Shown one piece after another: positions 1 through 51,182 of a stretch of 51,182 bases of DNA. Source of the stretch: Nitrospinales bacterium (GTDB lineage Bacteria > Nitrospinota_A > UBA7883 > JACRGQ01); the NCBI GenBank assembly GCA_023248495.1, contig JAHFEK010000019.1, positions 1 to 51,182 on the forward strand, given 5' to 3'. A program made the translations under genes and the position numbers. Under the pieces are notes generated by a model. The model was not told the DNA's origin. It saw only the letters and a program-made list of their open reading frames with translations, and did no database searches. Each line of letters opens with the position of its first letter. Positions within the stretch are counted from its first letter, which is position 1.

Positions 1-252
1 CTTGGCGGCGTTTAACCCGGTAATCTTGGGCATATTCCAATCCAGCAGGGCGAACTTGTACCCGGCGTTGGCCCGAAGCGTCTGAAGGGCGGAGGTCCCG
101 TCATCGGCCTCCAACATCATCTCGACACCCATCTGCTTAAGCATGTTCCTCAGGGTGCGCCTCATGTTGGGCATATCGTCGGCTATCAGCACGTACCCGT
201 TTTTGAAATAGCCTTTGATATCGGCCTTCTTCTGGATTGTTTCGCCTGCCAT
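1..252 (-). CDS. CheY-like receiver domain protein (3' end outside window)
   Basis: The first 84 residues of a response-regulator receiver domain are visible; the rest lies beyond the window edge. After a short N-terminal tail the fold opens with YVLIADDMPNMRRTL, giving the acidic pocket. The phosphoacceptor is the Asp in the later FALLDWNMPKITG strand. The ATG at 252 follows a purine-rich AAGGGA and lies only 5 bases after the stop of the nine-haem cytochrome gene, so it is probably the last visible gene of the cNMP/Fe-S operon. Whether an output domain follows cannot be seen. The family (phosphoryl-accepting receiver) is secure; the partner kinase is unknown. Confidence 0.85.
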   Translation of the reverse strand, partial: MAGETIQKKADIKGYFKNGYVLIADDMPNMRRTLRNMLKQMGVEMMLEADDGTSALQTLRANAGYKFALLDWNMPKITGLNAAK

Positions 253-257
253 ACTTG

Positions 258-1067
258 TTATCCCTTTTTCTTTTCCACTACAAGATGGAACCCGTGACAC
301 TTGATGCAGGTGGTTCCCATCCGGGCATCATGACATTCCATGCACTTCGCCACAGAGGGAAGGTTCTCTTCGCTTAACTCGGGAATTGTCAGAATATCCT
401 TGTGGCAGTTGAGGCAGTTAAAACCGCTATGCCGGGCATGTTTGAAGGCCACTTTGTTCACGTAGTGAACCGGTTCGGCGTTTTCTGCCAATTCGGCGTT
501 TCCATGGTGGCACGGAAAACAACTGTCGGAATTAAGTTGCGCCACGCTATACCCCAGCGTCCCCTTTCCGTCCGTATTGATATGGCAGTCGCCGCATTTT
601 TCCATTTTCATTCCGGGAGCCTTCTCCACATGAATGCTGTGTGGAAAAACCCTGTTCGGCTCCGGCTTTTTCATGATGGGGCGTTTTTTTATTTCCGGGT
701 GGGCGGAATAATCATGGCAGGAATTGCACACCACCGAGCCGGGAAAAGAGACCCGGATATCCGGCCCTTTATGCTCTATATGGCAATCGATACACCTCAT
801 CCGTTCCGTAATCTTACGCTTCTCCTCCGCCGCCGACGGGGCGAGGTGCGCCGCCGCGCGCTCATGGCACTTCTCGCATTTGTCATTACGCACGTTGCGC
901 CAGGGCGTGTGGCACACCATGCAATCGGTTGCCAGCGCCTGATGCTTGAGTGAAAGGCCGCCGCCCATGAGCCGGCGGACATCGCCGCTTTTCGCGAATG
1001 CCAACAACACTAACGTCAACAACGCCAGGAATACCGACGTGGCAAACCGGAGGCCGTTCTTGCCCAT
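258..1067 (-). CDS. Nine-haem membrane-anchored cytochrome c
   Basis: 269 aa. An uncleaved-looking N-terminal hydrophobic segment (about residues 8-25) is followed by nine CxxCH haem c sites: CMVCH, CEKCH, CIDCH, CNSCH, CGDCH, CFPCH, CLNCH, CMECH and CIKCH. Many extra His residues could be distal ligands. The spacing is typical of the cytochrome c3/c7/NapC-NrfH-like multihaem superfamily, and the domain should sit on the periplasmic face. The start at 1067 is chosen because its ATG overlaps the TGA of the upstream membrane-protein gene (TGATG), implying translational coupling; a longer reading from 1148 has no such support. It probably passes electrons between the haem-b membrane protein and a periplasmic partner. 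The exact substrate is not evident. Confidence 0.85.
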   Translation of the reverse strand: MGKNGLRFATSVFLALLTLVLLAFAKSGDVRRLMGGGLSLKHQALATDCMVCHTPWRNVRNDKCEKCHERAAAHLAPSAAEEKRKITERMRCIDCHIEHKGPDIRVSFPGSVVCNSCHDYSAHPEIKKRPIMKKPEPNRVFPHSIHVEKAPGMKMEKCGDCHINTDGKGTLGYSVAQLNSDSCFPCHHGNAELAENAEPVHYVNKVAFKHARHSGFNCLNCHKDILTIPELSEENLPSVAKCMECHDARMGTTCIKCHGFHLVVEKKKG

Positions 1068-1906
1068 CAGTAATACAACACCATGAATAGGTGAAACAGG
1101 ATCATCGCGAAAACAACGAACGACACCGGCAGATGAAACCACAGCCAAAAATCAAAGAGCTCCAATTTTACCAAGCGCATGGTGAATCGCTCCTTTTCCA
1201 CCACGATATTCTGCAACAGCCGGAGATGATACTTCTCATCGTTGGAAACCCGAGGGAACAACGCTTCCAGTTGGCGGCGCCGCTGGCGGATTAGCGTGCG
1301 CTCCTCCTTCAACAGATAGCTCCACGGTATACGCCGCAGTTCAAGATAGGGCCGTATTTGATCCCGGTAGAGTTTTTTTAACTGCTCCGACGCCGTTTGC
1401 AGGTCGCTGTCGGCATCGTGAGCGCATTTGGCGATTTTTTCGCGCAGGATGTCCCGCGTCATCATCTCCCTGCCGTCCTTCATGAGGGAAATCGGCGTGA
1501 GCTTGAAAATGAGCGAGCCAGCCACGCCGCTTCCCATGGTGAGCGCAAAAAGGACGAATAAGCCGCCGCCAAATGTGCCGGAAACGTGAAATCCCATATG
1601 CATTAAAACCAACGCCCCGGCGATCACTCCCAAATATACATGAGCCGTCAGCCAAGCGCTCGTGGGGCCGATTCTGAGGTGATACACATGTTTGCGCGCC
1701 TTATACACCATCAGAAAAATCGTAAGGAGAAACGCCAAAACCCCAAACGCAAGGCCGGAGAACGTGCCGCCGCGTGGCAGACCCCCGCCGGCATATATCC
1801 AATACCACCCCGCCAAAAGCGCCGAAACCGCCGCAAAGACAACGGGCCATCGCCCGCGCAATACCTGGAGATCGATTTTATTTTTTAGGAATTCATTTTC
1901 CATCAC
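1067..1906 (-). CDS. Cytochrome b-like polytopic membrane protein
   Basis: 279 aa with about five hydrophobic helices (roughly 20-38, 50-68, 86-106, 112-134 and 253-278). A charged, probably cytoplasmic helical region (about 140-250) lies before the last helix. Histidines sit in or next to membrane segments (H89, H103, H107, H258, H272), as expected for bis-His haem b. I infer a cytochrome b561/ferric-reductase-like electron carrier. It lies between the cytoplasmic cNMP/Fe-S protein gene (24 bases upstream) and the periplasmic nine-haem cytochrome gene (overlapping stop/start), which fits a transmembrane electron conduit. No family name can be assigned by motif alone. Confidence 0.7.
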   Translation of the reverse strand: MMENEFLKNKIDLQVLRGRWPVVFAAVSALLAGWYWIYAGGGLPRGGTFSGLAFGVLAFLLTIFLMVYKARKHVYHLRIGPTSAWLTAHVYLGVIAGALVLMHMGFHVSGTFGGGLFVLFALTMGSGVAGSLIFKLTPISLMKDGREMMTRDILREKIAKCAHDADSDLQTASEQLKKLYRDQIRPYLELRRIPWSYLLKEERTLIRQRRRQLEALFPRVSNDEKYHLRLLQNIVVEKERFTMRLVKLELFDFWLWFHLPVSFVVFAMILFHLFMVLYY

Positions 1907-1930
1907 GTATCCCCATAGTTGCCGCCAGCA

Positions 1931-3364
1931 TCATGTGATGGCCTTGAAATCGAGGAAATATTCGGTCGGGTTCACATGGCGCGCCGCGCCGGTGGGGCAG
2001 TTATATACGCATCCCATGAATTCATGATCCTTGCAAAGATCGCATTTCACCGCTTGTTTCTTTACGCGCGCCGGCCCGGCCGGGCTGGCGGTTTCACCGG
2101 AAGGCGCGGCCCGCGCCCCGCCCCCCTTGAACCGCCCCAACGGGCCGAGAAGGTGATGCCATGGGCTTAGCCCCGCATCGCCATCCCGCCGGACCACCAC
2201 GGCGATGTTCCCGTGCGGGCATAGGCGCGCGCAACCGCCGCAACCGATGCAATAATCCTCGTGGTAAATCTCCCCCTGCAGATTCCTTTTGATGGCGCCG
2301 GTGGGACAACTGGACATGCAGACCGGATCGGCGCAGTTACGGCACGAAGTGGGAAGCAGAATGTAGTCGTTAAGCTTCATCCCTTTGCGTATCAGGCGTG
2401 AATCCCCCCCGTGCAACGCGGCGCACGCTTTTACGCAACTGTCGCACTGCACGCACTTGGTGATGTCCATGAGCAGAAGCGCCTTGGACTGGATCAGTCC
2501 CCCTTCGGTCAGAGCGGAAAGTTTACGGGCCATGAAGCCGCTATTGCCGATCTGCTCGTTGCGCTCGCGCCGTTTTCGTATCACCATCTCGAATGCCGCC
2601 CGCAACGGCTCGTTCATTTCAAGAATATGGCTGAAATCAGCCATGGCTATTTTAATCACCTCCAGACGGTTGAGGGCCGATATGGTGGCGGTTCTCCGCC
2701 CCTTTTCCATCAATGCCATCTCGCCGAAGTAGCTCCCTTCGTTCAGGTAGGCGAGCACCCGTTCCCCCATCCTGGCGTCGCGCCGCGACACTTTGGCGAA
2801 GCCGTACCGTATCAGATAGAAAGCATCGACTTCGTCCCCCTCATTAAAAACCACCTCATTCCCTCGGAATGTTTGCAAGGTTGCCGCGCCGCGGATTTTT
2901 TCTATCATCTCTTCCGTGAGGGATGCGAATATCGGCACTTTGGAAAGCTGGGCGCCAAGCGCGCGCCGGAGATAGATGGCGTCCAAACGCTCCTTGACCA
3001 CCGGAAATTTATCGATGATGCTGAAGATGTCATCGCGCGAAATACGCAGCAGCTTCACATCCGTCCCGGCCAGAACGTCCGCCGTGCGCGGCGTGCCCGA
3101 CATGGCGGCGATTTCCCCGAAAATTTCACCCGCGCTGATGGAAATCCTCTTTGGCGTCTCCGCTCCCATTCCGGGAACAAGAACCGCCGCGGAACCTTCA
3201 AGGATAATGCTGCACGTTTCCTCGTACTCGCCTTGGCGGCAAATATAATCGCCGGCCTTGTAATGGACGGGATTGATCCCTTGGATGGCGGCGAGCAACT
3301 GATCGGGATCCAGCCCTTCAAACAGGGCCATTTTAGCGATGCCGGGTATCAGATCAAGGGCCAT
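1931..3364 (-). CDS. Dual cyclic-nucleotide-binding domain / four 4Fe-4S cluster protein
   Basis: 477 aa, no signal peptide, so cytoplasmic. There are two tandem cNMP-binding folds (about 12-130 and 143-262). Each keeps the phosphate-binding cassette with its Arg: FGEIAAMSGTPRTA at 82-95 and FGEMALMEKGRRTA at 213-226. The C-terminal half is a polyferredoxin of HycB/PhsB type with 16 Cys in four groups: 304/307/310/314, 341/344/349/353, 372/375/378/382 and 441/444/452/456. A Gly/Ala/Pro linker (about 414-434) precedes the last group. It is the first gene of the run leading to the haem-b protein and the nine-haem cytochrome. I infer a redox protein gated or tuned by a cyclic nucleotide. The ATG at 3364 has only a weak Shine-Dalgarno. 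Confidence 0.85.
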   Translation of the reverse strand: MALDLIPGIAKMALFEGLDPDQLLAAIQGINPVHYKAGDYICRQGEYEETCSIILEGSAAVLVPGMGAETPKRISISAGEIFGEIAAMSGTPRTADVLAGTDVKLLRISRDDIFSIIDKFPVVKERLDAIYLRRALGAQLSKVPIFASLTEEMIEKIRGAATLQTFRGNEVVFNEGDEVDAFYLIRYGFAKVSRRDARMGERVLAYLNEGSYFGEMALMEKGRRTATISALNRLEVIKIAMADFSHILEMNEPLRAAFEMVIRKRRERNEQIGNSGFMARKLSALTEGGLIQSKALLLMDITKCVQCDSCVKACAALHGGDSRLIRKGMKLNDYILLPTSCRNCADPVCMSSCPTGAIKRNLQGEIYHEDYCIGCGGCARLCPHGNIAVVVRRDGDAGLSPWHHLLGPLGRFKGGGARAAPSGETASPAGPARVKKQAVKCDLCKDHEFMGCVYNCPTGAARHVNPTEYFLDFKAIT

Positions 3365-3494
3365 AGTTACACGGATTTCCCGCGCATGATTTCTCCGGCT
3401 GACACTTTCATACCTGAACTATAAGTAAATTATGCGGCTACCGCAAGCGCGGCCGGGAAAGGCGCGGGGTCAACCTGACGGGAATGCCGCCGCG

Positions 3495-4382
3495 TTAGCG
3501 GAGTGTTTTTATCTCCAGCTTCCCGTCGATCATGCGAGGCAGGTAAAGCGCCCTTGTACCGGGGATATACAGAAAATCGGCCGGCCCCCCATAAGCGCCG
3601 GGAAGTACCTCGAATGTTCCCTTGTTTACATCGACGCGAATCAACACCCCTTTCTCCGGCTCGAACGCCACCCAGTCTGACACGAGAAAAAATCCTTTCC
3701 CCATCGGCTGGAGGCCATCGTAAAAACCGGGACGATCAATTATCCTATGGTACGCGGCGGTCTTTTGTGAAAAATCCACCACTCCAACCTCGCCCGATGC
3801 CTTCCCATCCTGATTGGCGAAACCGGCAACGTAGAGCTGTTTCGCTTTCGCGTCATACCAAAGACCGTTAGGGCCGGAAACGGCCGCGCCAATATCGCGG
3901 TAGCTTTTCGCCTTCACGTCCACCTCGAATATCTTATTGATGTCCGTAGCGGAGACAAAAAGCCCGTGGCCATCCTTCACGGCGAGATCGTTGAGATACG
4001 CGGTCTTTTCCGCCGTGAAATCGAGGTCGAGCACCTTCTCGCCGCTTTGCAGGTTAAAGCCAAGCAAGTGGTCGATGTCGGCGACATAAAGCACATTCCC
4101 CAGTATGGCAAGCCCCTTCGGGCCGTCAAGACCGGTTATGAAATCCTTTTTCACCATGTTGCCCGCGAGATCCAACTTCGCGATATAGCCGTCGCCGTCT
4201 TTCGCGCTCGGCTCCAGCTTCACCCCGAGGTTGGATACATACAGGTATTTGCCCGCGAGCGCCACGCTTTCGGGCGAGTTGAACCCATCGATGATTTTAT
4301 CTTTAGCAAACACCGGGGCGGCAAGAACAAGTACAACAGCGGCGCAAAGGAAAGCGGCAATGGGGGACAGCGGTTTCTTCAT
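3495..4382 (-). CDS. Secreted SMP-30/NHL-like beta-propeller protein
   Basis: 295 aa. A clear signal peptide ends near VFA-KDK. The mature part is a series of blade-like repeats (KYLYVSNLG, NVLYVADIDHLLGF, HGLFVSATDINKIFEV, KQLYVAGFANQDG) typical of SMP-30/gluconolactonase and NHL propellers. Residues such as the NDLAVKDG and GPNGLWYD loops resemble metal-site positions of SMP-30-type lactonases, but I cannot confirm a catalytic set. It is expected in the periplasm. It lies alone between the cNMP operon and rhlE, on the same strand as both. Enzyme or ligand-binding scaffold: undecided. Confidence 0.65.
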   Translation of the reverse strand: MKKPLSPIAAFLCAAVVLVLAAPVFAKDKIIDGFNSPESVALAGKYLYVSNLGVKLEPSAKDGDGYIAKLDLAGNMVKKDFITGLDGPKGLAILGNVLYVADIDHLLGFNLQSGEKVLDLDFTAEKTAYLNDLAVKDGHGLFVSATDINKIFEVDVKAKSYRDIGAAVSGPNGLWYDAKAKQLYVAGFANQDGKASGEVGVVDFSQKTAAYHRIIDRPGFYDGLQPMGKGFFLVSDWVAFEPEKGVLIRVDVNKGTFEVLPGAYGGPADFLYIPGTRALYLPRMIDGKLEIKTLR

Positions 4383-4463
4383 GCAGACCTCCAGATTGAA
4401 TTAAAAACCATTCCAATTCATTTATGGCGATTATATATCAACCGCATGGCGGCGGCGCGGGGC

Positions 4464-4508
4464 AAAAAAAAGGCGGGAGCCGCGGCATTTCGCCGCGGGC
4501 ATCCCGCC
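4464..4508 (-). terminator. Intrinsic terminator of rhlE
   Basis: Just past the rhlE stop, read on the minus strand, a long GC-rich stem (GGCGGGA paired with TCCCGCC, plus an inner GC arm with a small bulge) is followed by a run of eight T. This is a classic rho-independent terminator. Confidence 0.85.
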
Positions 4509-4522
4509 CAAAGGTCTAACGG

Positions 4523-5785
4523 TCAGCGGCTGGCGTAGGAGCGATTCCCCTGCGGCCGCGCGGGGCGGAACGGGCGTCCCCCCTGGTTGTTAAAGCGGCG
4601 CGGGCCGCCGCCGGAGCGTCCGGCCGGGCCGTTTGCCAGGTGCGCCGCGTGAAACGGATGTTCCACGTCCACCGGAATGCTCACCTTGATGATCCGCTCG
4701 ATGGCGCGCAGGATGGAGCGTTCCTCCCCGTCGCACAGCGAGATGGCGATACCGGCCGCCCCGGCGCGCGCGGTGCGCCCGATGCGGTGCACGTAGGCTT
4801 CCGGCTCCATCGGCATTTCGAAGTTGATGACGTGCGTCACCCCCTTGATGTCGATGCCGCGCGAAGCGATATCGGTGGCCACCAAAACGCGGGCGCGGCC
4901 GGCGCTGAAATTCTTCAGCGCGAGCATGCGGGCTCCCTGCGATTTGTTGCCGTGGATCGCCTCGGCGAGAATGTTGTTCTTGTTCAGCTTTTCCGCCACG
5001 CGGTTGGCCTTATGCTTGGTCCGGGTGAAAATCAGCGCGCGGCTGATTTTGACATCCTTCATAAGCGAAAGGAGCAACGTTTCCTTGTTATCCCGCTCCA
5101 CGAAGAGAACTTTTTGTTCCACCTTCTCGGCGGTTGAGGAAACGGGGCTCACCGTCACCGCCATGGGATTGCGCAGGAGGCTGTTGGCCAGCCCCGTCAC
5201 GGTTTCCGGCATGGTGGCGGAGAAAAACAGCGTCTGCCGTTTTTGCGGCAGCGCGGCGATGATCCGTTTCACGTCGGGAATGAACCCCATGTCGAGCATC
5301 CGGTCGGCTTCGTCCAGAACGAAGATTTCCAGTTTATCGAGGAACACGTGGCGCTGGTTCATCAGGTCGAGCAACCGGCCCGGCGTGGCGATCAGGATGT
5401 CAACACCGCGGGACATGGCCCGAATCTGGTGGACGATGCTGACGCCGCCGAACGCCACGGTGTGGCTGACGCGCATATGGCGGCCATAGGTGCGGAAGCT
5501 TTCGCCAATCTGGTTGGCCAGTTCGCGTGTGGGAGCCAAGATCAAGGCCCGCGGCGCATTGCGCCGGAGCGGCAGTTTGGCTTCTGAAATCAGTTGAAGC
5601 ATCGGCAACGCGAAGGCCGCGGTTTTGCCGGTGCCCGTTTGCGCACAGCCCAGTAAATCGCGCCCCAACAGCAGGTGCGGTATCGACTGCGCCTGTATCG
5701 GGGTGGGGGTCTCATATTTCGCGTCGCGCAGTGCGCGGCGGAGGGGCTCCACCAACCCCAGGTGGTCAAAAGATGCAATGGTCAT
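4523..5785 (-). CDS. rhlE: DEAD-box ATP-dependent RNA helicase (RhlE type)
   Basis: 420 aa. All core helicase motifs are visible: the Q motif around [11 protein letters not shown], motif I AQTGTGKT (48-55), PTRELA (84-89), TPGRL, DEAD (157-160), SAT (188-190), then [29 protein letters not shown] and [10 protein letters not shown] in the second RecA lobe. A Gly/Arg-rich tail ([20 protein letters not shown]) follows, as in RhlE proteins. It unwinds RNA duplexes in ribosome biogenesis and at low temperature. It lies 88 bases downstream of the RRM protein gene on the same strand, a pairing familiar from cold-adaptation loci, and ends in a strong terminator. Confidence 0.93.
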
Positions 5786-5831
5786 GCAATTGTTCCTATA
5801 ATTTGAAAAAGTCGTTTGGAAAAAGAAGGCG

Positions 5832-5853
5832 CCGCCCCGTTAACCCGGGGCGG
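5832..5853 (-). terminator. Hairpin between RRM gene and rhlE (terminator/attenuator)
   Basis: CCGCCCC pairs with GGGGCGG around a short loop directly after the RRM gene stop. On the minus strand it is followed by a pyrimidine/T-rich stretch (CGCCTTCTTTTT). It could terminate part of the transcripts and so set the RRM protein to helicase ratio. Confidence 0.6.
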
Positions 5854-5873
5854 ACCTGAATAGGTTGTCGGTA

Positions 5874-6140
5874 TTACCAGGAGCGGCGGGGTGCCCGTTC
5901 CTTGCGTTCTTCGGCCTGATTCACCTTCATCGGGCGGCCTTTGAGGTCTTTGCCGTTCAATGCTTCGATGGCGGAGGTGGCATCGGAATCTTCCATTTCA
6001 ACAAAGCCAAAACCGCGGCTACGGCCGGTTTCGCGGTCGGTGATAACACGGGCGGAGGTCACGGCGCCATGAGCCTCAAACAGGCTGCGAAGGTCGGTTT
6101 CAGTTGCGCCGAAAGGGAGGTTGCCTACGAAAATATTCAT
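5874..6140 (-). CDS. Small RRM-type RNA-binding protein
   Basis: 88 aa, a single RNA recognition motif. RNP2 is IFVGNL (residues 3-8) and RNP1 is RGFGFVEM, both complete with the aromatic RNA-contacting residues. A short basic tail (ERKERAPRRSW) ends the protein. It resembles the Rbp family first described in cyanobacteria and widespread in environmental bacteria, often cold-induced. It is the upstream partner of rhlE; a hairpin separates the two. The roughly 140 bases before its ATG hold no gene on this strand and could be a regulatory leader. Confidence 0.9.
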   Translation of the reverse strand: MNIFVGNLPFGATETDLRSLFEAHGAVTSARVITDRETGRSRGFGFVEMEDSDATSAIEALNGKDLKGRPMKVNQAEERKERAPRRSW

Positions 6141-6385
6141 CTACTGGATCCTTTACAAAAAAGACTATGGCATATCACCCGTTCATTCGGATGTGCCGGG
6201 GTGCCGAATTCTGGAAGTCAAAGACTGAGGCGGGTTAACGTCATCAGCAAGCAGCCAAAATCTGGCAAAACATTAAAACTGTTATGAGGATACCAGAATA
6301 TTTTGAAATAACAAGCGAAATCTTTTATGGGAGGACGCCCCGGCTCCAAGTATACCTCGCCAGCCCTATGTCGTATAATAATCCC

Positions 6386-6898
6386 ATGAAACATCGGCAC
6401 CCCGTGGTTGTGATTGTTCTAATTGGAGTGATGGCGATTATGGTTAACGCGGCGGATTATAAAGTGCCACCAAAAGAGCGGTTACGCGCCACCCTCACGG
6501 CGGAACAATACCATGTAACGCAGGAAAACGGCACCGAGCGCCCCTTCGCCAACGCCTACTGGGATAACAAAGAGGACGGCATATACGTGGACATCGTCAC
6601 CGGCGAACCGCTCTTCAGCAGCCGCGATAAGTACGATTCCGGAACCGGCTGGCCCAGTTTTTCCCGGCCTTTGGAAAAAGAAAATGTAGTCGAACGGATC
6701 GATAAAGGACTTTTACAAAACCGGACGGAGATACGGAGCAAGCATGGCAACAGCCATCTCGGCCATGTCTTCGCCGACGGCCCGTCGCCAACCGGACAGC
6801 GCTACTGCATGAACTCCGCCGCGCTCCGGTTCATCCCGGCGGCCAACATGGAAAAAGAGGGATACGGGACTTACCTGAAACTCTTCGAGCGCCGCTAA
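6386..6898 (+). CDS. msrB: Exported peptide-methionine (R)-S-oxide reductase MsrB
   Basis: 170 aa from the ATG at 6386, which gives a signal peptide ([21 protein letters not shown]). A longer reading from 6284 would bury that signal. The catalytic Cys is in [13 protein letters not shown]; the sulfoxide-binding WPSF and HLGHVF signatures are intact. The two CxxC zinc pairs of many MsrB proteins are absent. It reduces the R epimer of methionine sulfoxide, here presumably in the periplasm. It is followed by exported msrA after a gap of 5 bases, so the pair acts as one repair unit. The start lacks an obvious Shine-Dalgarno. Confidence 0.9.
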
Positions 6899-6903
6899 CC
6901 GCA

Positions 6904-7545
6904 ATGAAAGGAACCGCCATCATCACCATGTGCATCGTGCTTGCGGCCGCTCACACGGGTTTTGCCGCGGGTAAGGGAGAACCTCACATGGAACGGGCGA
7001 CATTCGCGGGAGGCTGTTTCTGGTGCATGGAACCGCCCTTCGAGAAAACGCATGGCGTGACGGACGTCATCAGCGGGTACACAGGCGGAACCAAGGCAAA
7101 CCCCACCTATGAGGAGGTTTCATCCGGCACGACCGGCCACCTTGAAGCGGTGCAGGTGAAATTCGATCCCTCCAAGGTGACGTACGATGCCCTGCTGGAA
7201 ATCTATTGGCGCAACATCGACCCAACCAATCCCATCGGCCAGTTCGCCGATAGCGGAGAGCAATACAAGCCGGCCATCTTCTATCACAACGATACGCAAA
7301 AACACCTTGCCGAAGAATCCAGGAAACGGTTGCAGGCGTCGGGCAAATTCAAAAAACCGATAGTAGTGGAGATCCGGAAGGCGGAGGAGTTTTACCCGGC
7401 CGAAGAATATCACCAAGATTTTTACAAGAAGAACGCCGAACACTACAAGCGGTACCGCTTCGGCTCAGGCCGCGACCGGTTCCTGGAAAAAACGTGGGGC
7501 GCCGAGGAAATCCCCTCCCCTGCCATGCCCCCCGCCAAAAAATAA
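6904..7545 (+). CDS. msrA: Exported peptide-methionine (S)-S-oxide reductase MsrA
   Basis: 213 aa. A signal peptide (ITMCIVLAAAHTGFA-AGK) precedes the MsrA domain. The catalytic motif GGCFWCMEPPFE, the substrate-pocket stretch GYTGGTKANPTYEEVSSGTTGHLEAV, and YHQDFYKKN are all present. It reduces the S epimer of methionine sulfoxide. It starts 5 bases after the msrB stop, and both carry export signals, so they together repair envelope proteins. The reductant is not encoded nearby. A Lys/Pro-rich tail ends the protein. Confidence 0.93.
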   Translation: MKGTAIITMCIVLAAAHTGFAAGKGEPHMERATFAGGCFWCMEPPFEKTHGVTDVISGYTGGTKANPTYEEVSSGTTGHLEAVQVKFDPSKVTYDALLEIYWRNIDPTNPIGQFADSGEQYKPAIFYHNDTQKHLAEESRKRLQASGKFKKPIVVEIRKAEEFYPAEEYHQDFYKKNAEHYKRYRFGSGRDRFLEKTWGAEEIPSPAMPPAKK

Positions 7546-7738
7546 CGCCGTCCCGTTTTGCCGGGTAATCAGCCACGCAGATGGCTCACTATTTGACCCA
7601 TTACACATTACATATCAACATATTAAGCAGACAACACCCAATTCCTTGAGACATATCTTCAAATAGAACTAATTTTGCCTAAAGTTATGGCGCGGGGGTT
7701 CCGATAAGATTTGTCAGAAGAACATAATTTGAGATTAA

Positions 7739-7757
7739 CTTGCCAGAAGGCAAGGAG
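7739..7757 (+). promoter_or_regulatory. Hairpin overlapping the leader-peptide Shine-Dalgarno
   Basis: CTTGCC pairs perfectly with GGCAAG around an AGAA loop (7739-7754). The 3' arm shares its last bases with the AAGGAG ribosome-binding site (7752-7757) of the 9-codon ORF at 7767. Opening or closing this stem could change translation of the leader peptide. The function is inferred from geometry only. Confidence 0.4.
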
Positions 7758-7766
7758 AGAATTGAA

Positions 7767-7796
7767 ATGGCACACTTTGGAGGGAGCATCAGATGA
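7767..7796 (+). CDS. Nine-codon leader peptide ORF
   Basis: ATG at 7767 has a good ribosome-binding site (AAGGAG about 9 bases upstream) and encodes MAHFGGSIR. Its TGA (7794-7796) overlaps the ATG of the next small ORF (7793-7795) as ATGA, the arrangement of translationally coupled genes. The GGAGGG inside the leader is also the Shine-Dalgarno of the next ORF. Expression is unproven; the two correctly placed ribosome-binding sites are the main evidence. Confidence 0.45.
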   Translation: MAHFGGSIR

Positions 7797-7942
7797 GCGG
7801 AATTTCTAGAGTTGGCGGCGGCGCACCGAGGGTATCTTCCGGTGCCAGCAAACGAGCAAGCGCACCCAAAGGCGGCGCCCCTAAAGCTTCAGCTCCCAGC
7901 CCGGCGGCAGGACGGGGCGGCAAGATTAACATCCGCGCCTAA
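7793..7942 (+). CDS. Small basic Gly/Ala/Ser/Pro-rich protein, 49 aa, unknown
   Basis: 49 codons (MSGISRVGGGAPRVSSG..., ending GGKINIRA), preceded by a strong GGAGGGA ribosome-binding site 7 bases before the ATG and followed within 20 bases by an intrinsic terminator. The protein is low-complexity and basic (K and R, no D or E), so probably disordered. No known family is recognised. It is coupled to a 9-codon leader. It could be a nucleic-acid-binding or regulatory micropeptide, or a modified-peptide precursor. No modification enzyme apart from a GNAT acetyltransferase 190 bases downstream is nearby. Confidence 0.55.
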   Translation: MSGISRVGGGAPRVSSGASKRASAPKGGAPKASAPSPAAGRGGKINIRA

Positions 7943-7957
7943 TAAAAATGATAGTTG

Positions 7958-7982
7958 GGCCGCCATCCAACGGCGGCTTTTT
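7958..7982 (+). terminator. Intrinsic terminator after the 49-aa ORF
   Basis: GCCGCC (7959-7964) and GGCGGC (7972-7977) form a perfect 6-bp stem with a 7-base loop, followed by TTTTT. It closes the leader/small-ORF transcript. The 3' half coincides with the apbE-like fragment described next. Confidence 0.75.
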
Positions 7983-8025
7983 CGATATCACCTCCGGCAT
8001 CCCGCACAATCTGGCCCACCTTTAG
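7972..8025 (+). pseudogene. Fragment resembling apbE coding sequence
   Basis: In one frame this stretch reads GGFFDITSGIP before diverging and stopping at TAG 8023. The intact apbE gene at 9228-9264 reads GGLFDITSGIL. The nucleotides match at about 34 of 38 positions, with a 19-base identical run. GG-FDIT is a conserved motif of FAD:protein FMN transferases. It is best read as a leftover of an apbE copy or a short duplicated tract. An ATG at 7948 opens the frame, but it has no ribosome-binding site. Confidence 0.45.
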
Positions 8026-8130
8026 CAAACATCCCTTAACGGCGATAACCGGGCATTTCCCTGAATTCCCGCAGCCCGTCCGGCCCGCCAATTGTCCAGC
8101 CCCCCGCCGGAAGAGGGAACTGAAAAAAAC

Positions 8131-8790
8131 ATGAAATGGTGCTTGAACTTTTCAAATCCGTATAACGTCCAAATGGCAACAAAGCATGATGAACCTATGA
8201 AAGAACTGGATGACTCCGCGGCAAAAATGGAAAACAACCCCACGCCCGAGAATGTTGATAAAGAATTCCATCTCCGTTTGCTTGAAGAACGTGACACGGA
8301 AGAGCTTTTTAGCTTGCTCACGGCCAATTATGATTATCTCAAGAAGTGGTTGCCATTTCCCAATAACGCCTTTCAGTTATCGGACGCCAAAGCCTATATA
8401 AATGACGGCCGCAAACAATACCTGACTTACGCCGGGGTGCCTTTTGGCATTTTCCTTCAATCAAAACTTGTAGGATTCATCAGTTACCGCAAGGCTGATT
8501 GGGCAAATCGCATCATAGGTCTGGGATATTGGATAGATTCCTCCCGCCAAGGCAGGGGGCTGGCCACGAAGGCTTGCCGGATTCTTACGGACTTTGCATT
8601 TGACGGGTTGAGAATGAACCGGGTGGAAATAGCGTGCGCCACTGAAAACATTAAAAGCCGGGCGGTCGCCGAAAGACTGGGCTTTTGCCGCGAAGGGATT
8701 ATTCGCGAGGCGGAATATGTGAACGGCCGCTATGTCGATCACGTGGTTTATGGAATATTGGCACGGGAATGGGCTGACAGTGCCCGATAG
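8131..8790 (+). CDS. GNAT N-acetyltransferase (RimJ/RimL type)
   Basis: 219 aa from the ATG at 8131; later in-frame ATGs (8173, 8197, 8227) are equally possible, since the acetyltransferase domain starts near EFHLRLLEERDTEELFSLL. The acetyl-CoA-binding loop is SSRQGRGLATKACRIL, followed by RVEIACATENIKSRAVAERLGF and the C-terminal strand VDHVVYGILAREW. This matches the ribosomal-protein Ser/Ala acetyltransferase group (RimJ/RimL, YdaF). The substrate is unknown. The N-terminal 40-odd residues before the domain are not conserved-looking, so the start remains uncertain. Confidence 0.8.
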   Translation: MKWCLNFSNPYNVQMATKHDEPMKELDDSAAKMENNPTPENVDKEFHLRLLEERDTEELFSLLTANYDYLKKWLPFPNNAFQLSDAKAYINDGRKQYLTYAGVPFGIFLQSKLVGFISYRKADWANRIIGLGYWIDSSRQGRGLATKACRILTDFAFDGLRMNRVEIACATENIKSRAVAERLGFCREGIIREAEYVNGRYVDHVVYGILAREWADSAR

Positions 8791-8948
8791 CGCTGCCATT
8801 ACCTTCATCCCGCCTGTCCCCTTAGAAGGGGATTCCCGGCCCGGAGGGTACGGAGTCCCTCGGGATAACCTCCGCCCGCGGGAAATTGGCTTGACCGTTT
8901 TCCCGCTTTATTCGGTAAACAAAGCCGGTTATTCTTCCCGCGTGACCA

Positions 8949-9896
8949 ATGTTGCGGCGCTCCATGCTTGAGCTTTATCATTACCCGTTCTCCGCGATGG
9001 GCTCGGAATGCAACCTCTACCTCTATTCGCCCGGTGAATCCCATGCGGAAGCGGCAGTGCAAGCGGCCACCGCCGAAGTTCTACGCATCGAGCAACGGTA
9101 TTCGCGCTACAACCCCGGCAGCGTCCTATCCGAAATAAACCGGATAGCCCAGCGCGGCGGCGGCGCAACCCTGGATGAAGAAACCGCCCTGCTAACCGAC
9201 TACGCCTTTGCCTGCCACCAAAAAAGCGGCGGCCTTTTCGATATCACCTCCGGTATCCTGCGCAAGGCGTGGGATTTCAGTTCCGATACCCTCGACACCT
9301 TGCCCCATCAGGCCGCGATAAACGCTCTGCTGCCCAAAGTCGGCATGGAAAAAATAATATGGAAGCCGCCGCATCTCACCTTTACGGTGCCCGGCATGGA
9401 GCTGGACTTCGGCGGCATCGGAAAGGAGTACGCCTCCGACCGGGCGGCGGAAGTCTGCGTTGCCCATGGTATCACCAGCGGCCTTGTGGATTTGGGCGGC
9501 GACATCAAAATCATCGGCCCGCATCCCGGCTCCCAGCCGTGGATAATCGGCATAACGGATCCGCACCGCCCCGGCGGTCATTTGGGAAGCGTGGAATTAT
9601 TTGAAGGGGCGCTCGCCTCCAGCGGCGATTACGAACGCTGCATCATGATAGACGGCGTGCGGTACAGCCATATCCTCAACCCCGCTACCGGATGGCCGGT
9701 GCGGGGATTATCCGCCGTGAGCGTGGCCGCCGAACGGTGTATCGCGGCCGGAAGCCTGTGCACCATCTCCATGCTAAAAGGAGTGGAAGGTATCCAATGG
9801 CTGACGGATACCGCTACGGTGCCTTATTTGTGGGTGGATTGTGACGGCAACCGGGGCGGAACGCTATCCCTTCTCCCCCCCGGCGACGCGGCATAA
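8949..9896 (+). CDS. apbE: FAD:protein FMN transferase
   Basis: 315 aa. ApbE family signatures are present: YSRYNPGSVLSEINR, KSGGLFDITSGILRKAW, DFGGIGKEYASDRAAE, VDLGGDIKIIG, ALASSGDYER and HILNPATGWPV (flavin/Mg binding). It attaches FMN covalently to Thr/Ser of target proteins such as Nqr/Rnf subunits or periplasmic flavoproteins. There is no signal peptide or lipobox, so a cytoplasmic location is likely, unlike the many exported members. No Rnf or Nqr genes occur in this window. A fragment of a similar sequence lies upstream at 7972. Confidence 0.92.
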   Translation: MLRRSMLELYHYPFSAMGSECNLYLYSPGESHAEAAVQAATAEVLRIEQRYSRYNPGSVLSEINRIAQRGGGATLDEETALLTDYAFACHQKSGGLFDITSGILRKAWDFSSDTLDTLPHQAAINALLPKVGMEKIIWKPPHLTFTVPGMELDFGGIGKEYASDRAAEVCVAHGITSGLVDLGGDIKIIGPHPGSQPWIIGITDPHRPGGHLGSVELFEGALASSGDYERCIMIDGVRYSHILNPATGWPVRGLSAVSVAAERCIAAGSLCTISMLKGVEGIQWLTDTATVPYLWVDCDGNRGGTLSLLPPGDAA

Positions 9897-9911
9897 CCAG
9901 GCCAATTGCAT

Positions 9912-9939
9912 GAACCTTTTCCACCAGCCGAGCGTCTAA
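9912..9939 (+). promoter_or_regulatory. Putative ECF sigma-factor promoter of the spy-like operon
   Basis: GAACCTT (9912-9918) and GTCTAA (9934-9939) match the -35 GGAACTT and -10 GTCTAA elements of RpoE-group promoters with the usual spacing. A start site near 9946 would leave a 20-base leader containing the AAAAAGGAG ribosome-binding site. It fits autoregulation by the ECF sigma factor encoded two genes down. Identified by eye. Confidence 0.5.
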
Positions 9940-9966
9940 CAAAACAGAATTAAAAAGGAGCGTGTT

Positions 9967-10479
9967 ATGAAAAAAGCGTTAGTTCTTAAAGCTTGCATGG
10001 CTTTCACGGTGGCGGCTATCGCGCTTGGAACGGGCTACGCGGCGGCGGAACCTTGGGGAGATGGATCGCCCGGCCCACACGGAAAGGGACACGGAATGTA
10101 CGGAAAGCCGGAAGAGGGCCGCCACCAATGGCTGGAGAAATTGAACTTGAGCGCCGGTCAGAAAGAAAAGATCGAAGCAATCCGGGACGAACAGCGTGAA
10201 GCGGTGAAGGCCACATCCGAACAGTTGCGCGCGGAACATGAAAAAATGCGCGACATGATGCAAGGCGACGCCACAGACGCCCAATTACGCGAACAACACG
10301 GCAAAATCCACGCGCTGCGCACGGCTGTTACCGAGGCGCGATTTGAATCGTTCCTCAAAATACGGGCGCTACTGACCTCCGGCCAGCGCAAAAGAATGGC
10401 CAAACTGCATCACGAGGAGATGGATCACCACGGTATGCGGCAAGCCGAACCGGAGATAAAAAGCCCAGAAAATAAATAA
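9967..10479 (+). CDS. Spy/CpxP/CnrX-like periplasmic protein
   Basis: 170 aa with a signal peptide (ending near GYAAA-EPW). The mature part is helical, with two LTxxQ-like motifs (LNLSAGQKEKI and LLTSGQRKRM), the hallmark of the Spy/CpxP family. It is rich in His and Met (GHGM, HHEEMDHHGMRQ), which suggests metal contact. Family roles are ATP-independent periplasmic chaperone or metal sensor. The downstream ECF sigma factor and small membrane protein make a CnrX/CnrH/CnrY-like sensing unit plausible, with this protein as the periplasmic sensor. AAAAAGGAG lies before the ATG. Confidence 0.82.
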   Translation: MKKALVLKACMAFTVAAIALGTGYAAAEPWGDGSPGPHGKGHGMYGKPEEGRHQWLEKLNLSAGQKEKIEAIRDEQREAVKATSEQLRAEHEKMRDMMQGDATDAQLREQHGKIHALRTAVTEARFESFLKIRALLTSGQRKRMAKLHHEEMDHHGMRQAEPEIKSPENK

Positions 10480-10497
10480 CCGTTATAAAATAAACGC

Positions 10498-11007
10498 ATG
10501 ACGCTGAAAAACAACGGCGGCGGACAAGACCAATTCCAGGCCGTCTATGACAACCACGCGCCACTCGTGCGTGCGGTGTTGTACAACATCTGCGGCGGGG
10601 AACATCTGGATGACCTCGCGCAGGAAACATTTATAAAGATATGGAAAGGGCTGCCGGGCTTTAGGGAAAACGCCAACATCAAAACCTGGATTTACCGTAT
10701 TGCCACCAACACCGCGCTGGACTGGTGCCGAAAAAACGCGGCGGCCAAAGCGGAGAGCTGGCTGCCGGATCTGCCCGGCGGCGAAGGGGGCGAAACCAAT
10801 GCCATCAACCGCGACATTGTGAAAAAAGGATTAATGCGGCTTTCACCGGAACAGCGGGCGGTGGTAACGCTGTGCATTTTTGAGGAACTCACCATAAAAG
10901 AAGCTGGCAGCGCGCTCGGCCTGCCGGAAGGGACGGTGAAATCCCGCCTGCATTACGCCCGCGCCGAAATGGGAAAGTTTTTTCAGGAAAACGGAGTAAC
11001 AGTATGA
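10498..11007 (+). CDS. ECF sigma-70 family RNA polymerase sigma factor
   Basis: 169 aa with the two-domain ECF architecture. Region 2 (about 12-80) contains DDLAQETFIKIWKGL and NIKTWIYRIATNTALDWCRK. Region 4 (about 110-165) contains LSPEQRAVVTLCIFEELTIKEAGSALGLPEGTVKSRLHYARAEM. It lies 18 bases after the Spy-like gene and overlaps the next gene by ATGA, so it is likely controlled by the small membrane protein encoded there. It probably activates its own operon through the GAACCTT/GTCTAA promoter at 9912. Confidence 0.93.
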   Translation: MTLKNNGGGQDQFQAVYDNHAPLVRAVLYNICGGEHLDDLAQETFIKIWKGLPGFRENANIKTWIYRIATNTALDWCRKNAAAKAESWLPDLPGGEGGETNAINRDIVKKGLMRLSPEQRAVVTLCIFEELTIKEAGSALGLPEGTVKSRLHYARAEMGKFFQENGVTV

Positions 11008-11351
11008 GCCGGGAACGTGACGAACTCGATTTGGATCAAATGCTGCGCCATAACCGTCCCGTTCCCCCTCCCCCGCCCGCGGGGGAATACACGCGGATAC
11101 TCGCCGCCGCGCGGGAGGAAACCGCCGCGCCGGCAACCGGCGTCTTCAAGTATCTGCCGTGGGGATTGGCCGCAACTTTTGTCATCGCCCTTGCCGCGAC
11201 ATTGATGATGGATGACGGCAGGCCAACCGAGGCCAGCAACGCGCGGGACGACCGTCTGGAAGCATTTTTATCCGATACGGTTGGCGAGGTCATGGCAGAG
11301 CGGACGGATCAGCCCCCGAACGAGCCGTTGAACAACTGGAACTCGTTCTAG
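11004..11351 (+). CDS. Small single-pass membrane protein, putative anti-sigma factor
   Basis: 115 aa. A charged N-terminus (about 1-47, with a run of five Pro), one transmembrane helix (about 50-66: LPWGLAATFVIALAATLMM), then a short acidic periplasmic part. No zinc-binding HxxxCxxC motif is seen. Its start overlaps the sigma-factor stop (ATGA), the usual position of a cognate anti-sigma factor. Size and topology resemble CnrY/RsrA-like membrane regulators, but sequence proof is lacking. Confidence 0.6.
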   Translation: MSRERDELDLDQMLRHNRPVPPPPPAGEYTRILAAAREETAAPATGVFKYLPWGLAATFVIALAATLMMDDGRPTEASNARDDRLEAFLSDTVGEVMAERTDQPPNEPLNNWNSF

Positions 11352-11401
11352 GTACGGATGCCCCGCCGGGAAACCAACTTGCCGTAATTGCCGAAAAAAT
11401 A

Positions 11402-11887
11402 CTATTGGCCTTTGGCCCCTTCCGGATTTCCGCCCACTGGCGCGGGGATATAACCGGCCCTGATTTCCGTATGCCGAATCTGGCCGCCAAGGTTTGCGGT
11501 ATAGCCTGTCAAAACCGCCGCGATAACGGACAGCGCGCATATTGCTTTCAGCAAATTGGCGTTCAGGATTTTATTCTTGCGGTGTAACACCAAGCCCGCC
11601 AAGGAAAGGACGCCGATGAGCTCTATGAAAATAAGCGCCACGGTGCCCGCCTCTTCATGGTCTTCTATCATCGCCTTGGCGACCCCCGGCATATGTTCCA
11701 CAAGTTCCTCGGCGGATTCGCCGGTAAAATACGCGCCAAGCGTCAAGATGGCGATTGCGGTAAACGACCAAAGCGCCAGCACCTTCACTTCATCGCTGTT
11801 TTTCAGGAAGCCAAACCCGATGACGAACAAGCAAAAGAAAAGACCCGCAACCGGAAAATGATTCAACACGAGATGCATGTGTCCCAT
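11402..11887 (-). CDS. Four-helix membrane protein (DUF2231-like)
   Basis: 161 aa with about four transmembrane helices (roughly 10-28, 38-56, 81-101 and 110-130). MHLVLNHFPVAG at the N-terminus resembles the HP-x-x-VHFPIA start of DUF2231 proteins. Conserved-looking His near helix ends could bind haem, and GGQIRHTEI near the C-terminus is also seen in such proteins. The C-terminal tail is Gly/Pro-rich. Convergent with the anti-sigma gene. The function is unknown. Confidence 0.6.
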   Translation of the reverse strand: MGHMHLVLNHFPVAGLFFCLFVIGFGFLKNSDEVKVLALWSFTAIAILTLGAYFTGESAEELVEHMPGVAKAMIEDHEEAGTVALIFIELIGVLSLAGLVLHRKNKILNANLLKAICALSVIAAVLTGYTANLGGQIRHTEIRAGYIPAPVGGNPEGAKGQ

Positions 11888-12068
11888 AAAACCTCCTCAA
11901 GACAGATCATCACAACTGGAGTTGCTCTTTATAGTCACTTGCCCAACCGGCCCGCATCCGGCCAACCTTCGCCCTTTACCAAATTATATATCTTTTTCTT
12001 TAAGCTTGGCGAAAAAACCGGCAGGTAAAAGGAGCGTGCCTCAAAGAGGAATGACGCACGGCAGGCAT

Positions 12069-12683
12069 CTACTCGCGCGGAGCCACCATGTCCTCGAAGA
12101 CGGTGGGGGCGTGCGCGGCAAGCACCTTTAATATCTCTTCGCAGATGAGACGTATTTCCCATTGCGCCCCCTTCTCCAGACGCACATCGAGGATGTGCCG
12201 CCATTCACGGAAATTGGCGCTGATGACGATCTCGCTGGTGACGGCGTTCGGCAGGACAAAGCGGGCGTCCTCCTTGCGGATGTCCAGCGCTTTCAGCTTC
12301 GCGTATGCCGCGCGGGCGTGCTCGATAAGCGCGTTGAATACGGTCAGGGCTTCGGGATTCCCCTTGATGGACGGCGGGACGGCTATCTGAAAATCGTCCT
12401 CGCTGACATAACGTTGCGATTGCTGCGAGAACGAAGCCACGCGGTGCCGCACGATCTGGTGCGTGAAGCTGCGGGATCCCCCCTTGATTCGAAACGTGGC
12501 GCTGGCGTGCTCCAGTACGCTGTGGTGCCCGTTTTTAACCACCATGCGGATGAACCGTTTGGAGGAGTCGTCCGTCATCTTATCGAACGAAAGATAGCAG
12601 GTGCGCCCCGCCTCCTCGATCAGGCGTTCGGCGTTCGGCGTTATCGCCAGCAACTCTATTTGCGGCGCGGCTTCGGTGCTCAC
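12069..12683 (-). CDS. thyX: FAD-dependent thymidylate synthase
   Basis: 204 aa, close to the usual length. The ThyX signature RHRxxSxxxxSxR is RHRVASFSQQSQR (79-91). NGHHSVLEHASATFRI and the C-terminal VTSEIVISANFREWRHILDVR are also typical. It makes dTMP from dUMP with methylenetetrahydrofolate, FAD and NADPH. It is divergent from the nucleotidyltransferase operon; the promoters share the 73 bases between 12683 and 12756. The 181 bases after the stop contain no recognised gene. Confidence 0.95.
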   Translation of the reverse strand: MSTEAAPQIELLAITPNAERLIEEAGRTCYLSFDKMTDDSSKRFIRMVVKNGHHSVLEHASATFRIKGGSRSFTHQIVRHRVASFSQQSQRYVSEDDFQIAVPPSIKGNPEALTVFNALIEHARAAYAKLKALDIRKEDARFVLPNAVTSEIVISANFREWRHILDVRLEKGAQWEIRLICEEILKVLAAHAPTVFEDMVAPRE

Positions 12684-12705
12684 TCTCTGGTTACCCCCGT
12701 TGAAA

Positions 12706-12714
12706 TGGTATAAT
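12706..12714 (+). promoter_or_regulatory. Extended -10 promoter element
   Basis: TGGTATAAT is a perfect extended -10 (TGnTATAAT) with no convincing -35, upstream of the nucleotidyltransferase operon. The start site would be near 12721. An 8-codon ORF (12723-12749) begins almost at that point; it is probably incidental. Confidence 0.55.
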
Positions 12715-12755
12715 CTCCCGACATGTTACACGATTTTGGAGCCGCGTAAAACAAC

Positions 12756-13505
12756 GTGCGGGGCATGATTTTGGCCGCGGGTCTGGGCGAGCGGTTGCGC
12801 CCCATGACCAATACCACCCCCAAGCCGCTGTTCAATATCGGCGGCACCACGATGATACGCAACGCCATCGGCCTTTTGTACGCCCACGGCATCCGGCGCA
12901 TCGCCATCAACCTCCACCATTTGGGGAGGATGATAAAAGATGATTTGAAAACGGGAATGCCGCGCGATCTCACGCTCTGGTTTTCCGAAGAGCCGATTCT
13001 GCTTGGCACCGCCGGAGGAATCAAGGGGTGCGAGCCGTTCCTCAACGGCGATGAGTTTGTGGTTATTAACAGCGACATTTTGGTGAACGCCGATCTGCAT
13101 GCCGTCATCCGCGCTCATCAGGAAAAAAAGACGCTGGCGACGCTGGTGATTCGCCCCAACCCCTCCCCCGGAACCACCGGCATTTTGGAAAATGCGCCCG
13201 ACGGCCGTCTCATGCGCTACCTCAGCGCGCGCCACCCGGATTACGCGGCGCTCGCGGCCAAGCCCGCGCCGATGATGTTCACCGGAATCCACGTCCTTTC
13301 CCCCGCTATTTTCAGCTACATTCCGGGGGGAAGACCTGTTAACATCTCGGTTGAAGTTTATCCGCCACTGTTGGCCTCGGGCGCGCCGCTGTATACATTC
13401 GACTACGGCGGCTACTGGGCAGATATCGGCACGCCGGCCAGTTATCAGGCGGCTCAAAACGACATAAACAACAAACTTTTCACGCCATATGGGATACCGA
13501 TATGA
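12756..13505 (+). CDS. Sugar-phosphate nucleotidyltransferase (NDP-sugar pyrophosphorylase family)
   Basis: 249 aa from GTG at 12756 (reads MRGMILAAGLGERLRPMT). The N-terminal signature GLGERLRPMTNTTPKPL binds NTP, and the metal-binding Asp is in VVINSDILV. LGTAGGIKG and the C-terminal GYWADIGTPASYQAAQND fit mannose-1-phosphate guanylyltransferase/MurNAc-1-P uridylyltransferase (MurU-like) enzymes. It lacks the left-handed beta-helix of larger members. It starts an operon joined by ATGA to the dehydrogenase gene. Substrate undetermined. Confidence 0.85.
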   Translation: MRGMILAAGLGERLRPMTNTTPKPLFNIGGTTMIRNAIGLLYAHGIRRIAINLHHLGRMIKDDLKTGMPRDLTLWFSEEPILLGTAGGIKGCEPFLNGDEFVVINSDILVNADLHAVIRAHQEKKTLATLVIRPNPSPGTTGILENAPDGRLMRYLSARHPDYAALAAKPAPMMFTGIHVLSPAIFSYIPGGRPVNISVEVYPPLLASGAPLYTFDYGGYWADIGTPASYQAAQNDINNKLFTPYGIPI

Positions 13506-14455
13506 AGGGACTTTATTTCAGCCACGGCAAACTGTCGTTCCGCACTGACCTGCCAATGCCACGGCGCAAGCCGGGCGAGGCGCTTATCAAAGTGCTGAAG
13601 GCGGGCATCTGCCGCACCGATCTTGAAATCGCGGCGGGCTACATGAATTTCACCGGCGTGCCGGGACACGAGTTCGCGGGGATCGTGCAAGAAGCGGACG
13701 ACAAGGGATTGATTGGCGCGCGGGTAACCGGGGAGATCAACTGCGGCTGCGGCACATGTGAATATTGCGAACGGGACGAGCAGGCGCACTGCCCCGCGCG
13801 TACCGTGCTGGGCATCGCCGGGCGCGATGGCGCGTTCGCCGAATACCTCACGTTGCCGGAACGGAACCTTCACCAGATACCCGAATACATGAGTGACGTG
13901 GAGGCGGTTTTCATCGAACCTTTGGCCGCCGCTTACCGCATCACGGAGCAGGTGCCGGTGCGCAGCATGGCCGTGCTGGTGCTAGGCGACGGCAAGCTGG
14001 GAATTCTGGTGGCGCAGGCGGTGGAAACCCTGAGGGCCAATGTGACGCTCTGCGGCCGACACAAGAAAAAGCTGGATATTTTGAAGGGGAAGAACATCGC
14101 CACGTTATTGGAAGGGGAACTGAAGCCGGGCAAGAAATACGACGTGGTGGTGGATGCCACCGGCCGGCCGGAAGGGGTAAAAAAGGCTCTGGGATTTGTG
14201 CGTCCGCGCGGCAATCTGATACTGAAGACCACCATCGCCGACCCCACGGCGGAGCTTGACGTCAACCATATCGTCATCAACGAAATTTCAGTTATCGGTT
14301 CGCGCTGCGGGCCGTTCGTACACGCGCTGGCACTGATGGAAACCGGTCAGATAACGCTGGAGCCGATGGTCGACGCGACCTACCCCCTGGAAGAAGGGCT
14401 TGCGGCATTCGAACATGCCGCCCGCCCCGGCGCGCTGAAAGTACTGGTCGGCTGA
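13502..14455 (+). CDS. Zinc-dependent medium-chain dehydrogenase (alcohol/threonine dehydrogenase-like)
   Basis: 317 aa, MDR superfamily. Catalytic zinc ligands: Cys in AGICRTDLE, His-Glu in GHEFAG, and Glu in FIEPLAAAYR. The structural zinc loop CGCGTCEYCERDEQAHC is complete. The Rossmann motif is LGDGKLG, where the usual GxGxxG has Asp in place of Gly at the middle position. Somewhat shorter than the common 340-350 aa. ATGA overlap with the nucleotidyltransferase and TGATG overlap with lgt show tight coupling. Substrate not evident. Confidence 0.85.
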   Translation: MKGLYFSHGKLSFRTDLPMPRRKPGEALIKVLKAGICRTDLEIAAGYMNFTGVPGHEFAGIVQEADDKGLIGARVTGEINCGCGTCEYCERDEQAHCPARTVLGIAGRDGAFAEYLTLPERNLHQIPEYMSDVEAVFIEPLAAAYRITEQVPVRSMAVLVLGDGKLGILVAQAVETLRANVTLCGRHKKKLDILKGKNIATLLEGELKPGKKYDVVVDATGRPEGVKKALGFVRPRGNLILKTTIADPTAELDVNHIVINEISVIGSRCGPFVHALALMETGQITLEPMVDATYPLEEGLAAFEHAARPGALKVLVG

Positions 14456-15216
14456 TGTTGCCGGTACTTCTGCAAATTGGCCCCATAAAACTTTTTACCT
14501 ACGGATTGATGGCGGCCATCGGACTGGTGACGGGTGTAACGCTCGCCGCCCGCCGCGCGGAAAAAGAGGGGTTGGACGGCGGCCTGATCGCCGACCTCGG
14601 GTTTTACGTCATCATCGCCGCCATCGCCGGTTCCCGCCTGATGTACGTGATAGTGGAGTATCCGGCATACATCGCCGAACCGCTGCGCATATTCAAACTC
14701 TGGGAAGGGGGACTGGTCTTTTACGGAGGTTTCATCGCCTGTGTACCGGTGGTCTGGTGGTTCATCGGCAAGCATAAGCTGCCGTTCTGGAAGGTGGCGG
14801 ATGTTCTGGCCCCTTACCTCGCGCTGGCCCATGCCATTGGACGGCTCGGCTGTCTGGCGGCCGGTTGCTGCTACGGCAAGCCGACCGGCTCCTGGATCAA
14901 CATTGTTTTTACCAACCCCGCCGGTCTTGCCCCGCTGGGGGTGCCGCTCTATCCCACGCAGCTTTTCGATTCGCTTAACGAGTTCACCATCTTCCTCATC
15001 CTGCTGGCGATACGGCGGCATAAGAAGTTCGACGGACAGCTTATGGCCGGATGGATCACCCTCTACTCGTTTGGACGTTTTATCGTGGAGCATTTCCGCG
15101 GCGATCCGCGCGGTCACTTTTTGGGCCTTTCACTAAGCACCTCACAAGGAATCGCCATCATCGGTTTCGTGTGCGGGCTTATGTTGCTTTATCGCGGATT
15201 CAGGAGAGCTAAATGA
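14455..15216 (+). CDS. lgt: Prolipoprotein diacylglyceryl transferase
   Basis: 253 aa, polytopic inner-membrane protein of normal Lgt length. The Lgt signature is HAIGRLGCLAAGCCYGKPT, with the conserved R and the preceding YGGFIACV loop (G-G-hxxG). It transfers diacylglycerol from phosphatidylglycerol to the lipobox Cys of prolipoproteins. Two cytochromes and the SBBP protein in this window are candidate substrates. Its start overlaps the dehydrogenase stop (TGATG) and its stop overlaps rluD (ATGA). Confidence 0.95.
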   Translation: MLPVLLQIGPIKLFTYGLMAAIGLVTGVTLAARRAEKEGLDGGLIADLGFYVIIAAIAGSRLMYVIVEYPAYIAEPLRIFKLWEGGLVFYGGFIACVPVVWWFIGKHKLPFWKVADVLAPYLALAHAIGRLGCLAAGCCYGKPTGSWINIVFTNPAGLAPLGVPLYPTQLFDSLNEFTIFLILLAIRRHKKFDGQLMAGWITLYSFGRFIVEHFRGDPRGHFLGLSLSTSQGIAIIGFVCGLMLLYRGFRRAK

Positions 15217-16136
15217 GCAATCGGATTGTTATCGCCGTGCAAGAGGCGGAGGACGGAGAACGGCTGGACAAGTTTTTAACGGAGAGACTCCCGGAGCTTT
15301 CCCGCAGCGCCGTTCAGCGGCTTATTGAAAAAGGGCTGGTTACGTTGGCGGGTCAGCCGGTGCCGTCCCGTCACAAGACAAGCGCCGGCGAAGAGTTCGC
15401 GGTGGAAATTCCGCCGCCGGAACCGTTGGATGCCGAGGCGGAAAGCATCCCGCTCGACATCATTTACGAGGACGAACATATCGTCATCATCAACAAAGCT
15501 TCAGGGATGGTGGTGCATCCCGCCAAGGGACATGTGCACGGCACGTTGGTGAACGCGCTGCTGGGGCACTGCGTGGGGCTTTCCGGCATCGGCGGCAAAA
15601 TCCGCCCCGGCATCGTCCACCGCATCGACAGGGAAACCACCGGTCTTTTAGCGGTGGCCAAAAATGATGCCACCCACACCGCGCTTTCAGAGCAACTGAA
15701 AAGCCGCGCGATGGGGCGCGAATATTTGGGGGTTATCCGCGGCGTTATTACCCCGGCGTCGGGAACTATCAACAAACCAATTGGCCGCCATCCCCTCTAC
15801 CGCAAAAAAATGTCGGTAAAAACCAATTTCCCGCGCGACGCCGTGACGATGTACGAAACGCTGGAGGTCTACCGCGCCGCCACACTGGTGCGGCTCAAGC
15901 TGAAAACCGGCCGCACGCACCAAATACGGGTGCACATGTCGGCCGTGGGACATCCGCTATTGGGGGATTCCCTGTACGGTAAAGAGAAAACCAAACTGAT
16001 AGCCCGGCCCGCCCTGCACGCCGAAATACTGACGCTGATACACCCCGTCACCGGCGAAACGATGCGATTCACGGCGCCGCTCCCGCCTGACTTTACCGCG
16101 CTTCTGGGAAAATTGCGGGGTGGAGCGGTTTCATAG
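15213..16136 (+). CDS. RluD-family 23S rRNA pseudouridine synthase
   Basis: 307 aa. An N-terminal S4 domain (RLDKFLTERLPELSRSAVQRLIEKGLVTL, about 15-75) precedes the RluA/RluD catalytic core. The catalytic Asp is in HRIDRETTGL. GRTHQIRVHMSAVGHPLLGDSLYG is the family's C-terminal signature. The S4 plus HRLD-type motif suggests RluD (positions 1911/1915/1917 of E. coli 23S rRNA), but RluC-like specificity cannot be excluded. It follows lgt with an ATGA overlap, a common arrangement with lspA or lgt in many bacteria. Confidence 0.92.
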   Translation: MSNRIVIAVQEAEDGERLDKFLTERLPELSRSAVQRLIEKGLVTLAGQPVPSRHKTSAGEEFAVEIPPPEPLDAEAESIPLDIIYEDEHIVIINKASGMVVHPAKGHVHGTLVNALLGHCVGLSGIGGKIRPGIVHRIDRETTGLLAVAKNDATHTALSEQLKSRAMGREYLGVIRGVITPASGTINKPIGRHPLYRKKMSVKTNFPRDAVTMYETLEVYRAATLVRLKLKTGRTHQIRVHMSAVGHPLLGDSLYGKEKTKLIARPALHAEILTLIHPVTGETMRFTAPLPPDFTALLGKLRGGAVS

Positions 16137-16173
16137 AAGGATTACCGCGCCGGGCTGTTAAAATAATGCCATT

Positions 16174-19100
16174 ATGAGCAAGGTGTTTGGATACGTCCGG
16201 ATCGCCGTGGCAACCGTCCTGTTGGCCGGGGGGGTTGGTTTTGGGGCAATGGAATTTGCCAAATACAGCATCAACCTCAACGACTACCGCTCCCGGATAA
16301 TCGGCGAGATCGCGCGGGTATCGGGTGTCCAAGCCGGTTTCGAGCGGCTGGAGTGGCTGCCGTACCGCCCCGGCGTGGCGGCCATCCTTCCCACCGCGGG
16401 CAAAAACGGCATGACTATCCGCGCCAGCAGGCTGGAGGCGGTCATCTCGCTGCCGTCACTGCTGTTCGGATCGCCCCGGCTTTCCCGCCTCTCCATCGAC
16501 GGTCTTGTGGTGACCGCCGAGCGGAACGAAAAAGGAGAATGGAATTTCGACCGGCTGTTTACCGGCGGAAAAAAGGGGGGCGGGACGCCCGCGTTGCCGG
16601 ATAACATTTTAGTCACCAACGGCAATGTGATCTTGTCGGATGCGTATGCCCCGCGCCATACCGCAGTTTTTGATGAACCGCGTCAAACGGCCTACGATAG
16701 CGGCGCGGTCAAAGAATATTTTGAAGAAGAGAACAACGGACAAGGATTGACGCCGCACCTTACCCCGTCTGATCCGGCCGGTCCATCGAGCTTCTTTCTT
16801 GCCCGGGCGGACGAATCGGCCGAAAAAGAACCCGTTGAACCGCCACCGGCGAAATTGCTGCTGTTGCGGGGGATCAATCTGGATTTCCATGGCGGCCGGT
16901 GGGTGTTCCCCTCCTACATAAAATTCAAAACCGAACTGGTTGACCCGGCATTGCAAAAAAATCCGATCTATCGCCATCTCCAGCCGGGCAGGATGGAGCT
17001 TTCCCTGAAAAGCCGCATGGGCGCCCCCGACTGGGATTGGAGCGACTCGCTGACCAAGGGAACCATCACCGTCGATTCCGTATATTCGGGCAGTTTCGAC
17101 GCCTATCTGTCTGGCTGGCTGCCTGAACACTATTCCCGCAAGGTCTACGCGTTCAATTTTGAATTCGATGGCCGGCCGTCCAAGGAACTCGCTTTTCATG
17201 GATCGCTTTCCGCCCGCCCTATCGAGCCGACGGCCAATCCGGCGCTTTTTGCCGCCGCCGCGGTCGAACCCCGCCGGTTTAATATCACCGGCGCCATCCG
17301 GCCCAACAGAATTTCACTTGACCGCGTCGAGATATTCCTTCCCGAAGCCCGTCTCGATGTGCATTTGGAAATTGCCAACTACCGCAATCCCAACCCGGAC
17401 ATCAGCTTCCGGGCCACTACTTCGTTTGTGGAACTGGATAAACTGGACCGCCTCATACCCCCCGCGTACCTGAACGACCCGATTGTACGGTCAATACGCG
17501 CGAGTGTGGGAGCTGGCCGCTTTCGGGTAACAAACCTTATTTTCAATGGGCCCTATAGCTCGTTCATGCATATCGCCGACCTGGAAAACATGGAGCGGGT
17601 GTCGTGCCGGTTGGAACTGGAAGAGGTGAGCTTTCTCATCAAAGGAATGAAACAACCGGTGAGGGGAATCAAGGGAGTGATCGACCTCAAAGGAAACCTG
17701 ATTACTTTTCAAAACCTTTCGGCCCTCCACGGCCATAGCGCCATCACCAAACTTCATGGATCCATTTCAGGGTTACGAACCGCTCCGTATCTCGAAGCCG
17801 TGTTGACGGCGAATGTTGATATCGCCGAGTTGCGTGAAGAGGCTTTGAGGCGCATCGTATCCAAAAATCTGGACGAGATGATCGAGCCGGTACGGGATGT
17901 CGAAGGAACCGCCAGCGCCACCGTGAATGTGCATGCGGACCTGCTGGAACAACGAATCACGGAACTGGACGCGGATATCCTTTTTAACAACGTTGGTTTC
18001 CGCCATGACCAGTTCAAAGTCCCTATTTCGGGATTTAACGGCCTTTTTCATGTGACCCCGAACGACATTGAAATAAAAGATGCCGCCTTTAACGTCGAAA
18101 CGAGCGCTATCACCGTTAGCGGCGCGATACGCCGGTACACAGAGCCGGAATACGATATGGATATTAAAGTGGAGATCGCCGGCGCGATCCCACGCATGGA
18201 GGACAATCCGCTGATTGCAGAACGGTTGCGGGAGGGACTCACTGGAAACATAGTGGGAAACCTCGTCCTTTCCGGCACGATGGAGAACCTCGCCTTCCAT
18301 GAAGAACTGAATCTGACCCAAGCAAACGTCAACCTCCTGGGGATTGTCGACAAACCGGCAAGCCGGCCTTTGAACATTTCCACCAGAGGAACATTACAAG
18401 GCGGCAACCGTCTCATCATTGATGAAGGACGCGTCGATTTCGGCAATTCCCACATCAAATTCAACGGCACGGCGCCGGACACGCATTCATGGAAAGCCTA
18501 CGATTTCCGCGCAAACGTGGAAACGGTCGATCTGGCAGACGGCCCCGTCTACATCAAGGATTTTAGAAAAGGAATGGTGACCGGCAAGGTGAACGGGGAA
18601 GTACACATAACCGACGGCGGAAAGGAACCCGCGGCCAGCGGAACACTGAAAGCAAAAATAGGAAATATTGATCTGGGACAGCTTGAACACCTTAAGAATA
18701 CGCTCCCGCTGCTGGGTTACCTAAAATTGGAGGGAAACGTCAAGGGGGATGTATCGGTTCGCTTCTCACCCGGGGTTTGGCCGAAATTCCACGGCTGGTT
18801 GAGCGGCGAAAAAGTCGGCTTTTACACAATACTCCCCCACAAATTCCAGAATTTGGCCGGCACGGTCAGGCTGAAGGGAGACTTGATCACATTCACCGGC
18901 ATCCCGTTTACCAGCGGCAACTGCGTTGCCGAGGCCAGCGGCTCCGTTTCCATCAATAAAAAGACGGTTCTCCGCCTGGATGTGAGGGCAAAAAAACTTG
19001 ATCTGGCCGACGTGGTCTGGATGGAAGGGGCGCCCGACCCGTGGTGGACCGAGGAACCTCAAGTGAACCCCGAACTGTTCGTCCAGGCCCACTCGAGTTC

Positions 19101-19947
19101 CGGCACGCTCGGCTTCATTCCCTATGGCGACCTTGACCTTGATATGCATTATTACCGCGACCAGTTCACATTCAATACGGTACGTTTCAACTCGTATCAT
19201 GGGAAATGCGACGCAACGGGCGGCTTGAACGTGGAGCCGCAAAAGCCGTTATTTACCACCGAGATGAAGGTGAGCGGGGTTGAGATGGAGCCGATGATAA
19301 AAGATTTCTGGCCACATTTAAAAAAGGTGACCGGCAGGCTAGACATGGAGGGAACCTTATACGGCGAGGGGCTGCGATGGGAAGACCTCCGCCACACATT
19401 GAATGGAACCATGCGGTTCGCGGCGGTGGACGGCCTCATAACCCAGCTCGCGGGCACGGGCGATATTCTTTCCGCGATCACCCCGTTGGAAAAACGGGGC
19501 GTCCGCCAAGGAGGAAGCGGCCTGCCATATACCAGCATCAAGGGAAATATGACCATTGAAAAGGGAACGGGGCATTCCGACGATCTTGTGATGGAGGGAG
19601 AGGTGGCGCGAATGTCGGCGGCGGGCGACTTCAACTTTAACAATGGCACGGTAAAGCTGTTTCTCGGCGTAAAACCGTTCACTTCGGTCGATACGATCAT
19701 TTCCCATATTCCAGTGGCGGGCCCCTTGCTCACCGGGGATCAAAAATCGCTTGTCATTTCCTATTACGACGTGTCCGGCCCGATGGATGATCCGGTTGTT
19801 ACGTCGGTGCCGGGCGAATCGGTTGCCCGCGCCATTTTAGGAATTTTCCAAAGAGTGCTGGAGACTCCGGCAAAGGCGCTCTCCACCGAAAAAGGGCTTG
19901 AAAACCGGAAAGAAAAGCAAACCGAAAAAACGCAGGGGAAAAACTAA
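16174..19947 (+). CDS. AsmA-family membrane-anchored protein, 1257 aa
   Basis: N-terminal transmembrane anchor (about 8-28), then SINLNDYRSRIIGEIARVSG, the start pattern of AsmA domains (NLNxYRxxI). Long beta-rich body with repeated LDL/GxL segments (TVETVDLADGPVYIKDF, RLDVRAKKLDLADVVW) and a C-terminal AsmA_2-like block (KGNMTIEKGTGHSDDLVMEGEVARMSAAGDFNFNNGTVKLFLGVKPF). AsmA/TamB/YhdP proteins span the periplasm and are implicated in lipid traffic to the outer membrane. The size fits a YhdP-like bridge. A Lys/Glu-rich tail ends the protein. Monocistronic or co-transcribed with the LOG gene 41 bases downstream. Confidence 0.8.
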   Translation: MSKVFGYVRIAVATVLLAGGVGFGAMEFAKYSINLNDYRSRIIGEIARVSGVQAGFERLEWLPYRPGVAAILPTAGKNGMTIRASRLEAVISLPSLLFGSPRLSRLSIDGLVVTAERNEKGEWNFDRLFTGGKKGGGTPALPDNILVTNGNVILSDAYAPRHTAVFDEPRQTAYDSGAVKEYFEEENNGQGLTPHLTPSDPAGPSSFFLARADESAEKEPVEPPPAKLLLLRGINLDFHGGRWVFPSYIKFKTELVDPALQKNPIYRHLQPGRMELSLKSRMGAPDWDWSDSLTKGTITVDSVYSGSFDAYLSGWLPEHYSRKVYAFNFEFDGRPSKELAFHGSLSARPIEPTANPALFAAAAVEPRRFNITGAIRPNRISLDRVEIFLPEARLDVHLEIANYRNPNPDISFRATTSFVELDKLDRLIPPAYLNDPIVRSIRASVGAGRFRVTNLIFNGPYSSFMHIADLENMERVSCRLELEEVSFLIKGMKQPVRGIKGVIDLKGNLITFQNLSALHGHSAITKLHGSISGLRTAPYLEAVLTANVDIAELREEALRRIVSKNLDEMIEPVRDVEGTASATVNVHADLLEQRITELDADILFNNVGFRHDQFKVPISGFNGLFHVTPNDIEIKDAAFNVETSAITVSGAIRRYTEPEYDMDIKVEIAGAIPRMEDNPLIAERLREGLTGNIVGNLVLSGTMENLAFHEELNLTQANVNLLGIVDKPASRPLNISTRGTLQGGNRLIIDEGRVDFGNSHIKFNGTAPDTHSWKAYDFRANVETVDLADGPVYIKDFRKGMVTGKVNGEVHITDGGKEPAASGTLKAKIGNIDLGQLEHLKNTLPLLGYLKLEGNVKGDVSVRFSPGVWPKFHGWLSGEKVGFYTILPHKFQNLAGTVRLKGDLITFTGIPFTSGNCVAEASGSVSINKKTVLRLDVRAKKLDLADVVWMEGAPDPWWTEEPQVNPELFVQAHSSSGTLGFIPYGDLDLDMHYYRDQFTFNTVRFNSYHGKCDATGGLNVEPQKPLFTTEMKVSGVEMEPMIKDFWPHLKKVTGRLDMEGTLYGEGLRWEDLRHTLNGTMRFAAVDGLITQLAGTGDILSAITPLEKRGVRQGGSGLPYTSIKGNMTIEKGTGHSDDLVMEGEVARMSAAGDFNFNNGTVKLFLGVKPFTSVDTIISHIPVAGPLLTGDQKSLVISYYDVSGPMDDPVVTSVPGESVARAILGIFQRVLETPAKALSTEKGLENRKEKQTEKTQGKN

Positions 19948-19988
19948 AGTCTATTGTTTAACCCGCCGCTGATGCTAGAATTCGACAA

Positions 19989-20711
19989 ATGACAGGAAAA
20001 TTTGACCGCAAAGCCGAATTGGAGAAAAAGGGAGAGATCGTCTCCCATCTGTACCATAACCTTCCCGAAGGCCTTTCGGATGAAGATATCAACCGTCTCA
20101 AAAACATCGTATCGGAGTTCGCCACCGGTTTCCGGCTGATGATGGATAAAGGTCCATATGTGACGGTCTTTGGTTCCAGCCGCGTCAGGGTCGGCTCGAC
20201 TGAATACCAGATTGGATTGGAGCTTGGGCAGCTGCTGGCGAAGGCGGGCTATTCCGTGCTTACCGGTGGCGGGCCGGGGGTGATGGAAGCGGTCAATCGG
20301 GGAGCGCACGAGGCGAACGGCCATTCGGCGGGAATCAACATTTTTCTTCCGGAGGAGCAGAAGGCGAATCCCTATATCGAACCGGCCATCACAATGAACT
20401 ATTTTTTTGTCCGTAAAGTGTTGCTGCTCAAATACTCAACCGCGTTCATCTTCATGCCCGGGGGTTTCGGCACGCTGGACGAGTTGTTTGAAACCGTTAC
20501 GCTGGTGCAAACGAAAAAAATAGCCGCCTTCCCCGTCATCCTTATCGGCAAAGAATTCTGGAACGGCTTGATCGACTGGATTCATTTAAAGTTGAAGGAT
20601 GGAAATATGATAAGCCCCGCCGATGTTAACTGCATTTATTTGGCCGACACCGCCGAGGAGGCCGTTGAAATAATGGTGAAGAAGGCCCCTTTGTATGGCC
20701 CACGCGCCTAA
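19989..20711 (+). CDS. LOG/TIGR00730-family Rossmann-fold protein
   Basis: 240 aa. Signature motifs GGGPGVMEAVNRGAHE and PGGFGTLDELFE define the family once called lysine decarboxylases, now known to include cytokinin nucleoside-5'-monophosphate phosphoribohydrolases (LOG) and PpnN-like nucleosidases. The N-terminal helical extension (about 1-50) is longer than in small LOG proteins, closer to the YgdH/PpnN side, though without its regulatory domain. It likely hydrolyses nucleoside monophosphates. It is followed by a histidine kinase gene after 108 bases. Confidence 0.85.
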   Translation: MTGKFDRKAELEKKGEIVSHLYHNLPEGLSDEDINRLKNIVSEFATGFRLMMDKGPYVTVFGSSRVRVGSTEYQIGLELGQLLAKAGYSVLTGGGPGVMEAVNRGAHEANGHSAGINIFLPEEQKANPYIEPAITMNYFFVRKVLLLKYSTAFIFMPGGFGTLDELFETVTLVQTKKIAAFPVILIGKEFWNGLIDWIHLKLKDGNMISPADVNCIYLADTAEEAVEIMVKKAPLYGPRA

Positions 20712-20819
20712 TAGGGTTTGTTCAGCCAGTATCCGCGCATGCCGCCGCATGATGGCCGGTACACGCGCCAGCCCGCGGAAAAGCGGCGCGTTTCACTTAG
20801 TTGATAGGGCCATGGAACA

Positions 20820-21995
20820 ATGCTGATGCGGTTGGACGAATTGTTGCACCGCTACGGAGACGTGATTTTGCGGCAGTTTGTGGCGCGTCTGCAGCGGGTA
20901 TCGGAATCGTACCGGCGGCGGCCCGAACACGAACTGCGGCAAGCCGGCAAAGTATCCTTCGATGCGTGCCTCGCTTTCATCCTTCGCGGCGATCCCGCCC
21001 CAATCAACCGGTTTATAGACGACCTTGTGCAAAGGCGGAGCGCCGCCGGCTTCAAACTGGAAGAAGTGCAGGAAGCTTTCCAGCTGCTCCGTGACATCAT
21101 CCGTCCCATCATCGTTGAACATATGCCCCGTGAAGAAATTAACGCGGCGCTGGAGTTGGTGGATGAATGCGCGAATTACAATATCCGCCGGTTCAGTGGA
21201 AAATTCCTTGCCCGGCAGGAAAACGATACGCGGGCGGCAAATCTGATGCTATCCGCCGCGCTGGAAGACCTCAAGCGGGAGCGTGCCAGCGCGGTTGCCG
21301 CCAATAAGCTCAAAGATCAATTCCTGGCCAATGTATCGCACGAGCTTAAAACGCCGCTGACCGGCATCATCGGCTTCAGCAAGATATTGATGAGTATGGA
21401 GGGCGGCGATAAAAAAACAAAGGATAAATTGCGCGTCATCCACGAACAGGGGCGGTCTTTGCTGCGCATGATAAACACATTGCTCCTCATTTCCGAGATC
21501 AACGCCGGCGCCATACAGCTCAGCCGCGACGCGGTGGATTTCAGGGATCTGGTGGACTTGGCTGTTCAAAACATAAAAAAACTCAAAATCGCGGAAAACC
21601 ACGCGATCAGCTTTATCGTTGAAGGCGACATACCCATCGTTATCTGCGATTCGGAAAAGATGATGGAAGTGGTGTTCGAGCTGCTTCTCAACAGCCTTAA
21701 ATTTTCCGAGCCGGAGGCGGAAGTGCGGTTGCGTCTGTACCGTAACGGCGCCCAAATGACGCTGGAAGTGATTGACGAGGGGGTGGGAATCGACGCGGAA
21801 GAGTTCAATCGCATTTTCTCGGCGTTCTACCAGCTTGACGGATCCATCACGCGCAAATACGGCGGCAATGGCTTGGGGCTTACCATGATTAAAAAAGTAA
21901 TCGAGTTGCATAACGGATCAGTCCATGTTGCCAGCAATTCGGGAAAAGGAAGTACCTTTACGGTGTCCTTCCCCATGCTGCAAACACCGGCCTGA
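20820..21995 (+). CDS. Soluble histidine kinase with RsbRD-like N-terminal domain
   Basis: 391 aa, no transmembrane helix. The N-terminal all-helical domain (about 5-135) resembles the RsbR N-terminal (RsbRD_N) sensor. A short coiled linker leads to HisKA with the phospho-His in NVSHELKTPL (H174), then HATPase_c with N box ELLLNSLKFSEPE, G1 DEGVGIDAEEF and G2 GGNGLGLTMIKK. No receiver is fused. The nearest receivers are those at 1-252 and 27321. The start at 20820 has only a weak ribosome-binding site. Convergent with the membrane kinase gene at 22010. Confidence 0.88.
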   Translation: MLMRLDELLHRYGDVILRQFVARLQRVSESYRRRPEHELRQAGKVSFDACLAFILRGDPAPINRFIDDLVQRRSAAGFKLEEVQEAFQLLRDIIRPIIVEHMPREEINAALELVDECANYNIRRFSGKFLARQENDTRAANLMLSAALEDLKRERASAVAANKLKDQFLANVSHELKTPLTGIIGFSKILMSMEGGDKKTKDKLRVIHEQGRSLLRMINTLLLISEINAGAIQLSRDAVDFRDLVDLAVQNIKKLKIAENHAISFIVEGDIPIVICDSEKMMEVVFELLLNSLKFSEPEAEVRLRLYRNGAQMTLEVIDEGVGIDAEEFNRIFSAFYQLDGSITRKYGGNGLGLTMIKKVIELHNGSVHVASNSGKGSTFTVSFPMLQTPA

Positions 21996-22009
21996 CCGGT
22001 CTGCAGCGG

Positions 22010-23629
22010 TTATCCGGCCTTGACAGTCTCCCCGCCAGCGGCTTTCGCGGGAAAATACACGGTGAACGTGGTGCCGCCAGCCGGCACGCTCGACAACATG
22101 ACCGTTCCGCCATGCATCTCCGTTAGTTCTTTAACAAGATTCAACCCCAACCCGGTTCCGGCATGTTTGCGGTTATCGGAACTATCCACCTGCTGGAAAC
22201 GGTCCCATATGCGGGCGTGGTATTCCTCCGGAATGCCAATACCGGTATCGCTGACGCTTATCCGGTAGCCGCCCGGCGCGGCGGCCACAGCGACCCGCAC
22301 CTCGCCTTGATCGGTGAATTTAATCGCGTTGCTCAACAAATTGATAACCACCTGCTTTACCTTGCGCCGATCACATTTGATAGGGGTATTTTCACCGGTA
22401 AAATCGGCTGTCAGGGGAAGATTTTTCTTTTTCGCCAATGAAGAGACGGAGAGAACACACTCGCGCACGATGCCCGCAAGATCGGCTTCTTCCAGGTCGA
22501 GCGTCATTTTGCCGGCCTCAATTTTTGCCAGGTCAAGCAGTTCGTTTATCAGATCGAGCAGATGGCGGCTGGATCCGAGCACCCGCACAAGCATTTCACG
22601 GGCTTCCAAAAACCACTCGTCGTTATTTTTCAAGTCCTCCCAATCTTCAATGATCTGATCGGTGAAATTGATCATGGCGTTGAGCGGCGTCCGCAGTTCG
22701 TGGCTCATGCTGGCAAGAAATTGGCTTTTGGCCTGGTCGGCCTTTTGCAGCAACGTGTTGGCGCGCTTGAGTTCTTCGTTGTTTTTAACGATTTCCCTTT
22801 GCATCTCCTCGCGCTCTTGCAGCAGTTGGGTCAGCTTCTGGCGGCTTTCTTCCAGCTTATCCCTTTCATTTTCCAGACGGTCGGCCATATCGTTGAACGA
22901 GCGAGCCAATTCTCCCACCTCGTCGTTGGATATTACGCGTGTGCGGATAGTCAGGTTTCCCTTGCCCAGTTCCTCGGTGGCGTTCAACAGGCTGTCAATC
23001 GGTTTGAGAATGCTATCGATGGTTTTAAACACGAGCGCGAATCCAATGAGGGCAATAAATCCCGTTACGATGATTTCACGCCGCACAATCGATTTCGCCG
23101 CGCCGGTGGCAAGGGTGAGCATCCCCTCGAAAAGAACATATTTGTTGCTAATCAACTTTTCCACGTCTTCGCGCAGGGAGGGGAGTATTGTATTCACCTT
23201 TTGGGCGCTGAGAAGCACCGATGACGAAAATCCTTCCCCGCCGAGCAGTTGCCTGGCGCCGCTCCTGGCCGCCACAAAATATTCATGGAATGACTTTTTG
23301 ATCTTTTCGTACCGTGCCGCATTCCCCGGATCGCCATGAATCATCGCGGCGATGTGATCGTCAAACTCGTGGGATATCTGTTCGGCCTGGACGATCAGCG
23401 CCGGCTCCCGCTGGGCCGCGGCATCGTTGAAAGACTGTTCAATCTCATTCAAGTTGTTCTTTAACGCCACGGTATGGCGAAGGGTCTCGACTTCGTTGGA
23501 ATCGAGATAGCGGCTTATGCGCATGGAACCGAGGTAGGTGGTGGCGACGCTGGCCGCCATGATGACGAGGAAAAAGAGCAACAGGCCCCACAGCTTCCGG
23601 TGAATGGTAAGGCGAAAAGGCAATTTCAC
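22010..23629 (-). CDS. Membrane sensor histidine kinase (HAMP-HisKA-HATPase)
   Basis: 539 aa from GTG at 23629 (GGAG about 8 bases upstream). TM1 is about 12-34; a helical periplasmic sensor of some 150 residues follows; TM2 about 185-203; HAMP 203-256; a coiled coil 255-305; HisKA with H310 in SMSHELRTPL; then HATPase with LLSNAIKFTDQG, DTGIGIPEE and GTGLGLNLVKEL. It is the last gene after the porin and PBP-like genes, only 12 bases from the latter, so it may sense the ligand those proteins handle or respond to the PBP-like protein. No cognate regulator is adjacent. Confidence 0.92.
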   Translation of the reverse strand: MKLPFRLTIHRKLWGLLLFFLVIMAASVATTYLGSMRISRYLDSNEVETLRHTVALKNNLNEIEQSFNDAAAQREPALIVQAEQISHEFDDHIAAMIHGDPGNAARYEKIKKSFHEYFVAARSGARQLLGGEGFSSSVLLSAQKVNTILPSLREDVEKLISNKYVLFEGMLTLATGAAKSIVRREIIVTGFIALIGFALVFKTIDSILKPIDSLLNATEELGKGNLTIRTRVISNDEVGELARSFNDMADRLENERDKLEESRQKLTQLLQEREEMQREIVKNNEELKRANTLLQKADQAKSQFLASMSHELRTPLNAMINFTDQIIEDWEDLKNNDEWFLEAREMLVRVLGSSRHLLDLINELLDLAKIEAGKMTLDLEEADLAGIVRECVLSVSSLAKKKNLPLTADFTGENTPIKCDRRKVKQVVINLLSNAIKFTDQGEVRVAVAAAPGGYRISVSDTGIGIPEEYHARIWDRFQQVDSSDNRKHAGTGLGLNLVKELTEMHGGTVMLSSVPAGGTTFTVYFPAKAAGGETVKAG

Positions 23630-23641
23630 CTTGAACTCCGG

Positions 23642-24079
23642 TTACTTCATTCCACTGATGGTAACAACCTTGACGCCGGGAAGAATGCCGTCGGAATCAA
23701 CGAACGCTATACCCGCTTTGTTTTGGGATACGAATTTGACCGCCTCGTTTTCGGCGCTAAGCGTCAACGGGGGCTGGCCCTTGCCTGAAAAAATCATCCG
23801 CACCCAATACAGGCGGTACGATTCCTCGGACTTGTCCAGCACATTGGTGAAGAACTCCCGCCGGAGATGGCTTTCGGCGGGAAGATCCACCGGTATGGCC
23901 GGTGAGCCGTTTTGAAATTGCTTTTTTTTGCCGAGATAGATCATTTCAATTTCGGCCTTGCTGATGGTTGCCAGGGGATTATCCTTGTTTACGATCACTA
24001 CCATCTCGGCAAAGGCGGGGCGAACAAATCCCAGCAGGGCCGCAATGACCAACAACGGGAACATCCGTTTCATAATCAT
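23642..24079 (-). CDS. Periplasmic PBP-like (PstS-type) small protein
   Basis: 145 aa with signal peptide (ending RPAFA-EMV). The mature 120 residues contain VIVNKDNPLATISKAEIEMIYLGKKKQF, typical of the N-terminal part of phosphate-binding PstS-like proteins, and RLYWVRMIFSGKGQPP and FVSQNKAGIAFVDSD of the PBP-like_2 family. It is much shorter than a full PstS (about 300 aa), so it is a one-lobe relative, often found beside sensor kinases. 5 bases after the porin stop, 12 before the kinase start. Confidence 0.85.
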   Translation of the reverse strand: MIMKRMFPLLVIAALLGFVRPAFAEMVVIVNKDNPLATISKAEIEMIYLGKKKQFQNGSPAIPVDLPAESHLRREFFTNVLDKSEESYRLYWVRMIFSGKGQPPLTLSAENEAVKFVSQNKAGIAFVDSDGILPGVKVVTISGMK

Positions 24080-24084
24080 CCCAC

Positions 24085-25161
24085 TCAGAAAAAGAGTGTT
24101 ACCGCAAACCGAAAATCCGTGTAATTTTTTGGATTAGCTTCCAGCGTATTCGGGTCGACGCCGATATCCCGATTGCCCGCGCCGCGGGTATGATCGGCAA
24201 CTTCCGCTTTGAAAATGAGGTTGTCCAATGGCATATAGTTGACGCCGACGATCTGCTCGGTCCAACCATCGCCCGCCGACGAAGTGTCAGGATCCGTCTG
24301 TTCATAGCGATAATAAGGGGTAACTTGTTTGTTTACCGTATAGGAAAGCTGCCCATATGCGCCGGTATCCACCGTGCCGCCGACATCCGAACTGGCGTAT
24401 TCAAAAAGAGCGCCCAAGTCCCCGGCGCCGGTGGCGAACATGAGTCCCCACGTGGTATGGCTGGTAGCGAGGCGCGAAGCCGATTCGGCCTTCTCACCGC
24501 TGTAGAAAGAAGCCGCCAGACTTGTCTTTTCCACGGGTTGAATGGCAATACGGCCGCCAAACGCCTTATTCCGGTTGCTGTCATGCTCCGCATCGTTCAC
24601 GGTTGGCAAGTTTTCCCCGTTTCCCACGTAGAAAATATATTCCACGATGGTATTGCCATACTCCCTGACACCCAGCACGTTGACACCGGTCGTCCATTTG
24701 GGAAACATGGAGGTGCCGCCACGCTCGTGCTGGCGATAAATTGTCCGCGGAATGCCGAACGAAAGAAACACCGGCGTGGCATCGTGCACTTCGTTGAAAT
24801 AACCGAAGGGAGTGAGCGCTTTGCCGAACCGGAACTGCAAGAGGTCGTTATGGAAATATTGGATAAACGATTTTTCCACGATGATGTCCCCGCCGTTTGA
24901 TACCGCGGTGTTCACCCCGTGATCGAACTCGATGTGGAAATGACCGGAGATTCGCTCATCCACCGGCACATCCAAAAGGAAGCTTAAGTGGTGCTGGTGA
25001 AAAGCGCCGTTCGGGTTATCGGCGTTGTTACTGCTTTGGGTATACTCAAGATCGATAAAGCCGTTAAGGGTTATTTTAGAAAAGTCGACGGCGTATGCGC
25101 TGCCAGCGCCGCCCAGCGGCAATAACATTGCCAACGCCAATGCCACGAATATTTTTCTCAA
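24085..25161 (-). CDS. Outer-membrane porin-like beta-barrel
   Basis: 358 aa from TTG at 25161. Signal peptide (ending GSAYA-VDF). The mature protein is made of alternating beta strands with aromatic girdles and ends with a strand terminating in LFF, the BamA recognition signal. GFIDLEYTQSS, FRFGKALTPFGYFNEVHDA, WTTGVNVLG and FKAEVADHTRG resemble the OprO/OprP (Phosphate-selective porin) superfamily and related single-barrel porins. It is the first gene of a porin/PBP-like/kinase run. Substrate unknown; phosphate or another oxyanion is inference only. Confidence 0.8.
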   Translation of the reverse strand: MRKIFVALALAMLLPLGGAGSAYAVDFSKITLNGFIDLEYTQSSNNADNPNGAFHQHHLSFLLDVPVDERISGHFHIEFDHGVNTAVSNGGDIIVEKSFIQYFHNDLLQFRFGKALTPFGYFNEVHDATPVFLSFGIPRTIYRQHERGGTSMFPKWTTGVNVLGVREYGNTIVEYIFYVGNGENLPTVNDAEHDSNRNKAFGGRIAIQPVEKTSLAASFYSGEKAESASRLATSHTTWGLMFATGAGDLGALFEYASSDVGGTVDTGAYGQLSYTVNKQVTPYYRYEQTDPDTSSAGDGWTEQIVGVNYMPLDNLIFKAEVADHTRGAGNRDIGVDPNTLEANPKNYTDFRFAVTLFF

Positions 25162-25262
25162 GCCTTCCCCCGATTATCTATGTGGAAAAGTCTAACACAA
25201 ACGGCCGTGGACCGCGCCACACATATCGGCGGCGCATGGCAATTACACGTATCGGTACCGGC

Positions 25263-26114
25263 TTAGTCGCCGAATCCGCCAGCGCCATGACATGCGGCGC
25301 AACCTTGGCTGTTTTCCTTCCGATGGGTCCATGTATTCTTCCAACTGGTGTAGCTATTGGTAATCGCGCCGCTATGGCACCACGCGCAATCGTACCCGGA
25401 ATAGTGCTGAGTGTGGCAACCGCTGGCGTTGCAGCCGCTGGTCACGACCGTGTGTCCGCCACCCCATTTACCGCCGGTACCGGCCGTATTCACCTTGTAG
25501 TAGTGGCATTTTTCGCAAGCCTTCTGCCGCGTGGCATCGTTCTTGTGGCTGGTTGGAAAAATGGACAATGTTGTCAGGGGGTCGTGCTTAACCGGATCGT
25601 GGCAGTCGGTGCAGACCCCTTTAAGCGCGATGTGCCACTTGGTGGTGTCGGTTAATTTTAGGTTCTTGCGCCAGCCGGCTATTCTTACCGCATCGGTTGC
25701 GGTGGGCTCCGGCGTCAGGCTATGGCATTTGTTGCATTGCTCGCCGGTCTTGTTTGTGACATGGTTGAAGTTGGTGGCCAGCGAGGTGTATTTCGAAAAC
25801 GGATGGCAACCGCTTTGTGCGCAAATGGCATTGCTGTCGACGGAATGGCAGTCGTTGCAGACAGCCGTGCTATGGGGGGCGGTGGCGATCCATGTGGCGT
25901 GGGGAATCGTTTTTGTGTCAATGCCCATAGTGCTCATATCAACGGTGGTGGGGGTGGTCACGACGGGCGTGGTGGTGTCCCCGCTGCCTTCACCATCTTT
26001 GCCTCCTCCGCAAGCGGCAAGGGTAAAAGCAAGCATGAGAACGCAGCAAAGCCCGGTTAAGATTTTTGCGGTATGTTTCATGCTGTTGTCTTTCATTGCG
26101 ATGAGGCTGCGCAT
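25263..26114 (-). CDS. Eight-haem lipoprotein cytochrome c (copy 2)
   Basis: 283 aa from ATG at 26114, which has a GGGGAG ribosome-binding site; the ATG at 26081 would also leave the signal intact. Lipobox LAAC, then a Gly/Thr-rich linker. Haem sites: six CxxCH (CNDCH, CNKCH, CTDCH, CEKCH, CAWCH, CAACH) and two CX4CH (CAQSGCH, CNASGCH). A close paralogue is encoded directly upstream, sharing nearly every motif in order (HPFSKYT-LATNFNH, SL-PEPTATDAVRIAGWR, KGVCT-CHDPVKHDP). It lacks the roughly 30-residue insertion the other copy has before the seventh haem. Likely an envelope-surface electron carrier. Confidence 0.85.
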   Translation of the reverse strand: MRSLIAMKDNSMKHTAKILTGLCCVLMLAFTLAACGGGKDGEGSGDTTTPVVTTPTTVDMSTMGIDTKTIPHATWIATAPHSTAVCNDCHSVDSNAICAQSGCHPFSKYTSLATNFNHVTNKTGEQCNKCHSLTPEPTATDAVRIAGWRKNLKLTDTTKWHIALKGVCTDCHDPVKHDPLTTLSIFPTSHKNDATRQKACEKCHYYKVNTAGTGGKWGGGHTVVTSGCNASGCHTQHYSGYDCAWCHSGAITNSYTSWKNTWTHRKENSQGCAACHGAGGFGD

Positions 26115-26155
26115 TATCACTCCCCTCGGTGTTTCTTTTTCGTGCCGGCCCATTG

Positions 26156-27091
26156 TTATGATGGGATGCTGTTGGGGTGGCAAGCGCCGCACGATCTGAT
26201 ATCCCACTTGGTCGTTCCCTTACGGTGGCCACTCTTGCTGAATGACAGATTCCAACTGGAGTAACCTCCGGATGCCACATCTTTGTGGCACCATTCGCAC
26301 TCAAACGGTCCGGCGCTCACGGAGCCACCCGCATTTGCGTCATAGTGCTGGCCCGCAACGTAACCGCCCTCTTGATTATTCTGGGTGGTCGGTTTCGTAT
26401 GCGTATGGCACGTTGCCGTCCGGCAACCGGCCGTTACCGCGGGATGGCCGCCGCCGCCCCAAGTGCCGCCGGTACCGGCGCTGTTGACTTTGTAATAGTG
26501 ACACGTTTCACAAGCCGACTGCCGTGTGGTGTCGGTTTTGTGGCTGGCAGGGAAAATAGCCAATGTTGTCTTGGGATCATGCTTAACCGGATCGTGACAG
26601 TTGGTGCAGACTCCTTTGAGTGAGACATGCCACTTGGTGGTGTCGGTTATCTTCACGTTCTCGCGCCAACCGGCGATCCTCACCGCATCGGTGGCGGTGG
26701 GCTCCGGCTTCAAGCTGTGGCATTTGTTGCACTGATCTCCGGTATTGTTGGAAGTATGATTGAAATTGGTGGCCAAGGCCGTATACTTTGAGAACGGGTG
26801 GCACCCGCTTTGCGCACATACTTTCTCGCGATCAACAGTATGGCAATCATTGCACAGGTACGTGCTATGGGGTGCGGTGGCAACCCATGTGGAATGCGCG
26901 ACCGTTGTGGTATCAATCCCCAGTGTGCTCAAAGAAACAGTCGTACCGGTACCGGTACCTGTGCCGGTTCCGGTACTTGTGCCGGTACCAGCATTATCAG
27001 GCGCAGAACCACAGGCAGCTATCCAAAAAACGAATAGCACGGCGGATAAAACCGCCCACGGTGACTTCTGTAACTGCCTAATATTCAACAT
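26156..27091 (-). CDS. Eight-haem lipoprotein cytochrome c (copy 1)
   Basis: 311 aa from ATG at 27091, chosen because it gives a lipoprotein signal with lipobox IAAC; a longer reading from 27262 hides it. A GT-dipeptide linker (GTGTSTGTGTG...) separates the lipid anchor from the haem domain. Haem sites: six CxxCH (CNDCH, CNKCH, CTNCH, CETCH, CEWCH, CGACH) and two CX4CH (CAQSGCH, CRTATCH). The gene is a tandem duplicate with the next one. CX4CH sites are uncommon and need a competent cytochrome maturation system, which is not encoded in this window. Electron partner unknown. Confidence 0.85.
   Translation of the reverse strand: MLNIRQLQKSPWAVLSAVLFVFWIAACGSAPDNAGTGTSTGTGTGTGTGTTVSLSTLGIDTTTVAHSTWVATAPHSTYLCNDCHTVDREKVCAQSGCHPFSKYTALATNFNHTSNNTGDQCNKCHSLKPEPTATDAVRIAGWRENVKITDTTKWHVSLKGVCTNCHDPVKHDPKTTLAIFPASHKTDTTRQSACETCHYYKVNSAGTGGTWGGGGHPAVTAGCRTATCHTHTKPTTQNNQEGGYVAGQHYDANAGGSVSAGPFECEWCHKDVASGGYSSWNLSFSKSGHRKGTTKWDIRSCGACHPNSIPS
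26944..26991. repeat. Six-base degenerate repeat encoding the Gly-Thr linker
   Basis: Eight tandem hexamers of the form GGNACN (GGTACC, GGCACA, AGTACC and variants, minus strand) encode the GTGTSTGTGTGTGTGT linker of the cytochrome. Slippage here would change linker length in frame. Confidence 0.7.
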
Positions 27092-27320
27092 TGCCTTATT
27101 ATCAACCCTTAACTTTGTATGTAAACCAATTCTTGACTTATATTTTAATGCAATGACTATGCCCGCGACCACAATATAGCTAACTAGTTTACTATCAACA
27201 TATTGCCATCTGAGCCAGGGTTGGATTGGGCCGGAAATGTCCTTATTTGGGCCATAGGACAAATGGAGTGTCTACTAAATATATACGGGGGCTATATAAA
27301 GATGACAATTGACGGCTACA

Positions 27321-27701
27321 TCAGGAAGTAGCGGCTTTTCCCGAATTTAAAAGACGCTTGATAACAACCATCAGGATGTCCAAGTCGAGCGGCTTTTGAA
27401 TGTATTCAAAGGCGCCCAACATATGTACGGCCTGGATGTAGCTCTCTATCTTTGGGTGGGCCGTCATAATGATGAACGGCATGTTATTACCTTTATCCCG
27501 CACCGACCGCAGAAAGGTTAACCCATCCATCGGCTGCATTTGGATGTCGCTGATAACGATATCGAAAGGTTGGCCCTCTAGAAGCGCCATAGCCTCGGTG
27601 CCATCCGACGCGGGCACCACCTGAAAATTCTGCGATTGCAGAAAAGTCTGCAACACATGCATCGTTAGGGGATCATCTTCCGTAAGCAGGACTTTTTGCA
27701 T
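27321..27701 (-). CDS. Single-domain response regulator
   Basis: 126 aa, one receiver domain and nothing else. Acidic pocket TEDD (7-10), phosphoacceptor D52 in IVISDIQMQPMDG, switch Thr in IIMTAHPK, and Lys in IQKPLD. Such stand-alone receivers relay phosphate in multistep or chemotaxis-like systems. It lies 64 bases after glnA on the same strand and 230 bases before the first cytochrome start, so it could work with either orphan kinase (20820 or 22010). No DNA-binding part. Confidence 0.92.
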   Translation of the reverse strand: MQKVLLTEDDPLTMHVLQTFLQSQNFQVVPASDGTEAMALLEGQPFDIVISDIQMQPMDGLTFLRSVRDKGNNMPFIIMTAHPKIESYIQAVHMLGAFEYIQKPLDLDILMVVIKRLLNSGKAATS

Positions 27702-27720
27702 GGAAGGTATTGTAATACGT

Positions 27721-27748
27721 CCTCTCCGGGTTTGAAAGCCCGGAGAGG
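27721..27748. terminator. Strong hairpin between glnA and the response-regulator gene
   Basis: CCTCTCCGGG (27721-27730) pairs perfectly with CCCGGAGAGG (27739-27748) around an 8-base loop. A T-rich run follows on the plus strand; on the minus strand, the direction of glnA, there is no T run. It may still end or stabilise glnA mRNA, or stop antisense transcripts. Confidence 0.5.
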
Positions 27749-27765
27749 ATAAATATTTTTACGGC

Positions 27766-29184
27766 TTAGATATCGTAATAAAGGGCGAATTCCATCGGGC
27801 TGGGAGTCATGCGAACGGGCTTGATCTCTTTTTCGCGCTTGTATTCCACCCAGGTTTCGATAACGTCCGGGGTGAACACGTCCCCCTTGAGCAGGAACTC
27901 GTGATCTTTTTCAAGCTCGAGCAGCGCTTCGTCCAGCGAGCCGGGCAGCGACGGAACTTCCGACAGCTCTTCCGGTGACAGGCCGTAGATGTCCTTATCG
28001 AGCGGTTGGCCCGGGTTGATCTTGTTCTGGATGCCGTCGAGGCCGGCCATCAGCATTGCCGAAAACGCCAGATACGGGTTGCAGCTCGGGTCGGGATACC
28101 GCACTTCAATGCGCTTGGACTTCGGGCTGCTGGAGTAGACCGGGATGCGGATCGAAGCGGAGCGGTTACGGCTGGAATACGCCAGGTTCACCGGGGCTTC
28201 AAAGCCGGGCACCAGACGCTTGAAGCTGTTGGTGGTTGGCGAAGTAAAGGCCACCAGCGCCCTGGAGTGCTTCAATATGCCGCCGATGTAGTGCATCGCC
28301 ATCTGCGAGAGACCGCCGTATTCGTTACCGGCGAAGAGCGGCTTGCCATCCTTCCAGATCGACTGGTGCACGTGCATACCGGAACCATTATCCCCCTGAA
28401 TCGGCTTGGGCATGAAGGTTGCCGTTTTCCCGTTCCGCCACGCCACATTCTTGACAATGTACTTGAAGAGCATCAGTTTGTCGGCGCAATCGACGAGCGA
28501 GCTGAAGCGCATATCGATTTCCGCCTGGCCTGCCGTGGCAACTTCATGGTGCTGGGTTTCAATCTGGATGCCCGACTGCTGCATCATGTCCACCATCCTG
28601 TCGCGCAGATTCATCTGGGAATCGGTCGGGGCGACGGGGAAATAGCCTTCTTTGTAACGCGGCTTGTAGCCAAGGTTCGGCTTCTCGTCGCGGCCGGTGT
28701 TCCACTGCGCCTCGTTGCTGTCGACAAAATAGAAGCTGTGCCCCTGCTTGGTGTCGTACCGCACGTCGTCGAAAATGAAGAATTCTGCTTCCGGGCCCAT
28801 GAACGCGATGTCGCCGATGCCGCTCGAGCGCAAGTACGCCTCGGCCTTCTGGGCGATATAGCGCGGATCGCGGCTGTAACTTTCGTGAGTGAGCGGGTCT
28901 TTAATGTTGCATACCAGAGTGATGGTCTTGCGCTCGAAGAACTGGTCGATCACCATGGTGGAGGGATCCGGGATAAGTACCATGTCGGATGCGTGGATCG
29001 GCTGCCAACCCCGGATGGACGAGCCGTCAAAGCCGGCCCCTTCCTCGAAGGTGCTGAGATCGATCTCGGAGGCCGGCTTGGTGGTGTGCTGCCACAAGCC
29101 GGGGAAATCCATGAATTTAAGGTCGACGTTCTTTACATCGTTGTCCTTAATGAAATTAAGGACGTCTTGGGGCGTCTTCTTCAT
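27766..29184 (-). CDS. glnA: Type I glutamine synthetase
   Basis: 472 aa, normal length for bacterial GSI. Signatures: FDGSSIRGW (Asp latch region), the metal-binding [28 protein letters not shown] (ATP site), and [33 protein letters not shown]. The adenylylation Tyr is present in [12 protein letters not shown], so this is the GSI-beta type subject to GlnE-style control. It condenses ammonia and glutamate. A GGGAGG ribosome-binding site precedes the ATG. It lies downstream of glnK-amt on the same strand with a 117-base gap, so may have its own promoter. Confidence 0.96.
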
Positions 29185-29301
29185 TGTCGTAATTCCTCCC
29201 TTAAACGATAAATATTTGGTTGAGGTACTCTAATTTAAGGCCGCATTTTTCACAAGCATAATTTATGCGATGGCTCGTTTTCCGGTTATCCCGCCCTCCA
29301 T

Positions 29302-31087
<1,786 letters not shown>

Positions 31088-31133
31088 TCAGACCGGCGGT
31101 TTGCCCGGTTTTTAGGAAAAGTCAATTGAACAG

Positions 31134-31150
31134 TGCCTATATTTTAGGCA
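31134..31150. promoter_or_regulatory. 17-bp dyad, copy B (upstream of the sigma-54 promoter)
   Basis: TGCCTATATTTTAGGCA: perfect 6-bp arms around TATTT. Its centre lies about 116 bases upstream of the predicted sigma-54 start site, the normal distance for an enhancer-binding-protein site. It shares its pattern with copies A and C. Confidence 0.6.
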
Positions 31151-31279
31151 TTTTAAATTGACGCGGACTTGGACATCGGGGGGACTTTCGCCTTAAAAGG
31201 GAAAGCGGATGCCCCTCGCCGCGCACGCGGACTATTGGGAAAATAGAGGTCTTTATTATCTTCTGGATATGCTATTTAG

Positions 31280-31288
31280 TGCTATACT
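31280..31288 (+). promoter_or_regulatory. Extended -10 element of the SPOR gene
   Basis: TGCTATACT, an extended -10 with one change from consensus, 45 bases before the SPOR-protein start. No good -35. Confidence 0.45.
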
Positions 31289-31332
31289 CATAAAAATTAA
31301 TCCATTATCAACCTTTTGGATGGGGGATGGGC

Positions 31333-32217
31333 ATGGCTGATAACGAATATAAGCCTGAAGAAGAGGGCTCGCTGGACGAGTTCGAAAAAGACGTAATCGC
31401 TAACGAAAAGAAAAAGTCCCGGCGAAATATCGCGATCAGCGCGTTGCTCTTGGTTGTTTTAGCCGGAGCTGGCTACTACCTTTACTCCAGCATGTTTGGC
31501 GCCTCGGAAGCGCCGCCGCCACCCCTTGAAGCTCCCAAACTGGCTGTTGCGCCAGATGCGGCAGCCCCCACGACTCAAGCAGCCCCCGTCGCGCCAGCCA
31601 AACCAGTCGCCACAACGCCAGCAGTCCCCGGCACGCCAACCAAGCCCGGTGCGGCGCCAACCAAGCCGGCCGCCACGACACCGGCCAAGCCGGCCGTTGC
31701 GGCAGAAGCCAAATCGGTTAACGGAAAAAAAGAGACCGCAAAGCCCGCCGCCGCGATTCCCGGCGCCTACACTCTGCAATTGGGCGTGTTCACCGAAAAG
31801 AAAAATGCCGAAGCCCTGATCAAACAAGTCGAAGCGCTTGGCCTTACCCCGGAAACGCTTGAAAAGCCGGTTAAAGTAAAAAATATTGGCATTTACACCG
31901 GTTACTACCGGTACCGCGAGCTTGCCGCCGAAGGAAGCGCAAAGCTTTCCAAAGATGGCTTTGAAAACCGGGTGGTGTTGAAAGGACCCGGCAATTACAC
32001 GGTTGAGGTCGGCACCTATAAAACCGACAAACTAGCCGATGTAGTGGTAAAGAAACTTAACGCTCAAGGGTATAAAGTGGACGTTGATTACACCACCGTG
32101 AAAAAACCGGCCAGCGTGGTGCTTTTGCGGAACATCGAGAATGGCGACCGGTTAAAAGAGATTACCGGCAACCTTGCGGCGAAGAAAATCGATTTCGTGG
32201 TGCTCCGCAAAAAGTAG
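31333..32217 (+). CDS. SPOR-domain inner-membrane protein
   Basis: 294 aa from the ATG at 31333 (GGGGGA just upstream; an ATG at 31327 is possible). Short acidic cytoplasmic part, one TM helix (about 31-48), a long Ala/Pro/Lys/Thr linker (about 57-140), then two SPOR-like folds (AYTLQLGVFTEKKNAEALIKQVEALG and NYTVEVGTYKTDKLADVVVKKLNAQG). SPOR domains bind denuded glycan strands of septal peptidoglycan, so a division or cell-envelope role is likely. Convergent with nagZ, which also acts on peptidoglycan. Confidence 0.85.
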   Translation: MADNEYKPEEEGSLDEFEKDVIANEKKKSRRNIAISALLLVVLAGAGYYLYSSMFGASEAPPPPLEAPKLAVAPDAAAPTTQAAPVAPAKPVATTPAVPGTPTKPGAAPTKPAATTPAKPAVAAEAKSVNGKKETAKPAAAIPGAYTLQLGVFTEKKNAEALIKQVEALGLTPETLEKPVKVKNIGIYTGYYRYRELAAEGSAKLSKDGFENRVVLKGPGNYTVEVGTYKTDKLADVVVKKLNAQGYKVDVDYTTVKKPASVVLLRNIENGDRLKEITGNLAAKKIDFVVLRKK

Positions 32218-32235
32218 ACTTGGCGAAAACAGGCG

Positions 32236-32269
32236 GGGACGGCGGTTCTTAACCCCGTCCCTTTTTTTT
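32236..32269 (+). terminator. Intrinsic terminator of the SPOR gene
   Basis: GGGACGG (32236-32242) pairs with CCGTCCC (32255-32261) and is followed by eight T. It overlaps the 3' end and stop codon of the convergent nagZ. Confidence 0.8.
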
Positions 32270-33280
32270 CATCCGGCGTTTGATGCGCTTGACGCGCGCG
32301 AGCGACTCGCGTATCCGCGCAAGCGGGATTTTTCCTTCACGCGCCAACCGTTCGAAAATATCAAGAAATCCCAAGATGTTTTCATGGCTGTCACGGATGA
32401 GGAGCATGTCGGCGCCGGCATTCATCGCCAGCCGAATGCGCTCTTCCATGCTGTAGGTTGCCTTCACCGCGTTCATGTTGAGATCATCGGTGACGATGAG
32501 CCCCTTGTACCCCAATCCCCCGCGCGCCACCGTATGCAAAAACTTTTTCGAAAACGTGGCGGGCAGCTTCTTCTCCACCTTGGTGAAGTGGATGTGCGCC
32601 GTCATGAAGAAATCAGCCTTTTCCCGCGCCGCCATTTTGAACGGCAGCAGCTCGCGGCCGCGCATCACGGCCAATGGCGTGTCCATCGATGGAAGATCGA
32701 GGTGCGAATCGACCGGCGTATCGCCGTGGCCGGGATAATGCTTCGCCTGCGTGAAAAGGCCCCCTTTGCGCAGGGCGCGCAACGCCGCGCGGCCGCACGC
32801 CACCACCTCTTCGGTCTTCGTTGAAAACGCGCGGTCGCCGATGACCGGGTTTTTCGGGTTGGTGTTGATATCCAGCACCGGCGCCCAAGTGATATTGAAT
32901 CCCGCCCCCTTCACCTTACGGGCGAGCGCGGCATAATTCCTTTCCACCGCGTTGACGCCCATTTGCGCGAGAAGTATCGGCGCGGGATGCTCACCGATCA
33001 GCGTTTTCAAGCGGCTGACCCTGCCCCCTTCTTCGTCCACGCTGATAAAGGGGATGAGGCCGGTATGTTTGACCGCCTCTTTCTTCATCCGGCCCGTAAA
33101 CTTCTTTAGCGCCGCCAGCGTGCCGGGAATGTTTTCCCGGAAAAATATGAAACCGCCCGCCTTCCGCTCGGCGATGAGCCGCTCAACGTCCCCATTCCAC
33201 CCGTCGCCGGGGATCGAGATAATGACCAACTGCCCGATGGCGGCGCGAAAATCAAAACCCTTGGGGATTTTCGGATTCAT
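32249..33280 (-). CDS. nagZ: Beta-N-acetylhexosaminidase, GH3 (NagZ-like)
   Basis: 343 aa, single-domain GH3. NagZ signature KHYPGHGDTPVDSHLDLP supplies the catalytic His/Asp pair. The nucleophile Asp is in GLIVTDDLNMNAV, and RAFSTKTEEVVACG and VDEEGGRVSRL are characteristic. It removes GlcNAc from anhydro-muropeptides in cell-wall recycling. No signal peptide, so cytoplasmic. The C-terminus is strongly basic (RVKRIKRRMKKKGRG). It follows mrp on the same strand with a 5-base gap. Confidence 0.93.
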   Translation of the reverse strand: MNPKIPKGFDFRAAIGQLVIISIPGDGWNGDVERLIAERKAGGFIFFRENIPGTLAALKKFTGRMKKEAVKHTGLIPFISVDEEGGRVSRLKTLIGEHPAPILLAQMGVNAVERNYAALARKVKGAGFNITWAPVLDINTNPKNPVIGDRAFSTKTEEVVACGRAALRALRKGGLFTQAKHYPGHGDTPVDSHLDLPSMDTPLAVMRGRELLPFKMAAREKADFFMTAHIHFTKVEKKLPATFSKKFLHTVARGGLGYKGLIVTDDLNMNAVKATYSMEERIRLAMNAGADMLLIRDSHENILGFLDIFERLAREGKIPLARIRESLARVKRIKRRMKKKGRG

Positions 33281-33285
33281 GCGCC

Positions 33286-34350
33286 CTATTCCGCCTTTGT
33301 GACGGCGGCGTGGAGCTTATCGGCCAGTTCCAAAAATATCCTGGCTATCGCATTATCGCCCGATGCTATCGGATCGCCGCTGTCGCCGGTGGCGGTGATT
33401 TTTCCTTCCAACGGGATTTTCCCCAGCAACGGCACGCCAGCCCGCTCCGCCTCGCGCTGTCCGCCCCCGGAGCCGAAGATGTGGGATTCGCCTTTGCAGT
33501 GCGGGCAGATAAAGTAGCTCATGTTCTCAATAATGCCAATCACCGGCGTGCCGGTCTGGGCGAACATGTTCACCGCCCGTTCGGCGTCTTTCAAAGCCAC
33601 GTCCTGCGGCGTGGTGATGACCAGCGCGCCGGTAATCGGCACGCTCTGCACCAGCGAAAGCTGCACGTCGCCGGTTCCCGGCGGAAGATCCATAATGAGA
33701 AAATCAAGCTCGCCCCACTCCACGTCGTAAAATAGCTGTTTCACCAGCCGCGCCACCAACGGTCCCCGCCATATCAACGGCGCCCCGCGCTCCATTAACA
33801 ATCCGACCGTCACCACTTTGATGCCGGATTTTTCCGCCGGTTGCAGGCGGCCGCCCTCCCCCACTTTGTGCTGGCCGGACAGGCCGAGCATCGTGGGAGC
33901 CGATGGACCGTAAACGTCGAGATCAAGCAAACCGGTCTTAAATCCCTTTTTCGCCAATGCCACGGCGAGGTTCACGCTGGCGGTCGATTTGCCCACCCCC
34001 CCCTTGCCGCTGGCGACCGGGATGAGCCACTTCACCCCTTCGATGGGACGCTTCGGCGGAAGCTCGTGCCCGCCCTGCTTCTTCGGCGCATCCCCCTCAA
34101 AAGCAACGCGGGCGGCAAGCCCCACCGGTTGCAACGCCGCCGCCACGGCGGTCACCAGCGCCTGCCGTGTGGCATCGTCGGCATTGAGCCGTTTCATCTT
34201 AACTTCGATGGCCTCGCCGTCGACGGTGAATTCCTCCACCATATCGAGCGAGATAATGTCTTTGTCGAACCCCGGATAGGGAACCGCGCCAAGCGCCGCG
34301 AGTATCCGTTCCTTCAACTGGTCATCCGATTGATTGGACTGATTTGACAC
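33286..34350 (-). CDS. Mrp/ApbC-type Fe-S cluster carrier ATPase
   Basis: 354 aa from GTG at 34350 (GAGGG ribosome-binding site about 7 bases before). An N-terminal DUF59/MIP18-like domain (about 8-85) leads to a P-loop ATPase with deviant Walker A ASGKGGVGKS (113-122), Walker A' LLDLDVYGPS, MDLPPGTGD, and the cluster-binding CPHC in ENMSYFICPHCKGES. It carries and delivers 4Fe-4S clusters. It overlaps the end of nfu by 29 bases; together they supply Fe-S clusters for the many clients here (aconitase, cNMP/Fe-S protein). Confidence 0.93.
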   Translation of the reverse strand: MSNQSNQSDDQLKERILAALGAVPYPGFDKDIISLDMVEEFTVDGEAIEVKMKRLNADDATRQALVTAVAAALQPVGLAARVAFEGDAPKKQGGHELPPKRPIEGVKWLIPVASGKGGVGKSTASVNLAVALAKKGFKTGLLDLDVYGPSAPTMLGLSGQHKVGEGGRLQPAEKSGIKVVTVGLLMERGAPLIWRGPLVARLVKQLFYDVEWGELDFLIMDLPPGTGDVQLSLVQSVPITGALVITTPQDVALKDAERAVNMFAQTGTPVIGIIENMSYFICPHCKGESHIFGSGGGQREAERAGVPLLGKIPLEGKITATGDSGDPIASGDNAIARIFLELADKLHAAVTKAE

Positions 34351-34546
34351 CTGGCACCCTCTCTTTAATGGTTTTTTCTATTCCCTGCCGCATCGTAATG
34401 CCCGCGCTGGGGCAGCCGGAGCAGGCCCCTTTGAGCTTCACCAGAACCACACCCTCGGCGTTTACGCCGACAAGCTCCACATCGCCCCCATCACGGCGCA
34501 GCATCGGCCGCACCTCTTCAAGGGCCTTCTCAATTGCTTCCTTCAT
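34322..34546 (-). CDS. NifU-like (Nfu) Fe-S scaffold protein
   Basis: 74 aa from ATG at 34546 with an AGGAGA ribosome-binding site 7 bases before; a longer reading from 34609 is unsupported. One NifU C-terminal domain: EVRPMLRRDGGDVELVGV and the cluster-binding CSGC (C42, C45) in LKGACSGCPSAGITMRQGIE. Coupled with mrp. Scaffold or carrier of 4Fe-4S clusters. Confidence 0.93.
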   Translation of the reverse strand: MKEAIEKALEEVRPMLRRDGGDVELVGVNAEGVVLVKLKGACSGCPSAGITMRQGIEKTIKERVPGVKSVQSIG

Positions 34547-34644
34547 CGTTGCTCTCCTGATATGCAAACTGTAATCGAAGCGGCGGATAATTTCCATGAC
34601 TTTCCTCAACAGCCGCGCGATGAAAAGCCGCCCGCCTATTCAGA

Positions 34645-34673
34645 TTGACCGGCCACGCCCATTGCATGATAAT
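34645..34673 (+). promoter_or_regulatory. Sigma-70 promoter of the MntA/HepT pair
   Basis: TTGACC (34645-34650) and GATAAT (34668-34673) with a 17-base spacer, 27 bases before the mntA start. Both boxes match consensus at five of six positions. Start site near 34680. Confidence 0.7.
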
Positions 34674-34699
34674 GTTTGCACGAGGATGAATGAAAAGTT

Positions 34700-35008
34700 A
34701 TGAAACGGATTATTGAAGAAAACCTTCCGGCATTAACCGCGTTGTGCGGAAAATATGGGGTGGCCCGCCTTGAGATATTTGGATCCGCCGCCAGCGGCAC
34801 ATTCGATGCCGGCACAAGCGACCTTGATTTTCTCGTCGCGTTCAAACCGCTTGACCACATGAATGCCGCCGACCAGTATTTCGGTTTGCTGGCGGATATT
34901 GAGATTCTTTTTAACCGCCGGATCGACCTCGTCATGGAACGCGCGATGAAAAACCCCTATTTCATCAAATCAGTCGAACAAAACAGGAGAACGCTTTTTG
35001 CGGCGTGA
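34700..35008 (+). CDS. mntA: MNT-domain antitoxin (MntA-like nucleotidyltransferase)
   Basis: 102 aa. Minimal nucleotidyltransferase: helix, IFGSAASGTFDAGTSDLDFLV (G28-S29 and metal-binding D41/D43), and the third Asp in RIDLVM. In characterised systems MntA silences HepT by adding AMP to its active-site Tyr. It overlaps the HepT gene by 11 bases. It could alternatively be a solitary minimal nucleotidyltransferase pair of unknown activity, but the gene pairing is typical. Confidence 0.88.
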   Translation: MKRIIEENLPALTALCGKYGVARLEIFGSAASGTFDAGTSDLDFLVAFKPLDHMNAADQYFGLLADIEILFNRRIDLVMERAMKNPYFIKSVEQNRRTLFAA

Positions 35009-35339
35009 CATTCCGAAGCTGCTTGAAGATATCCGCGATTCTTGCGAGTTTATTCTTTCATCCGCGTCATCCCTCACGCTTGCCGAATTCAGCAAAAACA
35101 GGATCATCCGCCAGGCTGTGGAACGGAACTTTGAAATAATCGGTGAAGCGCTTAACCGGATAAAAAGGTCTGATCCCTCCGCCATTGAAACGTTCGGGGA
35201 CATTTCGAGAATCATCGCATTCAGAAACATTCTTGCGCACGGCTACGATGTTATCGATAACGAAGTGATATGGCTCGTTGTGAAAAACAATGTGCCCCGG
35301 CTTCTTGAAACGGTCAAATACCTGCTCAAACGGGCGTAA
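34998..35339 (+). CDS. hepT: HEPN-domain toxin (HepT-like, DUF86)
   Basis: 113 aa from TTG at 34998, inside the end of mntA. All-helical HEPN fold; the RNase motif Rx4HxY is RNILAHGY (R76, H81, Y83), including the Tyr that MntA modifies. RQAVERNFEIIGEALNRI is the other conserved DUF86 stretch. It probably cleaves RNA unless neutralised by its partner. A frameshifted membrane-protein gene follows 32 bases later. Confidence 0.88.
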   Translation: MRRDIPKLLEDIRDSCEFILSSASSLTLAEFSKNRIIRQAVERNFEIIGEALNRIKRSDPSAIETFGDISRIIAFRNILAHGYDVIDNEVIWLVVKNNVPRLLETVKYLLKRA

Positions 35340-35371
35340 TCTTACTTTAACTTTAAGGGATATGAATCCAT

Positions 35372-35847
35372 ATGGACTGGCAGGGACTGTTAGTGAACAC
35401 TTCGCTGCTGATTTTTTTAGCTGGCATCCTATTTTTGAAGCACGTTGAAGATAAAAGAAGGGAAAGTGAAAGAAAGTCCAACTTCACGGAAAAATGGGCG
35501 GCATTGTTATTTGATACATGCCATGACTATCTCAATAATGTTGAACGGGTTGCGGCCTTATTACACCAACTCCTCACGGTTGATCCAAACTCCGAAAGAG
35601 GTAAACGGTATCAGAATGATTGTAGCGACTGTTTTCCCAAAATAGAAGAACTGGCATTCAGAATCAGGAGGCTTTGCTTTTAGCTCCTAAAAGCGAACAG
35701 GAGTTAATTAAAGCATCGGTCAGCCTCATGTCGTATCTCTCCGATATGATAAAAAACCGCCAAGGGAACTTTGATGTCCTTTCTGGCCACATCAAAGACT
35801 TCAATGAACAGGCAAAAAAAGCTCATTTCGAAATTATCGGTCAGTAA
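35372..35847 (+). pseudogene. Frameshifted small membrane protein gene, unknown family
   Basis: The first frame gives 103 residues: one N-terminal TM helix (about 6-23), then charged helical sequence (KHVEDKRRESERKSNFTEKW, HDYLNNVERVAALLHQLL) ending IRRLCF at TAG 35681. Coding character resumes in the -1 frame from about 35660 to TAA 35845, reading LAPKSEQELIKASVSLMSYL and on to HIKDFNEQAKKAHFEIIGQ. The parts together make about 157 aa. The break is a one-base event near the GCTTTTAG run, either a mutation or a sequencing error; no canonical slippery heptamer is seen. Unknown function. It lies directly after the toxin-antitoxin pair. Confidence 0.6.
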
Positions 35848-35864
35848 CCTTTTCCCGCAAAGAT

Positions 35865-35895
35865 AAAAAAAGCGGGGCGTTTGGGAACGCCCCGC
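35865..35895 (-). terminator. Intrinsic terminator of mdh
   Basis: GCGGGGCGTT and AACGCCCCGC form a 10-bp stem with a TGGG/CCCA loop, followed on the minus strand by seven T. It lies 20 bases after the mdh stop. Confidence 0.9.
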
Positions 35896-35915
35896 CGTCC
35901 GGCTTTGCTGAAAAA

Positions 35916-36869
<954 letters not shown>

Positions 36870-36882
36870 TCAGAACTGTTTA

Positions 36883-36912
36883 AGGTTCTGAACCATTTTA
36901 GTACCAGAACCT
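36883..36912. repeat. Inverted repeat at the end of the histone-like gene
   Basis: AGGTTCTG and CAGAACCT, perfect 8-bp arms 14 bases apart, overlapping the TAG stop at 36911-36913 and lying just before the mdh start. No T run, so a poor terminator; possibly an RNA processing site. Confidence 0.45.
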
Positions 36913-37228
36913 AATTGCTTCCTCCGGACGTGTCGGTTCCTTCTCCAGCAACAGGCGTAACTGCGGCGGGGGCCGCCGCGGGGGCAACCTCCGGCTTGCT
37001 AACTGGCGGCGCTGCTTGTTCAACGGCCTGGGGCGGCGCTGCCAGTTTCGGGGCGGCTTTCTTTGCCGCCTTTTTCGGGGCCTTCCTGACAGCCTTTTTC
37101 GCCGGCTTCTTAGCGGCCTTTTTCGGGGCCTTCTTGACCGTCTTTTTCACCGGCTTTTTAGCCGTTTTCTTAACGGTCTTCTTTTTAACAGCCTTTTTAA
37201 CAGCCTTTTTCACCCTCTTCTTCGCCAT
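36911..37228 (-). CDS. Histone H1-like Lys/Ala-rich protein
   Basis: 105 aa. Residues 1-62 are almost only Lys, Ala, Pro, Val and Thr in KKAxKK-type repeats (VKKTVKKAPKKAAKKPAKKA), as in eukaryote H1 tails and bacterial Hc1/AlgP-like proteins. The last 40 residues are neutral, Ala/Pro/Val-rich and end TDTSGGSN. It probably binds DNA or other polyanions without sequence specificity. Low-complexity DNA makes orthology weak evidence, but the start, ribosome-binding site (AGGTAC region) and isolated position between mdh and aconitase fit a real gene. Confidence 0.75.
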   Translation of the reverse strand: MAKKRVKKAVKKAVKKKTVKKTAKKPVKKTVKKAPKKAAKKPAKKAVRKAPKKAAKKAAPKLAAPPQAVEQAAPPVSKPEVAPAAAPAAVTPVAGEGTDTSGGSN

Positions 37229-37261
37229 AAGAAAGTACCTCCGCTTGTCGTAAAAATAAGG

Positions 37262-39178
37262 TTATTTCATTGTCAGGCGCGCAAGACCCAATGCGCCGCC
37301 AGCCCGAACCTGATCTTTTTCGCGCGGGGCAAGCCCGTGCTTCACCGGAATGTCGATCCCCTTGCTGTCGTTTCGGAGCACGATGTTGTCGTTTTCAAGG
37401 GTACCGGCGTTTATGGTCAACTTGTCCCCCTGCGCGATCTTGTCATAATCCGCCTCGTTCACAAAGGTAAGCGGCACAATGCCAAAGTTGATCAAATTGG
37501 AGCGGTGAATGCGGGCGAAGCTCTTCACAATAACCGCCTTCACGCCCAAAGCCATCGGCGCCAACGCCGCGTGCTCGCGCGAGGATCCTTGGCCGTAGTT
37601 CTGGCCACCGACGATGAAACCACCCCCCGCCGCCTTGGCGCGGTCATGGAACGTGGGATCCACCGGCGCGAAAACGTGTTTGGAAATCTCCGGGATGTTG
37701 GACCGCAACGGCAGAATCTTCGCGCCCGCCGGCATGATGTGGTCGGTCGTGATGTTGTCCGGCACCTTCAGCAATACCTGGCCGGAAAGAACCGGCTCCA
37801 GCGGATGCGTTTCGGGCAGCGGCTTGATGTTCGGCCCGCGGATGATGTCGCCCGCCTTTTTGGGCGGCTTGATAACCATGTTGTCGTCCACGATGAACGT
37901 TTTGGGCCAATTGATCTTCGGTGAATTCTTGCCCAGCTTGCGCGGGTCGGTGAGTTCGCCCGTGAGCGCTGCGGCGACGCAGACTTCCGGCGACGCGAGA
38001 TATACCTGCGCGTCCTTGGTGCCGGAGCGCCCCACGAAATTCCGGTTGAAGGAACGCACGGAGACGCCCGCCGAATTCGGCGCGAAACCCATGCCGATGC
38101 AAGGGCCGCAGCCCGACTCTAACACGCGCGCGCCCGAAGCGATGATGTCGGCCAACGCGCCGTTCTTCGAGATCATGTTGTATACCTGCTTGCTGCCGGG
38201 GGAGATGGCCATGGAAAGCCCCGGATGAATGGTCTTGCCCTTCAACATCGCCGCCACCGTCATAAGGTCGCGGAATGAGGAATTGGTGCAGGAACCAACG
38301 GCAACCTGGGAAACCTTGATTCCCTTAAGATCTTTCACCTTCGCCACGTTATCGGGCAGATGCGGTTGGGCGACCATCGGCTCAAGCGTGCCGAGGTCGA
38401 TTTCCTGCGTTTCTTCATATATGCAATCGGCATCGGCGGCCAACGCCTTAAAATCCTTGCCGCGCTTTTGAGCCACAAGGAACTTCTTGGTCGTCTCATC
38501 GGACGGGAAAACAGAGGTGGTCGCGCCAAGCTCGGCCCCCATGTTGGTGATAGTGGCCCGCTCCGGCACGGAGAGGGTCTTCACGCCGGGGCCGGAGTAT
38601 TCGATAACCTTGTTGGTGCCGCCCTTTACCGTAAGGCGGCGAAGTACTTCAAGGATGACATCTTTGGCCGAGACCCACGGTTTAAGCTTGCCGGTCAACT
38701 TTACATTCACCACGGCGGGCGCGGTAAGGAAAAACGGCTGGCCGGCCATCGCCAACGCCACGTCCAAGCCGCCCGCGCCGATGGAGATCATGCCAATACC
38801 CCCTTGCGTCGGGGTGTGACTGTCGGAGCCGAGCAATGTCTGGCCCGGCATCCCGAAGCGTTCAAGATGCACCTGGTGGCAGATGCCGTTGCCAGGCCGG
38901 GAGAACCAGATGCCATGCTTGGCCGCGACGGACTGAAGATAGAGATGGTCATCGGCGTTCTTAAAGTCGTCCTGAAGCATGTTATGATCGACGTAGGAGA
39001 CGGAAAGCTTTGTTTTTACTTTTGGTACGCCCATCGCTTCGAATTGCAAGTAGGCCATCGTGCCGGTGGCGTCCTGCGTCAGCGTTTGATCGATGCGGAT
39101 TGCGATAGGTTTACCCGCCGTCAATTCACCCTCTACAAGATGCGCTTTAAGAATTTTTTGGGTTAGGTTGAGACCCAT
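37262..39178 (-). CDS. acn: Aconitate hydratase (638-aa form)
   Basis: 638 aa from ATG at 39178 (MGLNLTQKILKAHL); a longer reading to 39262 is not supported. 4Fe-4S Cys are in GSCTNSS and ESGCGPCIGMG. LLGSDSHTPTQGGIGMISIGAGGLDVA, NFVGRSGTKDAQVYLASPEV and the C-terminal swivel GQNYGQGSSREHAAL are complete. It isomerises citrate and isocitrate. The length matches the shorter bacterial aconitase clade rather than the 850-900-aa AcnA/AcnB. A 17-bp dyad lies 190 bases upstream. Confidence 0.95.
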   Translation of the reverse strand: MGLNLTQKILKAHLVEGELTAGKPIAIRIDQTLTQDATGTMAYLQFEAMGVPKVKTKLSVSYVDHNMLQDDFKNADDHLYLQSVAAKHGIWFSRPGNGICHQVHLERFGMPGQTLLGSDSHTPTQGGIGMISIGAGGLDVALAMAGQPFFLTAPAVVNVKLTGKLKPWVSAKDVILEVLRRLTVKGGTNKVIEYSGPGVKTLSVPERATITNMGAELGATTSVFPSDETTKKFLVAQKRGKDFKALAADADCIYEETQEIDLGTLEPMVAQPHLPDNVAKVKDLKGIKVSQVAVGSCTNSSFRDLMTVAAMLKGKTIHPGLSMAISPGSKQVYNMISKNGALADIIASGARVLESGCGPCIGMGFAPNSAGVSVRSFNRNFVGRSGTKDAQVYLASPEVCVAAALTGELTDPRKLGKNSPKINWPKTFIVDDNMVIKPPKKAGDIIRGPNIKPLPETHPLEPVLSGQVLLKVPDNITTDHIMPAGAKILPLRSNIPEISKHVFAPVDPTFHDRAKAAGGGFIVGGQNYGQGSSREHAALAPMALGVKAVIVKSFARIHRSNLINFGIVPLTFVNEADYDKIAQGDKLTINAGTLENDNIVLRNDSKGIDIPVKHGLAPREKDQVRAGGALGLARLTMK

Positions 39179-39501
39179 GCGATTCCCCCTCTTTATGTAA
39201 AAAAACGGATTGCCATTTCGGTTAAGTTGAACCCCAGCCGCCACTCCACACAGCGGCATCAAACGCGCTTACTCTACCAAAACAAATTTTGAAAATAAAC
39301 AAATAACAGGACAACGGTAAAATCACGGAATTGCCCCCCGGTACAAAGCGAGCCACGGAGGTCATTGCCTGTTTTATAGGCATTCAATCCCATGCAAAAA
39401 CCATCACCTTTTCGGGATTGTCAGCCGCCCCATCCCGCTGTACGTCAAGACCTCACCGGCGCCTCAAAAATCCGATGCTCTTACCATTATCACCGACGGA
39501 T
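39179..39501. other. Intergenic region between acn and the hydrolase gene
   Basis: About 320 bases without a convincing gene. It contains the acn leader, AT-rich around 39270-39320, and the dyad copy C at 39366. No tRNA or terminator recognised. Confidence 0.6.
39366..39382. promoter_or_regulatory. 17-bp dyad, copy C (upstream of acn)
   Basis: TGCCTGTTTTATAGGCA, six-base arms with one mismatch around a TTTTA centre, about 190 bases before the aconitase start. Nearly identical to the reverse complement of copy A. No sigma-54 element was found beside it. Confidence 0.55.
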
Positions 39502-40635
39502 TTAAAGTTCAAGCTTACCCATGAAATCCTGATAGAATGCGTCATCTTCCCAATAAGAAAGGTGGGCGTGAACCGCGCCATCCCCCGTGGCTGCCAGCTT
39601 TATATTATCCTTTTCCGGGATATCGTAAAAAACAAGAAAGTCGCTCACCTTATCCTCTTTTTTGTAATAATTGAGCCATCTAACATCATTGAGCCTGGGA
39701 AGAAAAGGATTCCGCACCGGAACGGGATAGGACTTCTTAAGAAGCCGGTTAATTTTAAATGAGTGGAGATGCTCGATGATCTGCGCCTTAATTATCTTGC
39801 CCCCTTCGATCTTTTCCCGGAACACGTAAGCGATTTTATCAAGCGGCGAACCGAAAGTGATGAGGCCCTGTATTTTATTCAGCGGCAACGCCGGATCGAG
39901 GTTCGCCCTGATATTCAGGCGATTCAGCATGTCGTACGCGATCGCGCTGCCAAGTGAATGGCCGGCAATAACCACCCGGTCGCAGCGCTCTTCCTTTAAA
40001 ATCGCCTCAAGCAACGCCTGACCGCTGGCCAGTATATCCTGCCTAATCCTGTAATAGCGGGATTTTTCATCCGTGGCGGTATATATGGCCACATCCCCCA
40101 GATACCCAACGATGTAATCCTGAAAATGCGTTCCAAACCAATCCCTTACTTTCTTTAGCATAGGCTGCCAGGAGGTCGGGAGGAAATCAAACAGGGAAAA
40201 GAACCATATCAAGACCTTGATCGGCAGCGCGATTCCGGTAAAACACATCCCGCCATGCTCATGGTATTTATCCTGCAACTTCTTGGGCAGGGAAGATGCT
40301 CCAATGGCTTTGTCGATGGTTTTGTTCATCCATTCCATCACTTCCGCCAGCGATATCCGCTCTTCGGTCATATACGCCCAGTAAAATTCGTGCAGATCGA
40401 CCTGACGCCGCACGCCGCCGCGGGTCAGGCCAAGGCTGATGTAATGCTCAACCCAATCCTCCCCGCCGCTGTGACGCGTGGCGCAAAGATGGCTCGCCTC
40501 CACCGCATACCCCTGTTCAGAGTATTTTTTGATAACGCCCCGCGAGAAATCGTCGAGCGTATCAAAGGGATTCTGTTCTCCTATGCCGTGAATCACCAAA
40601 ATGGCGGCGTGATTGGAAACCTTTTGAACGGTCAT
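39502..40635 (-). CDS. Alpha/beta-hydrolase (lipase-like), 377 aa
   Basis: ATG at 40635 has GGAGG six bases before. Core: AAILVIHGIGEQNPF (oxyanion-region HG), then a long insertion (about 70-215) with amphipathic and hydrophobic helices (IALPIKVLIWFFSLFDFLP), and the nucleophile elbow GHSLGSAIAYDML. A His near the end (DGAVHAHLSYW) could complete the triad. Probably membrane-associated esterase/lipase; substrate unknown. It lies alone between acn and a GNAT gene. Confidence 0.75.
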   Translation of the reverse strand: MTVQKVSNHAAILVIHGIGEQNPFDTLDDFSRGVIKKYSEQGYAVEASHLCATRHSGGEDWVEHYISLGLTRGGVRRQVDLHEFYWAYMTEERISLAEVMEWMNKTIDKAIGASSLPKKLQDKYHEHGGMCFTGIALPIKVLIWFFSLFDFLPTSWQPMLKKVRDWFGTHFQDYIVGYLGDVAIYTATDEKSRYYRIRQDILASGQALLEAILKEERCDRVVIAGHSLGSAIAYDMLNRLNIRANLDPALPLNKIQGLITFGSPLDKIAYVFREKIEGGKIIKAQIIEHLHSFKINRLLKKSYPVPVRNPFLPRLNDVRWLNYYKKEDKVSDFLVFYDIPEKDNIKLAATGDGAVHAHLSYWEDDAFYQDFMGKLEL

Positions 40636-40712
40636 TCGCCCCTCCTCCCGAAACAACTTGGCCCGCAACTCAATATACTGTTTATCAATAATATTTAAAT
40701 TCCGCCGGATAG

Positions 40713-41198
40713 TCAAATCACCCGTTTTTCATAGCGCCAGGCGTCCTTGTTTTTGCCGTAGTAGCTCTTCAGAAGGCGGCCGCGGACGTAGCCCTGTTTT
40801 TCGTAGAAGGCGATGGCGCTTTGGTTTTCCACCGCCGCCTGCAGAACAATCTTTTGCGCTCCCCGCGCAGCGAGCGCCCGCTCCGCCATGACGATCAATC
40901 GGCTGCCAAGCCCCCGCCGGCGGTATGGTTCGAGAAGATCGAGGGTAACAACACACCCTTCCCTCCGCTTTTCCAGCGAGGTCAAAACAAAGCCGGTCAT
41001 TGTTTCGCCGTCCCATGCGCAAAAAGCCGGGTCACGCAGCACCAGCAGATGATAATAGATAAAATCAATCGGATAGGCGATGGCCGGATCGAAACATATC
41101 TGGTCGATCTCCCACATCCGCTGGGCATCGCCGGATGAGGCGGGACGGATGATGATCCCCGCGTTGCTTTCCCCTTCTCCCGTCACGTTGCGGATCAT
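40713..41198 (-). CDS. GNAT acetyltransferase (RimI-like)
   Basis: 161 aa. IIIRPASSGDAQRMWEIDQICF at the start, VVTLDLLEPYRRRGLGSRLIVMAE with the acetyl-CoA loop RRRGLGS, and QAAVENQSAIAFYEKQGYVRGRLLKSYYGKNKDAW, close to the RimI end signature (FYxKxGF...YYxxG.DA). RimI acetylates the ribosomal protein S18 N-terminus. The tail fits; substrate not proven. Confidence 0.85.
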   Translation of the reverse strand: MIRNVTGEGESNAGIIIRPASSGDAQRMWEIDQICFDPAIAYPIDFIYYHLLVLRDPAFCAWDGETMTGFVLTSLEKRREGCVVTLDLLEPYRRRGLGSRLIVMAERALAARGAQKIVLQAAVENQSAIAFYEKQGYVRGRLLKSYYGKNKDAWRYEKRVI

Positions 41199-41250
41199 GC
41201 CCCGATGGTATCATGACCGCGGCGGCAGCTTGACACGCGGCGTCCTTCCC

Positions 41251-42036
41251 CTACATGGCGCGGGCGGCCACGGCGCACACCACGCGCGCGGCCCCCTCGC
41301 GCTTCAGGGTGCGGGCCGCCTCGCCCAGCGTAACGCCGGTGGTCATGATATCGTCCACCAGCAGCACCGCTTTGCCCGTCAGCCGCGCGGGAAAAGGGGC
41401 GGTGAATGCTTTGGTGATGTTCTTGCGCCGCTCGGCGCGGCTAAGCGAGAATTGCGGCTCTGTGAACCGCGCGCGCGCCAGCAGATCAGCGGCGACCGGC
41501 ACGCCGAACGTCCTCCCCACTTCGGCCGCCAGCAGCGATGACTGGTTATATCCCCGCTGAAATAGCCGCCGGCGATGCAGCGGCACCGGAATCACAATAT
41601 CGAGGCCCTCCATCAGGCCCGCGCCGTGCAACGCCGCGCAAAGCAGCGGCCCCAGCGTTCCGGCCAACCGCGTCTTCCCGCTGAACTTATAGCGGTGGAT
41701 AAGCTCGCGCGTCTTCCCTTCGTAACGCAATGCCGCCACCGCCGCGTCAAATGGCGGGGGAAAAACGCGGCAAGCGCCGCACAGCACGATGCCCGCGCCG
41801 GCCAATTCCCCGTCGATGGGAATGGCGCATCGGCGGCACGCATGACGGCCGGCCGGGGAAAGCGCACTTGTGCAGGCGGCGCATATATCAAACACCTCTT
41901 CGCCGGTGCGCTCGACGCCGCAGATGAGGCACATGGGGGGAAATGCGGCGCGCGCGAGACGGTCCACCGCCGCCACCGCTATCCGCCGCGCAGCGGCGGC
42001 AAGGTCAAGATAACGCAAGGAAATCCGCAACCGCAT
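41251..42036 (-). CDS. ComF-family phosphoribosyltransferase-like protein
   Basis: 261 aa from ATG at 42036; longer readings overlap the PilZ gene heavily. A double zinc-ribbon (CLICGVERTGEEVFDICAAC and CRRCAIPIDGELAGAGIVLCGAC) precedes a PRTase domain with VIPVPLHRRRLFQRGYNQS and PRPP loop VLLVDDIMTTGVTL. ComF is needed in DNA uptake in several competent bacteria. It overlaps the PilZ gene by 32 bases. Confidence 0.92.
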   Translation of the reverse strand: MRLRISLRYLDLAAAARRIAVAAVDRLARAAFPPMCLICGVERTGEEVFDICAACTSALSPAGRHACRRCAIPIDGELAGAGIVLCGACRVFPPPFDAAVAALRYEGKTRELIHRYKFSGKTRLAGTLGPLLCAALHGAGLMEGLDIVIPVPLHRRRLFQRGYNQSSLLAAEVGRTFGVPVAADLLARARFTEPQFSLSRAERRKNITKAFTAPFPARLTGKAVLLVDDIMTTGVTLGEAARTLKREGAARVVCAVAARAM

Positions 42037-42688
42037 GCAACGATTGCGGTGACGGCTTGAAAAACTCCAGGCCGCAGGTGAACTGCTTTCCTTTTTGCTC
42101 CACCCGGCGGACAATGCAGGGCATTTCCAGATTTTTCTTTTCATCGCCGGAAGATACATTGATAAAAATGGTCACACGATCCCCCTTTTCCAACGCGAAT
42201 GCGGTCTGAAGCATCACCCCTTTTTCGCTGATGTCCAGAATAGTGCCGATGCCGGCACGGTCGGCGGCCGCCATGGTGTTATCCCTTCGCTTGAGCACCA
42301 CCGGCGTGGTCACCCGCATAAAACGGCGGGTCTGTTTTCTGACAACCTCGGGTTCCGGCTCCATCGGGAAAGAAAGGAGCAGATGGGGGATTTTTTTTTG
42401 CAGCAGTTTGACCTTGAACGTTACCGGCTTGCCGTTTTCGGGAATGGCCCGCAGGTAGCTCAGATCGTAATCAACCGGTATCCGCACCAGCCCGTCGTCC
42501 GCATGGCGGACGCGGAACAGGATATGTTCCCCCAGCCGCGCATCAAGAAGATCGCCGCGATAGCGGTGTTCGCCAAATTCAAAATAAATCTCTTTGGCAT
42601 TGTTGATCAGGCCTGAGGAAAAAGCGATGGTTTTTTGGCGGGCTTCGTCCGCGTTGACGTTGGTTTTTCCGGAATCATTTTCGGCCAT
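42005..42688 (-). CDS. PilZ-domain protein (YcgR-like)
   Basis: 227 aa from ATG at 42688. N-terminal YcgR/PilZN-like beta domain (about 20-115), then PilZ with the c-di-GMP contacts RKQTRRFMRV (RxxxR) and DISEKGVML (DxSxxG). So c-di-GMP binding is likely. YcgR-like proteins tune flagellar motors, but no motility genes are visible here. It is followed by comF with overlap, and preceded by obgE's downstream end. Confidence 0.9.
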   Translation of the reverse strand: MAENDSGKTNVNADEARQKTIAFSSGLINNAKEIYFEFGEHRYRGDLLDARLGEHILFRVRHADDGLVRIPVDYDLSYLRAIPENGKPVTFKVKLLQKKIPHLLLSFPMEPEPEVVRKQTRRFMRVTTPVVLKRRDNTMAAADRAGIGTILDISEKGVMLQTAFALEKGDRVTIFINVSSGDEKKNLEMPCIVRRVEQKGKQFTCGLEFFKPSPQSLHAVADFLALS

Positions 42689-42787
42689 ATCACACCGTTT
42701 CCTTTGCAAGAACCGCCCGCCCGGGGCAATGTTTTGTTTGGATGATTATAACAGAAAGCGCCGTGCTAGCCGGGTCTTGGGGGAAAA

Positions 42788-43825
42788 TTACAGTTCGGAT
42801 GGCGCCGATGAAGCCTCGACGCGGGCGGCGCGCGCCTGCTTCACCACCGCCCCCAGATGGCGCACCAGCGGCGGGAGGTTTTCGCCGGTGACGGCGGAGA
42901 TGGCGAAGATGGTGAAGCCCCGGTTCTCGAACATCGCCCGCAATGCATCCAGCGGTTCGCGCTCGTACAGCGCATCGATCTTTGTCAGCACCACCACCTG
43001 CCGCTTCGCGAGCAACGCGGGGTCGAAGGCCTCTATCTCGCGCTCTATCACGGCGAAATCGTTGCCGATGCGGTCGACATCCGGGTCGCTCACGTCGACG
43101 AGATGGCACAGCACGGAGGTGCGCTCGATATGCTTGAGGAACTGTATGCCAAGCCCCTTCCCCAGATGCGCCCCCTCGATCAACCCCGGCATATCGGCCA
43201 TCACGAAGCTGTAATCGTCGCTCTTCACGACGCCGATTTTGGGGGAGAGCGTGGTGAACGGGTAATCGGCGATCTTCGGTTTGGCGGCGGTGAGGCGGGA
43301 GATAAGCGTGCTCTTGCCGGCGTTCGGCAGGCCGATAATTCCCACGTCCGCCAGCAGTTTCAGCTCGATGTGGAGCGACTTCTCCTCCCCCGGCATGCCG
43401 GGTTGGGCGAACCGGGGCGCCTGGAAAGTGGCGGACTTGAAGAAGGCGTTTCCCTTGCCGCCAATTCCCCCCTTGCCCGCGATCCACCGCTGGCCGTGAT
43501 CCGTGAGATCGGCCAGCACCGCGCCGGTTTCGGCATCCTTGAACATCGTGCCGGGGGGCACGGGAAGGAGAAGCGTGTTGCCATCGGTGCCGTGGCGGTC
43601 CTGCCCCATGCCGTAGCCGCCGTTTTCGGCGTCGAACTCTTTTTTATAGCGGAATTTCAGGAGGGTGCTTTCGCCCTGGTCGGCGACAAAAATAACGTCG
43701 CCGCCTTTGCCGCCGTCGCCGCCGTCCGGCCCGCCGCGCGGGACGTAAATCTCCCGGCGGAAGCTGACGCTTCCCGCGCCGCCGTGCCCGGCCTTGATCT
43801 TTAGCTTTACCTCATCGATGAACAT
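42788..43825 (-). CDS. obgE: Obg-family GTPase
   Basis: 345 aa. Gly-rich Obg fold at the N-terminus (KIKAGHGGAGSVSFRREIYVPRGGPDGGDGGKGGDVIF), then G1 GLPNAGKST, G2 around TTLSPKIG, G3 DMPGLIEGA, G4 LTKID and G5 ISAVTGENL. Involved in 50S ribosome assembly and stringent control. No C-terminal extension beyond a short Ser/Ala tail. The downstream gap of 100 bases separates it from the PilZ gene. Confidence 0.96.
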   Translation of the reverse strand: MFIDEVKLKIKAGHGGAGSVSFRREIYVPRGGPDGGDGGKGGDVIFVADQGESTLLKFRYKKEFDAENGGYGMGQDRHGTDGNTLLLPVPPGTMFKDAETGAVLADLTDHGQRWIAGKGGIGGKGNAFFKSATFQAPRFAQPGMPGEEKSLHIELKLLADVGIIGLPNAGKSTLISRLTAAKPKIADYPFTTLSPKIGVVKSDDYSFVMADMPGLIEGAHLGKGLGIQFLKHIERTSVLCHLVDVSDPDVDRIGNDFAVIEREIEAFDPALLAKRQVVVLTKIDALYEREPLDALRAMFENRGFTIFAISAVTGENLPPLVRHLGAVVKQARAARVEASSAPSEL

Positions 43826-44337
43826 AGCATTTCAGTATATGGCATCCGCGCCGACAACACGCATATAAATCGACGCGGACGGTTAATCGCAATTTCAATA
43901 TCCCGCTCAAACCCGGATGCCGCACAGCGGAAAATAGCCTCATATCGTTACATAACAGCCGTTTGCGGAATCATATCGCGTCCGCCTTCGTCCATTTTCT
44001 CCAAAAACACCAAGCGCGCCAATTGCGGCAAATTTCCCAAAAACTCCAGATGCTCCAAGTTCTCCAAATTACCCAACAACGCTTGACTATTGCCCATCCC
44101 GGCATGTGGGTCGCGCGGAAATCTTCACCCTCACCCGGCGGCAAAGCCAGAAGTCTTGTTGTACCGCGGTACATGGGCCGTACCGGAGTGCGGAAGATAT
44201 TTTCGGAAAAAGGCTTTTCAAACATGGTGCAGATTCCGAAAAGAAAGAAGATACAAACCGCGACTCCACGGAGGAGCGAAACTGAAGCCACGGCAAAAAC
44301 ACGATTGAACCATGGACGGGAAAAAAGAGTTTGAATT
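43826..44337. other. Intergenic region holding a 9-bp minisatellite
   Basis: About 510 bases between obgE (divergent) and the exported protein at 44338. It contains a nine-unit 9-bp tandem repeat (43997-44077); open frames across it read as xxQ or LxxLxxL patterns because of the repeat. One 123-codon frame ends 4 bases before the next gene, but there is no ribosome-binding site or family support. Confidence 0.6.
43997..44077. repeat. Nine copies of a degenerate 9-bp repeat
   Basis: Units such as TTCTCCAAA, AACACCAAG, CGCGCCAAT, TTTCCCAAA, TGCTCCAAG and TTACCCAAC follow head to tail without spacer (consensus NNCTCCAAA). The plus strand reads xxQ or xSK in frame; the minus strand reads Leu every third residue. 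Confidence 0.75.
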
Positions 44338-44844
44338 ATGAAAACGATGATGTACTCGATAGTGGCGCTGGGATGCGTGGCGATATTTGGCATAGCCACG
44401 ATAGCCTATCCGGAAGAGATGGTCACCGGAGCCGAAAATATCGGGCGTATCCTCACGATTAATTTTATCGGGCAACATTCATCCGCGGTTGCCCTTCATT
44501 ACAGGGTGTCCGAAGAGGAGGACGGCACGGGATCGGCCATGATCCTGATAGAATCGCTGAAAAGAAAGCTGGCCGAAAAAGGGTTTGAGCATCAGCCTTC
44601 GGAAGAGGCGGCGAAGACGGCCGTTCATGGCTATTCGGTATTCATCGTGGGCGACACCGGCGGTTCAAGGGAGCCCGGCGCGGTGGCAAAGCGGGAAGGA
44701 GACCTGATGGTCATAATCGTGGAGAACGAAAAGTTGGCCGCCGTGAATACCGCCCCGGCACAGGAACATGGGCTGGAATACCGGCAGATAGAAAACATGG
44801 CCGACGAAATCGTGACGCGGCTGCTTTCCCGCTTTTATATTTAA
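44338..44844 (+). CDS. Exported protein of unknown function, 168 aa
   Basis: An N-terminal hydrophobic stretch (about 6-23: YSIVALGCVAIFGIATIAYP) looks like a signal peptide. The mature part contains LTINFIGQHSSAVALHYRVSEE, IESLKRKLAEKGFEHQPSEE and YSVFIVGDTGGSREPGAVAKREGDLMVIIVE, resembling small mixed alpha/beta envelope proteins, but I recognise no family. Begins 12 bases after a GGGAAAAAAGAG-type ribosome-binding site. Downstream is an acyltransferase of different base composition. Confidence 0.6.
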   Translation: MKTMMYSIVALGCVAIFGIATIAYPEEMVTGAENIGRILTINFIGQHSSAVALHYRVSEEEDGTGSAMILIESLKRKLAEKGFEHQPSEEAAKTAVHGYSVFIVGDTGGSREPGAVAKREGDLMVIIVENEKLAAVNTAPAQEHGLEYRQIENMADEIVTRLLSRFYI

Positions 44845-44988
44845 TCAGCCGCGCATGCAGGCGGTCTTTCCAAAACCCCAAATGCAATAAATTTGACTAT
44901 TATTCCCGGGACGCATATCATTTTTTTTGAATCCCAGGTAAGAGTCATATGGGAAATGTCGAATTAGAACATCAGGGGCGCTCAAACA

Positions 44989-46935
44989 ATGGAATATAGG
45001 AGGGAGATAGATGGACTGCGGGCTTTAGCGGTCATTCCTGTCATACTTTTTCACGCGGGCTTTCAAGCTTTTAGTGGCGGTTTTGTCGGTGTTGATGTGT
45101 TCTTTGTAATCAGCGGCTACCTGATCACAACAATCATACTTGCTGAAAAAGAAGCTGGCACGTTCTCACTCATTAGCTTTTACGAACGTAGAGCACGGCG
45201 CATACTGCCAGCATTGTTTTTTGTGATGTTTGCTTGCTTGCCGTTCGCTTGGTTTTGGTTGCTGCCAAATGAAATGAGACGGTTTTCTGAAAGTTTGGTG
45301 GCGGTATCATTTTTCTCGTCAAACATACTTTTTTATTTAACGAGTGGATATTTTGGAGGTGGCGAACTAAAACCGCTCATACACACTTGGAGTTTGGCCG
45401 TTGAAGAGCAATATTATGTTCTTTTCCCAATCTTTTTGCTGCTAACTTGGAGATTGGGCAAGCGCTGGACTGTTATGCTCCTTGCTGCCGTGGCAATCGT
45501 AAGTTTGATGGCGGCGCAATGGCTTTCCATTACCGACCCTGTGTTCAATTTTTTATTACTGCCTACCCGCTTATGGGAACTATTGCTTGGTGTATTCATA
45601 GCGTTTTACCTATCCACCAAAAGCAATGCCAAGAATATAACGGGGGAAACAAGCCAGCCAGCCAGCCAGCCAGCCAGTTTTGCCGGCTTACTGCTAATCA
45701 CATACGCAGCATGCGCTTTTGACAAACAAACTCCTTTTCCAAGCTTATACGCACTAATACCAACTATTGGCGCGGCGCTTATTATTCTGTTTGCCACACC
45801 GCAAACATTGGTTGGTAAGTTGCTTGGCAGTAAGTTGTTGGTTGGTATTGGATTGATTAGCTATAGCGCATACTTGTGGCATCTGCCGTTGCTTGCTTTT
45901 GCGAGACATAGAAGCATTGACGAACCAAGCAAGGCATTGCTATCAGTGTTAGCAGCTGCCGCGGTAATACTTGCGTATTTGAGTTGGAGATATGTTGAAG
46001 CGCCGTTTAGAAATAGACAGCTCTTCAGCCGTAAACAAATCTTTGTGTATGGCACATCGTGCAGTGTTCTTTTTGTGACATTTGGCCTGGCTGGACATTT
46101 CAATGAAGGATTTCAATCACGCATGCCAACTGATGTATTGGCCGTTGATATAACAAGAATTCACGAGCAGTTGCTTAAAGATTCCGGCTGTAATCTTCAC
46201 TCAACCGGTTTTGATTTAAAGGATTGCATCAGGGGGGATAAATCCATTCCACCGAACTATGCTTTGATAGGGGACAGTCACGCTCAAGCGCTTGTTTTTG
46301 AGCTGAGCGCCGCTCTTAGAAAAAACAGGAAAAGTTTTATTCCCTATGTAAAAACAAGCTGCCCCCTATGTTTTGCTATGCCCCCAGATGCGGACAATAA
46401 GGATTGCGCCAAATATCAGAATCAAATATTTAAAGATATTTCTAATAACAACGTTGGAACGTACATTGTTGCTGCGCGCCATGCCCTTCCTCCATCAGGC
46501 GAGCTGACCGCCGATGCTAAAGCTTCATTTGAGGCGCATAAGAAATCAATCGTTAGATTGCTCGACTTGGGCAAGAAGGTGATTCTTATTTATCCAATTC
46601 CCGCGTATGGCGTTCCTGTTTCGGCTTTTATGGCTAAAAATATTCTATTCCACGGAAATAAACTTGGGATGATTTCCGTAAATACCAAAACATTCAAAGA
46701 ACGCATAAGTTATTTTTATGATGGTTATGATGAGATAGGCTTTCATCCAAACCTGTCCCGTGTTTATACCGACAAGATATTCTGCGATACATATGAGAAA
46801 GATAGATGTGTTGCGCAGTTGAACGGCATCCCTTTATATTTCGATGAATCTCATTTATCAAACGCCGGCGCTCTTTTAGTCGTTAAAGAAATAATGAAGC
46901 ACATAGAAAATAATAATTCGGACAGACTGCTCTAA
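44989..46935 (+). CDS. Acyltransferase-3 / SGNH fusion (O-antigen-type O-acetylase)
   Basis: 648 aa. AT3 membrane domain (about 1-375) with the catalytic H22 in VILFHAGF, FFVISGYLIT, FYERRARRILPAL and WSLAVEEQYYVLFPI. A periplasmic SGNH hydrolase-like domain follows, with YALIGDSHAQAL and DESHLSNAGA. This OafA/OatA-type design acetylates LPS O-antigen or peptidoglycan. Base composition is clearly more AT-rich than its neighbours, suggesting transfer. A tract of six GCCA units inside the coding region (45652-45677, residues about 221-230) could switch it on and off. A MITE-like palindrome abuts the stop codon. Confidence 0.9.
   Translation: MEYRREIDGLRALAVIPVILFHAGFQAFSGGFVGVDVFFVISGYLITTIILAEKEAGTFSLISFYERRARRILPALFFVMFACLPFAWFWLLPNEMRRFSESLVAVSFFSSNILFYLTSGYFGGGELKPLIHTWSLAVEEQYYVLFPIFLLLTWRLGKRWTVMLLAAVAIVSLMAAQWLSITDPVFNFLLLPTRLWELLLGVFIAFYLSTKSNAKNITGETSQPASQPASFAGLLLITYAACAFDKQTPFPSLYALIPTIGAALIILFATPQTLVGKLLGSKLLVGIGLISYSAYLWHLPLLAFARHRSIDEPSKALLSVLAAAAVILAYLSWRYVEAPFRNRQLFSRKQIFVYGTSCSVLFVTFGLAGHFNEGFQSRMPTDVLAVDITRIHEQLLKDSGCNLHSTGFDLKDCIRGDKSIPPNYALIGDSHAQALVFELSAALRKNRKSFIPYVKTSCPLCFAMPPDADNKDCAKYQNQIFKDISNNNVGTYIVAARHALPPSGELTADAKASFEAHKKSIVRLLDLGKKVILIYPIPAYGVPVSAFMAKNILFHGNKLGMISVNTKTFKERISYFYDGYDEIGFHPNLSRVYTDKIFCDTYEKDRCVAQLNGIPLYFDESHLSNAGALLVVKEIMKHIENNNSDRLL
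45652..45677 (+). repeat. GCCA tetranucleotide tract in acyltransferase gene
   Basis: Six perfect GCCA units inside the coding frame, encoding SQPASQPAS between membrane helices. A change of one unit (4 bases) shifts the frame, as in phase-variable loci. Confidence 0.85.
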
Positions 46936-47054
46936 CAGGGTGTTGAAAAACTGCACATGCCTGTCATTCTGAGAAGCGAAGCGACGAAGAATCTCTTTCC
47001 GGAAAGGGATTCTTCGCTACGCTCAGAATGACACGGGGTTTTTTCAACAACCTG
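46936..47054. mobile_element. MITE-like palindromic element
   Basis: Outer arms CAGGGTGTTGAAAAAC and TTTTTTCAACAACCTG are inverted; inside, TGTCATTCTGAG...GAAGAATC is inverted against GATTCTTCGC...CAGAATGACA. The whole 119 bp can fold into one long stem. CTAA flanks both ends (46932-46935 and 47055-47058), a possible target duplication. It starts right after the acyltransferase stop codon. No transposase. Confidence 0.65.
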
Positions 47055-47092
47055 CTAAACATCCGCAAGGTTCCAGCGTCATCGCCGTAGCC

Positions 47093-47141
47093 CCATACCG
47101 GAAAGGAATCCTTCGGTCGCCAACGCTCCCTCAGGATGACA
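47093..47141. repeat. Degenerate half of the same palindrome family
   Basis: CCGGAAAGGAATCCTTCGG...CTCAGGATGACA resembles the right half of the element at 46936 (CCGGAAAGGGATTCTTCG...CTCAGAATGACA). Likely a remnant, near the 3' end of the SBBP gene. Confidence 0.5.
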
Positions 47142-47198
47142 GGGGTGGCGGAATAATCAAGCGGTCGTCCCCGTGACGTGTTCATTTGGAAGTTGCGA

Positions 47199-49733
47199 TT
47201 ACTGCTTCTCGCCCGCGGAATTATATTTTACCAGGAAAGAATCATAGGTCCCGATGGCCAAGTTGCCGTCCAAACCACCGGACCGGTTATTACCCGTAAT
47301 AAACACGTTGCCACCACTATCGCAAACCGCACGCATACCGATAGTCTCCGCCGCCGACGCCCCAAGCTGCCTCGTCCATTGCTTGACACCGGCGGCATTA
47401 TATTTAACCACTACCAGGTCAAGGGTGCCCGCAAGCGTGTTGCCATCCAATCCAACCGTAGTATGCCCAACAGCAAAAACATTGCCATTGGCGTCTGTCG
47501 CGGCACCCCATCCACTGACAGTTTTCCCCTGCACCCCTCCCAACTGCCTCATCCACATTGGCACTCCCGCGGAGTTGTACTTGGCCACAAATAAGTCGTA
47601 TGTATTTGTAGTATTGACCATGTCAGTCAGCCCGGTGGCGCCAACTGCAAATACGTTGTCACCGGCGTCCGTGGCCACGCCATAGCTATAGGTATTCAAT
47701 CCCGCCGTCCCAATCTGCCTCGTCCATAACGTGACACCGGTGGCATCATATTTGGTGACAAGGGCATCGGCAGTGCCAATAAGCGTAAATCCATTAGTAC
47801 GGGTATTTATATAGCTGCTCGCGAAAGAATTGCCGCCACTATCCCACACCACGGCAGGGTAGACCGGCACCTGTCCAACATAGAAATATTGTTGAGGCGG
47901 TGGGGGTGATTGAATGATTCCGGCGGCATTGTATTTTGCAGTCCACAAAGCTAAACTCGGCGAGCCCGAAATTGAACCGACTACGATAACATTTCCACTG
48001 GCATCCACCGATATTCCGTAAACATTGTTGCGCACATTGCCGGGCAAAGTAAGCCACATTACGTAGGCCCCTCCCCCATTCTCCACCGTCCATTGCTTGA
48101 CGCCAGCGGCATCGTATTTCGTTATAAAATATTCGTAATCCCGGCCAGCTCTGCCTAAATACGTATTGCCATCGAGTCCGTAGTTTGTATTGCCGCCCAC
48201 AAAAACATTGCCGCTGGCATCCGTGGTGATGGCGGTGGCGGAAACGGTCGCCCCGGCCACCCCCAGTTGCTTCGTCCATAGCCGGGCACCGGCGGCACTG
48301 TACTTGATAACAAAAGCGTCCTGCACCCCCGCAAGGGTGTTGCCGTCCAACCCGCCGGTTGTATTGCCCGCCACAAAGATGTTGTTATTGGCATCTTTCG
48401 CGATTGCCCAGCCCCAAGTTGCCGCCCCCGCCGCGCCGATCTGTTTTGTGAACATCGGTCGGGCCGCCGCTTCGGCGGAGGCCGCGCCTTCATCGGAGCC
48501 ATACACAGCCCTGACGATGTAGTAATAGACCGTCCCATTGACAAGGCCGGTGTGCACGTATGCCGTGCCGGAGGCAACGGCGATCTTGGTGCCGCTGGCC
48601 GATGTCACCCCCGTGGCGGTGGACCAGTAAATGTTGTAGGAGGCAGCCCCGGAGACCGCGCTCCACGTCAACGATACCTGCCCCCAGCCGGGCACCGCCG
48701 ATACTTTCGCGGGGGCCGAAATGAAGGTCGCCTTAACCGGGGTTGATCCGGCACTTTCCCCCGCCGAATTTGAAGCGGTAACGGTGAAATAATACACCAC
48801 GCCGTTGGTTAACCCCGTCAGCGTGTAGGACGTCCCGGTTGTTATCCCGTTTATCTTTATCCCGGCAACGCCGACGACAGCCGAATAATACAGGTTGTAT
48901 GATGTGGCGCCGGTCACGGCGGTCCAACTCACCGTGACCTTCCCGTCGCCCGCCACGGCGGTGACGCCCGTGGGGGCGGCGGCAGCCCCCTGCTGGCCGC
49001 TAATAACGATGGTGATCGTTATGGTGATGGCAATCGTATTCGCGTCGCCATCGCCCGCCGTCGACACCACCCCCACCGTAACGGTGGTGGACGAGTAATT
49101 GGCGTTGGCGGCGATATCGTCATGGATCGCCTGCGCAACTGTTTTCAACAGGCCGCTATTCTTTATCGCCACGATAATGGCCGAAATATCGGCGCCGGTG
49201 ACCGGGGTTGATACATCCGCGCCCACTTCGCCCAACTTGTCGTTGCCGATTTTTTTCGACAGCACTTTGACGATGGCGGAAGACGTGGGGTCGACCGCCA
49301 CGGTCTTGTCGGCATCGGCCTTTTCCACAAATGCTTTCAAGGCGACATTCCCTTTGGCGGCCCTGACCACATAATTAACGCCTTTATCCACGTCCAAGGT
49401 GTACGTGCCATCGGCGGCAATCTTGGCGGTGCCGAGGGCTTTCCCCGTTGAATCGACTACTTTCACCTCGCCGTCCGCCATTGGGGATTGCAGTACGCCA
49501 ACGCCGTTGCCCGGTTTTTGTGAAGCCTTCGCCAATGTGCCCGATACGGAACCTGAGAGGGTGGCTTTGGTGGTGACGATAGGCGCGACCGTAACCGGCG
49601 GATCGGTGGCGGGAGTTACGGCGGAGGGGCTTGTATCGCTGTTGTTAAATACGTCGCCGCAGCCCGCAAGGGGAATCCACAAAAGAGTGGCGAGAAGAAA
49701 TAATGCCCATGGGCGATTTCCCGCGATTCTCAT
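47199..49733 (-). CDS. SBBP-repeat / fibronectin-III lipoprotein, 844 aa
   Basis: Lipobox LAGC after the signal. A bacterial Ig/carboxypeptidase-regulatory-like part (about 55-160), two FN3 domains (about 250-340 and 340-430: KVTVSWTAVTGATSYNLYYS, QVSLTWSAVSGAASYNIYWS) and six or seven SBBP propeller repeats to the end (WTKQLGVAGA...TDASGNVFVGGNTNYGLDGN, D-x-FVxKYNAAG). Anchored to the outer membrane, probably surface exposed, with a beta-propeller ending in FLVKYNSAGEKQ. Function unknown; such proteins are frequent in soil and sediment bacteria. The ends of the gene carry REP-like DNA. Confidence 0.85.
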   Translation of the reverse strand: MRIAGNRPWALFLLATLLWIPLAGCGDVFNNSDTSPSAVTPATDPPVTVAPIVTTKATLSGSVSGTLAKASQKPGNGVGVLQSPMADGEVKVVDSTGKALGTAKIAADGTYTLDVDKGVNYVVRAAKGNVALKAFVEKADADKTVAVDPTSSAIVKVLSKKIGNDKLGEVGADVSTPVTGADISAIIVAIKNSGLLKTVAQAIHDDIAANANYSSTTVTVGVVSTAGDGDANTIAITITITIVISGQQGAAAAPTGVTAVAGDGKVTVSWTAVTGATSYNLYYSAVVGVAGIKINGITTGTSYTLTGLTNGVVYYFTVTASNSAGESAGSTPVKATFISAPAKVSAVPGWGQVSLTWSAVSGAASYNIYWSTATGVTSASGTKIAVASGTAYVHTGLVNGTVYYYIVRAVYGSDEGAASAEAAARPMFTKQIGAAGAATWGWAIAKDANNNIFVAGNTTGGLDGNTLAGVQDAFVIKYSAAGARLWTKQLGVAGATVSATAITTDASGNVFVGGNTNYGLDGNTYLGRAGRDYEYFITKYDAAGVKQWTVENGGGAYVMWLTLPGNVRNNVYGISVDASGNVIVVGSISGSPSLALWTAKYNAAGIIQSPPPPQQYFYVGQVPVYPAVVWDSGGNSFASSYINTRTNGFTLIGTADALVTKYDATGVTLWTRQIGTAGLNTYSYGVATDAGDNVFAVGATGLTDMVNTTNTYDLFVAKYNSAGVPMWMRQLGGVQGKTVSGWGAATDANGNVFAVGHTTVGLDGNTLAGTLDLVVVKYNAAGVKQWTRQLGASAAETIGMRAVCDSGGNVFITGNNRSGGLDGNLAIGTYDSFLVKYNSAGEKQ

Positions 49734-49824
49734 CTCATACCACCTTATCTATCTTTTATTATACGCTGAATATAATTTTTTCACACGAAATATGTTCTTT
49801 GGCAGTGCCTCAGCTTAAGATTGC

Positions 49825-49847
49825 CGCGGCCATCTTCGATGGCCGCG
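49825..49847. repeat. Perfect 9-bp stem with CTTCG loop
   Basis: CGCGGCCAT and ATGGCCGCG around CTTCG. No T run on either strand, so not a standard terminator. It is part of a REP-like tract. Confidence 0.55.
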
Positions 49848-50119
49848 CAATTACAAATAGCGGTCATTACGAGCGTAGCGAAGCAATCCCATAAAACAGT
49901 AATTTCAGACCGAGACACTTGCGAATGGTGTAGCACCCGTTTCGCAATCCCCGCATCGCCACGGGGCAAGCCCCCCCCTCCTGTACCGCGGAACACACGC
50001 GCCAGGGGGAAACCCTTGACAAATTCCAATAAAGGATTAAGTTGAATGCAGATACTAATGTAGCCGCGCGGACAGCGCGGTTATTGCCAAGCACGGTTGT
50101 AAGAAACGAAGCGGTTATC

Positions 50120-50144
50120 AAAGGACGTTCCAAGGAAGTCCTTT
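50120..50144. repeat. Hairpin in the upstream region of the NTF2-like gene
   Basis: AAAGGAC and GTCCTTT, 11 bases apart. No clear role; about 340 bases before the NTF2-like start. Confidence 0.35.
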
Positions 50145-50486
50145 AAGAAGGCATGTATGAGCTTTCAGGGTACGCATGGATGCGCCGTCTGGCGTCCGCC
50201 AAGCAAACGGCTGAGCGGGCCGCATTATGGCGGTGAAGAACTAAAGAAAATCCTTCGGCCTTTCCGTTCAGGGAAAAGCCGTTTCATCCCGCCCGCTGGA
50301 TGCGTTAATCCGGCAATGTATTTAGATCCCAAAAAATACGTTTTCACAAAGGAGGATTGTTCAACAAAAACGCGCTGCTGATCCCCTTCACGCGCGGCGT
50401 TGTCAAAACGCGGCCATGAGGGGAATTACGCGGCCATCACGGGAGACCTTCGCTCAACACGGACGTAAAAACTATTGGAGGTTATC

Positions 50487-51098
50487 ATGTTTACCGTAAC
50501 TGCAAACCTGGCGCCCAAAGCCGGGAAGAACGCCCCATGGGGCGGCGCGCTGATCGCCATTCTTCTCATGATGGCGGTTTCGGGCGTGGCCATGGCTGTC
50601 GAGCAAACCGAAATGCCCGCGGCACACCACCCCAAAGACTATGTTCTGACCATTGATCCCGTCAGCGGCAAAACGATCGGGCCGGTGGTGGTAAAAATGG
50701 TCAACGATTTTTTCGACTACGCGGATAATGCCATCAAGGCCAAGGATATGAGGGCGCTCGCCAGCCTGTATTCCGAAAAATATGTGGACGGCAACCACAC
50801 AAAGGCCGATGTCGTGGTGGCCTGGAAACGGTTGTTCGATCAATTCGACGACCTCTCGATGACGCATAACCTGCGCTTCATCACCACGGATCCCAACAGC
50901 AACGTCGTGATCGTGCAATGCAGCGGCATCCTCATGGGAAAGCCGAGAACGGATGTGCACCAGCTGCAGGCGCTTGACCACTGGATGAACATGAGCCATG
51001 TTCTTGTCAAGGAAGGCAATGCATGGAAGATAATCGGAACCGCGGGTATTGAGGAAAAACGGTTCTGGTTCGACAGGCCGATGCATCCCCTATTCTAG
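50487..51098 (+). CDS. Exported NTF2-like/SnoaL-like protein
   Basis: 203 aa from ATG at 50487, which has GGAGG 7 bases before. A hydrophobic N-terminal segment (about 18-37, GGALIAILLMMAVSGVAMA) is a signal or anchor. The rest fits the NTF2-like cone: VNDFFDYADNAIKAKDMRALASLYSEKYVDGNHTKADVVVAWKRLFDQF, then NVVIVQCSGILMG, LDHWMNMSHVLVKEGNAWKIIGTAG. Ligand or enzyme activity unknown. It is followed by a 13-bp stem. Confidence 0.7.
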   Translation: MFTVTANLAPKAGKNAPWGGALIAILLMMAVSGVAMAVEQTEMPAAHHPKDYVLTIDPVSGKTIGPVVVKMVNDFFDYADNAIKAKDMRALASLYSEKYVDGNHTKADVVVAWKRLFDQFDDLSMTHNLRFITTDPNSNVVIVQCSGILMGKPRTDVHQLQALDHWMNMSHVLVKEGNAWKIIGTAGIEEKRFWFDRPMHPLF

Positions 51099-51115
51099 CG
51101 CTTCGCCTTTGAGCG

Positions 51116-51145
51116 GTCTTCAGTTGCCACCAGGCAACTGAAGAC
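51116..51145 (+). terminator. Long hairpin after the NTF2-like gene
   Basis: GTCTTCAGTTGCC and GGCAACTGAAGAC, a perfect 13-bp stem with an ACCA loop, 17 bases after the stop. No T run follows, so a rho-independent role is uncertain. Confidence 0.55.
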
Positions 51146-51182
51146 TGTTCATTCGGCGCATACCAGCCTTTAATATTCCGGG

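Follow-up and report, generated by a model that had tools for sequence, protein, structure and literature searches.

A widespread three-gene module that probably encodes an uncharacterised transmembrane redox complex under cyclic-nucleotide control

Among described systems, CbcL of Geobacter sulfurreducens and CbcBA come close in composition to the locus analyzed here, as they likewise combine a dihaem b unit with a periplasmic unit of nine c haems, of similar mass. CbcL is a six-helix quinone oxidoreductase made as a single polypeptide, whereas the module presented below has five helices and separate genes; in the available portion of the report on CbcL, neither a cytoplasmic four-cluster Fe-S protein nor CNB domains are described (PMC9129911). 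The Hmc, Tmc and Nhc complexes of sulfate reducers, which are thought to move electrons across the membrane, share the combination of membrane subunits and a periplasmic multihaem cytochrome, but differ in the membrane subunits themselves (NrfD-like HmcC in Hmc) and in the gene set, and no CNB domains are described for them (PMC4215793).

Individual parts of the locus have relatives of their own. PKA-R and PKG, the best matches in sequence and fold, have the same tandem CNB-A/CNB-B domains with the Glu and Arg of the phosphate-binding cassette; they act on a kinase, whereas the CNB pair here is fused to a ferredoxin domain instead. The four-cluster ferredoxins HycB, ArrB, DmsB and NrfC show the same order of 16 Cys, but our protein differs from these subunits by its N-terminal CNB pair and has no molybdoenzyme or hydrogenase partner adjoining. 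Known dihaem b wires (cytochrome b, NOX) use paired His with like spacing in two helices, and in NOX the two His of each helix lie about 14 residues apart. Ferric reductase and NADPH oxidase cores and DUF4405 resemble our membrane protein in having two helices with two His about 14 residues apart in each, whereas ours has five helices, a large soluble helical insert and no fused FAD/NAD domain.

The locus lies at the edge of a stretch of 51,182 nucleotides from a Nitrospinales bacterium (the window), in a Nitrospinota genome bin assembled into 2.57 Mb and 93 contigs. The window is contig C89 from contig base 1, and the outermost gene is therefore cut by the contig end. The closest named relatives, among the best 80 of 264 loci found by the contig scan described below, were genome bins of Nitrospinota, including one from groundwater. 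As the initial annotation had read from the sequence, four genes lie on the minus strand, separated by 24, -1 and 5 bases:

1..252, minus strand: receiver+TPR protein (P0004; PF00072), first 84 residues, cut by the contig end
Contig C44, bases ~1-911: continuation of the receiver+TPR gene, the junction being taken from overlap and synteny
258..1067, minus strand: nine-haem c-type cytochrome with an N-terminal signal or anchor segment (P0003), 269 aa
1067..1906, minus strand: five-helix membrane protein, predicted dihaem cytochrome b (P0002)
1931..3364, minus strand: CNB-FeS protein (P0001), 477 aa
Residues ~15-117 and 140-250 of P0001: tandem CNB domains (PF00027 twice)
Residues ~297-460 of P0001: four-cluster [4Fe-4S] ferredoxin domain, 16 Cys
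3495..4382, minus strand: upstream neighbour outside the module, a secreted, possibly beta-propeller protein, 295 aa

The membrane protein gene starts with GTG, with an alternative ATG at 1903. The neighbour at 3495..4382, 130 bp upstream of the operon, gave only weak, sub-threshold matches (Pfam, NCBIfam), and its homologue occupies the equivalent place in one same-genus genome (L034). A promoter and terminator scan returned as many terminator-like sites as were found in shuffled sequences and six promoter-like sites (2.8 in shuffles), one at the start of the membrane protein gene; none was convincing.

The two cNMP domains and the four-cluster ferredoxin that had been annotated in the CNB-FeS protein were both recovered. 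PF00027 matched in two stretches (E = 4e-38; 129.6 bits against a gathering cut-off of 27.5), and the Cys pattern (CxxCxxCxxxC / CxxCxxxxCxxxCP / CxxCxxCxxxCP / CxxC...CxxxCP) follows the four-cluster order. All 16 Cys are invariant in the Nitrospinota alignment and almost invariant in 80 homologues (best 80 of 264). In searches of PDB sequences, the CNB half found PKA-R and PKG, and the Fe-S half found ArrB/HycB-type proteins (6cz7_B, ArrB-type, and 7qv7, HycB3/B4). In the predicted model of a natural fusion protein (pTM 0.74), the tandem-CNB fold matched PKA-R/PKG with E values down to 1e-12. The Arg that had been noted in both cNMP pockets is present, as is the Glu, with E84/R93 in pocket A and E215/R224 in pocket B as the ribose-contact Glu and phosphate-contact Arg. 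Thr directly follows the Arg in both pockets, as it follows the pocket Arg in PKG, and this hints at cGMP as a candidate ligand.

For the membrane protein, five membrane helices are predicted, and residues ~140-250 form a long soluble helical insert. Four His are invariant in 55 homologues, in pairs spaced 14 residues apart (H89/H103 and H258/H272) in two predicted helices, so the earlier description as haem-b-like can be sharpened to a predicted dihaem b protein. Natural fusions place its N-terminus after the cytoplasmic Fe-S domain and a basic loop precedes helix 3; on these grounds the protein is predicted to expose its N-terminus and the 140-250 insert to the cytoplasm and its C-terminus to the periplasm. 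The spacing of the invariant His would put one b haem between H89 and H258 near the cytoplasm and the other between H103 and H272 near the periplasm. No Pfam or NCBIfam family matched the protein. Its AlphaFold2 model (mean pLDDT 88.3) retrieved nothing from the PDB folds at E <= 0.001 (best E 0.73), and the A4 profile gave no useful match among PDB sequences. An NrfD/NarI/HydC-type identity was rejected, as no such profile matched the protein (Pfam, NCBIfam) or the 55 homologues (Pfam). Nor did the ferric reductase-like profile PF01794 (Ferric_reduct) match the protein itself; it matched one of the 55 homologues (E = 0.007), and DUF4405 matched eight of them weakly. Neither a quinone nor an NAD site was identified in the complex.

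Nine CXXCH motifs were counted in the cytochrome, in agreement with the nine haems initially annotated. It matched PF14522, PF14537 and PF02085, and its family profile found multihaem cytochromes of the c7 type, led by 3ov0 (E = 1.9e-24), and of other types. Module cytochromes across loci have 8-11 haems, with ten in many clusters that have an NqrF-like neighbour.

Judged from the genes alone, the dihaem-b plus multihaem-c feature of the CbcL/CbcBA type is present (four invariant His, nine CXXCH), and the fusion of a six-helix b domain with the c domain that characterizes CbcL is absent. Similarly, an Fe-S subunit and a multihaem cytochrome share one cluster, as in Hmc/Tmc/Qrc-type systems, and an NrfD-/NarI-like subunit is absent. 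The module would work like CbcL and Hmc/Tmc but lacks the membrane-subunit features that define them. It appears to be a kind of transmembrane redox complex in which the membrane subunit is uncharacterised and a tandem CNB pair would serve as the sensor. The initial annotation knew of no characterised system with the complete set, and we also found none described in the open-licence literature, to which our search applied; a report in a subscription journal may exist.

The arrangement of the three genes is strongly conserved. A CNB-FeS gene upstream and a multihaem cytochrome gene downstream of the membrane gene were found at all 14 other Nitrospinota loci whose contig extends far enough; at two more loci, which lie at contig ends, the downstream cytochrome is retained. 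Matches to the membrane family occur in 14 of 24 Nitrospinota genomes (E <= 1e-20), 13 of them strong and covering nearly the whole profile. A contig scan with the CNB-FeS alignment gave 264 confirmed loci, of which the best 80 were used, so that prevalence is a lower bound; these 80 include Acidobacteria, Deltaproteobacteria, Planctomycetota, Verrucomicrobia, Alpha- and Gammaproteobacteria, SAR324, Nitrospirota, Candidatus Uabimicrobium and others. About 70 of these best 80 carry the complete set, mostly with short gaps or overlaps (59 by a distance rule, six fused and five added from the ORF table). Six of the remaining loci lie at contig ends, which leaves L080, where the genes are reordered, L088, L101 and L150 as true exceptions. 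At seven loci the CNB-FeS and membrane proteins are naturally fused into one polypeptide. Further, over 59 loci the three proteins have correlated distance matrices (Mantel r = 0.89, 0.78 and 0.83; 0 of 2000 permutations as high). Such correlation reflects shared inheritance and fits a physical complex, of which it is not proof by itself. Conserved order, fusions and the Mantel test together rule out chance adjacency of the three genes. The four-gene order that had been proposed thus holds in neighbourhoods for three genes and not for the receiver, and rare adjacency of the homologues, named at the outset as an argument against the operon, is contradicted for the three by these counts. One of the loci, L097, belongs to the cultured Hwanghaeella grinnelliae, and a plasmid search with the Hwanghaeella homologue gave no match.

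Gene content and gene order, and the cofactor ligands with them, are conserved, and we consider it likely that the three products form one inner-membrane redox complex acting as a wire. A cytoplasmic donor, in other clades NAD(P)H via a flavoprotein, would reduce the four [4Fe-4S] clusters of the CNB-FeS protein; electrons would then cross the membrane via the two bis-His b haems and reach the periplasmic nine-haem cytochrome and, from there, other multihaem proteins. The two CNB domains, whose tandem layout is that of PKA-R/PKG, probably bind a cyclic nucleotide, which would alter electron entry or assembly, and the receiver would be incidental to the complex. Less firmly than the wire itself, we infer its outward direction, the binding of a ligand and the gating. 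For the whole explanation, an outward wire of three gene products controlled by cyclic nucleotides through the CNB domains, we estimate a probability of about 0.6. The more specific proposal that a cyclic nucleotide on the tandem CNB domains directly gates electron entry from a donor such as NAD(P)H into the conduit in many phyla is tentative, its odds falling somewhat short of even. The conduit with a CNB-bearing cytoplasmic end, as first sketched, is well supported for the three genes (order, fusions, congruent distances, invariant ligands) but loses the receiver.

The fourth gene had been taken for a CheY-like receiver and a component of the set, which would place the conduit under phosphorelay control. 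A receiver domain is present, but not a stand-alone CheY-like protein: completion of the gene past the window edge was attempted by a search of the same genome, and the remainder, with TPRs, was found on contig C44. At the start of C44, a 302-aa open frame repeats the last 22 residues of P0004 (86% identity), the two contigs overlap by 66-68 bp of DNA with few mismatches, and the rest of the receiver and then the TPRs follow. After this gene, C44 carries lysS, 93% identical to the lysS of the same-genus L034, and in two same-genus genomes a convergent lysS directly follows the cytochrome. From the overlap and this synteny, C89 and C44 are very probably adjacent in the genome, and among the genomes examined very probably only this species has a receiver+TPR gene between cytochrome and lysS. 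The gene does share the strand of the module, begins 5 bp after the cytochrome, and the Asp and Lys of its receiver seem to be in place once it is joined with the C44 continuation. On the other hand, in none of the Nitrospinota relatives searched does the module adjoin a match to this receiver, and receiver+TPR paralogues occur elsewhere in the same genome, e.g. two on C77. The receiver is therefore a local neighbour; its absence at that place in sister species rules it out as a conserved module member, and a role as functional fourth component is very improbable.

The CNB pair could also be a ligand-free scaffold or dimerisation module in an ordinary conduit that is not controlled by cyclic nucleotides. 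CooA and FNR are familiar types of CNB fold that do not bind cNMP, and pocket B is mostly degenerate outside Nitrospinota (overall Glu in 18 and Arg in 16 of ~80, best 80 of 264), where the module persists nonetheless, so that at least this CNB domain can dispense with a ligand. We consider such a scaffold unlikely because pocket A is nearly universal across phyla (among the aligned homologues, best 80 of 264, 80/80 keep the Glu and 75/80 the Arg), which makes it the candidate ancestral site, because no aligned Nitrospinota sequence has lost either pocket, and because the genomes encode class III cyclases. In the window genome, eight matches to class III cyclases were counted, along with twelve to CNB domains, two of these twelve within the CNB-FeS protein. 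At one Nitrospinota locus, a GAF-HD-HD_5 protein encoded directly upstream of the operon (L045:5509-7962) carries a tandem CNB homologous to that of P0001 (43% identity), which would suit a redox sensor whose Fe-S or haem state alters CNB affinity and thereby cyclic-nucleotide signalling. Electron flux fits a cytochrome of 8-11 haems, with penta- and tetrahaem neighbours and flavoproteins at other loci, better than sensing does, and a sensor is improbable. About as unlikely as the scaffold is inward flow or coupling to the quinone pool, in which periplasmic electrons would reach quinone or cytoplasmic Fe-S acceptors in a Qrc/Hmc-like manner; the dihaem-b/nine-haem pair does resemble the quinone oxidoreductase CbcL (PMC9129911). 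The repeated adjacency of different NAD(P)H-type flavoproteins across clades favours NAD(P)H as the donor instead. NqrF-like FAD/NAD/2Fe-2S reductases lie near the module at 46 of 80 loci, outside Nitrospinota, and Pyr_redox-containing proteins, several with FHA, at 6 of 80 (both among the best 80 of 264); a Fer4+Glu_synthase protein is found at two Nitrospinota loci. Many NqrF-type clusters also carry tetra- or pentahaem cytochromes, together with a secreted protein of 515 aa that may lie in the outer membrane. Recruitment of different reductases to the same cytoplasmic side suggests a path from NAD(P)H or flavin through Fe-S and haem b to periplasmic haem c. This argument is limited by the window genome itself, which has no donor flavoprotein adjoining the module, so outward flow there is presumptive.

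Bacterial cyclic-nucleotide signalling is mostly known from transcription factors and channels. The outward, cyclic-nucleotide-controlled complex that we consider probable would, if true, be a widespread membrane electron-transfer complex whose membrane subunit falls outside every family tested here. Second-messenger signalling would then control electron flow out of the cytoplasm directly and post-translationally, and with natural fusions and isolate genomes at hand, this idea can be tested directly.

The left end of the window is very probably adjoined by contig C44 of the same assembly, a placement that we propose because the two contigs share a short overlap with a few mismatches and because it agrees with the synteny of lysS, the gene directly following the homologue of the nine-haem cytochrome in two same-genus genomes. 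On this basis, the truncated receiver gene would be completed as follows:

C44:1-911 plus window 1-252: receiver+TPR gene

A short run of N lies towards the end of this gene, within its C44 portion. The window also contains a second multihaem cytochrome; after it, on the same strand, come a secreted protein and two further genes:

25263-26207 (-): six-CXXCH multihaem cytochrome
24085-25161 (-): 358-aa secreted, possibly barrel-type protein

In one Nitrospinota genome, the three-gene module is directly preceded by a gene for a GAF-HD-HD_5 protein, whose tandem CNB shares 43% identity with that of P0001, the module's CNB-FeS protein:

L045:5509-7962 (= L078:7439-9892): GAF-HD-HD_5 protein with tandem CNB

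This protein is a possible signalling partner of the module. A reordered module (10-haem cytochrome, CNB-FeS protein, 400-aa membrane protein) is present twice in inverted orientation at L080 (G013 contig C15), which may reflect either a genuine inverted duplication or an artefact of assembly.

Outside Nitrospinota, the module is embedded in a bigger gene cluster (L128, L097, L105, L143 and others), which additionally encodes an NqrF-like reductase, a c554-like tetrahaem cytochrome, a pentahaem cytochrome and a 515-aa secreted protein. The latter had no family match in Pfam; its C-terminal end resembles that of an outer-membrane barrel.

Remote relatives of the membrane subunit (L049, L050, L051; identity about 24% or less) are adjoined by cytochromes carrying some 20-38 haems, as well as by further Fe-S proteins. 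These neighbours suggest that the subunit belongs to a wider membrane family serving several multihaem systems.
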